Assembly: GCA_938008015.1 (NCBI GenBank)
Contig: CALLMA010000012.1
Coordinates: 1-47,250, forward strand
Direction: 5' to 3'
DNA: 47,250 nt
From: an uncultured Celeribacter sp.
GTDB taxonomy: Bacteria; Pseudomonadota; Alphaproteobacteria; Rhodobacterales; Rhodobacteraceae
The position numbers were made by a program, and so were the translations under genes. Under the pieces are notes generated by a model. That model was not told where the DNA came from. It ran no database searches and worked only from the letters and a program-made list of their open reading frames with translations. Shown one piece after another: positions 1 through 47,250 of the stretch; within the stretch, counting starts at the first letter, position 1; each line of letters begins with the position of its first letter.

Positions 1-348
1 AATGACATTAAGATCAACAGGATATGGAAAGTATAAACCTGGGGCAAATACGTCAAATCGAAGCGGGGTATCCTCTTCCTCTTGCCATGGGCTTTTTGTA
101 TTATCGAACCATATGGATCGATATGTATCATAATCAATATCCAACCAGTCTTTATTGACGGATCTACGCGTCTTGTATGGTCTGTTTGCAAGCGCTTGTG
201 CGCGTTCTGTGATCTCACTCATATTGAAATCACGCGGCGCACCAAGGGGGATCGTTTTATTTTGACCCGCAGGCGTGAGCGTTTCTTGTGCCCATGTTTT
301 ATGAGTAGAAAAGGCTGCAATCGCTGCTAAAAATTCACGTCTCAGCAT
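1..348 (-). CDS. opgG: Periplasmic glucan biosynthesis protein OpgG/OpgD family (N-terminal 116 residues, cut by window edge)
   Basis: The ORF reads from 348 toward base 1 and leaves the window open. The first residues (MLRREFLAAIAAF, then a WAQ cleavage-like site) form a signal peptide with a twin-arginine pair, as in OpgD, which is Tat-exported in enteric bacteria. The mature part shows family features: ALANRPYK, then DYDTYRSIWF and a later FAPGLYFPYPVDLNV stretch, matching the start of the MdoG domain. OpgG/D proteins act in the periplasm in making or shaping the backbone of osmoregulated periplasmic glucans. The ATG directly follows the TAA of opgC with no gap, so the two are surely co-transcribed and probably translationally coupled. 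Whether it is closer to OpgG or OpgD cannot be decided from the N-terminus. Confidence 0.85.
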   Translation of the reverse strand, partial: MLRREFLAAIAAFSTHKTWAQETLTPAGQNKTIPLGAPRDFNMSEITERAQALANRPYKTRRSVNKDWLDIDYDTYRSIWFDNTKSPWQEEEDTPLRFDVFAPGLYFPYPVDLNVI

Positions 349-1533
349 TTAGGCCACCTTTGCTTTTCGCCATGGTTGCGATTTAAACCAGCCCGCCCCA
401 TAGGCAATTGCGACAATCAAGGCAGCGCCCAATATATTCACATAAGCCATAGATAGATGCGTTCTGCCCACTTGGTCTAACATCGCGCCCATCAAACGTG
501 CGACGAGCATTGACGTTACAAAAACAGCGAGAGATTGCTGTCCAACCTTCATAATTACGGCAAGAGTTGATCGCCATATTTTGCTCAAAATAAATCCAGA
601 AGTCGGCGGCAAAATGCGTTTGCCTTTTTCTCCGACCAAAATCCACGCAATATAGGCCGTTGCCAGAAAATGCACATACCGCAAAATGCCGAAATCTGTT
701 TTGACAATGAGATCTGAAATCACTTTGCGACCCTCAAGAAACTCGGGATAGTTATTAAAGATACGAAAATAAGCAAATGGGAGCGCGGCAAGAACAATGG
801 CAAGGGCCAAGATGAACAACCAAGCAGATCGTGGGGGCGTCGGCAGCCAACCCATCATGAAAGAAAACCCAGTGAAAAACATCAGCTGCCAGCCTAATGG
901 ATTGAAAAACCAATCGCGCTCAGACCAAGGTTCCGCAGGAAAGTTGAGGCTGAAAAAATTGGCGCACAACCATAATAAAAGTACCAAACCAAGAGCTAAA
1001 TATTTTGATATATTATGAGAGATAATAAATATCGGCATCATTGCTAAGATCACAAGATACATAGGCAAAATGTCAAAATAATTTGGCACATAGGTCAGCG
1101 TGAATAAGCCAATCAATTGAGGTGCCGTCTTGTTAAAAAACGGATGCAAATTTAACGCTCCGATATAATCGCGCCCTTCCGGAAATAGCTGATTTAAAAC
1201 AGCCATGGAGAGTGCGATGGCAAAGAACAGGCAGATGTGCGCCCAATAGACTTGCCAAATACGAAACCATACGCGCGCCGTCCCCAAAGCCCAGCCACGA
1301 CGCTCAAAAAGCTTGCCAAAAGCAATGGCGGACGCCATGCCTGAACAAAAAACAAATGTTTCCGTCGCATCTGAAAAGCCAAAACGCGCAGGGATCCATA
1401 ACGTCAACCAATTGCCCGGCACATGCGCTATCAAAATGATAAACATGGCAATGCCACGGAAAAAATCCAGCCGAGGATCACGAAGGGCACTTGCGGCTGG
1501 AATAGTCGAATTTGTTTGCTGATGAGCAGTCAT
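349..1533 (-). CDS. opgC: OpgC family membrane acyltransferase (glucan succinyl-transferase type)
   Basis: This 394-residue polytopic membrane protein begins with DPRLDFFRGIAMFIILIAHVPGNW, split here as a DPRLDFFRG motif followed by a first hydrophobic helix with a conserved His. That is the hallmark of OpgC within the acyltransferase-3 superfamily. About ten hydrophobic segments follow. In E. coli, OpgC adds succinyl groups to periplasmic glucans; the acyl group used here is unknown. The gene starts 13 bp after the TPR gene and ends at the ATG of the OpgG/D gene. In E. coli opgC is divergent from opgGH, so this tandem opgC-opgG order is the arrangement seen in other lineages. No OpgH is visible in the window. 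Confidence 0.9.
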   Translation of the reverse strand: MTAHQQTNSTIPAASALRDPRLDFFRGIAMFIILIAHVPGNWLTLWIPARFGFSDATETFVFCSGMASAIAFGKLFERRGWALGTARVWFRIWQVYWAHICLFFAIALSMAVLNQLFPEGRDYIGALNLHPFFNKTAPQLIGLFTLTYVPNYFDILPMYLVILAMMPIFIISHNISKYLALGLVLLLWLCANFFSLNFPAEPWSERDWFFNPLGWQLMFFTGFSFMMGWLPTPPRSAWLFILALAIVLAALPFAYFRIFNNYPEFLEGRKVISDLIVKTDFGILRYVHFLATAYIAWILVGEKGKRILPPTSGFILSKIWRSTLAVIMKVGQQSLAVFVTSMLVARLMGAMLDQVGRTHLSMAYVNILGAALIVAIAYGAGWFKSQPWRKAKVA

Positions 1534-1546
1534 TTTTAGGGTTCTC

Positions 1547-2908
1547 TTAAAATGCCGGTATTTTTGCTGATATCACGTCTAAATCGCTGATCAGATCAAG
1601 GCGCGCAAGTGTAAAACTGTCTTGTGCACCGCATCTGATATCTGATCGCTGTTTTAGAAGCTGTTGTGCATCATTTATTTGCCCTGCACGCAGGGCCGCA
1701 TCTATCGTAATACGTTCGAAAACATCACGTTGCGCATGGCTGCCACCAATATCTTGAAGCGCAGGCTGTGCTTTTGAGAGGTGTGCATAAGCTGTTTCAT
1801 AGCGTCCCTCACCGAAAGCCGATAAGCCTTTCGCCGCGTTGACGCCAGGATGCTCCATGATTTTAGCCATATCGCCGACTTGGGAAGCACTTTGCGACAC
1901 GCGCGCAATCAAGCGTGCTTTTGCATCCTTGCGCTGATCAGCACTCAGGGCCAACATGTAATGCAGATCGGCAAATGTCAGGCAGCCGTCTTCAGATCGC
2001 TTTTCAGCCAAATCGGCAAGCTCTTCCCAACGATTTCCAACATTTTGTCCTTCAAGTTGCAAGCGCACCAAGAGCGAGCTCGCATTGGAAAAATCACGGT
2101 AATCATCCGTTTTCTCAAATCTAATCTTTTGATCATACAGAGAAAGCGCTGTCTCAAAGTCTCCCATATCCAAATGTAAAAGGGCTTTGTGCCACCAGAC
2201 ATGATACCTGAAATTGTTGCAATGGTTCCATGCCCCCATATGCCCCTCAATCAGAGCAAGGCCCTTATCTGGCGCGTTTGTCATATCATAGACGTGGGCG
2301 ACGGCATGCATGCCCCAAGCATCATCTCCCGTCAGTGTTAAACCTTCAAGGCCATTTTGTTCGGCTTCTTTATAACTACCCGTTTCTTCTTGTGAAAACG
2401 CCAAACATCCCAGCGCATAACCGCGTAGTGGGTGATCATGCCCATGGGCGGCAATCACCCGTTCGACAGAGCGACGCATGCCGTGATTGTCGCCAATCAT
2501 AAAGCGAATGCCATGGCTTAGTTTAAGTGAAAACGTGTCTTCTGGATTAAGCATAAGTATTTGCTCAATAGTTTGGATTGCTTGTTTCGGCTGGCCAGAC
2601 AGCCATAATCCAAGCGCGTCTATCCAAGCGGCTTCTCGTTGAGAAACGGAGACTTTGCTCTGCATCTCTTTCGCAGTTTTATAGGCTTGTGAGGCAACAG
2701 AAATCAGCTCTGATTTTGCAAGCATCAAACAAAAAAGCCCACGTGTCGCATGCCCCATTGCGAAATTTGGTTCAAGTTCCATGAGTGCATTAAGATGCGT
2801 TGGTGCTGCTTTGCCATGCGAAAGGACCGCCAGAATAAGCTTATTCCAATGCTCTAAAGCTTCTTTATGCTCCAAACTCACTGGGCTTCTACTAATATCC
2901 GTTAACAT
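1547..2908 (-). CDS. Tetratricopeptide repeat protein, TTC38-like
   Basis: This 453-residue soluble protein has no signal peptide and is made of helical repeats. The order of motifs (ALMELEPNFAMGH near residue 45, a histidine-rich YALGCLAF region, MHAVAHVYDM near 200, then NNFRYHVWWHKALLHLDMGDFETAL around 230-255, cited as RYHVWWHKALLHLD) matches the TTC38 family of TPR proteins found in bacteria and animals, whose function is not established. It is the first gene of the unit with opgC and opgG/D (13-bp gap to opgC), but a role in glucan synthesis is only suggested by position. A GGAAG-like ribosome site lies a few bases before the ATG at 2908. Confidence 0.8.
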   Translation of the reverse strand: MLTDISRSPVSLEHKEALEHWNKLILAVLSHGKAAPTHLNALMELEPNFAMGHATRGLFCLMLAKSELISVASQAYKTAKEMQSKVSVSQREAAWIDALGLWLSGQPKQAIQTIEQILMLNPEDTFSLKLSHGIRFMIGDNHGMRRSVERVIAAHGHDHPLRGYALGCLAFSQEETGSYKEAEQNGLEGLTLTGDDAWGMHAVAHVYDMTNAPDKGLALIEGHMGAWNHCNNFRYHVWWHKALLHLDMGDFETALSLYDQKIRFEKTDDYRDFSNASSLLVRLQLEGQNVGNRWEELADLAEKRSEDGCLTFADLHYMLALSADQRKDAKARLIARVSQSASQVGDMAKIMEHPGVNAAKGLSAFGEGRYETAYAHLSKAQPALQDIGGSHAQRDVFERITIDAALRAGQINDAQQLLKQRSDIRCGAQDSFTLARLDLISDLDVISAKIPAF

Positions 2909-3044
2909 ATGTCTTCCATTACCATCTCGACAGCTAAATTATTTAGCCGCCGGTTTTATCATTGTTTGAAGATAAGCAATTATCATTAATAAAGCACTTC
3001 ACGTTATTGCGATGTGCTTGCCATATAAAGCCTATTTAGGGTTA

Positions 3045-4271
3045 CTATTTTGCTTTAAATTGCGCCGGAAAATGCTCGCTGAGAACATTAAGATCTTGCC
3101 CAAACACAGGGGGAGGGCGGCGATATGTTACGGGTGTTTTAGAGAATTTCAGCGGGTTACCAAGAAGGGAAACAGACCCTTTTGTCGCATTTTCATGCGC
3201 CATTTCAATAACACTCTCACGCGCTTTTGCTTGCTCTGAGTGTAAAGATTCTTTTAAATCATTAATCGGCCCACAGGGTACTTTTTGTGCCTGCAGCTTC
3301 GCTAATAACTGATCTTTTGGATATGTTTTTAAAAGAGGTTCTAAAATTTCGTTCAATGCATCGCGATGAACGATGCGATCAGGGTTGGTCTTAAAGCGCG
3401 GATCGCTTGGCAATTGGGAACAACCTAAAACCTCGCAAAACCGAATGAATTGATTGTCGTTTCCAACTGCCATAATCGCGAAACCATCTTCGCATTCGTA
3501 GACGTCATAAGGCGCAATGTTTGGATGCCCATTCCCTCGGCGCTGTGGGACCGCGCCCGAGGTGAGACAATTAACACCCTCATTCACCAACCACGCCATT
3601 TGAGCATCAACAAGCGCAAGATCGATATGTTGCCCTTCGCCTGTCGCATCTCGGTGGCGCAATGCGGCCAAAATGCCGATTGTCGCATACATCCCACACA
3701 TGACATCCGCAATCCCAACACCCACCTTCATCGGCTTGCCTTCAGGCTCGCCAGTGAGAGACATAATGCCGCCGAAACCCTGCGCCATAATATCATAACC
3801 AGGGAGATCGCGATTAGGCCCTGTTTGCCCGAACCCTGAAATAGAGCAATAGACAAGCTTAGGATTTATCTGGCTTAATGTGTTGTAATCTAACCCGTAT
3901 TTCACCAATCCATCTGGTTTGTAGTTTTCAATAAGCACATCGGCCTGCGAAGCTATGGCGACAACCAAATCGCGGCCTTCTTGCGTTGACAGATCCGCAG
4001 GTATCGAAAACTTATTGCGATTGGCCGCCATAAAATAGGCGCTTAAATCTTGATTGCCGTTCGTTTGTTCGGCATAGGGAGGGCCCCAAGCACGCGTATC
4101 ATCGCCGCCTGTTTTTGGGTTTTCAATCTTGTAAACATTGGCACCCAAATCGCCGAGCATCTGTGTGGCCGTTGGCCCTGCTAATATGCGCGATAGATCA
4201 AGGACAACAAGCCCATCTAAGGCGCCTTTTGTCTCTTGCTGGGTGTCTTGTGGTTCAGAATGCATTATCAT
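3045..4271 (-). CDS. CaiB/BaiF (class III) CoA-transferase
   Basis: This enzyme transfers CoA between carboxylic acids. It shows LDGLVVLDLSRILAGP at the N-terminus, YKIENP and GDDTRAWGPP for CoA contact, and PGYDIMAQGFGG, where the Asp aligns with the catalytic aspartate of formyl-CoA transferase. Length is about 408 residues, normal for the family. The start is uncertain: ATG at 4271 or 4265 leaves a short leader; ATG at 4316 would add 15 residues and overlap the upstream enzyme by 62 bp. None has a strong Shine-Dalgarno sequence, which fits translation by coupling. It lies downstream of, and overlaps, the TPP enzyme, suggesting successive steps in one acid-degradation pathway. The substrate pair is unknown. 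The partner is not a clear oxalyl-CoA decarboxylase, so an oxalate pathway is not asserted. Confidence 0.85.
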   Translation of the reverse strand: MIMHSEPQDTQQETKGALDGLVVLDLSRILAGPTATQMLGDLGANVYKIENPKTGGDDTRAWGPPYAEQTNGNQDLSAYFMAANRNKFSIPADLSTQEGRDLVVAIASQADVLIENYKPDGLVKYGLDYNTLSQINPKLVYCSISGFGQTGPNRDLPGYDIMAQGFGGIMSLTGEPEGKPMKVGVGIADVMCGMYATIGILAALRHRDATGEGQHIDLALVDAQMAWLVNEGVNCLTSGAVPQRRGNGHPNIAPYDVYECEDGFAIMAVGNDNQFIRFCEVLGCSQLPSDPRFKTNPDRIVHRDALNEILEPLLKTYPKDQLLAKLQAQKVPCGPINDLKESLHSEQAKARESVIEMAHENATKGSVSLLGNPLKFSKTPVTYRRPPPVFGQDLNVLSEHFPAQFKAK

Positions 4272-5874
4272 AAGACTTTCTGTCGATTTGGGCTGCAATG
4301 ACTGTGAATTTTTCATTGCTTTGGGCGGCAGATAAGGCCGCTATAAGTTCTGCTTCAGAGGCGACATTATACCCATGCCCCCCTAGCGCGTTTGCGACAG
4401 CGGCAAAATCAAAGCGCCCGAAATCAACGCCCAAGTTATCCATTTGGCGCTGCCGTTGTTTCAATTCAATCAGTGCAAGTGAGGCATCAACAAAGACGAC
4501 GAATATCGTTTTGAGTGCCAATTCCGACGCCGTTGATAACTCCCCTAAGGTCATCAAAAATCCAGCATCCCCTGAGAAAGAAACAACTGTTCTATCTGGT
4601 TCAACAATCTGCTGGCCCATTGCGAGCGGCATAGCAACGCCCATAGTGCACAGGCCAGAGGATTGCGTTAACGCGCGGGGAAATTCGCATTGCCACATTT
4701 GCGACAATAAAATTCGGTGCGCACCGCTATCTGCCGTCGCCAATGTATCTTTAGGCAGGTGTTCTTGGCATAGCTCAATAACTTTTGCCGGCCCCCAAGC
4801 ATCATGCGTATGAAATGTTTCGATAAGCGCGTTCTTTGCTTTTTCTGGCGCTTGGTTTGACCACGTTTGTGAAACAGGTGAATGCGGCAAAAGAGCCTCG
4901 ATTGAAGCGGCACAATCTCCGATGATGTTATAGGTGCTTTGATGCATATAATGTGTGTTTGGCTCAGCTGTAATATCAATCACAGTTTGCGCAATTGGAT
5001 CCCATGCGTTTTGCCAGCCTGGGCGCATTTCGATCGGATCGTATCCAATAGCGATAATCACATCCGCTTCACGGACTAAGGGCAGCAAGATGCTATCATT
5101 TTTCGGCGATAGACCCGCGCCACCAAGACTTAAAGGATGGCTTTCTGGAATAATGCCTTTGGCTTTATAGGTTGTGATAATGGGCGCAGATAATGTCTCA
5201 ATGGCATTCAATACTGCGGCGGCTGCATTTTCAGCAACGGCATCTAAGCCACAAATGATGAGGGGCTTTTTAGCTGCCGCAAGGGCCGTTTTTGCTTTTT
5301 CGAAATCTGCTGTCATCGCAGGAAGAACGGGCAAAGATGGCTTACATAATATGCCCTCACCTTGCGCGGATTCTTCGGCGACAGAAATAGGGACATCAAT
5401 ATGAACTGGGCCAGCGCGCCCTGTTGTTGCAATCGCAATTGCTTTATCAGCAATTATATGTGCAGCTTTTGCATTTAAGGTAAATGTTTCTTTCGTGATT
5501 GGACGAAAGACTTGATTTTGATCAAGGACTTGGTGCGTATAACTTTGGGCGATATGAGCATCTATTGCGCCACTTAAAACAATGAGTGGAACTCGGTCTT
5601 GGCGAGCATTTTCAACGGAGTTGAGGCCATTCATCGCGCCCGGGCCCACAGTTGTCACGAGAATGCCGGGGGCGCCTGTGCGGTGATACGTACCTTCCGC
5701 CATGAACCCGGCGGCGTTTTCATGTTTACACAGGACAAACCGAATACCCGCTTTTTCTAAAGCATCGATCAATGTCAAAACTTCGCCACCCGGCATTCCA
5801 AAGGCAAAGCGGCATCCAGCGGCGTAAAGGCGACGGGCAAGAATATCCGCTGCTCTCATTTGTTGATCACTCAT
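4255..5874 (-). CDS. Thiamine-pyrophosphate enzyme, acetolactate synthase large-subunit-like
   Basis: The protein has the three-domain layout of ALS, benzoylformate decarboxylase and related enzymes. The Pyr domain carries the activating Glu in CKHENAAGFMAEG (about residue 52); a central Rossmann-like domain follows; the PP domain has the GDAGF magnesium/TPP motif (about 435), with Asp rather than the usual Asn about 25 residues later (VVFVDASLALIELKQ). The start is ATG 5874 with GAGG seven bases upstream; a TTG two codons earlier is less likely. No ilvN-like small subunit is nearby, which argues against a biosynthetic acetohydroxyacid synthase. The gene overlaps the CoA-transferase. The reaction is probably decarboxylation or carboligation of a 2-oxo acid or acyl-CoA, but the substrate cannot be read from sequence. 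Confidence 0.85.
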   Translation of the reverse strand: MSDQQMRAADILARRLYAAGCRFAFGMPGGEVLTLIDALEKAGIRFVLCKHENAAGFMAEGTYHRTGAPGILVTTVGPGAMNGLNSVENARQDRVPLIVLSGAIDAHIAQSYTHQVLDQNQVFRPITKETFTLNAKAAHIIADKAIAIATTGRAGPVHIDVPISVAEESAQGEGILCKPSLPVLPAMTADFEKAKTALAAAKKPLIICGLDAVAENAAAAVLNAIETLSAPIITTYKAKGIIPESHPLSLGGAGLSPKNDSILLPLVREADVIIAIGYDPIEMRPGWQNAWDPIAQTVIDITAEPNTHYMHQSTYNIIGDCAASIEALLPHSPVSQTWSNQAPEKAKNALIETFHTHDAWGPAKVIELCQEHLPKDTLATADSGAHRILLSQMWQCEFPRALTQSSGLCTMGVAMPLAMGQQIVEPDRTVVSFSGDAGFLMTLGELSTASELALKTIFVVFVDASLALIELKQRQRQMDNLGVDFGRFDFAAVANALGGHGYNVASEAELIAALSAAQSNEKFTVIAAQIDRKSYDNAF

Positions 5875-5937
5875 ATTCAATCCTCAAAAACACGTTTAAA
5901 AACTCAATAACCCATCTAAGCAGTACGACAATTAACA

Positions 5938-5947
5938 TTCACGTGAA
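5938..5947. promoter_or_regulatory. 10-bp palindrome upstream of the TPP/CoA-transferase operon
   Basis: TTCACGTGAA is a perfect palindrome 64 bp upstream of the ATG at 5874, in the only promoter-sized gap serving this two-gene unit. A shorter inverted pair (CCTC ATAA GAGG) lies just beside it. This is a candidate operator; no regulator is encoded next to it, so the assignment is inference. Confidence 0.3.
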
Positions 5948-6020
5948 ACTTTATGTCACCTCATAAGAGGCGGATTTTGCTGAATACACGCACTCAGCAC
6001 AGAGATCAAACTGATTTCAG

Positions 6021-6057
6021 GAAAATTCACTTGAAAATCTATCGCCTATGAATTTTC
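6021..6057 (-). terminator. AT-rich inverted repeat around the kinase stop codon
   Basis: GAAAATTCA (6021-6029) and TGAATTTTC (6049-6057) are a perfect 9-bp inverted repeat flanking the TAG of the histidine kinase gene (6039-6041). It could act as a weak terminator or 3' stability element. The stem is AT-rich and there is no clean U-tract, so confidence is low. Confidence 0.25.
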
Positions 6058-8159
6058 TGGACGTAATTTACCGTGCTAAAAAGTTGCAATGGCGTAAACG
6101 GTTTCTCTAACACAAATAGGTGCTCAATATGCGTCCAAGCTTCTGGCAGCCTTGCTTTCGACGCTGTTGTGATAATGATTGGAACTTGAATATGCTGCGC
6201 AAGAACATGTTCAATGAATTCTTCTGATAAATGCCCTCTGCCCAAGTCATAATCACTGACAATGACATCATAAGCCTGCGAAGCATCGAAAGCGGTGATG
6301 GCGTTATCAACCGATGAGATGGCGGTGACTGGGAACTCTTTGTCGCGCATCAACTTGGCTGTAGAGGCTTGTATTTCAGTATTATTTTCGAGCAATAACA
6401 CAGTGGGCTTGCGCAATTTTGCGACGATAAGTTTATCTTCACGCTGCTTGATGTCTGCTATAGCAGGCTCTGCCATAATAGGCACGATCATGGTGAAATG
6501 AGTGCCGCCCATTTCAGGCAGATCAAATGACAGCGGGATTTTGAGCTCCTTCGCGAGGGCGAAGCTGATATTAAGCCCAAGCCCATAGCCGCTATGATCC
6601 GTTTTATGCTTCAGGGTGCTATGCAGCCCTGGCCCATTATCTGCGACACATATCCGGCATTCTTTGCCCAGCAGCTCGTATGAAATATGCACGGGGCTAT
6701 GATTGGCATGTTCAATCGCGTTGACCGTAAGATTGCTCAAAATTCTATAAAGCGCATCTGCGTCTGAGGATAAAATGATATCGGAAGGTGGAAAATTAAT
6801 GTCGAGTTTCGTTGCGTTGATCTCCGCGCGCGTTTGGAAATCACGCTGTATACGATGGAAAAGTTTTTGCAGCGATGAGGATGAAACCTGCGTTACGAAA
6901 TTGCCAGCTTCTAATTTAGATAAGTCCAATATCGAATGAAATAAACGAATGCTTTCTCGTATTAACTCATTAAATTGTTTTAAAGTTTTTTGATTTTCAG
7001 GGCTGAGTTTCTCTTTGTCGATTGTGCCCAAAAGCAAACCCATTGCATGGATCGGCTGGCGAAGATCATGGCTGGCAGCGGCCAAAAGCATTGATTTAGA
7101 CTTATTTGCGATCTCTGCATTTTGTTGCGCTTGCGCGGCTTCTTTATTCAAAATCAGCAGTTTCGCTTGCCTCTCAGAGATGGCTTCAAGGAGGTTTGCG
7201 AAGGTTTTTTCGAGCTGAGAAATTTCATTGCGTTCCAATTCAGTATCTTCTGCGATGACTTCCTGAGAATTCATTTTATGAGTGAGGTTTTGGATTTTTG
7301 CGATGATTTCCCTGTCTAAAATATGATAAATGAATGCTGCGATACAGATGAAAACGAGAAAGCTGCCGAGAACAAATATAAGATTTCTTGTTAGCATGTT
7401 TTGTATTCTTTGCCCGCTTTGCTGGCTTTCAATATTTGAACTTGAAGACAAGAAACGCGTCGCATCCAACAAGCGCGACGAAAGCGTTGTATGTTGGTGG
7501 ACGCTCCCTTGCAGGGTGTTATTTGTAGCAACTATTTTTTTGCGAATCTCTAACAGATTTGAGAGGAGGTTTTTTTGAGTATTGGATATATAAAGCGCCT
7601 CGATATCATTGCGAATTTGATCGGCGCTTGTGAAGCGCGACATACTATAAATACGATCAATAATTTTGCGCTGTTGAAGCTCGGCGAGGGGCGCGCTTTG
7701 TTCATCTAACACTTCTAAAAGAGTTTGATCATAAAGGCTTAAAAGCAACAGCCTTTCATAGCTTTGATCCAAAATAAGGGTTAGATTTGCGAGAAGGGCG
7801 GTGAGCGTTTGAGAGACTTCAAGCTGCTCATCCCTTGCATTCGCAAAATCCGCGAGCCTATTCTTGGTGCGCTCAATGGCATTAATTTGATCATTGGCTT
7901 GAATTCTAATCGTGTCGACTTCAATATTTGAACGCGCCGCCAAGACGAGGCCAATATGGCTGGTTAATTCTGAAATTTGCGAATTTAATTGTGTAACCGT
8001 CAAAACATGAGGCATTTCATGTTCAATGAGCTCATTAAACTCATCTCGAAATGATTGAAGGCCAAAAATGGCAACATAACCATTCATCACCGCACCGATG
8101 GACATGCACGCAAGCGTGGAAAAAAATATCATACCAATGCTGAAAGAACGCCCAAACAT
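6039..8159 (-). CDS. Hybrid sensor histidine kinase with periplasmic helical sensor and C-terminal receiver
   Basis: This 706-residue inner-membrane kinase has TM1 at about 6-32; a long Leu/Gln-rich, probably helical periplasmic region at 35-255; TM2 at 258-280; a HAMP-like linker; a HisKA domain with phospho-acceptor His364 (ASHDLRQPIHAMG); an HATPase domain (N-box Asn480, DNGPG 507-511, GYGLGL 524-529); and a receiver domain from about 585 with Asp636 (VSDYDLG) and Lys686. It has no HPt domain. The ATG lies 3 bp after the stop of an AapJ-like binding-protein gene, so the two are made from one transcript. The likely model is a periplasmic binding protein presenting ligand state to the helical sensor, as TorT does for TorS. 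A candidate response regulator lies at 15461-16090. Ligand and phosphorelay route are inferred. Confidence 0.9.
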   Translation of the reverse strand: MFGRSFSIGMIFFSTLACMSIGAVMNGYVAIFGLQSFRDEFNELIEHEMPHVLTVTQLNSQISELTSHIGLVLAARSNIEVDTIRIQANDQINAIERTKNRLADFANARDEQLEVSQTLTALLANLTLILDQSYERLLLLSLYDQTLLEVLDEQSAPLAELQQRKIIDRIYSMSRFTSADQIRNDIEALYISNTQKNLLSNLLEIRKKIVATNNTLQGSVHQHTTLSSRLLDATRFLSSSSNIESQQSGQRIQNMLTRNLIFVLGSFLVFICIAAFIYHILDREIIAKIQNLTHKMNSQEVIAEDTELERNEISQLEKTFANLLEAISERQAKLLILNKEAAQAQQNAEIANKSKSMLLAAASHDLRQPIHAMGLLLGTIDKEKLSPENQKTLKQFNELIRESIRLFHSILDLSKLEAGNFVTQVSSSSLQKLFHRIQRDFQTRAEINATKLDINFPPSDIILSSDADALYRILSNLTVNAIEHANHSPVHISYELLGKECRICVADNGPGLHSTLKHKTDHSGYGLGLNISFALAKELKIPLSFDLPEMGGTHFTMIVPIMAEPAIADIKQREDKLIVAKLRKPTVLLLENNTEIQASTAKLMRDKEFPVTAISSVDNAITAFDASQAYDVIVSDYDLGRGHLSEEFIEHVLAQHIQVPIIITTASKARLPEAWTHIEHLFVLEKPFTPLQLFSTVNYVQKIHRR

Positions 8160-8162
8160 GCC

Positions 8163-9161
8163 TTAGTCCAAATGCATAGGAAGGGGATATTGCAAGCCCC
8201 CCTCACGCCACAGTTTATTAAACCCACGTGGAATTTTTAAAGCAGAGTCTTCGCCCAAATTGCGATCATAAACCTCGCCGTAATGGCCCACTTGATTTAA
8301 AACATCTGCGGCCCATGAGTCCTGCAACCCAAACTTCTTGCCAGATGGTAATTTCAGCGCTGCAAGCGATGATAGGTCGCTCGTTTGACCGATGCCATAA
8401 TGCTCGCTGAGCACCATAAAATTAATCACCCACCGGATGATATGCACCCATTCTTGATCGCCATCTCTCACCACAGGGCCAAGGGGCTCATTTGCAAGCT
8501 CTTCATTTAAGAATGTAAAATTATCTTGATAAAAAGGCTGATTTGTTATCCGCGCAAAAAGGTCAGACCCATCTGCTGTGACGGCTTCGCACTCGCGGCC
8601 AAAAAAGGCGCGCCATCGGCCTGCTTGCGAAGAAACTTCGAGAATTGTTGCGGGGATATCATGCTTTTCAAGGATGGCGGATATGTTCGTAAGGCTTGTC
8701 GTCCCTAGATTGGCGCAAATGGTTTTGCCGGCCAAGTCGTCTAAATTTTTAATATTTTCAGATGCATGCGCTAAAATCTTCTGTGAATCATAAAATGTAA
8801 TCGCAGGAAAATCAAAGCCTAGGGTCATATCGCGTTTGAAAGTGTAAGTTGTTGTGCGAAAGAGAACATCAATATGTTCGCGCTGAAGAACGTCTAAGCG
8901 ATTGCTGCTATCAAGGGGAATGAAATCTACAGCCGTCGCATCTCCCAAAACTGCTGCAGCGATTGCACGGCAAAAATCGACATCAAACCCAGTCCACTGG
9001 CCGTCAATATTTCGTTTCGAAAAGCCCGTATCATCAATGCCAACGCCGCATTTTAAATAGCCCCGACTCAGGATTTGTTCTTTTGTCTGCCCAAAGCTAT
9101 CAGCCCAAGCCCCCGTGAGTGATTGGCACAAAAAGACACCTAAAACTATTAAAATACGCAT
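8163..9161 (-). CDS. Orphan AapJ-like amino-acid-binding periplasmic protein, partner of the kinase
   Basis: This 332-residue secreted protein has signal peptide MRILIVLGVFLCQSLTGAWA. Starting at ATG 9161 gives this clean signal; an upstream ATG at 9179 would add six residues. The mature domain is a clear paralogue of AapJ at 9589-10617: LKCGVGIDDTGFS, WTGFDVDFCRAIAAAVLGD, FRTTTYTFKRD and TADGSDLFA line up with AapJ's ACGVSEGVSGFS, EGLDSDVCRAVAAAVLGD, SRTTTWTMKRD and TTDSSQLA. The conserved Arg and Asp that clamp the amino-acid backbone are kept, so it probably binds ligand. It has no permease of its own on this strand; its co-transcribed partner is the hybrid kinase 3 bp downstream. This points to signalling rather than uptake. 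Confidence 0.85.
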   Translation of the reverse strand: MRILIVLGVFLCQSLTGAWADSFGQTKEQILSRGYLKCGVGIDDTGFSKRNIDGQWTGFDVDFCRAIAAAVLGDATAVDFIPLDSSNRLDVLQREHIDVLFRTTTYTFKRDMTLGFDFPAITFYDSQKILAHASENIKNLDDLAGKTICANLGTTSLTNISAILEKHDIPATILEVSSQAGRWRAFFGRECEAVTADGSDLFARITNQPFYQDNFTFLNEELANEPLGPVVRDGDQEWVHIIRWVINFMVLSEHYGIGQTSDLSSLAALKLPSGKKFGLQDSWAADVLNQVGHYGEVYDRNLGEDSALKIPRGFNKLWREGGLQYPLPMHLD

Positions 9162-9588
9162 TTCAACCAACCCCGCCATTTTATATATTCAACCGAATAC
9201 ATCCGCTATTCACTCTATCACTACTGCGCAATGCAATGCGGCTCAATTTATTTTCTACTCGAGCGTCTATATACGAAGATTTTTCAAGGGAAAGCACGGC
9301 CTTCAGAAATATTTTTCAGCGTTTAGTATGAAATGACTGTTCACTCATCACCTTCATAAAAACAAACAAGCACCTAAATTCATTGCATAAATCATTATAA
9401 CTTTAAGTCTTCTGGTACGATAGTATCAAATATTTCAGCTGCATTTTCTTTGCAGCGCTCCACACGTCCTCCTTTTGGCCGATTTAAGTGGCTCTTAAAT
9501 TCTTGTTAACTAAATCAATTCCGCAAACCTCTCGGGAGGAGGGATATCTTGATGTGTGACATCATGATTATGATTGCAGGAGGAATTG
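9162..9588. other. Divergent promoter region between sensor pair and aapJ
   Basis: This 427-bp gap has no convincing gene. It must hold the promoters of both the binding-protein/kinase unit (minus) and aapJQMP (plus). A perfect inverted repeat, GCTGCA (9438-9443) and TGCAGC (9451-9456) around a 7-nt loop, sits about 130 bp before aapJ and is a possible operator or leader hairpin. Purine-rich CTCGGGAGGAGGG at about 9531-9543 precedes a second, closer AGGAGG that serves aapJ. No confident -35/-10 pair is called. Confidence 0.4.
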
Positions 9589-10617
9589 ATGAGGGAATTT
9601 AAAATGTTTAAAAATATGAAATATACTGCCGTGGCAGCATGCGCATTAGGTGCAACATCTGGGCTTTCGGCTGGCACTTTGGATGATGTTAAAGCCGCCG
9701 GCGAGCTCGCTTGCGGGGTCAGCGAAGGTGTATCTGGCTTCTCCAACCCAAATTCAGACGGTGTTTGGGAAGGGCTAGATTCAGATGTTTGTCGCGCAGT
9801 TGCAGCGGCGGTTTTGGGAGATGGGGATGCGGTTCGCTTTGTTCCACTTGCGTCCAAGCAAAAAGTCTTGGCCGTTTCAAGTGGGCAAGTTGATATGACG
9901 TCTCGTACAACGACTTGGACAATGAAGCGCGATAGCGCTGAAGGCGTCGATTTTACGGCCGTTGTATTTTATGACGGGCAGGGCTTTATGACGAGCACAC
10001 AGATTGGCGTCAGCAGTGCGAAAGAGCTCGATGGCGCAACAGTTTGCTTAACCACAGGCACAACAACCGAGCTCAACCTTGCAGATTTCGCCCGCGCAAA
10101 CAATCTCTCAATCGAACCTGTTGTGTTTGAGGGCAAAAGAGAAGCGGTAGAGGCTTATGCGTCTGGCCGCTGTGATGCTCTCACAACTGATTCAAGTCAG
10201 CTTGCCTCTTTTCGAGCTGGTTTTGCGGATCCATCACAACATGTTGTTTTGCCAGAAATCATCTCAAAAGAGCCACTCGCGCCCCTCGTAGCGCATGGTG
10301 ACAACCAGTGGAAAGACATTGTTACTTGGGTTGTCTACGGCTTGATTTCGGCAGAAGAACTCGGCGTCACGCAAGAAAATGTGGCAGATATGGCGGCCAA
10401 TTCAGGGAACCCATCTGTTCAAAGAATGCTCGGCAGCTCTGGCAACACAGGCGGCATGATTGGCTTGGAAAGCGACTGGATGGTGAATGCCATTACTGCC
10501 GTTGGAAACTATGGCGAAATTTACAAGCGCAACTTGACAGACACTTTGGGCCTAGAGCGCGGTGTAAATGCGCAGTGGACTGACGGTGGCCTGCTCTATG
10601 CGATGCCAATTCGTTGA
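9589..10617 (+). CDS. aapJ: General L-amino acid ABC transporter substrate-binding protein AapJ
   Basis: This 342-residue periplasmic binding protein begins with a signal peptide (MREFKMFKNMKYTAVAACAL, ending near LSA). ATG 9589 is preferred because AGGAGG lies five bases upstream (9578-9583); ATG 9604 is a possible alternative. The mature sequence is typical AapJ: ACGVSEGVSGFSNP, LDSDVCRAVAAAVLGD, SRTTTWTMKRD and TTDSSQLA. It delivers broad-range L-amino acids to AapQM. It heads aapJQMP and is followed by a stem-loop before aapQ, which may keep aapJ mRNA more abundant than the membrane genes. A second paralogue is encoded divergently next to a histidine kinase. Confidence 0.95.
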   Translation: MREFKMFKNMKYTAVAACALGATSGLSAGTLDDVKAAGELACGVSEGVSGFSNPNSDGVWEGLDSDVCRAVAAAVLGDGDAVRFVPLASKQKVLAVSSGQVDMTSRTTTWTMKRDSAEGVDFTAVVFYDGQGFMTSTQIGVSSAKELDGATVCLTTGTTTELNLADFARANNLSIEPVVFEGKREAVEAYASGRCDALTTDSSQLASFRAGFADPSQHVVLPEIISKEPLAPLVAHGDNQWKDIVTWVVYGLISAEELGVTQENVADMAANSGNPSVQRMLGSSGNTGGMIGLESDWMVNAITAVGNYGEIYKRNLTDTLGLERGVNAQWTDGGLLYAMPIR

Positions 10618-10634
10618 TTCAATTATATAAAATA

Positions 10635-10660
10635 TTACGGTCCGTATGATCGGGCCGTAA
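10635..10660 (+). promoter_or_regulatory. Intercistronic stem-loop between aapJ and aapQ
   Basis: TTACGGTCCG (10635-10644) pairs with CGGGCCGTAA (10651-10660), a 10-bp stem with one G-U pair and a 6-nt loop, 18 bp after the aapJ stop. There is no U-tract, so it looks like a processing, stability or partial attenuation element rather than a full terminator. The aapQ ribosome site follows it. Confidence 0.6.
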
Positions 10661-10679
10661 CTAGATTGAGGGTTTCAGG

Positions 10680-11852
10680 GTGAGCAAGCAAAAACGAATA
10701 GCATCAAAAACGCCATTTGCACCAAAGATTGGCTCTATCGTTTTACAAACGATCATATTGGGCATTGTCTTAGCAATCGCATACTTACTCTTTGCGAACA
10801 CACAGCAAAACCTTTCGGCGAAAGGCATCAAAAGTGGTTTTGATTTCCTCTGGGAAGAAGCTGGCCTGCCTATTGGGGACACCTTGATAGAGTATAATCC
10901 GTCACGTGGCTATGGTTACGCATTTTTGGTCGGAATTTTAAATACGCTTTTGGTCTCTTTCCTTGCCATAATCTTTGCAACGATCTTGGGTGTTCTTGTG
11001 GGTGTGTCGAGAGTTTCTAATAATTGGCTTCTCTCGAAATGTGCGGCGATCTATGTTGAGACCCTGCGCAATCTGCCACTGCTCCTCACTTTGTTTTTTG
11101 TCTATACCGTTGTTCTCGCAGCCCTGCCGCACCCAAAAGAAGCAATCGAAATTGCACAAGGGTACTATTTATCTAATCGTGGCGTCTATTTGCCGCGTCC
11201 AATTGCGCAACAAGGCTTTGGCATCTTTTTAAGTGCCGTTGCCGTCGCTTTGGGAGTTGGGCTCTTCTTTTGGCGCTGGAGTATCCAATATAAGCACCGC
11301 ACAGGGCGCACAGTTTCAGGATTTTGGGGTGGGTTTGCAATCGTTGTTGTGATTTCAAGCTTAGCCTATCTCGCTGCTGGTAATCCGGTGAGCAGCGAAC
11401 TCCCAATTTACAAGGGGTTTAATTTTAGAGGCGGCTTATCTTTAAAGCCCGAATTTACAGCTCTTTTGGTTGGCTTGGTGATCTATACCGCCGCTTTTAT
11501 CGGAGAAAACGTTCGAAGTGGTATTCAATCCGTACATGCAGGGCAAATAGAGGCGGCGAATGCTTTAGGTGTCCCGAGGGGCGTTGTGGTGCGCAAAGTT
11601 CTTCTACCACAAGCTTTGCGCGTCACCATTCCTGCAACAACAAATGATTATGCCAGCCTTGTTAAAAACAGCTCACTTGCCGTCGCCATTGGCTATCCTG
11701 ATATGGTGTCCATTGGGGGGACGATTATCGGGCAAAATGGTCAAGCTGTTGAAATCATAGCAATGTGGATGGCCATATATTTGACGATAAATTTAGTCAT
11801 TTCATTCGTTATGAACATTGTAAATTCTCGTGCACAGATAGCGGAGAGATAA
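10680..11852 (+). CDS. aapQ: General L-amino acid ABC transporter permease AapQ
   Basis: This 390-residue inner-membrane permease starts at GTG 10680, with GAGGG about ten bases upstream. It has an N-terminal TM helix, the long extra region between the first helices typical of AapQ, and the HisM/GlnP-type core with the EAA loop (IEAANALGVPRGVVVRKVLLPQALR) in the last third, cited as EAANALGVPRG, that docks to AapP. It forms the channel with AapM. It is spaced one base from aapM (stop 11852, next ATG 11854), consistent with a single operon. Confidence 0.93.
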   Translation: MSKQKRIASKTPFAPKIGSIVLQTIILGIVLAIAYLLFANTQQNLSAKGIKSGFDFLWEEAGLPIGDTLIEYNPSRGYGYAFLVGILNTLLVSFLAIIFATILGVLVGVSRVSNNWLLSKCAAIYVETLRNLPLLLTLFFVYTVVLAALPHPKEAIEIAQGYYLSNRGVYLPRPIAQQGFGIFLSAVAVALGVGLFFWRWSIQYKHRTGRTVSGFWGGFAIVVVISSLAYLAAGNPVSSELPIYKGFNFRGGLSLKPEFTALLVGLVIYTAAFIGENVRSGIQSVHAGQIEAANALGVPRGVVVRKVLLPQALRVTIPATTNDYASLVKNSSLAVAIGYPDMVSIGGTIIGQNGQAVEIIAMWMAIYLTINLVISFVMNIVNSRAQIAER

Positions 11853-11853
11853 A

Positions 11854-12951
11854 ATGGCAGATAAAACACTCACATTTAAACCATCCGCCGCACGCCCTGC
11901 GCCGAGCACACAAATCAAAGCCCTTGCATGGCTACGCAGCAATTTATTTGGCAGCTGGTTTGATACATTGATCACTTTGTTGATAAGTGCAATTTTGATT
12001 TCTTTTGTGCCAGATTTGCTAAAATGGCTGTTTATTGACGCCACATACAGCGGCGATGACGCGATATGTCGTATAAATGGCGGGGCGTGTTGGCCCTTCA
12101 TTGGCGATAAATTCCAAGTGCTCATGATTGGCGTCTATCCGCAAGACTTGGCATGGCGGCCCGCGGTCTCTGCGATCGCCTTAATCTTACTGGCCTACTT
12201 AACGTATTCAAACCGTTTGCGCGGCGCAGTCTTAATTGCGGCTTGGTTTATACTACCGATCATTGCCTTATTTCTTATTCGCGGAAGCTTTGGCATGCAG
12301 AGTGTTGATCAATCGAGTTGGGGCGGATTGATGCTGAGCATTATGTTAGCTTTGGTCGGTGTGATCGTTTCGATCCCATGCGGCGTCATGCTGGCCCTTG
12401 GGCGTCATTACGGCTCCCCAGTCACCAAGGTGCTTTGTGTCACCTTCATCGAGCTTCTGAGAGGTGTGCCTTTGATCACGATCTTATTCATGGCCTCTGT
12501 CATGATGCCGCTTTTCTTGCCAGCTGAGCTCGTGATCAACAATCTTTTGCGCATTCAGATAGGAATGATCTTATTCTCTTCTGCATATATGGCTGAAGTG
12601 GTGCGCGGGGGCTTGCAAGCTATTCTTAAAGGGCAGGCGGAGGCGTCTTTATCTCTCGGTGTTAGCCCTGCCAAAACTGTTGCGATGATCATTGTTCCCC
12701 AAGCCCTGCGTCATGTCTTGCCGCCCTTAGTTGGCCGTTGCATCGCCTTGTTTAAGGACACATCGCTTGTGATCATCGTGGGTCTGCTTGATTTCTTAGG
12801 CATGATCAAAGGCGCCGCCCTTGATACAGCTTGGCTTGGATTTCAAGCTGAAGCCTATGTTTTTGCAGCCTTTGTATATTGGGCCGTCTGTTACAGTTTG
12901 AGCCTTTATGGCCGCAAATTAGAACAACGCGGCCCGCAGTCGAACCGATAA
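11854..12951 (+). CDS. aapM: General L-amino acid ABC transporter permease AapM
   Basis: This 365-residue permease is the partner of AapQ. It has a cytoplasmic N-terminus, a TM helix near 30-50, a periplasmic loop with two Cys (DDAICRINGGACWP), further helices, and a HisM-type core with an EAA loop (QAEASLSLGVSPAKT) and the following PQALRHVLPPLVG segment. The two extracytoplasmic Cys could form a disulfide; this is inference. It is the third gene of aapJQMP, one base after aapQ and about 18 bp before the aapP ATG. Confidence 0.93.
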   Translation: MADKTLTFKPSAARPAPSTQIKALAWLRSNLFGSWFDTLITLLISAILISFVPDLLKWLFIDATYSGDDAICRINGGACWPFIGDKFQVLMIGVYPQDLAWRPAVSAIALILLAYLTYSNRLRGAVLIAAWFILPIIALFLIRGSFGMQSVDQSSWGGLMLSIMLALVGVIVSIPCGVMLALGRHYGSPVTKVLCVTFIELLRGVPLITILFMASVMMPLFLPAELVINNLLRIQIGMILFSSAYMAEVVRGGLQAILKGQAEASLSLGVSPAKTVAMIIVPQALRHVLPPLVGRCIALFKDTSLVIIVGLLDFLGMIKGAALDTAWLGFQAEAYVFAAFVYWAVCYSLSLYGRKLEQRGPQSNR

Positions 12952-12969
12952 TTATAATTGGAGATCAAT

Positions 12970-13740
12970 ATGTCCGTTAAACTTCAAAGCAGCATTGCCG
13001 CAGATGAAACTGTGATTGAAATGACAAATGTAAATAAATGGTATGGTGATTTTCATGTATTGAAAGACATAAATCTAACAGTCGCTAAAGGCGAACGCAT
13101 TGTTATTTGTGGTCCTTCTGGATCAGGAAAATCGACACTGATCCGCTGCATCAATCATCTTGAAGAGCATCAAGAGGGCAAGATCGTGGTGAATGATGCG
13201 CATTTAGATAAAAATCTGAAGAATATAACAAGCATTCGCCGCGATGTTGGAATGGTGTTTCAACAATTCAATCTCTTTCCTCATATGACCATTTTAGAAA
13301 ACCTATGTTTTGCGCCAGTATGGGCACGCAATTTACCGCGCGGGGAAGCAGAAGCGACAGCATTAAAATATTTGGACCGCGTTGGCATTGGCGCACAAAA
13401 AGATAAATATCCCGGCCAACTTTCAGGCGGGCAGCAACAACGCGTCGCAATTGCGCGTTCATTATGTATGAACCCTTCCATCATGCTTTTTGATGAGCCG
13501 ACATCAGCCCTTGATCCTGAAATGATCAAAGAGGTTTTAGATGTGATGATCGAGCTTGCTGATACAGGCATGACGATGTTGTGTGTCACGCATGAGATGT
13601 CTTTTGCGAGATCTGTTGCTGACCGTGTCATCTTTATGGATGAGGGTGAGATTGTTGAAGAAAATGAACCACATGCATTCTTTGATTCACCAAAAGTTGA
13701 CCGAACTCAAAAATTTCTTAGCCAAATTTTATCACATTGA
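12970..13740 (+). CDS. aapP: General L-amino acid ABC transporter ATPase AapP
   Basis: This 256-residue ATP-binding subunit starts at ATG 12970, with GGAG (12960-12963) upstream; an in-frame TTG at 12958 is unlikely. Walker A is GPSGSGKST, the Q-loop [11 protein letters not shown], the signature LSGGQQQR, Walker [12 protein letters not shown] and the switch His in CVTHEM. This is the GlnQ/AapP polar amino-acid branch. It completes aapJQMP; a Na/Pi-cotransporter-like gene follows 45 bp later on the same strand with no terminator between. Confidence 0.95.
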
Positions 13741-13785
13741 GAGATAGAATATCCGCCAAGATAACAATAATTAAGGAGCAGTAAA

Positions 13786-15387
13786 ATTTCTGGCTCATTG
13801 GTCATTCTACAAATTATGGGATCCGTCGCCTTAATGCTTTGGGGGGTGCGCATGGTGCGCACTGGGATCATGCGCGCCTTTGGCGATCGATTGCAACAAA
13901 TGCTCGCCATCGCCATTCGCGGGCGCCTTTCTTCTTTTGCGACAGGCTTGTTGATTACGGTTTTTCTACAAAGTAGCACCGCAACCGCCTTGATTATTTC
14001 ATCATTCGCCTCAAAAGGCCTGATCGATTTATCAGCCGCTCTTGCCGTCATGCTTGGCGCCGATATCGGCACAACTATTGCGGCGCAAGTTTTATCAACC
14101 AATCCCGTTGGCCTGCCATATCTTGCTCTTTTTATTGGCTTTATCTTGCATGGGAAATCTCAGGTTTATGCACGCAGACAAATCGGGCGCTCTTTCTTGG
14201 GGCTGGGCCTCATCCTAATTGCCCTCAGTCTCATTCGCAACTCATCCGAACCACTGCGCCAATCCGAACTGCTTTCATTCATTTTCTCAGCCTTAGAGCA
14301 TGAAATATTGTTGACGATATTTTTGACAGCAATTCTGACCTGGCTTGTGCACTCATCTCTTGCCGTCGTCCTTTTGATCGCCGCCATGTTCGCCTCACAA
14401 TTAATTCCATTTGGCACAGCGCTCGTGATGATATTAGGCGCAAATATCGGCGGGACCATCCCCCCCATTTTGGCCACCATGAATTCGGAAGGGGAAGGGC
14501 AACTCGCGGCCATAGGAAATGCGTGTTTTAAACTGGGGGCAAGCCTTATACTCTTGCCATTTTTACCCTTCATAACAGAATACCTAAAAGAATTTGCATC
14601 TGTGCCAGCGATAATGGTGCATTTGCATACAGCGTTTAACTGTCTGATTGCTATCACATTCCTGCCCTTCGTATCTCTGTGTGCGTGCCTCTTAAAACGC
14701 TATATTTCTCGCCCAGAAATCCTTTCACAAGAACACACAACCAAACATCTTGATAAAGCCTTTATTTCCTCTCCCAAACTCGCCTTAACAGGGGCAACGA
14801 GAGAGCTCTACCGAATGACGGAATACATTGAAGAAGCGCTTTCTCTTTTGCAGCAAAGTGTTGAAACAGTTGCCAAACTTGATTTAACGACCCTGCGCGA
14901 CCTTCGCTTACGGGTGGCCATTATTGAAGAGGAGTTGAAACTATTTTTGACCGAAATGACACGCGAAAATGTGTCAAAAGATCACAGTAAGACGGCTTTT
15001 AATCTTCTGCTCATTTCTAATAATTTATGGCATGTCTCTGAGCTCGTCGGCAATGCCGCTGAAACTCTCGACAGTCATTCCAAAAGTCCCTCGCGCTTCT
15101 CTGAAGAGGGCGCAGAAGAGCTGTTAAATATGATCACAATCATTCGCAATGGATTGCACCTTATCCTTGCTTCGTGCCTTCATAATGATCAAAAAATTAA
15201 GAAAAACATCCAAAAGCACCGTAAAGAACTGGAAAAAATGATTGATGAAAGCCGCATCGCCCACTTCAATCGCTTAGAGGGCAGGGACGTCTTAACATTG
15301 CAAACATCCTCCTTGCATAATGAACTTTTAAGAGATTTCTCGCGCATCTATTACCATATTTTTTCTGCCTCGAAGATTGGCGAATAA
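13786..15387 (+). CDS. Na/Pi-cotransporter family protein with PhoU-like C-terminus, apparent AUU start
   Basis: This protein of about 533 residues has an NptA/PNaS-type membrane half with two inverted repeats, each with the QSST-like motif or its counterpart (LQSSTATALIISSFASKG near 60; VHSSLAVVLLIAAMFASQ near 190, cited as QSSTATALI and HSSLAVVLL). The cytoplasmic half from about 315 is helical and PhoU-like. It probably carries phosphate or another anion, or a regulatory variant of that role. No ATG or GTG lies between the in-frame stop at 13768 and the conserved N-terminus. AAGGAG (13773-13778) is seven bases before ATT 13786, which would encode Met-SGSLVILQ; the only other candidate nearby is TTG 13798, 19 bases from that site. 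Position after aapP and before a response regulator suggests co-expression. Confidence 0.8.
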   Translation: MSGSLVILQIMGSVALMLWGVRMVRTGIMRAFGDRLQQMLAIAIRGRLSSFATGLLITVFLQSSTATALIISSFASKGLIDLSAALAVMLGADIGTTIAAQVLSTNPVGLPYLALFIGFILHGKSQVYARRQIGRSFLGLGLILIALSLIRNSSEPLRQSELLSFIFSALEHEILLTIFLTAILTWLVHSSLAVVLLIAAMFASQLIPFGTALVMILGANIGGTIPPILATMNSEGEGQLAAIGNACFKLGASLILLPFLPFITEYLKEFASVPAIMVHLHTAFNCLIAITFLPFVSLCACLLKRYISRPEILSQEHTTKHLDKAFISSPKLALTGATRELYRMTEYIEEALSLLQQSVETVAKLDLTTLRDLRLRVAIIEEELKLFLTEMTRENVSKDHSKTAFNLLLISNNLWHVSELVGNAAETLDSHSKSPSRFSEEGAEELLNMITIIRNGLHLILASCLHNDQKIKKNIQKHRKELEKMIDESRIAHFNRLEGRDVLTLQTSSLHNELLRDFSRIYYHIFSASKIGE

Positions 15388-15460
15388 AATCGCAACCTCA
15401 TATGGCTAGACATTTTTCGCCCTTAGCGTTAGTGTTCGCGATGGATAAAAGGAGAAAATT

Positions 15461-16090
15461 ATGAGGACGGTTTTAATCATCGACGATCATCATTTGATTA
15501 GAACTGGTATTAAAAACCTGTTGAATAGTTTTTCTCAAGAACTTACTTTTTTGGAAGCATCAACCTTATCTCAAGGTATGGATATTCTTGCGCGTGAGAG
15601 TAAAATTGATTTGCTCTTAATGGATCTGATGTTGCCTGATGCAGATGATTTTGAGGGTATTAAAAGCATCAAGAAGTTGCGCCCAGAAATCGCCTTGGCC
15701 GTTGTCTCTGCCCATGAGACGCGCGATATTATCCGCAATGTGATTGAAAATGGTGCAGATGGGTTTATCCCTAAAACGGCAGATGCAGAGGTGTTCAAAA
15801 GCGCCGTTGCTTTGATGTTGGAGGGTGAGGTATATCTACCAAGATCATATTATCAGCCCTCAGATGAGCCAGAAATTGAAACGGCTTCTAATCCGATCGA
15901 TAATCTGACGAAGCGCCAATTAGACGTCTTTAAATTAATGTGCATTGGCTATTCAAATAAAGAAATTGGGCAGCAGCTCGAATTGTCTGAAAGTACGATT
16001 AAAACCCATATTTCAGCGATTTTGAGGCACTACCGCACCAATTCACGCGCGAAAGCTATCGTTCAGTTCCAGCAGTTGCACCTGCCTTAA
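15461..16090 (+). CDS. NarL/LuxR-type response regulator
   Basis: This 209-residue regulator has a receiver domain with the acidic pair in LIIDDHHLIR, phospho-acceptor Asp55 (LLLMDLMLPD) and Lys105 (FIPKTAD). A linker follows, then a LuxR helix-turn-helix from about 146 (LTKRQLDVFKLMCIGYSNKEIG, cited as LTKRQLDVFKLM, with STIKTHISAILR as recognition helix). AAGGAG sits eight bases before ATG 15461. It is the only free-standing response regulator in the window and follows aapJQMP and the Na/Pi-like gene. It is the best candidate partner for the hybrid kinase at 6039-8159, whose gene lies on the other side of the aap operon; this pairing is inferred from proximity. Likely targets are the divergent aap promoters. 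Confidence 0.9.
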   Translation: MRTVLIIDDHHLIRTGIKNLLNSFSQELTFLEASTLSQGMDILARESKIDLLLMDLMLPDADDFEGIKSIKKLRPEIALAVVSAHETRDIIRNVIENGADGFIPKTADAEVFKSAVALMLEGEVYLPRSYYQPSDEPEIETASNPIDNLTKRQLDVFKLMCIGYSNKEIGQQLELSESTIKTHISAILRHYRTNSRAKAIVQFQQLHLP

Positions 16091-16190
16091 TGTAATTTGC
16101 ACTCCGATTAATAATACATAATCTGAGTTATCGGATTGTTTGAAGGTTGAATTTTCGCACAAAACACAAAATTTGTTTTCAGCGCAAAGC

Positions 16191-16772
16191 TTAAACTAAA
16201 AGGCGAACAACTTGCTCTTGAATGCGCGGTAGAACGGATCTTTCAAACCATTCATTGCGCAAAAGCCACCGATTATTGCGCGGGCTTGGATGCGGCAGGA
16301 CAAACACCCCTCCCTCACCGCAAGCTGTGTGGTGTACGGCTTCTGTCACAGATGTGCCTTTCAGATGCGGCAAATGCCAATCGATTGCATATCGGCCTAA
16401 GATGAGCGTAAGCTCAACATCTTTTAAAACGGCCATAGCCGGTTCGCGCCAAGCCTCCACGCATTCTTTTCGAGGCGGCTTATCACCATTTTTACCACCC
16501 CCCGGAAAGCACATTGCCATCGGCAATATTCCGATGCGCGCATCATTATAAAAACTATCTTGATCAATCGACAACCAATGTCGCAAGCGTTCCCCAGATG
16601 GATCATCAAAAGGGCGTCCCTTCGCATGGGTAATGCGCCCTGGCGCCTGCCCTGCAATTAAGATTTTCGTGCGCGGGCTCAGTTGAAATATTGGCCTAGG
16701 ACCCAGCTCTAAATCTTTGCAAATCGTGCACTTGCGCATTCTCGAAAATAGGTCGTTCGGATCTGCACTCAT
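16191..16772 (-). CDS. Uracil-DNA glycosylase family protein
   Basis: This 193-residue protein carries UDG-superfamily motifs: ILIAGQAPGRITH as motif I, with Gln-Ala-Pro-Gly lining the uracil pocket, and LPHPSPRNN near the C-terminus as the His-containing motif. CxxC-like RKCTICKD at the start recalls the family-4-like subgroup, though a full four-Cys iron-sulfur set is not evident. ATG 16772 has GAGG six bases upstream. A longer frame to 16865 would run through the hairpin at 16850-16881, so the short start is chosen. It may be a repair enzyme or one of the uncharacterised UDG-like proteins. It lies downstream of the osmoprotectant transporter on the same strand, behind a likely terminator. 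Confidence 0.8.
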   Translation of the reverse strand: MSADPNDLFSRMRKCTICKDLELGPRPIFQLSPRTKILIAGQAPGRITHAKGRPFDDPSGERLRHWLSIDQDSFYNDARIGILPMAMCFPGGGKNGDKPPRKECVEAWREPAMAVLKDVELTLILGRYAIDWHLPHLKGTSVTEAVHHTACGEGGVFVLPHPSPRNNRWLLRNEWFERSVLPRIQEQVVRLLV

Positions 16773-16849
16773 GATAGCCTCGCATGTATATTTCATTACA
16801 TTTGCTAGGATTATCACAAATTGATGGCGTGGAGAACAAAAGATCAGTC

Positions 16850-16881
16850 GCTTAGCAGTCGTCAATCTCAGACTGCTAAGC
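16850..16881 (-). terminator. Stem-loop downstream of the Yeh-type transporter operon
   Basis: GCTTAGCAGTC (16850-16860) and GACTGCTAAGC (16871-16881) form a perfect 11-bp stem with a 10-nt loop, 30 bp beyond the stop of the yehW-like gene. On the minus strand it is followed by a short CTTTTG stretch, not a long U-run. It is the likely end of the osmF-yehYXW transcript. Confidence 0.6.
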
Positions 16882-16910
16882 CAAGTTTTGAGCGCCTGCG
16901 CGCCGTCATT

Positions 16911-17654
16911 TTAGCGACGTGAGATCATGCCAAGGCGCTGCGCTGCGATTTTTTCAGCTTGTTGAAAGCCTTCATAAATCAACACCGCAATCAAGCCGAC
17001 GACCAATCCACCTTGCACAACAAAAGCTGTGTTTGCAGAGAGTAGCCCCGCAATAATAACTTCGCCCAAAGTCCGCGCCGCTACCGTCGACCCAATTGTC
17101 GCCGTCGCAAGTGAGATAACGGCACTGAGCCGAATTCCTGCTAAAATGACAGGCAGAGCCAGCGGAAATTCAACCTGCACCAACCTTTGGCGACGGGTTA
17201 GCCCCATTCCGCGTGAGGCCTCCATGACAGCCGGAGGCAAATTGGATAAGGCGGTCAGCGTGTTTTCAAAGATGGGAAGGAGCCCATATAAGAAGAGCGC
17301 AACCAATGTTGGCCCTGCCCCAAAGCCCATGGCAGGCACCGCCAATGCCAATACAGCAACCGGTGGAAAAGTTTGCCCCACTGATGTGATGGTGCGGGCT
17401 AATGGCAAAAATTCTTGCCCCGAAGGACGTGTTACCAATACGCCCAATCCAACGGCAACGATTGTTGACCCAAAGACGGCGATGCCAACCAAAGCCAAAT
17501 GCGACAAGGTGAGGCTGAGTAGATTGGTTTGTGTATAAATGGCCGGCGCGCCGTTTTGCGTCAAAGGCTCAAAAAGCGCTGAAAAGCTTTGAGGCGATAG
17601 TAAAAAACTCACTAAAACCCCAAAAACCGCTAACATGATTAATCGAGCGCTCAT
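16911..17654 (-). CDS. yehW: Osmoprotectant ABC transporter permease, YehW-like
   Basis: This 247-residue permease has about six TM helices of the OpuCB/ProW type. The EAA-type loop is near residues 140-165 (VMEASRGMGLTRRQRLVQVEFPLALPV, cited as EASRGMGLTRRQ), and TIGSTVAARTLGE follows. Its length is close to E. coli YehW (243). ATG 17654 overlaps the stop of the ATPase gene by 4 bp (ATGA). It is the last gene of the order binding protein, long permease, ATPase, short permease, identical to E. coli yehZYXW. Substrate is likely a low-affinity betaine-type osmolyte; the Yeh system in enteric bacteria is a poor glycine betaine importer. Confidence 0.88.
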   Translation of the reverse strand: MSARLIMLAVFGVLVSFLLSPQSFSALFEPLTQNGAPAIYTQTNLLSLTLSHLALVGIAVFGSTIVAVGLGVLVTRPSGQEFLPLARTITSVGQTFPPVAVLALAVPAMGFGAGPTLVALFLYGLLPIFENTLTALSNLPPAVMEASRGMGLTRRQRLVQVEFPLALPVILAGIRLSAVISLATATIGSTVAARTLGEVIIAGLLSANTAFVVQGGLVVGLIAVLIYEGFQQAEKIAAQRLGMISRR

Positions 17655-18577
17655 GTGGTGGCTCCTTGTGCATGTTCACGAAGAGCGTTGAGCGTAACGA
17701 CACCCCCGCCCTCAACGGAGAGTTGCTCGCTGCCATGCCACAAGCATTGCGCCAGAGCATCTCTTAAAGAGGTGTCTGGTGAAACCTGAGCCCCCTCACA
17801 GCTGCCGGCTTCGGCAATATCGGCAACACGGGTCAAAGAGAGCAAGTGAAACGGGCGTTCTCCCTTTCCAATCAAGGCTTTGACGAAATCTGTGGCAGGT
17901 TTTTTGAGGATCTCGGCAGGTGGGCCGTATTGCAAAAGATTACCTTTATCCATGACCGCGATCCGATCGCCCAATGTGACCGCTTCTTCCATATCATGCG
18001 TGACAATCACCAAGGTTGTGCCGAGTTGTCTTTGAATGTCTCGCAGATCAGCTTGCGCCTTCGCGCGGATCACTGGATCTAACGCGCCAAAAGGTTCGTC
18101 CATCAATAAAACTTCTGGCTTAGCAGCCAAGGCGCGCGCCACGCCAACGCGCTGTTGTTGGCCGCCGGAGAGTTCGTGAGGCATGCGGTCTCGGAATTGA
18201 TCTGGCGCGAGTTGGAAAAGATCCAATAATTCATCAACACGCTTTGAAATATCGGTTTCATTCCAGCCAAGTAAGCGTGGCACTGTTGCAATATTGTGGC
18301 CAACACTGCGATGCGGAAACAAACCATGCCCTTGAATTGCATAGCCAATTCGCCTGCGCAAAAGATGAGGCTCTAGGGAAGTGACATCCGTATCGCCAAT
18401 CCAAATTTTGCCCGATGTTGGTTCAACCAATCTATTGATCATCCGAAGCAATGTCGTTTTTCCAGATCCAGACGTCCCAACAAGAGCAGCAATTTGGCCC
18501 GTCTCAACCGTAAAATTGACATTTTTCACAACAGTCAGCGGGTGATACGTTTTGGTCAGATTTTCAATACGGATCAT
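17651..18577 (-). CDS. yehX: Osmoprotectant ABC transporter ATPase, YehX-like
   Basis: This 308-residue ATPase matches E. coli YehX in length. Walker A is GTSGSGKTT, the Q-loop region YAIQGHGLFPH, the signature ELSGGQQQR, Walker B LLMDEPFGALD and the switch His in IVTHDME. A C-terminal extension after about 240 looks like a partial CBS-type module (DTSLRDALAQCLWHG), as in OpuCA/YehX proteins that can sense ionic strength. It overlaps both neighbours by 4 bp, so the three membrane-complex genes are tightly coupled. Confidence 0.9.
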   Translation of the reverse strand: MIRIENLTKTYHPLTVVKNVNFTVETGQIAALVGTSGSGKTTLLRMINRLVEPTSGKIWIGDTDVTSLEPHLLRRRIGYAIQGHGLFPHRSVGHNIATVPRLLGWNETDISKRVDELLDLFQLAPDQFRDRMPHELSGGQQQRVGVARALAAKPEVLLMDEPFGALDPVIRAKAQADLRDIQRQLGTTLVIVTHDMEEAVTLGDRIAVMDKGNLLQYGPPAEILKKPATDFVKALIGKGERPFHLLSLTRVADIAEAGSCEGAQVSPDTSLRDALAQCLWHGSEQLSVEGGGVVTLNALREHAQGATT

Positions 18578-19773
18578 GACATATTCCTATTTTTATGATG
18601 AGAGGAGGCGAGACCTTCGATAAGAAAATCTAATCCAATCCCTGCGATTAAAGCCAAAAAGATCGTTGGTAATGCGCCTAAAAGTATGAGATCCAGCGCC
18701 GTTTGATTGAGGCCTTGGAAAACAAAACTGCCAAACCCTCCCCCGCCGATCAAGCCTGCGATAACAGCAAGACCAATGTTTTGGACCAACACAATGCGAA
18801 CAGCGGCTAGGACAACGGGCAAGGCCAAAGGTATTTGAACTTGAAAAAGAACTTGGCGCTTGGTGAGCCCTAATCCGAAGGCGGCATCGCGGACATGATG
18901 ATCGACTGATTTGAGGCCCACAAGCGTATTCGACACAATCGGAAGCAATGAATAACAAAAGAGCGCAATCAAAGCTGGGAAAATCCCGATACCAGCGACC
19001 CCGAGTTGCGCCGCACCTGGAATATTGCTCGCCACCCAACTAAAAAGCGGGATCATGATGCCAAACAAGGCGAGCGATGGAATGGTTTGCAAGATATTCA
19101 ACCCGCCCAAAATCGCGGAACGAATAGATGGGGTTTGAAATGCGAGCACTCCAACAGGTAAACCAACCAGCAATGCCATTCCCAAAGAGCCAAAAGCTAA
19201 GGTGATATGTTGCCAGAAACTGCGCACGAAGAGCTCCGAACGTGCGCTATATTCTACCATAACGGATGTGTGGTTCAACAAACCCGACCCCAAACATGCC
19301 GCCACAGCTGCAATGCAGCCAAGTAGAATGATACAGCGCACACGCAATGACAATGCCAACCGCGTTAACGCATCTGCACTCATGAGCGAAAAGGCCCCGA
19401 CCAACAACCAAAAGCCCACAGCCGGTGAAACGCGCGCCATTCTGCTCGCAGATTGCATCAAATTAGACGCTGTTAATCCAAGGCATAGGATCACAATGAC
19501 CAACCCAGAGAGCCCCAATGCGAGCCGCAGGGACAATGATATTTTTTGCAATAATGCCGCGACAAGGATGAGGGCGAGTATCAAGCTCAAACCATATCCC
19601 AGCACAAAGGGCAAAGCCTCACCAAAGCGCATCGCATCACCTAACACAATGCGATTGGCTTTGAATTGGACCGCTGGTAAAAACAAACCAATCCCACCCA
19701 AGAGAGCAAATAATACACCCGTTCGACTGACAGATTCTGGCAATATTGACTTGGACGTTGTTATGGTCCCCAT
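18574..19773 (-). CDS. yehY: Osmoprotectant ABC transporter permease, YehY-like (long form)
   Basis: This 399-residue permease resembles E. coli YehY (385): an N-terminal block of four or five extra TM helices (residues 1-165) precedes a ProW-type permease core with the EAA loop HVRDAAFGLGLTKRQVLFQVQIP, cited as DAAFGLGLTKRQ, and GGGGFGSFVFQGL near the end. GGAGGG lies four bases before ATG 19773. The stop overlaps the ATPase start by 4 bp. A hairpin separates it from the binding-protein gene. Confidence 0.9.
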   Translation of the reverse strand: MGTITTSKSILPESVSRTGVLFALLGGIGLFLPAVQFKANRIVLGDAMRFGEALPFVLGYGLSLILALILVAALLQKISLSLRLALGLSGLVIVILCLGLTASNLMQSASRMARVSPAVGFWLLVGAFSLMSADALTRLALSLRVRCIILLGCIAAVAACLGSGLLNHTSVMVEYSARSELFVRSFWQHITLAFGSLGMALLVGLPVGVLAFQTPSIRSAILGGLNILQTIPSLALFGIMIPLFSWVASNIPGAAQLGVAGIGIFPALIALFCYSLLPIVSNTLVGLKSVDHHVRDAAFGLGLTKRQVLFQVQIPLALPVVLAAVRIVLVQNIGLAVIAGLIGGGGFGSFVFQGLNQTALDLILLGALPTIFLALIAGIGLDFLIEGLASSHHKNRNMS

Positions 19774-19797
19774 ATGTCCCTCCGGTTTTACATAGGT

Positions 19798-19829
19798 GAG
19801 TTAGGCGCCAAATTGGCAGCGCCTAACTC
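19798..19829 (-). promoter_or_regulatory. Intercistronic stem-loop between osmF-like and yehY-like genes
   Basis: GAGTTAGGCGC (19798-19808) and GCGCCTAACTC (19819-19829) form a perfect 11-bp GC-rich stem with a 10-nt loop, about 48 bp after the binding-protein stop and 25 bp before the yehY start. There is no U-run on the minus strand. It is a good candidate for a processing or partial-termination element that raises binding-protein levels over the membrane subunits. Confidence 0.65.
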
Positions 19830-19876
19830 TTTGAATATTATTGGGGCACTTCGTGTCCTAAATGGGTCAACGCAGA

Positions 19877-20791
19877 TTACTTCAAGAAGCCCATTGCGTT
19901 TAAATAATCTTGCGCCACGGATTCTGCAGGCTCCCCGCCCACTTGGATGCGGCCGTTCAATTCTTGAAGTGTATTCAAATCAAGAGAGGCAAAAATCGGA
20001 GCGAGCACTTCAGCAATCATTGGGTTTTCCTCTAAAATCTCTGAGCGAACCAAAGGTGCTGGTTGGTAAACAGGCTGAACAGATTTATCATCTTCCAGTA
20101 CCACGAGCCCAACAGCAGAAATCGCGCCATCTGTGCCGTAAACCATGGAAGCATTTACACCTGAAGTCTGCTGAGCGGCAGCGGCGATTGTCGCGGCTGT
20201 ATCGCCTCCCGACAATTGCACAAGCTGATCAGGGCTTAATGTGAAATTATATGTTTCTTGGAAAGCGGGCAGAGCGGCAGGTGCTGTGACAAATTCAGTG
20301 GATGCCGCAAGTTTCGCTTCGCCACCTTTCGAGACCCACGCGCCAAAATCACTTAATGTTTTGAGATTATTTCCTTCTGCGACTTCGCCGCGCAGCGCTA
20401 TGGCCCATGTGTTGTTTGCAGGCGCCGCTGGCAACCAGACAATATCATTCGCCGCTAAATCTAATTCCGCCGCGCGCTCATAGCCTAATGTTGCATCTTT
20501 CCATACAGGGCTACTCGCTTCGTTAAAAAAGAACGCCGCATTGCCTGTGTATTCAGGATAGATATCTATTTGGCCTGCTGAGATTGCATCGCGCAAAATA
20601 GGGGTGCCGCCAAGCTGTAATTTGTTTTCAACTTCAATCCCTGCATTATCTAATGATAAATAAATGAGATTACCTAACAACCCGCCTTCGGTGTCAATTT
20701 TTGACGAAACAACAACCCCATCGGCAAAGCCTGCTATAGAGGTGGACGTTGCTATAATAGCAGCCAGTGTGAGTGTTTTGATAGAAGTCAT
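19877..20791 (-). CDS. osmF: Osmoprotectant-binding periplasmic protein OsmF/YehZ-like
   Basis: This 304-residue exported protein (signal peptide ending near SIAGFA) equals E. coli OsmF/YehZ in length. Family motifs include VVSSKIDTEGGLLGNL, GGTPILRDAISAGQIDIYPEYTGNA (cited as SAGQIDIYPEYTGN) and VVLEDDKSVQP. OpuAC-type proteins bind quaternary ammonium osmolytes; the YEYTG-like segment is shared with them, although the aromatic cage cannot be confirmed by eye. It heads the transporter operon and is divergent from the LysR-type gene at 21032. Confidence 0.9.
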   Translation of the reverse strand: MTSIKTLTLAAIIATSTSIAGFADGVVVSSKIDTEGGLLGNLIYLSLDNAGIEVENKLQLGGTPILRDAISAGQIDIYPEYTGNAAFFFNEASSPVWKDATLGYERAAELDLAANDIVWLPAAPANNTWAIALRGEVAEGNNLKTLSDFGAWVSKGGEAKLAASTEFVTAPAALPAFQETYNFTLSPDQLVQLSGGDTAATIAAAAQQTSGVNASMVYGTDGAISAVGLVVLEDDKSVQPVYQPAPLVRSEILEENPMIAEVLAPIFASLDLNTLQELNGRIQVGGEPAESVAQDYLNAMGFLK

Positions 20792-21031
20792 ATTTTTCTC
20801 CAGTTATTTTACATTACAGTTTGTGAAATCGCGCCTTAGTGCTGGGGTTTATAAGAATCTGCGGTGTGGAGGGGCGTAAATTGTGCAAAAAGAGTTTGGC
20901 AAATTTATAAGCTGAAAAATTTTAGTCACATCAAAAGATGGCTGATCTTTAAAGATAAATAAATTTTGGCCCTGACACATGTCGTTCTCAACAATATTAA
21001 TATTCGTTAAATATTTGCTAACAAAATTTGT
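20792..21031. promoter_or_regulatory. Divergent osmF/LysR regulatory region with two palindromes
   Basis: This 240-bp region holds two perfect 12-bp palindromes: ATCTTTAAAGAT (20945-20956) and AATATTAATATT (20993-21004), 37 bp apart, plus GACA-CA-TGTC around 20973-20984. They sit close to the LysR-type start, where such regulators usually bind to control themselves and the divergent operon. Assignment as binding sites is inference. Confidence 0.4.
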
Positions 21032-22243
21032 ATGACTGTGTCATATGTTATTTTTTGTACACTATATGCAGGTTCGTTCTTTATGCGAAGTTCTTCAATA
21101 ATCTTTTCTGGATTAATAATGCGTTATGGCGGAATTAGAGCCGCTGCAAAGGCTCTCCAGCGCCCCCCCTCGAGCGCAAGCGCTGCTTTAACACGCCTAG
21201 AAAATGAACTTAACATTACACTTTTAAGACGCACCGAAAAAGGGCTCGCTTTGACCCTAGAGGGGCGCCGATGCCGACCAACTTTGGAACATATAACCGC
21301 ATTATTGCAAAAACTTCACCAATGCGATGCCGAACAGCTACCCACCCAATCTGTTAATATTAAAGCATTATTTAGGGTCGCTGAGACCATAAGAATAGGC
21401 TCGATCCGCCGCGCAGCCAATCATATGGGCTTAGATCAGCCGCAACTAACACGCCAAATCGCGCAAATTGAGCGTCGCTTCGGCCTAACCGTCGCGACAC
21501 GCCATCGATCAGGTCTGTCCTTGACCGATGAAGGGCGGGCTCTCTTATCTGTCGTTTCCGATTTAGAAGAAAGCTGGCGATCGCTCTCTGCGCAGATAAA
21601 CCCTATTCAAGAGCGCAGTTCTCGCTTGCTAAAATTGGGCTCGGTCACCCCTTCCCTCCCAGAAGGAGGCTTGGCGCGCCTCTTAGCGCAGCTGAGTACG
21701 CATCTGCATTTTAGCAATAAATATAGATTTTCATTAGTCTCAACACTCGCAGATGATTTATTGCTCGGCTTGGATAATGGCCGATTTGATTGCGTGTTTT
21801 TAGATGCCCGTTTGCGTGAAAGCTTTTACAAACAGACTGAGATACTTAGAGACCCTGTCGCATTATTTGGTTGTAATCTATGTGGGAATATATCGAGAAA
21901 AGATCAATTGCGTGCCGCGCTGCGCGACAAACCAATGGTGGTACAATCTCGTCGGAGTGGGCTGCGGCAGCGCACGGAAGCATACCTGGATTCTACAGCA
22001 GGCCCAGACTGGCGCGCCCTCGTACAATTCATTGAAATTGATTCTTTGCCCATTATTGTATCCATGGTTCAAAGTAACAAGTTTATTAGCGTCCTGCCTA
22101 TTTATGTGGCTGAAAGAACAAAAGACATACCATTAGTGCCCCTGCCCCCTGAATATGATCAGCGCATCCTACTTACTTGGCGCACAAATACATTCGCAGA
22201 AAAAATTGCGGATACTCTGATGTCAGAGTTAAAATCACTCTGA
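21032..22243 (+). CDS. LysR-type transcriptional regulator with two tandem HTH domains
   Basis: This 403-residue protein is about 100 longer than a normal LysR regulator because it carries two LysR-like winged HTH units. The first spans about 25-80 (GGIRAAAKALQRPPSSASAALTRLENEL, cited as AAAKALQRPPSSASAALTRL, then LLRRTEKGLALTLEGR). The second spans about 110-170 (FRVAETIRIGSIRRAANHMG, QPQLTRQIAQIERRFG, LSLTDEGRALL). A periplasmic-binding-protein-like effector domain follows from about 185. The start is uncertain: ATG 21032 has no clear ribosome site; ATG 21083 or 21119 remain possible and would keep most of the first HTH. It is divergent from the osmF-yehYXW operon, its most likely target. 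The effector is unknown. Confidence 0.85.
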   Translation: MTVSYVIFCTLYAGSFFMRSSSIIFSGLIMRYGGIRAAAKALQRPPSSASAALTRLENELNITLLRRTEKGLALTLEGRRCRPTLEHITALLQKLHQCDAEQLPTQSVNIKALFRVAETIRIGSIRRAANHMGLDQPQLTRQIAQIERRFGLTVATRHRSGLSLTDEGRALLSVVSDLEESWRSLSAQINPIQERSSRLLKLGSVTPSLPEGGLARLLAQLSTHLHFSNKYRFSLVSTLADDLLLGLDNGRFDCVFLDARLRESFYKQTEILRDPVALFGCNLCGNISRKDQLRAALRDKPMVVQSRRSGLRQRTEAYLDSTAGPDWRALVQFIEIDSLPIIVSMVQSNKFISVLPIYVAERTKDIPLVPLPPEYDQRILLTWRTNTFAEKIADTLMSELKSL

Positions 22244-22283
22244 GATGTGGCTGGCTATGCGCCTCGGCATTCCAACATCTCAA

Positions 22284-22315
22284 AGATTGTCGCGTCCTTT
22301 TGCACGCGCCAATCT
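22284..22315. terminator. Stem-loop between convergent genes
   Basis: AGATTG-T-CGCGT (22284-22295) pairs with ACGCG-C-CAATCT (22304-22315), a 12-position stem with one mismatch and an 8-nt loop. It lies between the convergent LysR-type gene (stop 22243) and the TIGR03032 gene (stop 22337), so it can serve both strands. No long U-run is present. Confidence 0.5.
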
Positions 22316-22336
22316 GAATCATGCAAGCCTTTGTTT

Positions 22337-23401
22337 TTAAAGAGTTTGGGCAGGGTTTAAAATATGCCTTATGTCTTGCTTGTGAGTGCCTAATATGCTC
22401 GGCCGGTTGACGCCAGGTAAAGCTTGCACATCATAAATTTCTGTAACAGGTTCATGAACTTCAAGGAAATTCTCTGAAGCGCCCGTTTTTAAATTCACAA
22501 TCCCAACCATACATCGAGCTTGAATGCCTTCTGCCTCTAACCGATCGTTTAGTCTCAGCCCTGTAAATGAGTTTGAACTTTCACGTGGCTTCGAAACCCC
22601 TATGAAGGCATAATCCCCAACAATCGAAAACCCGCGCGCAAAGCCCGGCAAAAAGCCAACCGGCTCAAATGTGCCGCTGTCTTTATCGATTTTACCAAAA
22701 TTCCCTGTACCCGACTCGATGAGCCAAATCTCATCATTATAAATGCGTGGAGAATGCGGCATCGACAGACCATCTGCGATGATTTCATTGGTATCGACAT
22801 CAATGACGACGCCAGCATCATTGCGATGCTCGCGCCAACCGTCAAGAACGTTGGATTTAGAGACGCAGGTGACGTATTTTGGCTTCCCATCTTTCATTGC
22901 CATCCCATTGAGATGGCAGCGATCTTCAGCAACTAGGCGATCAATAAACGGCGGCTTCCAGATTGGCCTAAAACTTTTGCCAGGTTCTAAAGTTGCTAGG
23001 CAGTTGAACCGTGTTACGACAAAAACAGGAGACCCATCTGCCATGGTGCCGATATCATGAATATCAACATCGCCGGTCGTATATGCTTCTGTCGGCACAT
23101 AAAGTGCATCGCTTGTACGAAAAATTTGGCCTTTTTCGAGGAAGTTATCAAATCGCCAAAGCTGATAAAGAGAGGCCAGCCACATGCCATTGTCGTGCTT
23201 GCCCAATCCCATACTTCTAGCAAACGCGCGCTCGCTGATCGCCAGTGAACCATCTTTTTCAACGCCGACAGTGAAGACACGCCCCGTTTGGTATGTTGTA
23301 AAAGCAAAAGACATTTTGACTGAATTAAGCCAAGATGCGAGTGTGCGAGATCCAGTGAAGCTGAAAGGTTTTGCTTTGGGATCTGGATTTTTATCAGTCA
23401 T
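22337..23401 (-). CDS. TIGR03032 family protein (uncharacterised, beta-propeller-like)
   Basis: This 354-residue cytoplasmic-looking protein has no signal peptide. The order of motifs is that of the TIGR03032/DUF4915 family: LASWLNSVKMSFAFTTYQTGR (cited as SFAFTTYQTG), ERAFARSMGL, LWRFDNFL, GDVDIHDI, CLATLEPGKSFRPIWKPPFI (cited as SFRPIWKPPFI), EDRCHLNGMAM, DGLSMPHSPR and LIESGTGNFG. No biochemical role is established. Repeated blades of about 45 residues suggest a beta-propeller. It begins 44 bp after the Hint/FG-GAP gene, probably in the same transcript, so the two may act together on a secreted or surface product. Confidence 0.8.
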   Translation of the reverse strand: MTDKNPDPKAKPFSFTGSRTLASWLNSVKMSFAFTTYQTGRVFTVGVEKDGSLAISERAFARSMGLGKHDNGMWLASLYQLWRFDNFLEKGQIFRTSDALYVPTEAYTTGDVDIHDIGTMADGSPVFVVTRFNCLATLEPGKSFRPIWKPPFIDRLVAEDRCHLNGMAMKDGKPKYVTCVSKSNVLDGWREHRNDAGVVIDVDTNEIIADGLSMPHSPRIYNDEIWLIESGTGNFGKIDKDSGTFEPVGFLPGFARGFSIVGDYAFIGVSKPRESSNSFTGLRLNDRLEAEGIQARCMVGIVNLKTGASENFLEVHEPVTEIYDVQALPGVNRPSILGTHKQDIRHILNPAQTL

Positions 23402-23445
23402 AAATTACCAATCAAAAGATAGAGAGAAAATTATCAGGTTTAAAA

Positions 23446-26256
23446 TTAATAAGAAAACATTGATTTTCTATTACTTTGATGCCTTGAAATTATTTTATTC
23501 GTCAAATTGCTCTTCGATATAACCGGGCGAGCAAATTCAGCAATGAAATCTTCGTGGAAAAGCTCTGGAAAAAGCTCCAATAATTCGTCTTTGGCTTCTT
23601 GTCCCACGGCTTCAAGAGCTTGCGGGCCCGTAAATAGGCTTTCCGTCAAGGCGCCATTGGAATACACAATCTGATGATCGTCGAATAAGAAGTGGTAATA
23701 TTTGACCTCGCTCACATCATAAGCAATTGATACTCCAGATAAAGGCAGAAGTTTTTTAGCAGCGATTAGAACCTCATAAGATCCACACATGCGATTCACG
23801 ATTTTGGATCGTAGCAAGATACGGTGCTGAGGAGACACAATCAAATCTTCGCTTGGGAAGCCTTTGCCCAATGCGTTTTGTTTGATGCGGATAGGGCGAA
23901 GGCTAGATTTTGCTTCAAGTTGAGAATTATTAAGGCTTTTGCTCTTGATCCACTTGATCGGTTGATAGCCATTATCAAGTGTGAGTACCTTCTCTCCAAT
24001 ACAAAGATCTTGAACTTTAACGTCCCCATTCTCCGTCTGAATCAATGTGTCTTCACCAAAACAAGCTAATTCGAAATTAATAGTTTCGAAATTCTCGAAG
24101 CTAATATTACCAATAGTACCCGTTTCATCGCCACCGGTAATGCGAACCGATCCAAATTCCAAAGTGCCCGCATCCCTTTGGGCCAATAAGGTAGCGAGGG
24201 TTGGTTCGCCGGATCCACCGAAGGCAATTACAGTGCCTGATGCTGTCGTATATGTTCCGACTACATTCGCGGTATCAAGATCACTGCCAATATCTGATGT
24301 GTGAATGGCTTCTGTGAGTGTAATTGCATCGATGCTGCTCGGGGCCTCTCCAGCAACAAAGCTTTCAACTGAAGAGACGGTATCTACGCCAACACCGGCT
24401 TTAAAAACAGTTCCATCACCATTATTGTCAACACTCACAACGACGGATGGCCCAGCTTGCGTTAAAGACGCACCAAGATTAATACGGCCATCTAAAACAC
24501 CATCAGCTGCATCTGCGGCTTCGAGATTGGAGGCATTATTAAAAATAAATGCGCTATTTGATCTGGAAGAGCCAAAAAGAATTGAGGGTGGCTCTGACCC
24601 ATCTCCTTCAAGGACGTCAAATGTTGGCGTATTAAAGTAATTGCCGGCGCCAGAGCTAAATGCGAAAGACTCGGGGGCGGCAACAATGTCAGCACGTGAT
24701 GGAGAATTTTCAGATAAATCAATAATCCCATCGCCATCGGCATCGATTGCACTTAAATCACTCGCAGAAATGATGAATGAACCATCCTGGGATGATCCTA
24801 CAAAATACTCAATATCGCCATCGCCATCAAGATCGCCTAAGCTCTCAAATGTAAGAGCTCTTGTATAGGTACTTGTCGTAAATTTGAACGAATTGGGGGT
24901 ATTGACCGGATCAAGGTTGGCTATATCGATGATGCCACTTGGCTCGGTAAAAGCCGCAAGGTCGCTCGATGCAACGATTGTCATGGTTGCGACATAATAG
25001 TAGTCATCATACGCAGAAATGGCGAAATCATCTATGCCATCGCCGTCCAAATCCCCAATGTTGAGATTCGTACCATCAACCCTTGGGCCACTTGTATCTG
25101 AAACAACTATGCTGTTGCTTGATGTGGCGACGAGGCCTGGAATTTCTTGAACATCAATGAAGCCATCTGCGGTAGTTGTGCCGCCACTGGTATCAAAATG
25201 GACCAAATCTTGGCTTGAAATGATGAACGTATTGGCACGATCGCCAAAAGAAAGCTCTGACTTCCCATCACCGTCCACATCTTCCAAAAAGCTAAAATTA
25301 AGAATATCACCATTAACAAAGCTATATGAGTTTGATGAACCATTTAAGTCCAACAGATCTTGAAACGCAATTTCATTATCTGTGCCAGAGCTCGCATCTA
25401 GGCCCGCCAAGTCGTCTGAGGCGACAATCGTTAAAAAGCTTTCATTTACTCTTGAGCCTGTGATTAGGACGCCAAAATCATCTTCGCCTGAGCCAAGAGC
25501 ATCCACGCCACCTTCAATAGAAATGTCGATAGAAGGCGCGGAGGCAAACAGAGGAAAGCCCCCTGAAATGATGTAGGAATTGGGCCCGCTGCTTATATCA
25601 TCAAATTCGATAGCCCCATCATTTGATGAACTCTGATCATCAAGAAAATCTAAATCAGCCGTAGAAATAATTGTTATGGAGGGAGTGGTATAATAAAAGC
25701 GGTCCCCACTGGACACGATAGCAAATTCAACAGCCCCATCACCATCCAGATCACCTAAAGCGTTTACCTCTTCGCCTGCGTATGCATAATATGCATTTGG
25801 TCCGAATATTTGGAATGAGTGTGGGTCTGATGAAGCGTTGATTTGCGCAACGACGTTTTCAATATCAACATTCCCATCAATCGTACCATCTGCGGCATCT
25901 GCGGCCAGCAAATCACGTGAGGAAACAACGACCGTTAGACCATTGGCGTAATAATAATTGGATGTGTGAAAAGCGTCACTGATCACAAAGTCATCGAGGC
26001 CATCGCCATCGATATCCCCAATGATCGATACCTGAGTAGCACCGCCATCTGTGACAGCGAAGACAAGCGGCGTTATTTCTGCCGAGACAACATATGTATC
26101 ATTGCCGTCTCCGCCTCTTATCGTATCCGATCCTCTCGACGACGTGACCGTATCATCGCCCGCAAGAGCATCTACGATATCGTCATCATCGGTACCAACA
26201 ATTGCGTCATCATTTGGCGTGCTCAAGGCAAAACTCCGTATTTGAAACTTTTGCAA
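23446..26256 (-). CDS. Large RTX / FG-GAP repeat protein with C-terminal Hint domain
   Basis: This 936-residue protein begins with Asp/Gly-rich RTX-like calcium repeats (VGTDDDDIVDALAGDDTV, DTIRGGDGNDTY; 18-55), then at least five FG-GAP-type calcium loops (GDIDGDGLDDFVIS, GDLDGDGAVEFAI, EDVDGDGKSELSF, GDLDGDGIDDFAIS, GDLDGDGDIEYFV) as in integrin-like propellers, and ends with a Hint_2 domain starting at Cys732 (LACFGEDTLIQTENG) with VSPQHRILL as the His block. There is no Sec signal, which fits type I secretion. Hint domains in hedgehogs and inteins self-cleave at that Cys; whether this one does is unknown. The start is TTG 26256 with no good ribosome site, so the N-terminus is uncertain. 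No T1SS genes are in the window. Confidence 0.85.
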   Translation of the reverse strand: MQKFQIRSFALSTPNDDAIVGTDDDDIVDALAGDDTVTSSRGSDTIRGGDGNDTYVVSAEITPLVFAVTDGGATQVSIIGDIDGDGLDDFVISDAFHTSNYYYANGLTVVVSSRDLLAADAADGTIDGNVDIENVVAQINASSDPHSFQIFGPNAYYAYAGEEVNALGDLDGDGAVEFAIVSSGDRFYYTTPSITIISTADLDFLDDQSSSNDGAIEFDDISSGPNSYIISGGFPLFASAPSIDISIEGGVDALGSGEDDFGVLITGSRVNESFLTIVASDDLAGLDASSGTDNEIAFQDLLDLNGSSNSYSFVNGDILNFSFLEDVDGDGKSELSFGDRANTFIISSQDLVHFDTSGGTTTADGFIDVQEIPGLVATSSNSIVVSDTSGPRVDGTNLNIGDLDGDGIDDFAISAYDDYYYVATMTIVASSDLAAFTEPSGIIDIANLDPVNTPNSFKFTTSTYTRALTFESLGDLDGDGDIEYFVGSSQDGSFIISASDLSAIDADGDGIIDLSENSPSRADIVAAPESFAFSSGAGNYFNTPTFDVLEGDGSEPPSILFGSSRSNSAFIFNNASNLEAADAADGVLDGRINLGASLTQAGPSVVVSVDNNGDGTVFKAGVGVDTVSSVESFVAGEAPSSIDAITLTEAIHTSDIGSDLDTANVVGTYTTASGTVIAFGGSGEPTLATLLAQRDAGTLEFGSVRITGGDETGTIGNISFENFETINFELACFGEDTLIQTENGDVKVQDLCIGEKVLTLDNGYQPIKWIKSKSLNNSQLEAKSSLRPIRIKQNALGKGFPSEDLIVSPQHRILLRSKIVNRMCGSYEVLIAAKKLLPLSGVSIAYDVSEVKYYHFLFDDHQIVYSNGALTESLFTGPQALEAVGQEAKDELLELFPELFHEDFIAEFARPVISKSNLTNKIISRHQSNRKSMFSY

Positions 26257-26870
26257 ATAGCTTTACATTGTTTCAGTTAACACAGTGTTTCTGCTAACAC
26301 AGTTTTTAAAATTTTGCAATAGGAATAGACATAGGATGACGTCACTATCAGTGGCAGTGACATCCTATAGGCCAATTGATGGCGCGGCAGATACAAGCAT
26401 CTCAAGACTACTAGCAAAAACGCTATCATCTTATTACCCTCAAATGAGAAGGCATACTGTTCTGTATAATTTTATTAGGCTGCGGCTTTGTTGATTTTGT
26501 AATTGATTTTATTTAATAATTCACACAAGGGCAGTTACATATGATTACTTTAAAAAGAAGTCATCGCCCGAAAAGCCGTCGTCATCTCCCTGTTCCGTTT
26601 TGTCTCTGTCATCGCATTTTTTTATCACGTCTTGGCGGCGAGCATGGCTTTACGCAACGTGAAAATTATTATTTTTATTGAACTGTTAGAGCATAAAATG
26701 CATCCAACTTGCCACATTTACCCTGCATAGAGAGGGGAAAATCGCTATTAATGCCGAATCAAATACACCTTAACAGAGATCAATGTCAAGTAGACCAACT
26801 TCTTCCGTGCAAACTTTACGAAGGATGTGTATCAACGCAACACTACACAATAAGAGATCGCTGCCCCCTA
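26257..26870. other. 614-bp gene-poor region between the sugar operon and the Hint gene
   Basis: No convincing gene was seen. A plus-strand frame at 26541-26681 (46 residues, Arg/His-rich, starting MITLKRSHRPKSRRH) has no clear ribosome site or family. Structured elements include a long bulged inverted repeat (26331-26368) and a direct repeat TAACACAGT at 26278-26286 and 26295-26303, 17 bp apart, just upstream of the Hint gene. A TTGACA on the minus strand (26784-26789) could be a -35 box, but its -10 is weak. The region likely holds the end of the agl-like transcript and the promoter of the Hint gene. Confidence 0.5.
26331..26368. repeat. Bulged inverted repeat upstream of the Hint/FG-GAP gene
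   Basis: ATAGGATG (26331-26338), a 3-nt bulge, and TCAC (26342-26345) pair with GTGACATCCTAT (26357-26368), giving a 12-bp stem with an 11-nt loop. It is 75 bp upstream of the likely Hint gene start. It could be a terminator, an RNA element or an operator; none is proven. Confidence 0.45.
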
Positions 26871-27917
26871 TCATTTTAATGCCAGCCCATCCTTACCAAA
26901 GAAGCTCAGTTTTGATGAATCAAATGACAAGCCTACTGTTTTGCCTGGCTTGAGGTCTGAATCGCCAATGACACGCACTGTAATTTGGCCGCATTCTTCT
27001 GTTTGTACCAAAACAAAAGTATCCGCCCCTAAATATTCAACCACATCCACAGTCCCGTCAATTTGCCCTGATCCAACAGCACCTATGGTGATATGTTCGG
27101 GACGAATGCCTAAATGCGCCGCCGTTCCGCTTGCATTCATTTTGCCACCGCGCCCACCAGGCAGAGTATAATCGCCCGTGCCAGAACACGGCATCACGTT
27201 CATTTTGGGAGAGCCGATAAACTGCGCCACGAAGAGGTTTGCTGGATTTTCATAGAGCTCACGCGGCGTGCCTACCTGAGCGATTTTACCAAATTCTAAG
27301 ACGACAATACGGTCAGCTAATGTCATAGCTTCAACCTGATCATGGGTTACATATATCATCGTACGCCCTAAGGATTGATGCAGCTTTGCAATTTCATAGC
27401 GCATCTCAACGCGCAGTGCCGCGTCCAAGTTAGATAAAGGTTCATCAAACAAAAACGCCGTGGGATCACGCACGATTGAGCGGCCAATGGCCACGCGCTG
27501 ACGTTGCCCGCCAGAGAGATCTTTCGGGCGACGTTCGAGATAATCGGTGAGCTTTAAAACTTCCGCCGCTTTGGAAACCTGCGCGTTGATCTCAGATTGC
27601 GGTACGCCGGCGACTTTCAATGAAAAGCCCATATTATCGCCAACCGACATATGAGGGTAGAGCGCATAAGATTGGAATACCATTGTCAAACCACGCTTTG
27701 ACGGCGGCTGATCTGTCACATCAACACCATCAATTCGCATCGCGCCGCGGCTGATATCTTCCAGCCCGCCAATCATGCGTAGCAACGTCGACTTCCCACA
27801 TCCAGATGGCCCGACAAATACCACAAATTCGCCATCTTGAATCTCCAGATCAACCCCTTTGATGACCTGTGCCGATCCATACCATTTTTCTACATTATCA
27901 AGTGTAATAGATCCCAT
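26871..27917 (-). CDS. Carbohydrate ABC transporter ATPase (MalK/UgpC/AglK type)
   Basis: This 348-residue ATPase has Walker [11 protein letters not shown]-loop [11 protein letters not shown], signature DLSGGQRQR, Walker [12 protein letters not shown], switch YVTHDQ, and a C-terminal TOBE/OB regulatory region ([17 protein letters not shown] near 270; [15 protein letters not shown] near 290). This is the CUT1 MalK/MsmK branch. AAGGAT precedes ATG 27917, 3 bp after the hydrolase stop. It is the last gene of the LacI-controlled operon and energises the two permeases at 29251-31792. Confidence 0.93.
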
Positions 27918-27920
27918 GAC

Positions 27921-29246
27921 TTATCCTTTCACAGTAGGTGAGGCCCAGCCGAGCCAGACGGCGGCGGTCCAAGTGAATGTTGATCCCCCTGCGGGTTCTC
28001 CAGTGAGCGGATCGAAATATTCTGCGAAACCGAATTTCGCGATCGCCTCGCGCGTGTTCTCCGCCAAAGCCCGCCCGCGTGCGCGAACATCGGCGTCAGT
28101 TGAGAGCTCCATGCCTGTGCCGATTAAATAATTCACAATAGCCCAAGATGGCCCGCGCCAATACCGCTTGGGTTCAAACCTGTCGCTATGGGGGTCATGG
28201 CTCGGCACACCATATTTGACGGCCTGCATCACCCGATCGAAGTGCGCGACCATGCGCTCATTTTCGATGCCTGCGCCCCAGCACAAAAAGGATGCCGAAG
28301 ACACGCACCCTGCCCATTCATCGGCCATAACATCTTTAGCATCGTAGCATTGCAACTTTGGGTTCCAAAGTGAGCGCGCGCCGGCCTCAAGCAGTGCAAT
28401 ATCCGCATCCATACCATCTGTTGGCAAGTTCAACGCCTCTCCCAATGCCTGTAAATCGCGGTGAGCGCGCAGCAGCAAAAACGTCATAGTAGGATCGGCT
28501 ACACGAAACGGATTAGCCTCTTTCAGCTTTGCGTCATCCCAATCCAAATTTCGACCCAAATTAACCAGCCAAATATAGCGGTCATAGTCAAATTTAGTGG
28601 GTCGCATCTCTGGGTTTACATGCGATGTATCGCGGCGTTTATATTCGCCCACACCAACGGGATCGATCCGTTTTAGCGGCCCATCCCATTCTGGGGTGTT
28701 ATCACGCCCTGCTTCCCACGGGTGGGTGACACAAATTGCACCGTTCTCATCTGTGCGCCACTTCAAAAACCACTGGTGCCAGCGCCGTAATCCCTCATAA
28801 ATCGCAGACATGCGCTCTTTTCCTGCAAGGGGATCCATCTCATAGACGCGGCGCGCAAAAGTCGCGGCAACAGGCGGCTGAGAGATGCCAGACGATGGAA
28901 TCGGGCCAACGCCACCCCAAACATCCGGCCCAGGGAAATACCGGGCATCTTCTTTATGAAACAATATATGTGGCACCATTCCCGATGCCCATTGCCCCGC
29001 CATCAAGCTTTCTAATTCTTGCCATGCGCGATCAATATTAAATTGCGCAAAACCATAGGCCGCAAACGCACTATCCCAATTCCATTGATAGGGATAAAGC
29101 CCATCTGTTGGGACGGTATATCCACCGCGGTCATTCAAGTTCAAAATTCGACGCGCCTCTGCGTCTAAAGCATTATAGTCCACAAAGGTCTCCTTTGGCT
29201 CGCTTTCTGCACCAGCCGATTGTTTGGTAAATTGATGATCTGACAT
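27921..29246 (-). CDS. GH63-type glycoside hydrolase, glucosylglycerate/mannosylglycerate hydrolase-like
   Basis: This 441-residue cytoplasmic enzyme has an (alpha/alpha)6-barrel of the MGH1/GH63 type. Signatures are YPYQWNWDSAFAAYG (51-65), the putative catalytic acid Asp182 in HPWEAGRDNTPEWDG, RYWRGPSWAIVNYL (361-374) and the putative base Glu417 in DPLTGEPAGGSTFTWTAA. Both positions almost coincide with the acid/base pair I recall for mycobacterial glucosylglycerate hydrolase (Asp182/Glu419), and length is nearly the same. Such enzymes split glucosylglycerate or mannosylglycerate to sugar and glycerate. It occupies the slot of the alpha-glucosidase AglA in rhizobial agl operons. A trehalase-like role is an alternative but less likely. 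AAAGGA precedes ATG 29246. Confidence 0.8.
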   Translation of the reverse strand: MSDHQFTKQSAGAESEPKETFVDYNALDAEARRILNLNDRGGYTVPTDGLYPYQWNWDSAFAAYGFAQFNIDRAWQELESLMAGQWASGMVPHILFHKEDARYFPGPDVWGGVGPIPSSGISQPPVAATFARRVYEMDPLAGKERMSAIYEGLRRWHQWFLKWRTDENGAICVTHPWEAGRDNTPEWDGPLKRIDPVGVGEYKRRDTSHVNPEMRPTKFDYDRYIWLVNLGRNLDWDDAKLKEANPFRVADPTMTFLLLRAHRDLQALGEALNLPTDGMDADIALLEAGARSLWNPKLQCYDAKDVMADEWAGCVSSASFLCWGAGIENERMVAHFDRVMQAVKYGVPSHDPHSDRFEPKRYWRGPSWAIVNYLIGTGMELSTDADVRARGRALAENTREAIAKFGFAEYFDPLTGEPAGGSTFTWTAAVWLGWASPTVKG

Positions 29247-29250
29247 GGGG

Positions 29251-30465
29251 CTATCCTTTAACTGAACCAGCGGTCAAACCTTTGGTCATAAATCTCTCGA
29301 GCCCAAGGAACAGCAGCATGATCGGAACTGTGGCGATCACGGCGCCTGCCATTAAATGTTGGCGCGGTATTTCAGATGAATTTAGTGAAGCAATGCCTCG
29401 GGTCAGCGTGAATTTTGAGGGATCATCAAGCAACATAAATGCCAATAAAAACTCATTCCACGCGATCATAAATACATAAAGTGACACCGAAGCCATTGCC
29501 GGCAAAGACAGTGGCAATGTGATCTTCCAAATCACCGCCAATCGGCTAAGGCCATCCATAAGGCCCGCCTCTTCAATTTCGGCCGGAAGCCCGCGGAAAT
29601 AGCCTTGCAGCATATATAAAGCCACAGGAATAGTCGTCACAGGATAAATCATAACAATCCCGAACAATGTATTACGAAGCCCTGTCATCGAGAAAGCAAT
29701 ATAAATTGGCAGCGCCAGCACAATCATTGGCACCATGTAGATCAACAAAATTGAACGTGAAAACGCCGCTTGGCCTTTAAACCGTAAGCGCGCCACAGCA
29801 TAAGCGCCAGGGATAGAAAAAGCCAAAGTGATCAGCACCGTCAATACGGATACTAAAAACGACGTCCATAAATAGCCGCCAAATCCAAAGTCCGAGAACA
29901 GCTCAGAATAGCTACGAAAAAGCCCCCAACCTTTTGAAAAGTCAATTGAAAAATCAAGAGGGTTTTGAAGGAGCGCTTGCTGAGATTTCAACGAGGTCAT
30001 CACCATCACATAAAATGGGATCAAAACAATGGCTGTAAAAAAGATATAACCAAAGCCCGTTAAAAAACGGATGACCCCATCCTCAAACTCATGCCGCGTT
30101 AAGGCGCCTTTGTGAAATTCTAAGAACATAGAGGCCACAGAAATCGCAAAACCTCCACCCAATGCAACCGCGCCAAAGATGCGCGCAAGGCCAGAGGTGG
30201 TTTCGCCCAATACGATCGGTCCAAATCCGATCAGCGTGAGAGCCACAACGGCTGTGCTTACTGCAATTTGAATCGCGATGGAGCGTCCCAAAGCCATCAT
30301 CGCAGCGCCACTAAGCGCCCCCCAAATCAGTGACAGTAATATTTGTGGGCGAAAGGCTTCACCCGTTGCAAATGACATGGAAACAGCAACTGTTGTTGCA
30401 ATCACAACCATCCAAATCGCACCAATCAAAGGCGCTGCTATAAATCCAAAGCGTAAATGCCTCAT
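29251..30465 (-). CDS. Carbohydrate ABC transporter permease (MalG/AglG type) with extra N-terminal helices
   Basis: This 404-residue permease is longer than typical MalG-type permeases (about 280-300). Residues 1-115 form roughly four extra TM helices (for example VVIATTVAVSMSF and LILSLIWGALSG-like segments) that precede the usual first helix. The core keeps PFYVMVMTSLKS, AYAVARLRFKG, and the EAA loop EIEEAGLMDGLSRLAVIWKITLPLS, cited as EEAGLMDGLSRL. GGAGGGG lies ten bases upstream of ATG 30465, inside a 27-codon small ORF whose stop overlaps this start by 4 bp. It pairs with the permease at 30542-31792. Confidence 0.9.
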   Translation of the reverse strand: MRHLRFGFIAAPLIGAIWMVVIATTVAVSMSFATGEAFRPQILLSLIWGALSGAAMMALGRSIAIQIAVSTAVVALTLIGFGPIVLGETTSGLARIFGAVALGGGFAISVASMFLEFHKGALTRHEFEDGVIRFLTGFGYIFFTAIVLIPFYVMVMTSLKSQQALLQNPLDFSIDFSKGWGLFRSYSELFSDFGFGGYLWTSFLVSVLTVLITLAFSIPGAYAVARLRFKGQAAFSRSILLIYMVPMIVLALPIYIAFSMTGLRNTLFGIVMIYPVTTIPVALYMLQGYFRGLPAEIEEAGLMDGLSRLAVIWKITLPLSLPAMASVSLYVFMIAWNEFLLAFMLLDDPSKFTLTRGIASLNSSEIPRQHLMAGAVIATVPIMLLFLGLERFMTKGLTAGSVKG

Positions 30466-30545
30466 GATCTCGCCCCTCCGCTCATCTTATCTAATAAATT
30501 TATGCCGGAGGCACGGCGCAAGGCTTGTTTGATATGCATGCTCAT
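30462..30545 (-). CDS. Translationally coupled 27-residue small ORF between the two sugar permeases
   Basis: The start ATG (30545-30543) overlaps the TGA of the upstream permease gene, and its own TGA (30464-30462) overlaps the ATG of the downstream permease; both are ATGA junctions. A strong AGGAGG ends seven bases before its ATG, inside the last codons of the upstream gene. The peptide begins MSMHIKQALRRA and ends DKMSGGARS: basic, with a short LL core, not obviously a TM helix. It exactly fills the 76-bp gap that would otherwise be non-coding. It may be a small transporter subunit or a pure coupling device that carries ribosomes to the next gene. No family is recognised. Confidence 0.7.
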   Translation of the reverse strand: MSMHIKQALRRASGINLLDKMSGGARS

Positions 30546-31792
30546 ACCCCCTCCTCCTGATTGACATATTTGAAGAAAAATACCGAAAACAGCAGCAAGC
30601 AGCAAAATATGACCACGGCCACCGCAGCGCCTGCTCCGATATTTGAAACCGCAAAAGCTTGCTCATATACATTCACTGTTAATGTCCGCGTCCCCGCATT
30701 GCCGCCTGTCAGCAAAAAGATGTCGTCGAATTTGTTGAACGTCCAAATGAAGCGCAATAAAAATAAGACGGATAAAATTCCTAAAAGTTGGGGCAATGAT
30801 AAAAACCAAAACTTTTGAAACGGCGATGCCCCATCCATATCTGCGGCCTCATACATATCTGTATCAATTGATTGCATACGCGCTAAAATGAACAAAAACG
30901 AGAGTGGGAAGTACCGCCAAATCTCAAACACCGTGACCATAATCAACGCCAAAGGCCTGTCGCCAAAGAAGTTAATCGCCTCTGAGCTCACACCCATTTG
31001 GAGCAAAAGCGCATTGGCTGAGCCTGAAAACGGATCAAAAAGCGTAACCCATGTAAATGCCACCGCAATCACAGGGGCCACATATGGAAATAAATAAAGC
31101 CCGCGCAAAATGCCTTGCCCGCGGAACTCTTTGTTCAATAGAAGTGCCGCAAAGAGCCCAAACACCAAAGCGCCAACCGTGCCAACGACTGTATAAAACA
31201 TCGTTACGCCCAACACGCCCCAAAACTCATCCCCATCGAAAATTCGTGCAAAATTTTCAAATGTGAACTCCATATTGGTCAAGATATTATTGGCAGTTCC
31301 TACGGCCTTTGGCTCAGTGTCATCTTCGAGCACATCTTCTAATGCATCCAGATCGCCATCCAAAACGGCGGGTATAAGCAAAGTGGTGCGCGATCCAGGC
31401 GCCAGATCCCCCATGATGCAAGACAAAGCGGCACCATTGAGTGAACATTGTGTTGGAAGTTCACCTAATGTCACGCCACTTGGTATCACATCTGTAAAGC
31501 TGACCTCGCCGATGGTCTGATCTTGGCTGCGGTTTTGAATACGGTAGCGGATGGCTTGATCCCCATCGCCTTTGTTACGCAAATCCTCTCGCACCACAGG
31601 CGCGACAGGGCGCAAATCAGCCAATCCGACTGGTTTAAACGAAATCCAAAAGATTGCCAAAAGCGGCAAGATGACAACTAAAGAGACAACCGTTATTGTC
31701 GGCAACAACAGCCCCCAAGCCAATCGTTCTTCACGTTTGGCCAGCGCACCGCGCTTGGTCGGCGGACCTAAATTCGACCCTAAATCAGACAT
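30542..31792 (-). CDS. Carbohydrate ABC transporter permease (MalF/AglF type) with inserted DUF11-like domain
   Basis: This 416-residue permease starts at ATG 31792, with GGAGG six bases upstream; a longer frame to 31828 lacks one. After the first TM helix (about 28-52) lies an insert of about 110 residues facing the periplasm. It reads like a DUF11 beta-sandwich: IRYRIQNRSQDQTIGEVSFTD, cited as YRIQNRS, then FTDVIPSGVTLG, QCSLNGAALSCIMGDLAPGSR (cited as SCIMGDLAPGSR) and LLIPAVL, followed by an acidic linker. The permease core then resumes (FENFARIF, YLFPYVAPVIAVAFTW, EAADMDGASPFQKFW). E. coli MalF also has a large periplasmic loop that contacts its binding protein, so the insert may dock the binding protein at 31899. 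Confidence 0.88.
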   Translation of the reverse strand: MSDLGSNLGPPTKRGALAKREERLAWGLLLPTITVVSLVVILPLLAIFWISFKPVGLADLRPVAPVVREDLRNKGDGDQAIRYRIQNRSQDQTIGEVSFTDVIPSGVTLGELPTQCSLNGAALSCIMGDLAPGSRTTLLIPAVLDGDLDALEDVLEDDTEPKAVGTANNILTNMEFTFENFARIFDGDEFWGVLGVTMFYTVVGTVGALVFGLFAALLLNKEFRGQGILRGLYLFPYVAPVIAVAFTWVTLFDPFSGSANALLLQMGVSSEAINFFGDRPLALIMVTVFEIWRYFPLSFLFILARMQSIDTDMYEAADMDGASPFQKFWFLSLPQLLGILSVLFLLRFIWTFNKFDDIFLLTGGNAGTRTLTVNVYEQAFAVSNIGAGAAVAVVIFCCLLLFSVFFFKYVNQEEGV

Positions 31793-31864
31793 AAATAGCC
31801 TCCATCTCGAAGCAATTTTTAAAATCATTTGTTAAAATGTATGAGAGTTCCCAAAGCGGGAAGA

Positions 31865-31890
31865 GATTGGCCCCATAAATGAGGCCAATC
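31865..31890 (-). promoter_or_regulatory. Intercistronic stem-loop between binding-protein and permease genes
   Basis: GATTGGCC (31865-31872) and GGCCAATC (31883-31890) form a perfect 8-bp stem with a 10-nt loop, 9 bp after the stop of the solute-binding protein and 73 bp before the permease start. There is no U-run. It is positioned like the hairpins after aapJ and osmF in this window. Confidence 0.6.
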
Positions 31891-31898
31891 ACATTAGA

Positions 31899-33251
31899 TT
31901 AGTTTACTTTCGCCAAAGCATCATTCATCGCAGCCACAGCTTCTGCTCCGCCGATGTCACCATCTGTGAACTGGCGTACAATGCGGTTGATCGCCTGACT
32001 GTTGATCATTTTAGACGCAAGTGAAAGCTGCCCTTCGCTCACACCCCAACGCTGTGCCACATCAAGGCCGCCTACGATTTCATCAATCATATCTTGCGCA
32101 TACAACTCACCTAAAGGTGCCTTGCGATCAACACCAACCGGCAAAGTGGCCCATAGATCTTTGAACTTATTTGGTTCAGCTTCTGTGCCTGCGCGCACTG
32201 GGAATTTCCCTTCAGGTGCGATCGACAATGTTTTGCCATAGCCTTCGTCGAGCGAATATTTCACGAAATCAATCGCCGCATCAGTATCTGCGTCTGAAGT
32301 AATTCCGAAATAGCGCACATCGCCCCATGCCGCACCATCAGGATTTGATGGGCCCGCAAAGTTGGTTACAATGCCTGTCGCTGCTGCTAAATCACGCGAC
32401 GTTGGATCCTCATTGATTGTGGGTGGCGCACTATCGCGAAGGCCGGCTAATTCATCCAAGATAAACGGAGACCAAATGATCATCGCGGCTTGGCCTGAAA
32501 AATAGAGCTCGCGCGATTGCTTCCAATAGAGCTCACCTGGAGGAGAGGCATCAACAATACCCTTATAAAACTCAAGAACTTCGATTGTTTTCGCTTCATC
32601 TAATGGCGCAAAACCTTCGCCATCAACCGGCGTTACGCCATTGGCCAAAAACACATGTTCCAAAACTTGGCTCATGAAGTTTTCATCCACTTTTGTCGGT
32701 GCGACAAAGCCGTACATCTCTGGCGGATTGTGAAGCTTTTCAATCGCCGCCAAAACATCCGCATAAGTATTTGGCGCAGACAGCCCATGCGCATCAAATA
32801 GATCTTTGCGGTAAACGACCATTTGCGTCCACCCATCAACAGGAACAGAAGCAATGCCCCCATCAAAGGCAGCCATTTTCAAAGCCCCCGGCGCAAAGGT
32901 CTCTTTGCCTAATCCTTCAAGAACCTCACCGGCCGCTTCGCTATCTAACAGACCCGCCTCGGCCCAAGGCAAAGCATATTGCAACGTGTGGTAAATAACA
33001 TCAGGCAAATCACCCGCAGCAAAGGCCGCTGTAGAACGCGTGCCAAGATCATTTTCAGTCACAGGAATGACTTCAACTTCCGTCCCAGTTTGCTCTTGAA
33101 ACGCAGCTGCCATTTCTTGTTGCTTGGCTAAACGCTCAGGCTGCTCTTCGGTTGTCCAGAACCGAATGGAATCGGCAGATGCTCCCGTTGCTGCCAGTGC
33201 TAAAGCCATCGCGGCCCCTGATAACAGGTGTTTTGTGAGTGTATGTTTCAT
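31899..33251 (-). CDS. Carbohydrate ABC transporter solute-binding protein (AglE-like, family 1)
   Basis: This 450-residue exported protein starts at ATG 33251 with GGGGAGG seven bases upstream; a longer frame to 33335 has no ribosome site. The signal peptide (MKHTLTKHLLSGAAMALALA) ends near ASA. The mature part is a family-1 binding protein: IRFWTTEEQPERLAKQQEMA, FAAGDLPDVIYH, AEAGLL, MVVYRKDLFDAHGL, and KGIVDASPPGELYWKQSRE with a W-rich ligand region. It delivers solute to the two permeases. The hydrolase in the same operon suggests a glucosylglycerate-type ligand. Only 19 bp separate it from the LacI-type gene, so it shares that promoter. Confidence 0.9.
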   Translation of the reverse strand: MKHTLTKHLLSGAAMALALAATGASADSIRFWTTEEQPERLAKQQEMAAAFQEQTGTEVEVIPVTENDLGTRSTAAFAAGDLPDVIYHTLQYALPWAEAGLLDSEAAGEVLEGLGKETFAPGALKMAAFDGGIASVPVDGWTQMVVYRKDLFDAHGLSAPNTYADVLAAIEKLHNPPEMYGFVAPTKVDENFMSQVLEHVFLANGVTPVDGEGFAPLDEAKTIEVLEFYKGIVDASPPGELYWKQSRELYFSGQAAMIIWSPFILDELAGLRDSAPPTINEDPTSRDLAAATGIVTNFAGPSNPDGAAWGDVRYFGITSDADTDAAIDFVKYSLDEGYGKTLSIAPEGKFPVRAGTEAEPNKFKDLWATLPVGVDRKAPLGELYAQDMIDEIVGGLDVAQRWGVSEGQLSLASKMINSQAINRIVRQFTDGDIGGAEAVAAMNDALAKVN

Positions 33252-33270
33252 TATAGGTCCTCCCCTAATT

Positions 33271-34374
33271 TTAATTTGAAACGGTTGTTTTTTGGCACAT
33301 GTGCCCTGCAGGTGACACGGGCCCATGACTGCCACGATTCAAAAACGTCGCAGGGCCCAATTCACGCAAATTTTCAGGCGCCGCGCCGCGTATGCGCGCA
33401 ATCAATAATTCCGTTAACCGCGCGCCTGCGGTTTGATTATCCACGGCAAAAGTGCTCAGTGGTGGTGTCATCATCGCCCCTTCGGGTATGCCATCATATG
33501 AGATCACCGAAATATCTCGCCCAATCTGCAATCCGCGCTCAGAGGCCCATTGATACACACCCAAAGCCGCTTGATCGACGGCACAAATAAACGCGGTTGG
33601 GGGTTGTGCTGCCGCCATCAATTGACCTGTATTCTCATATCCAGAACCTTGATCCACAGAGGCCTTTCCAACCAATGAGGCCTCATACGACAGCCCATTC
33701 ATGGTCAAGCCCGACACATAGCCTTGGTAGCGGATTTTTGAATATGTAAACCCGTCTCCACCAGGCAAAAAAGCAATACGCTGGTGGCCCAGATTTGTTA
33801 ATTGTGTCACAGCTTGTTCAAAAGCCGTTTTCATATCAATGTCATACCATGCACAACCAGCTTGATCTTCCGTTCGGCCATATAGAACAAACGGCACATC
33901 TGCCTCGCGCAAACTGTCAATGCGCGCATCTTTCAAATAGGTGCGCGGCAAGATAAAGCCATCGGCCTTTCGCTCATCAACCAAGCGCGCCAATGTATCG
34001 CGCGTGTGTTCTTCGGAATTGGCCATTGCGAGCGTCATGGTCCACCCCTCTTGACTGGCGGCATTTGAGATGCCTGCCAAAAAATCCGCCAAAAAGGGAC
34101 GGTGCCCGTCATGCTCAAAATTTTGCAAAACCAAACCGACAGAACGCACGCGGCCCGTTTTAATTGCTTGCGCATGGCTAAGCGGCCGATATCCCATCTT
34201 TTCGGCAGCTTGTTTCACACGCAATTTTGTGGACGCTGAAATGTCAGCGTAATTGTTTAAAGCTCGGCTCACAGTCCCTTTGGCCAAACCCAATTCAGAG
34301 GATAAATCTGAAATTGTGACCCGTGGTGCGAATTGGCTTGTCGTGTGACTTGTCTCCCTCATAAGTGTAATCAT
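33271..34374 (-). CDS. LacI-family transcriptional regulator of the glycoside operon
   Basis: This regulator of about 367 residues has an N-terminal LacI HTH (VTISDLSSELGLAKGTVSRALNNYADIS, cited as ISDLSSELGLAKGTVSRAL, about 19-45) and hinge (KMGYRPLSHAQAIKTGR), then a periplasmic-binding-like sugar domain (SVGLVLQNF, DGFILPRTYL, AFLPGGDGFTYSKIRYQGY). ATG 34374 or 34362 is the likely start; neither has a good ribosome site, and a frame from TTG 34398 would begin inside the operator palindrome. It is first in the operon, directly upstream of the binding-protein gene. A perfect palindrome overlaps its 5' end, indicating autoregulation and control of all downstream genes. Confidence 0.9.
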   Translation of the reverse strand: MITLMRETSHTTSQFAPRVTISDLSSELGLAKGTVSRALNNYADISASTKLRVKQAAEKMGYRPLSHAQAIKTGRVRSVGLVLQNFEHDGHRPFLADFLAGISNAASQEGWTMTLAMANSEEHTRDTLARLVDERKADGFILPRTYLKDARIDSLREADVPFVLYGRTEDQAGCAWYDIDMKTAFEQAVTQLTNLGHQRIAFLPGGDGFTYSKIRYQGYVSGLTMNGLSYEASLVGKASVDQGSGYENTGQLMAAAQPPTAFICAVDQAALGVYQWASERGLQIGRDISVISYDGIPEGAMMTPPLSTFAVDNQTAGARLTELLIARIRGAAPENLRELGPATFLNRGSHGPVSPAGHMCQKTTVSN

Positions 34375-34379
34375 TATGA

Positions 34380-34395
34380 CCGAAACCGGTTTCGG
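34380..34395. promoter_or_regulatory. LacI-type operator, 16-bp perfect palindrome
   Basis: CCGAAACCGGTTTCGG is a perfect palindrome with the central CG and AAACCGGTTT-like core typical of LacI/GalR operators. It lies 6 bp before the regulator's likely ATG (34374), so bound repressor would block transcription of the entire seven-gene unit. It is the only such site I found in the window. Confidence 0.8.
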
Positions 34396-34464
34396 CAAGT
34401 TATTTTTTAATTAAATCTTCATAATTCACGCAAAAACAATAAAACACATTGCCAAGATGCCACA

Positions 34465-34485
34465 AAAGGGCCGCGAGGGCCCTTT
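34465..34485 (-). terminator. Terminator of the peptide-transport operon
   Basis: AAAGGGCC (34465-34472) and GGCCCTTT (34478-34485) form an 8-bp stem with a 5-nt loop. Read on the minus strand it is followed by TTTTG. It lies 107 bp past the stop of the last ATPase gene and 70 bp before the agl-like operator, so it separates the two operons. Confidence 0.6.
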
Positions 34486-34591
34486 GGGTAGATATTTCAT
34501 CGCTTCAGATTTATTGGGATTTGACAGAGACGTTTTGCTCCTCTTCACGCTCTTGAGCAACAAACCTTGCGCGGATCACCAATGGATGGAG

Positions 34592-35332
34592 TTACACTGA
34601 GGCTTGCAGAAGATGTTGAGAATAGGGATGCGTCGCCTGCATAGAGCGCAGCGCCTCAACATCTAAAATTTCAACGATTTCACCATTCCTCATAACCGCA
34701 AGATTGTCGCACATATGCGCAACCACAGAGAGATCATGCGAGACCATCAGATATGTCAGCCCATGCTCTTCGCGCATATCTGCCAGTAAGTTTAAAATCT
34801 CCGCTTGGACAGAAACATCAAGCGCTGAGGTTGGTTCATCCAGAAGTAAAAGCGTGGGGTCTGGTGCTAAAGCACGTGCAATGGCGACACGTTGACGTTG
34901 GCCTCCAGAAAGTTGGTGTGGATAGCGGAACCGAAATTTTTGGCCCAAGCCCACATCATCAAGCAGCTTTACAACGCGCGCATCAATATTGGTGAACCCA
35001 TGCAAATGCAGCGTTTCACTTAAGACTTGATCGACGGAATGGCGGGGATGCAAAGAGGCATAAGGATCTTGAAAAACCATTTGAACGGTCTTGTAGAAAG
35101 CCTTTTGGCGCTTCTTCTCAATCGCTTCCCCATCCACGCTGAGCGCACCCGACCAATTAGGCGCCAAGCCAGTAATCGCGCGTAAGATCGTCGATTTTCC
35201 AGATCCACTTTCGCCAACGAGACCAAAGCTTTGCCCTCGTTCCACTTCAAAGGATGCGCTTTTAACAGCGTCAACACGGCTCGAATGTTTGCCAAACCAG
35301 ACATTTAAGTTCTTAACAGATAGCATACTCAT
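34592..35332 (-). CDS. Peptide ABC transporter ATPase (DppF/OppF type)
   Basis: This 246-residue ATPase has Walker A GESGSGKST, Q-loop MVFQDPYASLHPR, signature QLSGGQRQR, Walker [12 protein letters not shown] and switch MVSHDLSVV. ATG 35332 overlaps the stop of the preceding ATPase gene by 4 bp. At 246 residues it is shorter than typical OppF/DppF (about 310-330), ending at ATHPYSQHLLQASV without the extended C-terminal oligopeptide/dipeptide-transporter region that often carries Cys and an iron-sulfur cluster. It is the last gene of the M19 dipeptidase/Dpp-type operon. Confidence 0.9.
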   Translation of the reverse strand: MSMLSVKNLNVWFGKHSSRVDAVKSASFEVERGQSFGLVGESGSGKSTILRAITGLAPNWSGALSVDGEAIEKKRQKAFYKTVQMVFQDPYASLHPRHSVDQVLSETLHLHGFTNIDARVVKLLDDVGLGQKFRFRYPHQLSGGQRQRVAIARALAPDPTLLLLDEPTSALDVSVQAEILNLLADMREEHGLTYLMVSHDLSVVAHMCDNLAVMRNGEIVEILDVEALRSMQATHPYSQHLLQASV

Positions 35333-36186
35333 AAGCGGCCACTCACACTTGGGGTTTTCGACCACTCAGGGTCACGTTTTAGCACCTGCAGCCTTTTGTC
35401 TTTGCCATCTAAGCGGGGCAAAGAATTGAGTAAGCCGCGGGTGTAGGGATGTTTGGCCTCATGCAATTTATCCGCGTCGCAGACTTCAACGATGCGCCCA
35501 GAGTACATGATTAAAACACGGTCACAAAAGTCAGCAACGAGATTAAGATCATGGCTGATAAAAATCAGCCCCATTCCGCGATCTTTCACAAGCTTATCCA
35601 TGATGTCCAACACTTGCCGCTGCACGGAAACGTCTAAGGCGCTGGTAGGCTCATCTGCAATCAAGATCTCTGGATTGGGGATCAACATCATCGCAATCAT
35701 AATCCGCTGCCCCATGCCACCTGAAACTTCATGTGGATAAATGCGCATCACACGCTCCGCATCGCGAATAGATACCGCCTCGAGCATTTCGAGGGCTTTA
35801 TTATAGGCTTCGCTCTTTGAGGCTTTGGTTTGTTGGCGATAGGCCTCAATAATTTGATCCCCAATTGTCATCACAGGATTGAGCGAGAATTTTGGGTCTT
35901 GCATCACCATTGATATACGTTGCCCGCGCACGGCTCGCATTTCTTTTTCTGATTTTTTGAGCAGGTTCACACCCTCTAAATTGATGTGATCAGCTTCAAC
36001 AATACCTGGATTACGGATCAGCCGCAAAATGGCGCGCCCCGTCATGGATTTTCCAGAGCCACTTTCTCCCACAATCCCAAGGCGCTCGCGCCCCAGCGTG
36101 AAAGAAACCCCCCGCACAGCATCAAAAACACCAGTGCGAGTTGGAAATTTCACCCAAAGATTTTCGACATCAAGAAGATTTTCCAT
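35329..36186 (-). CDS. Peptide ABC transporter ATPase (DppD/OppD type)
   Basis: This 285-residue ATPase has Walker A GESGSGKSM, Q-loop MVMQDPKFSLNPVM, signature EVSGGMGQR (a variant of SGGQQQR), Walker [12 protein letters not shown], switch ISHDLNLV, and a C-terminal HPYTRGLLNSLPRLDG segment of the Opp/Dpp type. Walker A ends in Lys-Ser-Met rather than Lys-Ser-Thr, a minor variation. Its ATG shares one base with the stop of the permease gene upstream (TAATG), and it overlaps the next ATPase by 4 bp, so translation is coupled along the operon. Confidence 0.92.
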   Translation of the reverse strand: MENLLDVENLWVKFPTRTGVFDAVRGVSFTLGRERLGIVGESGSGKSMTGRAILRLIRNPGIVEADHINLEGVNLLKKSEKEMRAVRGQRISMVMQDPKFSLNPVMTIGDQIIEAYRQQTKASKSEAYNKALEMLEAVSIRDAERVMRIYPHEVSGGMGQRIMIAMMLIPNPEILIADEPTSALDVSVQRQVLDIMDKLVKDRGMGLIFISHDLNLVADFCDRVLIMYSGRIVEVCDADKLHEAKHPYTRGLLNSLPRLDGKDKRLQVLKRDPEWSKTPSVSGRL

Positions 36187-37097
36187 TATTCACCTGCCTT
36201 TGGATCAAGTAGGTCACGCAGCCCATCCCCTAAAAGGTTGAACGCTAAAGAAACGGTAAAAATTGCCAGCCCTGGAACAGTCGCAACCCACCAGTAATCG
36301 AGGATGAAACGACGACCTTCTGAAATCATCGCCCCCCATTCTGGGCTAGGAGGCTGTGCGCCGAGGCCAAGGAAGCCCAAACCAGCCGCAGCAAGAATGA
36401 TCCCCGCCATATCGAGCGTCACGCGCACGATGAGAGAAGAGATACACAAAGGCCAGATGTGTTTGGTAATAATCCGAATAGGGCCTGCGCCTTGCAGCTT
36501 TATCGCGCTGATAAAGTCTGATGAGCGGATGGTGAGAGTTTCTGCCCGTGCGATCCGCGCATAAGGCGGCCATGCGGTTAAAGATATGGCCAAAACAGCA
36601 TTTTCAATCCCTGCGCCTAAGGCCGCAACAAAAGCGAGGGCGAGCACTAATCTTGGAAAAGCAAGGAATATATCCGTAATACGCATCAAAATCGTATCGG
36701 TTATCCCGCCGATATATCCAGAAACAGTGCCGATCAAAAGCCCTGCAATAGGCGCGATGAGGGCCACAAGAGCAACGATATAGAGCGTAATGCGCGCGCC
36801 ATAAAAGAGCCGTGAGAGAATATCGCGGCCTAAACTATCCGTGCCAAAAAGATGCCCCTCAGCCCCAAGGGGGGCGAGACGGTTGCTCAGGTCTTGTGTA
36901 AAAGGATCATGAGGTGAGATGATTGGAGCCGTAATGGCCACCAAAACCAAAGCGACCAAGATGCTTAGACCAATCATTGCCATTGTATTGGCGCGCAAAG
37001 ACAACCAGCCTTGATAAAGCGCCGAGAGCTTGGCGTGGCGCCGAGAGGTCGGGGTTTCGCTTAAAAGCCATTGGCGCAGTGTTTGAGTATCAGACAT
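36186..37097 (-). CDS. Peptide ABC transporter permease (DppC/OppC type)
   Basis: This 303-residue permease has the OppC-type N-terminal cytoplasmic tail and first helix (MAMIGLSILVALVLVAI), then SPHDPFTQDLSNRLAPLG, cited as HDPFTQDLSNRL, and HLFGTDSLGRDILSRLFYGAR (cited as GTDSLGRDILSRL), the classic DppC signature. The EAA-like loop (FISAIKLQGAGPIRI) is near residue 190. It forms the channel with the permease at 37098-38171, to whose stop codon it directly abuts. Confidence 0.93.
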   Translation of the reverse strand: MSDTQTLRQWLLSETPTSRRHAKLSALYQGWLSLRANTMAMIGLSILVALVLVAITAPIISPHDPFTQDLSNRLAPLGAEGHLFGTDSLGRDILSRLFYGARITLYIVALVALIAPIAGLLIGTVSGYIGGITDTILMRITDIFLAFPRLVLALAFVAALGAGIENAVLAISLTAWPPYARIARAETLTIRSSDFISAIKLQGAGPIRIITKHIWPLCISSLIVRVTLDMAGIILAAAGLGFLGLGAQPPSPEWGAMISEGRRFILDYWWVATVPGLAIFTVSLAFNLLGDGLRDLLDPKAGE

Positions 37098-38171
37098 CTA
37101 TTTCGCCCTCGGATCAAAGACTTTGTAGAGCAAGTCGGAGAAAATATTGAGTAGGATGAAGATCAAGCCTACCACGACAGTCCCGCCCAAAACGGCATTC
37201 ATATCAGCGCTTAGAAGAGCGGTTGTGATGTAGCTCCCAATGCCCGGCCATGAAAATATGATTTCGGTCAAAACAGAGCCTTCAAGCAATCCAGCATAGC
37301 TCAATGCGATAACCGTGATCAGCTGAACACGGATATTCTTGAAGGCGTGTTTCCACACAACATCCCATTCGGACATGCCTTTCACGCGCGCTGTTGTGAT
37401 ATATTCGGCGCTGAGTTGTTCGAGCATGAAAGAGCGCGTCATGCGGCTGATGTAGGCGAGGGAATAATATCCAAGCAAAGACGCTGGCAAAATAATATGC
37501 GAGAAAGCGTTCTTAAAGACATCCCAATTGCCAGCAAGCATTGCATCAATGAGGATCATCCCCGTTACACTAGGCACAATATCAACATAGAAAATGCCAA
37601 CGCGGCCCGGGCCACCGACCCATCCTAAAACGCCATAAAAAAGAAACAATCCCATCAAGCCCAGCCAAAATATAGGCATCGAATAACCAACCAAGGCGAC
37701 GACGCGGGCTATTTGATCAATCCATGACCCCTTGCGAACAGCGGCGAGCACGCCAAGAGGGATGCCAAAAATCATCCCCATGAAGATGCCAATTGTAGCC
37801 AGTTCTAAAGTCGCCGGGAAAACGCGCGCGATATCTTCAGTAACAGGGCGCGCATTTAATAATGAGGTGCCAAAATCTAAATGGATCACATCCCAAAGGT
37901 AATAAAAAAATTGAACCAGTAGAGGCTTATCAAGGCCAAGCTCAAGATAGGCGGCATCATAAGAAGATTGAGACGCCTGCTCACCAACGATTGAAAGCAC
38001 GGGGTCGATCGGCATAACGCGGCCAATGATGAAAGTGATTAAGAGAAGCCCAAAGATGGTCACAATAACTGAGCCGAATACATTTACACTCGCACGCAAA
38101 AACGGCCACAGCTTCTCAGCCAGAGGCACCCGAATAGGGCGCCTCTGTGTATGTTGTTCATTTAGAGACAT
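37098..38171 (-). CDS. Peptide ABC transporter permease (DppB/OppB type)
   Basis: This 357-residue permease has a long N-terminal tail, a first helix at about 30-55, and the OppB-type LDKPLLVQFFYYLWDVIHLDFGTSL segment (cited as LDKPLLVQFFYYLWD), where the transporter recognises its binding protein. The EAA loop (YITTARVKGMSEWDVVWKHAFKN, cited as TARVKGMSEWDVVWKH) and GLLEGSVLTEIIFSWPGIG near the end follow. The ATG directly abuts the stop of the binding-protein gene and its stop abuts the next permease ATG. Confidence 0.93.
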   Translation of the reverse strand: MSLNEQHTQRRPIRVPLAEKLWPFLRASVNVFGSVIVTIFGLLLITFIIGRVMPIDPVLSIVGEQASQSSYDAAYLELGLDKPLLVQFFYYLWDVIHLDFGTSLLNARPVTEDIARVFPATLELATIGIFMGMIFGIPLGVLAAVRKGSWIDQIARVVALVGYSMPIFWLGLMGLFLFYGVLGWVGGPGRVGIFYVDIVPSVTGMILIDAMLAGNWDVFKNAFSHIILPASLLGYYSLAYISRMTRSFMLEQLSAEYITTARVKGMSEWDVVWKHAFKNIRVQLITVIALSYAGLLEGSVLTEIIFSWPGIGSYITTALLSADMNAVLGGTVVVGLIFILLNIFSDLLYKVFDPRAK

Positions 38172-39767
38172 TTACTTCGTTACCTGCCAATAGGCAGCCG
38201 CTGTAATCGCCTGACCTGTAGACCAATTTTCAACGTTGTCGCGCAGCGCAGATTGTTCAATCTGTTGGAACATCACAACGAATGGAGAGGTTTCGCGAAA
38301 CTCGCTTTGAATTTCTTGGTACATTTTAATGCGTGTATCACGGTCTGTTTCTTGAACGGCTGCAGCCGTTTTTTCAGTCAAACCGCCCGTATCCCAACTG
38401 TTGCGCCATGCGAGGAGCCCTGTGGCATTCGCTTCGTCTGAATTGTCCGGGTTATAGGCAAATGTGCCCGCATTGGTTTGTGGATCAGGGTAATCTGGCC
38501 CCCAAGCGCCGAGATAAACGTCCAATTCGCGTGCACGGTAGCGCGAGAGGATTTGCTTAGCTGTTCCAACAGTGATGTTCACCTTGATGCCAGCTTGTGC
38601 CGCAGCATTTTGGAAAGATTGCCCAATTTCAATGCGCTCTTGCGCTTCACGTACGCCAACTTCGATTTCAAGATTTTCGACGCCAGCAGAGGCAAGCAAC
38701 TCTTTTGCCTTTTCAACATTATAGGTGAAAGGGTTCTCCGTTGATGCGCCTAAGTATGTTGCAGGCAGGAAGTTTTGATGGATCGTATATTGCCCGTTTA
38801 AGAAGCTGTCACGCATGCCGGCATAATCAATGAGATATTTGAAGGCTTGGCGCACCTCAGGCTTGGCAAGCTCAGGATGCTTTTGGTTGAGAGACATATA
38901 CATCAAACGGCCTTTGAGCTCATCTGAAACCTTAACGCCATCTGCGGTCAATGCGCCGGCAATATCTTCTGGGTTCAAATTACGTGCGATATCAATGTCA
39001 CCGCGTTCCAAAAGAAGACGTTGTGATGCGCTTTCAAGAACATGGCGCACAATCACACGCTCCATTTCAGGGGCGCCGCGATAATAATCAGGATTTGACG
39101 TGAGCGTTACGCTCTCATTGGGTTTCCAGCTGTTTAGAATATATGGGCCAGATCCAGCTGTATTCGTTTTGAGCCAGTTGTTGCCCATATCCCCATCAAC
39201 AGCATTTGCCATAACGGTTTCTTTATCGACAATACCGCCGATTGTCGCAGTAAGACAGTTGAGCAAAAACGATGTCGCATATTTTTTATCTGTCGTGATG
39301 ACAAGCTTATCACCTTCAACGCGGATCATTTCAGCTGCATTTTCAGCCGTAAAGCCAAATTGATTAAGAATAAAAGCAGGTGTTTTATTTAAAATGACTG
39401 CGCGTTGAAGCGAAAATGCAGCATCTTCGGCACGTACTGGATTACCAGAGTGGAATTTCACACCCTCGCGCATTGTAAATGTGATGGTTTTCCCATCTTC
39501 GGACACATCCCAGCTTGTCGCCAAACCTGGCTTATACCCTGCATCAAGGTCATTTGGGTCCAAAAAGACCAAACGTCCGTAGACATTGCGGCTAATGTCA
39601 GCGCCGGCAAACTCAAAGCTTTCGGCAGGATCAATGGTTGTCACATCATCAATGCGGTGCGCAATCACCAGCATATTATCAGGCGTTTGAGCCAGTGCCG
39701 CAAATGAGCTCACACTCACGGCCAAACCAACTGCCGCACTCGTGAGCAATCTATTCATCAATTTCAT
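38172..39767 (-). CDS. Peptide ABC transporter substrate-binding protein (SBP_bac_5)
   Basis: This 531-residue protein starts at ATG 39767 with GGGAGAG about six bases upstream; the longer frame to 39893 overlaps the dipeptidase gene and has no ribosome site. The signal peptide (MKLMNRLLTSAAVGLAV) ends near ALA. The mature part shows ETFEFAGADISRNVYGRLV-like start (DPAESFEFAGADISRN), DGKTITFTMREGVKFHSG with FTMREGVKFHSG typical of DppA, and AWGPDYPDPQTN near residue 420. It binds peptides or related compounds for the DppBCDF complex. It follows the dipeptidase gene by 46 bp. Confidence 0.92.
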   Translation of the reverse strand: MKLMNRLLTSAAVGLAVSVSSFAALAQTPDNMLVIAHRIDDVTTIDPAESFEFAGADISRNVYGRLVFLDPNDLDAGYKPGLATSWDVSEDGKTITFTMREGVKFHSGNPVRAEDAAFSLQRAVILNKTPAFILNQFGFTAENAAEMIRVEGDKLVITTDKKYATSFLLNCLTATIGGIVDKETVMANAVDGDMGNNWLKTNTAGSGPYILNSWKPNESVTLTSNPDYYRGAPEMERVIVRHVLESASQRLLLERGDIDIARNLNPEDIAGALTADGVKVSDELKGRLMYMSLNQKHPELAKPEVRQAFKYLIDYAGMRDSFLNGQYTIHQNFLPATYLGASTENPFTYNVEKAKELLASAGVENLEIEVGVREAQERIEIGQSFQNAAAQAGIKVNITVGTAKQILSRYRARELDVYLGAWGPDYPDPQTNAGTFAYNPDNSDEANATGLLAWRNSWDTGGLTEKTAAAVQETDRDTRIKMYQEIQSEFRETSPFVVMFQQIEQSALRDNVENWSTGQAITAAAYWQVTK

Positions 39768-39813
39768 TTTATCTCTCCCTTTAATATTTTTCTTCAAAAG
39801 AAGGCTGCGGCGT

Positions 39814-40875
39814 CTAACTCCTCCAAGTTTTCTCCAACACACGCAGCCAATTTTTATGGCATAATTTTGCCATGAGTTTTTCATCATACCCATGCGCCCT
39901 CATCGCTTGCCTCAAATTCGGCAAATCCGCGCAAGATGTAAGTGAGCTGGGGACAACCGCCCCATCGTAATCTGAGCCAAAGCCCACACGATCTTCACCC
40001 AGATGCTCGATCATATAATCGAGATGTCTGAGAATTTGTTCTAAAGGAACGTCAGGCACCATCTTTCCGTCTTCACGCAAAAATGCCGTCGCGAAATTAA
40101 GCCCTACCATGCCGTCACTCTCTTTGATGGCCGCAAATTGTTGATCCGTCAAGTTGCGGCTATGCGGGCAAATGGCATGAGCGTTGGAGTGAGTGGCCAC
40201 AATCGGCTTATTTGAGTGACGCACAACATCCCAGAATCCTGCTTCATTGAGATGCGAAACATCAACCATAATCCCAAGCTCATCGCAGCGCTTTATAAGA
40301 CGAACCCCATGCTCCGTTAATCCAGCGCCAATATCCGGACTACTCGGAAATCGAAAGGGAACTCCATTTCCAAATATCGTCGGACGGCTCCAAACAGGGC
40401 CAAGAGAGCGCAGACCTGCCTCATATAAAACATCAATCGCGCTGAGATCAGCATCAATCGCCTCTGCCCCTTCAATATGAAAAATCGCGGCAATTTTGCC
40501 TTGTGCTAAAGCCTCGCGAATATCGCTGACACGACGGCACAGTTTGCAAGCACCTCGCCTTTCAAGATCAAACAAAAGCGCCGCCTGCCCCATCACCACC
40601 GAAAGCGCCTCTTTGGAGGCAATCGCAGGAGGGAGTGGTAGATCATAAGGCGGGTTCATCATCTCTTCGAGTTTGAAATCCAAATCCATCGGGGAAGGCA
40701 CGTAAACGGCGAAAAAACCGCCGCCAAAACCGCCTGCCTTGGCACGAGGCACATCAATTGCCGCATCATAGCCAGAGACAAACGCCTGCGCCGAAGCAAG
40801 CGCACCCATGCCATGTATTTTCGACAAAACATCATTATGGCCATCAAAGATAACAGGCAATAAATGACTCTCCAT
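39814..40875 (-). CDS. Membrane-dipeptidase family zinc peptidase (M19)
   Basis: This 353-residue M19 enzyme starts at ATG 40875. The metal site is complete: His13 and Asp15 (DGHNDVL), bridging Glu135 (FHIEGAEAID), His208 (DVSHLNEAGFWDV) and His229 (ATHSNAHA). The spacings 135-208-229 equal those I recall for human renal dipeptidase (125-198-219). There is no signal peptide, so it acts in the cytoplasm. M19 enzymes cleave dipeptides, including those with a D-amino acid at the C-terminus. It heads the operon with the Dpp-type importer, so imported peptides are probably cut by this enzyme. Confidence 0.93.
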   Translation of the reverse strand: MESHLLPVIFDGHNDVLSKIHGMGALASAQAFVSGYDAAIDVPRAKAGGFGGGFFAVYVPSPMDLDFKLEEMMNPPYDLPLPPAIASKEALSVVMGQAALLFDLERRGACKLCRRVSDIREALAQGKIAAIFHIEGAEAIDADLSAIDVLYEAGLRSLGPVWSRPTIFGNGVPFRFPSSPDIGAGLTEHGVRLIKRCDELGIMVDVSHLNEAGFWDVVRHSNKPIVATHSNAHAICPHSRNLTDQQFAAIKESDGMVGLNFATAFLREDGKMVPDVPLEQILRHLDYMIEHLGEDRVGFGSDYDGAVVPSSLTSCADLPNLRQAMRAHGYDEKLMAKLCHKNWLRVLEKTWRS

Positions 40876-41213
40876 GTCGGCTAATCCCCCCAAAATACCC
40901 AACCAAATTATTTATGATTTAAAACACGTTAACCATAAATTAGTTTTTCAATGAGGCATTTTTGAAAGGCTTGTGTCAAATGAATATTTGAACCACCGCA
41001 AGAAAAGAGCATTGTTACAAAGAATTACACGCAATAATACGGTATCCTTTGCAGATGAAATCCGCGCCAAGATCCTTTTTGCACTTTGTAGCGCGTAGAG
41101 TGACGCAAAAATATAACCATTGAGCAGTATTTTTCTTAGAAGTTTACATCAGCCTTCCCTTCTCATTTCATAACAGGTTAATAGACGTGCAGATATGTTT
41201 GGAGAATCTCTTG
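40876..41213. other. Divergent gap between dipeptidase and CAP lipoprotein genes
   Basis: This AT-rich 338-bp gap carries no recognisable gene, repeat or RNA. It must contain the promoters for the minus-strand peptidase/transporter operon and the plus-strand lipoprotein. GGAG at 41201-41204 is the ribosome site of the latter. Confidence 0.5.
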
Positions 41214-41735
41214 ATGCTACGTCAATTCAGCGTTTTAAGTCTTTGTTTGATGATATTAACAGCTTGTGGCACCCCCCCTGCCCCTGTTCAGCTGGCGGCA
41301 GATGGGAAGCCTCTGCCAACCGTGTACCGCATTTCTTCCGCGGATACGGCGACCATTCAATACCGCGTCTTAGATTCTGTGAATGCATTCCGCCGCACAG
41401 CGGGTAAAAGCCCCGTCGCCTTAAACGCCAATCTCAACGCCGCCGCCGCAACCCATGCGCTTGATATGCACAAACAAAACCGCCCTTGGCATTTTGGATC
41501 CGATGGCTCCTCCCCCCTCGAACGCATTGGCAGAGCGGGATATGAGGGATCGCTCTTGGGCGAAAATATTTCGGAAACTTATGAGGGCGAAATTCCCACT
41601 CTCGCAGCATGGATGAACCGCGAAGACACGCGAGATGTAATCTTAAATGAAAATGCGACCGATCTCGGCATTTCATGGTTCCAAGAAGACCGCGGCAAAC
41701 TCTGGTGGGTTCTTTTGTTAGCTCAAAGAAACTAG
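41214..41735 (+). CDS. CAP/SCP-domain lipoprotein
   Basis: This 173-residue protein starts at ATG 41214 with GGAG nine bases upstream; a GTG at 41187 is a weaker option. The signal ends in a lipobox, LMILTACG, so it should be lipidated at Cys. The mature part is a CAP (cysteine-rich secretory/PR-1) domain of the bacterial type: VLDSVNAFRRTAGKSPVALN, cited as NAFRRTAGKSPV, AAATHALDMHKQNRPWHFGS with the conserved His, GENISE and a final DLGISWF. Bacterial CAP proteins are mostly uncharacterised envelope proteins. It stands alone between a divergent operon and transposon debris. Confidence 0.85.
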   Translation: MLRQFSVLSLCLMILTACGTPPAPVQLAADGKPLPTVYRISSADTATIQYRVLDSVNAFRRTAGKSPVALNANLNAAAATHALDMHKQNRPWHFGSDGSSPLERIGRAGYEGSLLGENISETYEGEIPTLAAWMNREDTRDVILNENATDLGISWFQEDRGKLWWVLLLAQRN

Positions 41736-42173
41736 GGGCATATAAAAGCCCGTTCATTTAACTCCACAAATGATATGCAATGCAACACTGCAAGGGATTG
41801 AGGTTGCTCACATGGTCCGCAAAGGACAACTCGGTTCCAAAGGTCAGTCCGTTTTCGACGTCTTTGCGAAACTCGCAGCATAAGTGCGTCCGCAAAACAC
41901 CCTTCTCTCGAACTCAGGAAAAATTTGCTACAGAACTTTTTTCGTCACAGCACGATACAGCCTCTCTCAAGAGAGTGAACACGCGAGCCCTCAAGGTGTA
42001 CGCAAAGTTTTAGAGCAAGATCACCTCATCGAGCGCATATGAGCGCTGACATTTATGGGGCACGCAGGCCATTTACGCGTGAATTTTTTTGGAAAATTCG
42101 CTACAATTTTAAAGCTTTTGTTAACTTATTGGTATAAATTGCTCCCTACAAAGATGGTTTGTGGAGGGATGCA
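41736..42173. other. Gap with IS6-family fossil
   Basis: The region between the lipoprotein and the DUF11 gene holds the 3' end of a degraded IS6-type element (described separately). The rest, about 41938-42173, has AT-rich sequence with promoter-like stretches before the DUF11 gene but no gene or clear repeat. Confidence 0.5.
41782..41937 (+). pseudogene. Fossil 3' end of an IS6-family insertion sequence
   Basis: In frame from about 41782 to the TAA at 41883 the sequence reads ATLQGIEVAHMVRKGQLG, then SKGQSVFDVFAKLAA and stop. This matches the C-terminus of IS6-family transposases (compare GIELVHMIRKGQ... of IS6100-like elements). About 40 bp on, TTTGCTACAGAAC (41924-41936) resembles a degenerate IS6 terminal repeat (family end TTTGCAACAGNGCC). 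The DDE domain is gone. The tail differs from that of the IS6 element at 43171, so it is a separate, older insertion. Confidence 0.65.
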
Positions 42174-43130
42174 TTGTATAAACTTTTACTTTCAATGGCT
42201 TGTGCATCGATTTCCCAGATGGCTTATGCCGCGGGGAGTGGGACGCAGTCTGATCCCTTTACGTCCCTAGGCGACAGTTACACTGTTGCAGCAAACGGTG
42301 TTTATTATTTTAACGTTTTTGGAACGAACTTCTCAACCTATGTTGAGACTGACGGTGCAATGTTGGTTGCGACAGAGGATAGGAATGGGCGAGGCGCTCT
42401 GCCTCAGATAACCGCCTTAACAACGAGTACGCGCGGCATCTTGTCCTCGATTTTGTTGGCAAATTTTACAGATATAGAAAGATTAAGAATTTTTTCGACA
42501 ACGGGTGATTACGATATTTCTTCAACTAATGCGGATGTTTTAAGTCGAATTTCTACTTTTTCCACTATAAGCCGCGGCGGATCAGATGCGGCTTTAAATG
42601 CCACGTGGACGGGAACGGGCGTAGCTTCTTTCGTGGCTGGGAGCTGCACGTCGAGATACACAGTTCTTGCGGAATCTATTGCACATATGTGCGGCAATGG
42701 GCGTGGATTTCATTGGATTCCTCTAACAGGCCATCAACGACTCATTTTTGGAGCGCGTGATATTCCACAGGGAAATTTTCTTCGCTTATTTGTATATCCA
42801 GGCCAAAACGTTCCCGCTTTATCAGTCATAAAAACATCAGATTTATCAGGCTTGGCTAAAGTTGGTGATATAATAACATATACATATACGATCACCAACA
42901 TAGGCAAAACACCCTTAACAGATATTACCATATCGGATGTGCACACGGGCTTCGGGCAACCGCCAGTGCCTCAAATCAACACGGCAACTTTGACAGATGT
43001 CGCACCCCTATCTGACTCCTCAAACCCGATTACCAATGACAACGTTTGGGATGTCTTAGGCTCAGGTGATACCCTGACGATCGATGCGCCATATTTGGTG
43101 ATTCAAGAGGATATCGATTTACTTCAATAA
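42174..43130 (+). CDS. Secreted protein with C-terminal DUF11 domain
   Basis: This protein of about 318 residues probably starts at TTG 42174, since GGAGGG (42163-42168) is five bases upstream; TTG 42159 is an alternative. A signal peptide (KLLLSMACASISQMAYA) ends near AYA. The N-terminal part (PFTSLGDSYTVAANGVYYFN, then FSTYVETDGAML) resembles exported adhesive or fibrinogen-like modules; I cannot name it with certainty. The C-terminal part (VGDIITYTYTITNIGKTPLTD, cited as ITYTYTITNIGKT, to DTLTIDAPYLVIQEDID) is a DUF11 repeat. The ORF stops just where a DUF11 domain usually continues, 40 bp before an IS6 end, so it may be truncated. Function is unknown. Confidence 0.7.
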   Translation: MYKLLLSMACASISQMAYAAGSGTQSDPFTSLGDSYTVAANGVYYFNVFGTNFSTYVETDGAMLVATEDRNGRGALPQITALTTSTRGILSSILLANFTDIERLRIFSTTGDYDISSTNADVLSRISTFSTISRGGSDAALNATWTGTGVASFVAGSCTSRYTVLAESIAHMCGNGRGFHWIPLTGHQRLIFGARDIPQGNFLRLFVYPGQNVPALSVIKTSDLSGLAKVGDIITYTYTITNIGKTPLTDITISDVHTGFGQPPVPQINTATLTDVAPLSDSSNPITNDNVWDVLGSGDTLTIDAPYLVIQEDIDLLQ

Positions 43131-43296
43131 AGCGCTGTCATTTGTGTTTCTATTGCAATTTAAAATGAAGGGGACTGTTGCGTTAGTTTGCTTCTGTCAG
43201 AGCTTTTCTTAGATTGCCTTACAAATCAAGCGGCTTCGAACAAATGGCTGATGAACTCGATTTCGCCTTGATCACCAGGTTTATGGTTATGGATAT

Positions 43297-43334
43297 GGGG
43301 TCAGTTCCGGTAGGGGGCAGGATTGTATCATAAG
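43297..43334 (+). repeat. Left terminal inverted repeat of the Tn3-family element
   Basis: The 38-bp end starts GGGGTCAGTTCC, passes GGTAGGGGGCAGGATT and ends GTATCATAAG. It matches the right end at 37 of 38 positions (GATTG here versus GATCG there). It is the binding site of TnpA. Confidence 0.93.
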
Positions 43335-43359
43335 GCGTTTTTAACGGTTGCTCTTCAGG

Positions 43360-43938
43360 CTAAGTTATTCTTAATCTGCTCAAGGTTCGATAGACGGTTG
43401 GCCTTGAAACCGCGAAAACTTCGGCGAGATCGCTGATAGAATACTCGCCGGTTGCATGCATACGTCCGAGTTCTTTTTGTTGTTTTTCAGATAGTTTAGG
43501 TTGTTTGCCGCGCAGTTTTCCTTTGGCGCGAGCTAGAGCCATGCCCTCGCGGGTACGCATGCGGATGAGGTCAGCTTCGAATTCGGCGAAGGTTGCGAGG
43601 ATATTGAAGAACATTTTCCCCATCGGATCATTGGGATCATAAACGGATGCGCCGAGGGCTAAATTCACGCTGCGTGCTTTCAACTTGTCAGCAATGTCTC
43701 GGGCATCGGGAACGGAGCGGGCCAGCCTGTCGAGTTTGGACACGACAAGTGTGTCCCCTTCGCGCACGGCCGCCAAAGCTTGGTCTAGGCCTGGCCGATC
43801 ACGGCTCGAGCCCGTCAATCCGTGATCAGTGTAGATGCGATCCTTACTCACGCCGAGATTTTCGAGCGCTTGTTTTTGTGCCGATAGATCTTGCCCGTCT
43901 GTCGAACAGCGTGCGTATCCGATTTTTGTAATATTCAT
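43360..43938 (-). CDS. tnpR: Tn3-family resolvase (serine recombinase)
   Basis: This 192-residue serine recombinase has catalytic Ser12 (YARCSTDGQDLS), DRPGLDQAL, the conserved Arg motif SKLDRLARSV near 66-75, FNILATFAEFEADLIRMRTREG (the E-helix, cited as FAEFEADLIRMRTREG), and a C-terminal Hin-type HTH (YSISDLAEVFAVSRPTVYRTL). It resolves cointegrates at the adjacent res site. Divergent to tnpA, it may also repress both genes, as TnpR of Tn3 does. Confidence 0.95.
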   Translation of the reverse strand: MNITKIGYARCSTDGQDLSAQKQALENLGVSKDRIYTDHGLTGSSRDRPGLDQALAAVREGDTLVVSKLDRLARSVPDARDIADKLKARSVNLALGASVYDPNDPMGKMFFNILATFAEFEADLIRMRTREGMALARAKGKLRGKQPKLSEKQQKELGRMHATGEYSISDLAEVFAVSRPTVYRTLSRLRIT

Positions 43939-43943
43939 GTTCG

Positions 43944-44071
43944 GATTGTACGAATAAGGCCCCGCAATTGCAATTTTAATCGTACTATCTATATGATATG
44001 GATCTGAGCCCTATTTTACTGAACTCACCTGTCCGTTCAAAACTGTTCGCTGACCGATCCCCTTACGGACA
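43944..44071. other. Candidate res site between tnpR and tnpA
   Basis: Two inverted half-site pairs are visible: GATTGTACGAATAA (43944-43957) facing TTAATCGTACTATC (43976-43989), 12 of 14 positions conserved when inverted; and TGTCCGT (44030-44036) facing ACGGACA (44065-44071). Tn3-type res sites comprise two or three such subsites, and both pairs lie in the divergent tnpR/tnpA gap where res belongs. Exact subsite limits are inferred. Confidence 0.6.
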
Positions 44072-44113
44072 AACCTTTATTTCTAAAACACCCTCGCCAA
44101 TAGGAGGTTATGC

Positions 44114-46999
44114 ATGCCAAGACGCCATATTTTGACCGACCGCCAACGCAGTGCATTATTTGAGTTACCCACAGATGAGGTCGATCTATTGCGGCACTAC
44201 ATTTTGGATGATGAGGACATTGAACATATCCGCAGACGACGTCATGCCCATAACAAACTCGGCTTTGCCCTTCAGCTTTGCGCATTTCGGTATCCTGGCC
44301 GCTTGCTGAGCGCAGGTGAAATCATTCCTTTATCCGTGACTGAATTTCTCGCCGCCCAGATTGGCGTGAAACCTCACGAACTGGCAGGATATGCCGAAAC
44401 AGACGTGACACGTAGAAGACATCTCATAGATCTGAGGTCGCTTTATGGATATAAGATGTTTTCTGGGCAAGACGCTCGCGATTTGCAGGTGTGGCTGGAG
44501 AGCGAAGCGGAAACTGCTCACACCAATGAAGATTTGGTGAAACTGTTCATCGAGCACTGTCGTCGGACTCAGACTATTTTGCCAGGAGTGTCTGTGATAG
44601 AGCGCTTGTGCGCTGATGCTCTAGTCGCTGTTGAACGGCAGATTGAAGCGCGCATCGTTGGCCGTTTAAGTGATGCGATGAAGGGCCAACTTGATGCTCT
44701 GCTAAGCGAGCATGTGGATGGTCGAATTAGCCGGTTTATTTGGTTGCGCCAATTTGAAGTTGGCAAAAACACAGCAGATATAAACCGATTGCTGGACAAG
44801 TTAGAGTTTTTGCAGCGTTTTGATTTTTCTGTCGATGTACTCGACAGTATTCCGCCCCATCGCGTGGCGCGCCTGCGTCGCCAAGGAGAGCGTTATTTTA
44901 CAGATGGATTGCGGGATATTTCCAGCGACCGGCGACTGGCCATACTTGCAGTCTGTGCCGTGGAATGGCGCGCTGCAATTGCCGATGCTGTGGTCGAAAC
45001 CCATGATCGGATTGTTGGGAAAATATGGCGAGATGCTAAAAAGGTTTGCGACACTCAAATTGACAACGCTAAGACGTCTTTACACAAGACTTTGCGTTCC
45101 TTCAAAGTCTTAGGCGAAGCCTTGATTGAAGCAAAAGAATGTAATGCACCGCTAGACCCGGCCGTTGCAAGGGCTTGTGGATGGAGTGACCTCGAAAACC
45201 TTGTCTCAAAAGCTGCACATCTTAGTAATACAATGTCCGCGGAACCTTTGAACCATGTTATGCAAGGGTATTATCGATTTAGGCGCTATGCGCCGCGAAT
45301 GCTGTGCGCGCTGGACATCAAAGCAGAGCGGGTGGCTGAACCGTTGCTGGCTGCCGCAAACATCATTAGGGAGAACCAGGATACAATCTCACGCCCCGTC
45401 ACTTTTCTGCGACGCAATTCAAAGTGGCTGCGTCACCTCAAGGCACACAAAGAGGGCAGCAATCGACTATGGGAGGTCGCGGTGATGTCCCATTTGCGTG
45501 ATGCTTTTAGGTCTGGTGACATTTGGTTGGCGCACTCTCGTCGTTACGGTGATCTGAAGCAGGCCTTGGTGCCGATTGGCGCAGCAAAAAACATGCCGCG
45601 CTTAGCGGTTCCTTTCGACCCCAATGAATGGCTAAAAGATCGAAAGAAACGTATGGATGATGGAATTCAGCGTCTGTCCATTGCCGCCAAAGCTGGCACT
45701 ATTCCTGGTGGTTCCATTGATAATGGAATTCTAAAACTTCATCGTCTGGCTGCTGACGTTCCCTCTGAGGCGGATGACCTTGTTTTAGATCTATATAAGA
45801 ACCTACCTGATATACGGATTACGGATATGCTTCTGGCAGTAGAAAAAGCCACTGGTTTTATCGATGCGTTCGCCCACCTGCGCACAGGTGCGCCCTGCAG
45901 AGATAAAGTTGGGCTTTTGAATGTTTTGCTTGCGGAAGGCCTTAATTTGGGCCTGCGGAAAATGGCCGAAGCGACCAACACACATGACTATTTTCAGCTT
46001 TCACGGCTGTCCCGCTGGCACATCGAAGGCAATGCAATCAACCGTGCGCTCGCTATGGTAATTGAAGCACAATCAAAACTGCCGATGGCCCATTTCTGGG
46101 GTTCAGGTTTTACGGCTTCCAGCGATGGGCAATTCTTTCCTGCTACGCGCCAAGGTGAAGCCATGAATCTCATCAATGCGAAATACGGCACCGAACCTGG
46201 CCTTAAAGCTTACACCCATGTGTCCGATCAGTTCGCCCCTTTCGCCACACAAAACATCCCCGCAACCGCGAGTGAAGCCCCTTACATTCTAGATGGATTG
46301 TTAATGAATGAAGCAGGTAAAAATATACGCGAACAATATGCCGATACTGGTGGCTTCACCGATCACGTTTTTGCCGTCACATCTTTGCTAAATTATCGCT
46401 TTATTCCCCGCATTCGGGATCTACCTTCAAAACGCCTGTATGTCTTTGATCCGAACCGCGTACCAAAGGAACTGAAAGGGCTGATCGGCGGCAAAATCAA
46501 GGAGGGTACGATTGTGGCCAACTGGCCAGATACATTGCGCAGCGCAGCCACGATGGTCGCGGGGATTATGCCCCCAAGCCAACTCCTGAAAAAGTTTGCA
46601 TCTCATCCAAGGCAACACGATTTAGCAATCGCTCTTCGTGAAATCGGGCGGGTTGAACGTACACTTTTTACCATCGATTGGTTGCTCGATGTAGACATGC
46701 AGCGCCGTGCTCAAATCGGGCTCAATAAAGGTGAATCTCATCACGCGCTAAAGAACGCGTTACGAATTGGGCGACAGGGTGAAATCCGAGATCGCACCGC
46801 TGAGGGTCAACATTATCGTATGGCGGGCCTTAACCTTCTTGCCGCCATAATTATTTACTGGAACACAGACCAACTTGGGAAAGCCACCGCAAAAAGAAAA
46901 CATGCAGGCCTGAATTGCTCGCCAGAAATCCTGGCGCACACATCTCCCCTCGGCTGGGCTCATATTCTCATCACAGGTGAATATAGATGGCCAAAATAG
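44114..46999 (+). CDS. tnpA: Tn3-family transposase
   Basis: This 961-residue transposase is of full Tn3 length. The N-terminus (MPRRHILTDRQRSALFELP) is the DUF4158-like DNA-binding region; the catalytic core carries Asp671 (TASSDGQFFP), Asp744 (YADTGGFTDHVFA) and Glu874 (LNKGESHHALKNALR), the DDE triad spaced as in Tn4430/Tn3 enzymes. The C-terminal NLLAAIIIYWNT segment is typical. Its stop (46997-46999) lies immediately before the right inverted repeat. The frame is intact, so the element could be active. GGAGG lies upstream of ATG 44114. Confidence 0.96.
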   Translation: MPRRHILTDRQRSALFELPTDEVDLLRHYILDDEDIEHIRRRRHAHNKLGFALQLCAFRYPGRLLSAGEIIPLSVTEFLAAQIGVKPHELAGYAETDVTRRRHLIDLRSLYGYKMFSGQDARDLQVWLESEAETAHTNEDLVKLFIEHCRRTQTILPGVSVIERLCADALVAVERQIEARIVGRLSDAMKGQLDALLSEHVDGRISRFIWLRQFEVGKNTADINRLLDKLEFLQRFDFSVDVLDSIPPHRVARLRRQGERYFTDGLRDISSDRRLAILAVCAVEWRAAIADAVVETHDRIVGKIWRDAKKVCDTQIDNAKTSLHKTLRSFKVLGEALIEAKECNAPLDPAVARACGWSDLENLVSKAAHLSNTMSAEPLNHVMQGYYRFRRYAPRMLCALDIKAERVAEPLLAAANIIRENQDTISRPVTFLRRNSKWLRHLKAHKEGSNRLWEVAVMSHLRDAFRSGDIWLAHSRRYGDLKQALVPIGAAKNMPRLAVPFDPNEWLKDRKKRMDDGIQRLSIAAKAGTIPGGSIDNGILKLHRLAADVPSEADDLVLDLYKNLPDIRITDMLLAVEKATGFIDAFAHLRTGAPCRDKVGLLNVLLAEGLNLGLRKMAEATNTHDYFQLSRLSRWHIEGNAINRALAMVIEAQSKLPMAHFWGSGFTASSDGQFFPATRQGEAMNLINAKYGTEPGLKAYTHVSDQFAPFATQNIPATASEAPYILDGLLMNEAGKNIREQYADTGGFTDHVFAVTSLLNYRFIPRIRDLPSKRLYVFDPNRVPKELKGLIGGKIKEGTIVANWPDTLRSAATMVAGIMPPSQLLKKFASHPRQHDLAIALREIGRVERTLFTIDWLLDVDMQRRAQIGLNKGESHHALKNALRIGRQGEIRDRTAEGQHYRMAGLNLLAAIIIYWNTDQLGKATAKRKHAGLNCSPEILAHTSPLGWAHILITGEYRWPK

Positions 47000-47037
47000 C
47001 TTATGATACGATCCTGCCCCCTACCGGAACTGACCCC
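47000..47037 (-). repeat. Right terminal inverted repeat of the Tn3-family element
   Basis: This 38-bp end is the reverse complement of the left end with one substitution. It begins directly after the tnpA stop codon. The 5 bp outside it (GATTA on the plus strand) should be one copy of the target duplication. Confidence 0.93.
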
Positions 47038-47250
47038 GATTACTCTGCGTTTGATGGTTCGGATGGTTTTGATGCCACTGAGGGTCGCCTTGGCCGTTCG
47101 CAATGACCTAAAGCTTTGGCGATAGCCAAGGAGCCGCTTCATGGCGGCGTGATCGCTTTCGATTAGGTTGTTTCGCCACTTACGATCAATGTGTCTGATG
47201 CTGTCGAAATGCGGATCGTATCGATGGTTGATGTCGCGGATAACACGTCG

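Follow-up and report, generated by a model that had tools for sequence, protein, structure and literature searches.

The window, as we call the whole 47,250-nt stretch analysed here (from an assembly of 137 contigs and 2.0 Mb), carried on its minus strand an operon encoding, in order, a LacI-type regulator, a sugar-binding protein (E; 31899..33335), a permease of 428 aa (F; 30542..31828), a second permease of 404 aa (G; 29251..30465), an MGH1-like glycoside hydrolase and an ATPase that passed the UgpC model. Both permeases matched PF00528, the ABC permease family, and F was related in sequence to SugA and MalF, two permeases of solved structure. Named relatives were mostly Rhodobacteraceae, with the closest F found in Pseudaestuariivita (83-84% identity). 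Across 30542-33335, Pseudaestuariivita-type genomes were closer to the window than were genomes given as the same genus, both in F (83-84% vs 70-73%) and in E (81-84% vs 74-76%); horizontal transfer, a misplaced genus or a stray contig might each account for this. Elsewhere in the window, a 706-aa ORF (6039-8159) was without a match at E 1e-60 when eight other genomes, including four of the same genus, were searched, and a 936-aa ORF (23446-26256) contained a Hint_2 domain together with a match to an RTX calcium-binding repeat.

The stop of F and the start of G were separated by a gap of 76 nt, which was spanned by a small open reading frame of 27 codons plus stop on the minus strand, which begins with the ATG at 30545, closes with a TGA whose last base is 30462 (30462..30545) and encodes the peptide MSMHIKQALRRASGINLLDKMSGGARS. 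Its start shared an ATGA with the stop of F (30542..30545, minus strand), and its TGA lay inside the ATGA that opens G (30462..30465, minus strand), so that the frame was joined to both permease genes by 4-nt overlaps, as a sequence-only reading of this DNA had described. The AGGAGG that the same reading placed seven bases before the ATG, within the last codons of F, was also confirmed (30553..30558, minus strand); a second AGGAGG overlapped the first, with a spacer of 4 nt to the ATG. A ribosome-site-like GGAGG was located 9 nt before the ATG of G (30475..30479, minus strand). The frame was open upstream as far as a TTG at 30605, inside F, and the ATG is the likelier start of the two because it has a ribosome site. 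Hereafter, a frame that is open in this way from the stop of F to the start of G is referred to as a relay. Both junctions of the window's relay showed the stop/start overlap of 4 or 1 nt by which an ATGA/TGATG coupled pair is recognised, and termination-reinitiation at such gene overlaps was reportedly described by Huber et al. in 2019.

F/G junctions were gathered from named genomes (80 loci) and from further genomes, for a total of 218 loci. Removal of seven loci below the F threshold (the paralogues L002-L008), six loci without G (L011, L038, L043, L074, L105 and L152) and 24 identical junctions left 181 distinct junctions. The window's own genome had seven loci paralogous to this one. F and G were adjacent or overlapping in 126 of these (direct junctions), 107 of which had an exact 4-nt overlap, and the remaining 55 contained inserted DNA. 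The limit for a direct junction was 9 nt in this count and 5 nt in an earlier one; by the 5-nt limit, L144, L162 and L171 were inserts, each with an open frame and a gap of 1 modulo 3, and they stand outside the 53 inserts counted below. Two of the 55 inserts were set aside as unreadable, L134 for its masked bases and L237 for 43% identity and a G match beginning at residue 116; taken at face value, both violate the frame rule that follows. L076 was read again by hand and its relay ended on the ATGA opening the N-terminus of G. Permease G of L076 showed an apparent frameshift between its 50th codon and the stretch that matches residue 83, which could be either a sequencing error or a sign of a broken gene.

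All 53 readable inserts held an open frame from the stop of F to the start of G, in 52 as a single relay and in L117 as two relays in series. The inserts were of 28 different lengths, from 28 to 409 nt, and the gap was 1 modulo 3 in 52 of the 53, L117 being the exception; single relays spanned 11 to 138 codons. Relays started at NTGA in 51 cases and at TAATG in one (L027), with the two-relay L117 making up the remainder. The overlap between relay stop and G start was 4 nt in 41 of the 53, 1 nt in three and 10-13 nt in eight, the stop in these eight lying 6-9 nt past the simple ATGA overlap. In L117, the 53rd, the GTGA of F led into 5 codons whose stop fell inside an ATGA, and this in turn opened a frame of 15 codons whose end lay 13 nt beyond the first base of the G ATG; the simple relay form fits neither of its two relays. 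A ribosome site of at least 5 matching bases preceded the relay start in 50 of the 53 inserts and preceded G in 21. Homologous operons lacking the frame, which the sequence-only reading took as a mark of a chance ORF, do exist, but all of them have F and G adjacent or overlapping; every readable insert had the frame.

For the window insert alone, the probability of such a layout by chance was not especially small, at roughly 8% (~1/3 for the frame multiplied by 0.23 for its being open, by shuffling). What exceeds chance is its recurrence in all 53 readable inserted junctions, where the expectation from the composition of each insert was 7.4 relays and the maximum in 100,000 simulations was 19. 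The rule was followed by 17 of 17 readable inserts from loci collected once the pattern had been noticed. We placed 179 junctions on a FastTree tree of F and G, on which we counted at least 23 changes of the direct/insert state and at least 36 of insert length. When inserts of different lengths were paired along disjoint paths, 20 of 21 pairs differed by a multiple of 3 (binomial p 4e-9), the single exception including L117. Since the frame was kept across repeated independent changes on the tree, common descent does not explain the rule. A chance ORF, for which the figure for the window insert alone could be cited, was rejected at the family level on these results, and we regard it as extremely improbable.

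As an internal control, we evaluated the gaps between E and F in the same operons. The 147 non-adjacent E/F gaps (median 71 nt) were distributed 56/56/35 over the three remainders and included 11 relays, whereas relays were present in 43 of the 50 F/G inserts counted alongside them, duplicates included. In five 400-kb stretches from other genomes, with genes called by a simple caller of our own making, a relay was found in 23 of 140 gaps after an NTGA stop compared to 23 of 280 sham frames; the same stretches had relays in 9 of 148 gaps after CTGA and in 23 of 278 after TAA or TAG. The genome-wide excess is small, and the F/G junction is therefore exceptional, although relays may exist at other junctions. 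A possible alternative is that translation of the insert is maintained as a protection of the mRNA against Rho-dependent polarity or nucleases, in which case reinitiation at G by handed-over ribosomes would be unneeded. Keeping the gap open as a reading frame would serve this purpose too, but protection leaves unexplained that the frame ends on the start of G in 52 of 52 single relays (overlap 1, 4 or 10-13 nt). Even gaps of 28 nt follow the rule, and the E/F gaps in these operons have not been maintained as open frames, making this alternative unlikely.

Conservation was confined to the frame and did not extend to the peptide. The check for purifying selection on the small frame that had been proposed in the sequence-only reading found none: in nine hand-picked pairs of relatives of equal length, some with a common member, relay differences were distributed 51/65/57 by codon position with a pN/pS of 1.14, compared to 21/8/131 and 0.06 for the final 100 codons of F across these nine pairs, indicating that selection acts on the frame and not on the peptide. 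An overlooked small transporter subunit had also been suggested, and either this or another functional microprotein would be consistent with the conserved position of the frame wherever an insert exists, and with a partial likeness among some peptides whose inserts share a repeat motif. Such a protein, however, would have no room in 126 of the 181 junctions, would range from 11 to 138 codons and would have to tolerate the pN/pS of 1.14, and the relay peptide had no match in Pfam or in plasmid records; we consider a protein product very improbable. An N-terminal extension of G was ruled out, because a gap of 1 modulo 3 puts the relay and G in different frames.

Many inserts had a GC-rich stem and, after it and directly before the start of G, a motif like CCCCGGGATATTT..CCAGAAGAAGG, which can also supply the ribosome site of G. 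The window's copy was recognisable by alignment only, as a weak match of 11.7 bits at 30479..30506 (minus strand), with other sites in the window scoring up to 17.2. A motif like CCCCGGGATATTTTTGGCCAGAAGAAG had strong intergenic matches in several contexts (in the 400-kb stretch of G351, L209-L228, and in the stretch of G287, L279-L298). This motif looks like a dispersed repeat, and we found no paper on a repeat like CCCCGGGATATTTTTGGCCAGAAGAAG in the open-licence literature.

A mobile element resembling the mycobacterial interspersed repetitive units (MIRU) could have brought its own ORF to the junction, and hence the relay. This would agree with the location of the inserts at the stop/start overlap, with NTGA on both sides in most, and with the shared motif being read in one frame in many of them. 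Close matches to the motif elsewhere in some genomes, however, were found in every intergenic context and were mostly not relays, and by a strict test only 1 of 22 matches between same-strand genes elsewhere was a relay, in a control that included weak matches and is not clean for them. Matches numbered 74 compared to 50 in sequence controls, and weak matches are therefore largely chance. The frame rule also held for inserts in which no motif was recognisable, such as L028, L068, L075 and L080, suggesting that the rule is a property of the junction. A relay-bearing mobile element was thus not supported by the matches elsewhere, and we regard it as quite unlikely.

No Rfam match at gathering score was found in 10 of the 131 loci, and a known structured RNA was rejected on this basis. 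Occlusion of the ribosome site of G by the insert was not a general effect, with a mean predicted accessibility of 0.394 compared to 0.412 when the upstream part was shuffled (p 0.26, 52 inserts); the site was predicted to be more open in inserts than in direct junctions (0.394 vs 0.250). In the window, the G site had a predicted accessibility of 0.17, lower than in 19 of 20 shuffles (mean of 0.35), and its whole predicted fold was not unusual (z -0.24 to -1.11). Structure prediction across the 52 inserts gave no general support for a role of translation in merely opening a hairpin over the G site.

The tail of F was EEGL or EEGV in all 53 readable inserts, and a tail of the same kind closed F in 118 of the 126 direct junctions; the two groups also had similar heads of G. 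As these ends are alike with or without an insert, the site of insertion is the overlap itself. The first NTGA of an inserted junction, which in the window is the ATGA at the stop of F, is best read as a relic of the old start of G. In direct relatives, the ribosome site of G itself occupied the same codons of F, with at least 5 matching bases in 112 of 126. The near-ideal ribosome site of the relay would then be explained by its origin as that of the old G start, shared with the direct relatives.

Taken together, it is likely that the small frame is not a protein gene, but an amino-acid-neutral translational relay that keeps the translation of G coupled to that of F after insertion. A translational relay was among the possibilities put forward in the sequence-only reading, and it is supported by the finding that, across independent inserts, only the frame has been conserved. 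In the ancestral state, F and G would have overlapped by ATGA, and ribosomes ending F would have restarted at G. In many lineages, DNA that often carried an intergenic repeat motif would have entered this overlap and shifted the start of G downstream, leaving in place the old ATGA and the Shine-Dalgarno site within the last codons of F. Ribosomes ending F would continue to restart at the old ATGA, but would now read the insert as an open frame, terminate at the stop overlapping the new start of G, and restart there. Selection would maintain the frame, in its length and its lack of stops, and would be indifferent to its amino acids. In Huber et al. 2023 (PMC10666635), a distance of ~20 nt nearly abolished coupling in the six gene pairs tested, and the 76-nt gap in the window would then uncouple G unless ribosomes were carried across it. 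The weaker ribosome site at G than at the relay would be expected if ribosomes arrive by hand-over. We infer that termination-reinitiation is the mechanism and that the benefit is matched output of F and G; tuning of permease stoichiometry by the relay, as proposed earlier, would be a plausible consequence.

The 53 readable cases amount to a repeated experiment by evolution, in which 28 insert lengths were tried at one permease junction and the frame was kept while the amino acids drifted, and this pattern points to natural selection for coupling at this gene pair. We lean towards the wider view that relay ORFs form a class in which nothing but the frame is conserved, re-created repeatedly from unrelated sequence, even as two in series, and that inserts at coupled junctions that matter are tolerated only if a stop-free frame ends on the next start. 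If true, such junctions would provide a natural record of gene pairs that need translation by handed-over ribosomes. A kept frame with a neutral peptide gives a sequence test for finding other coupled pairs. The relays are also a warning that small ORFs positionally conserved within operons need not encode working proteins.

Within the open-licence literature, we found no description of such relays in Rhodobacteraceae or of the insert motif. The mechanism by which neighbouring genes are coupled, whether reinitiation or RNA unfolding, is 'not firmly established' according to a 2025 review (PMC12548453). Termination-reinitiation at ATGA/TGATG overlaps (Huber et al. 2023, PMC10666635) shares with the F/G relay the same overlap and the same hand-over, which the relay would use twice in a row; the overlap between relay and G was 4 or 1 nt, as in such pairs, in 44 of the 53 inserts. 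Unlike an ordinary ATGA/TGATG pair, the F/G relay is a non-conserved frame that bridges two real genes, and the main text of PMC10666635 makes no mention of a small or short ORF, small gene, minigene, relay or insertion. The closest known case is that of MIRU, which are described as inserting at start codons and carrying an internal short ORF coupled to the next gene at -4, with expression little disturbed (Brown and Wade 2025, PMC12548453). Compared by description only, MIRU and the relay have in common the insertion of DNA at a start and an ORF coupled at -4, a spacing that corresponds to the 4-nt overlap with which the relay ends on G in 41 of the 53 inserts. MIRU are a single repeat family carrying an ORF, whereas the F/G inserts vary widely in length and sequence and the rule is tied to the junction instead of to one element; as they do not form one ORF-carrying family, we did not class the F/G relay as a member of MIRU. 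An upstream short ORF by which a coupled gene is supplied with a ribosome, as outlined in the same review (PMC12548453), resembles the F/G relay in that its role is to bring ribosomes and not to make a peptide. The F/G relay differs from it in being fed from an upstream gene, inside an operon.
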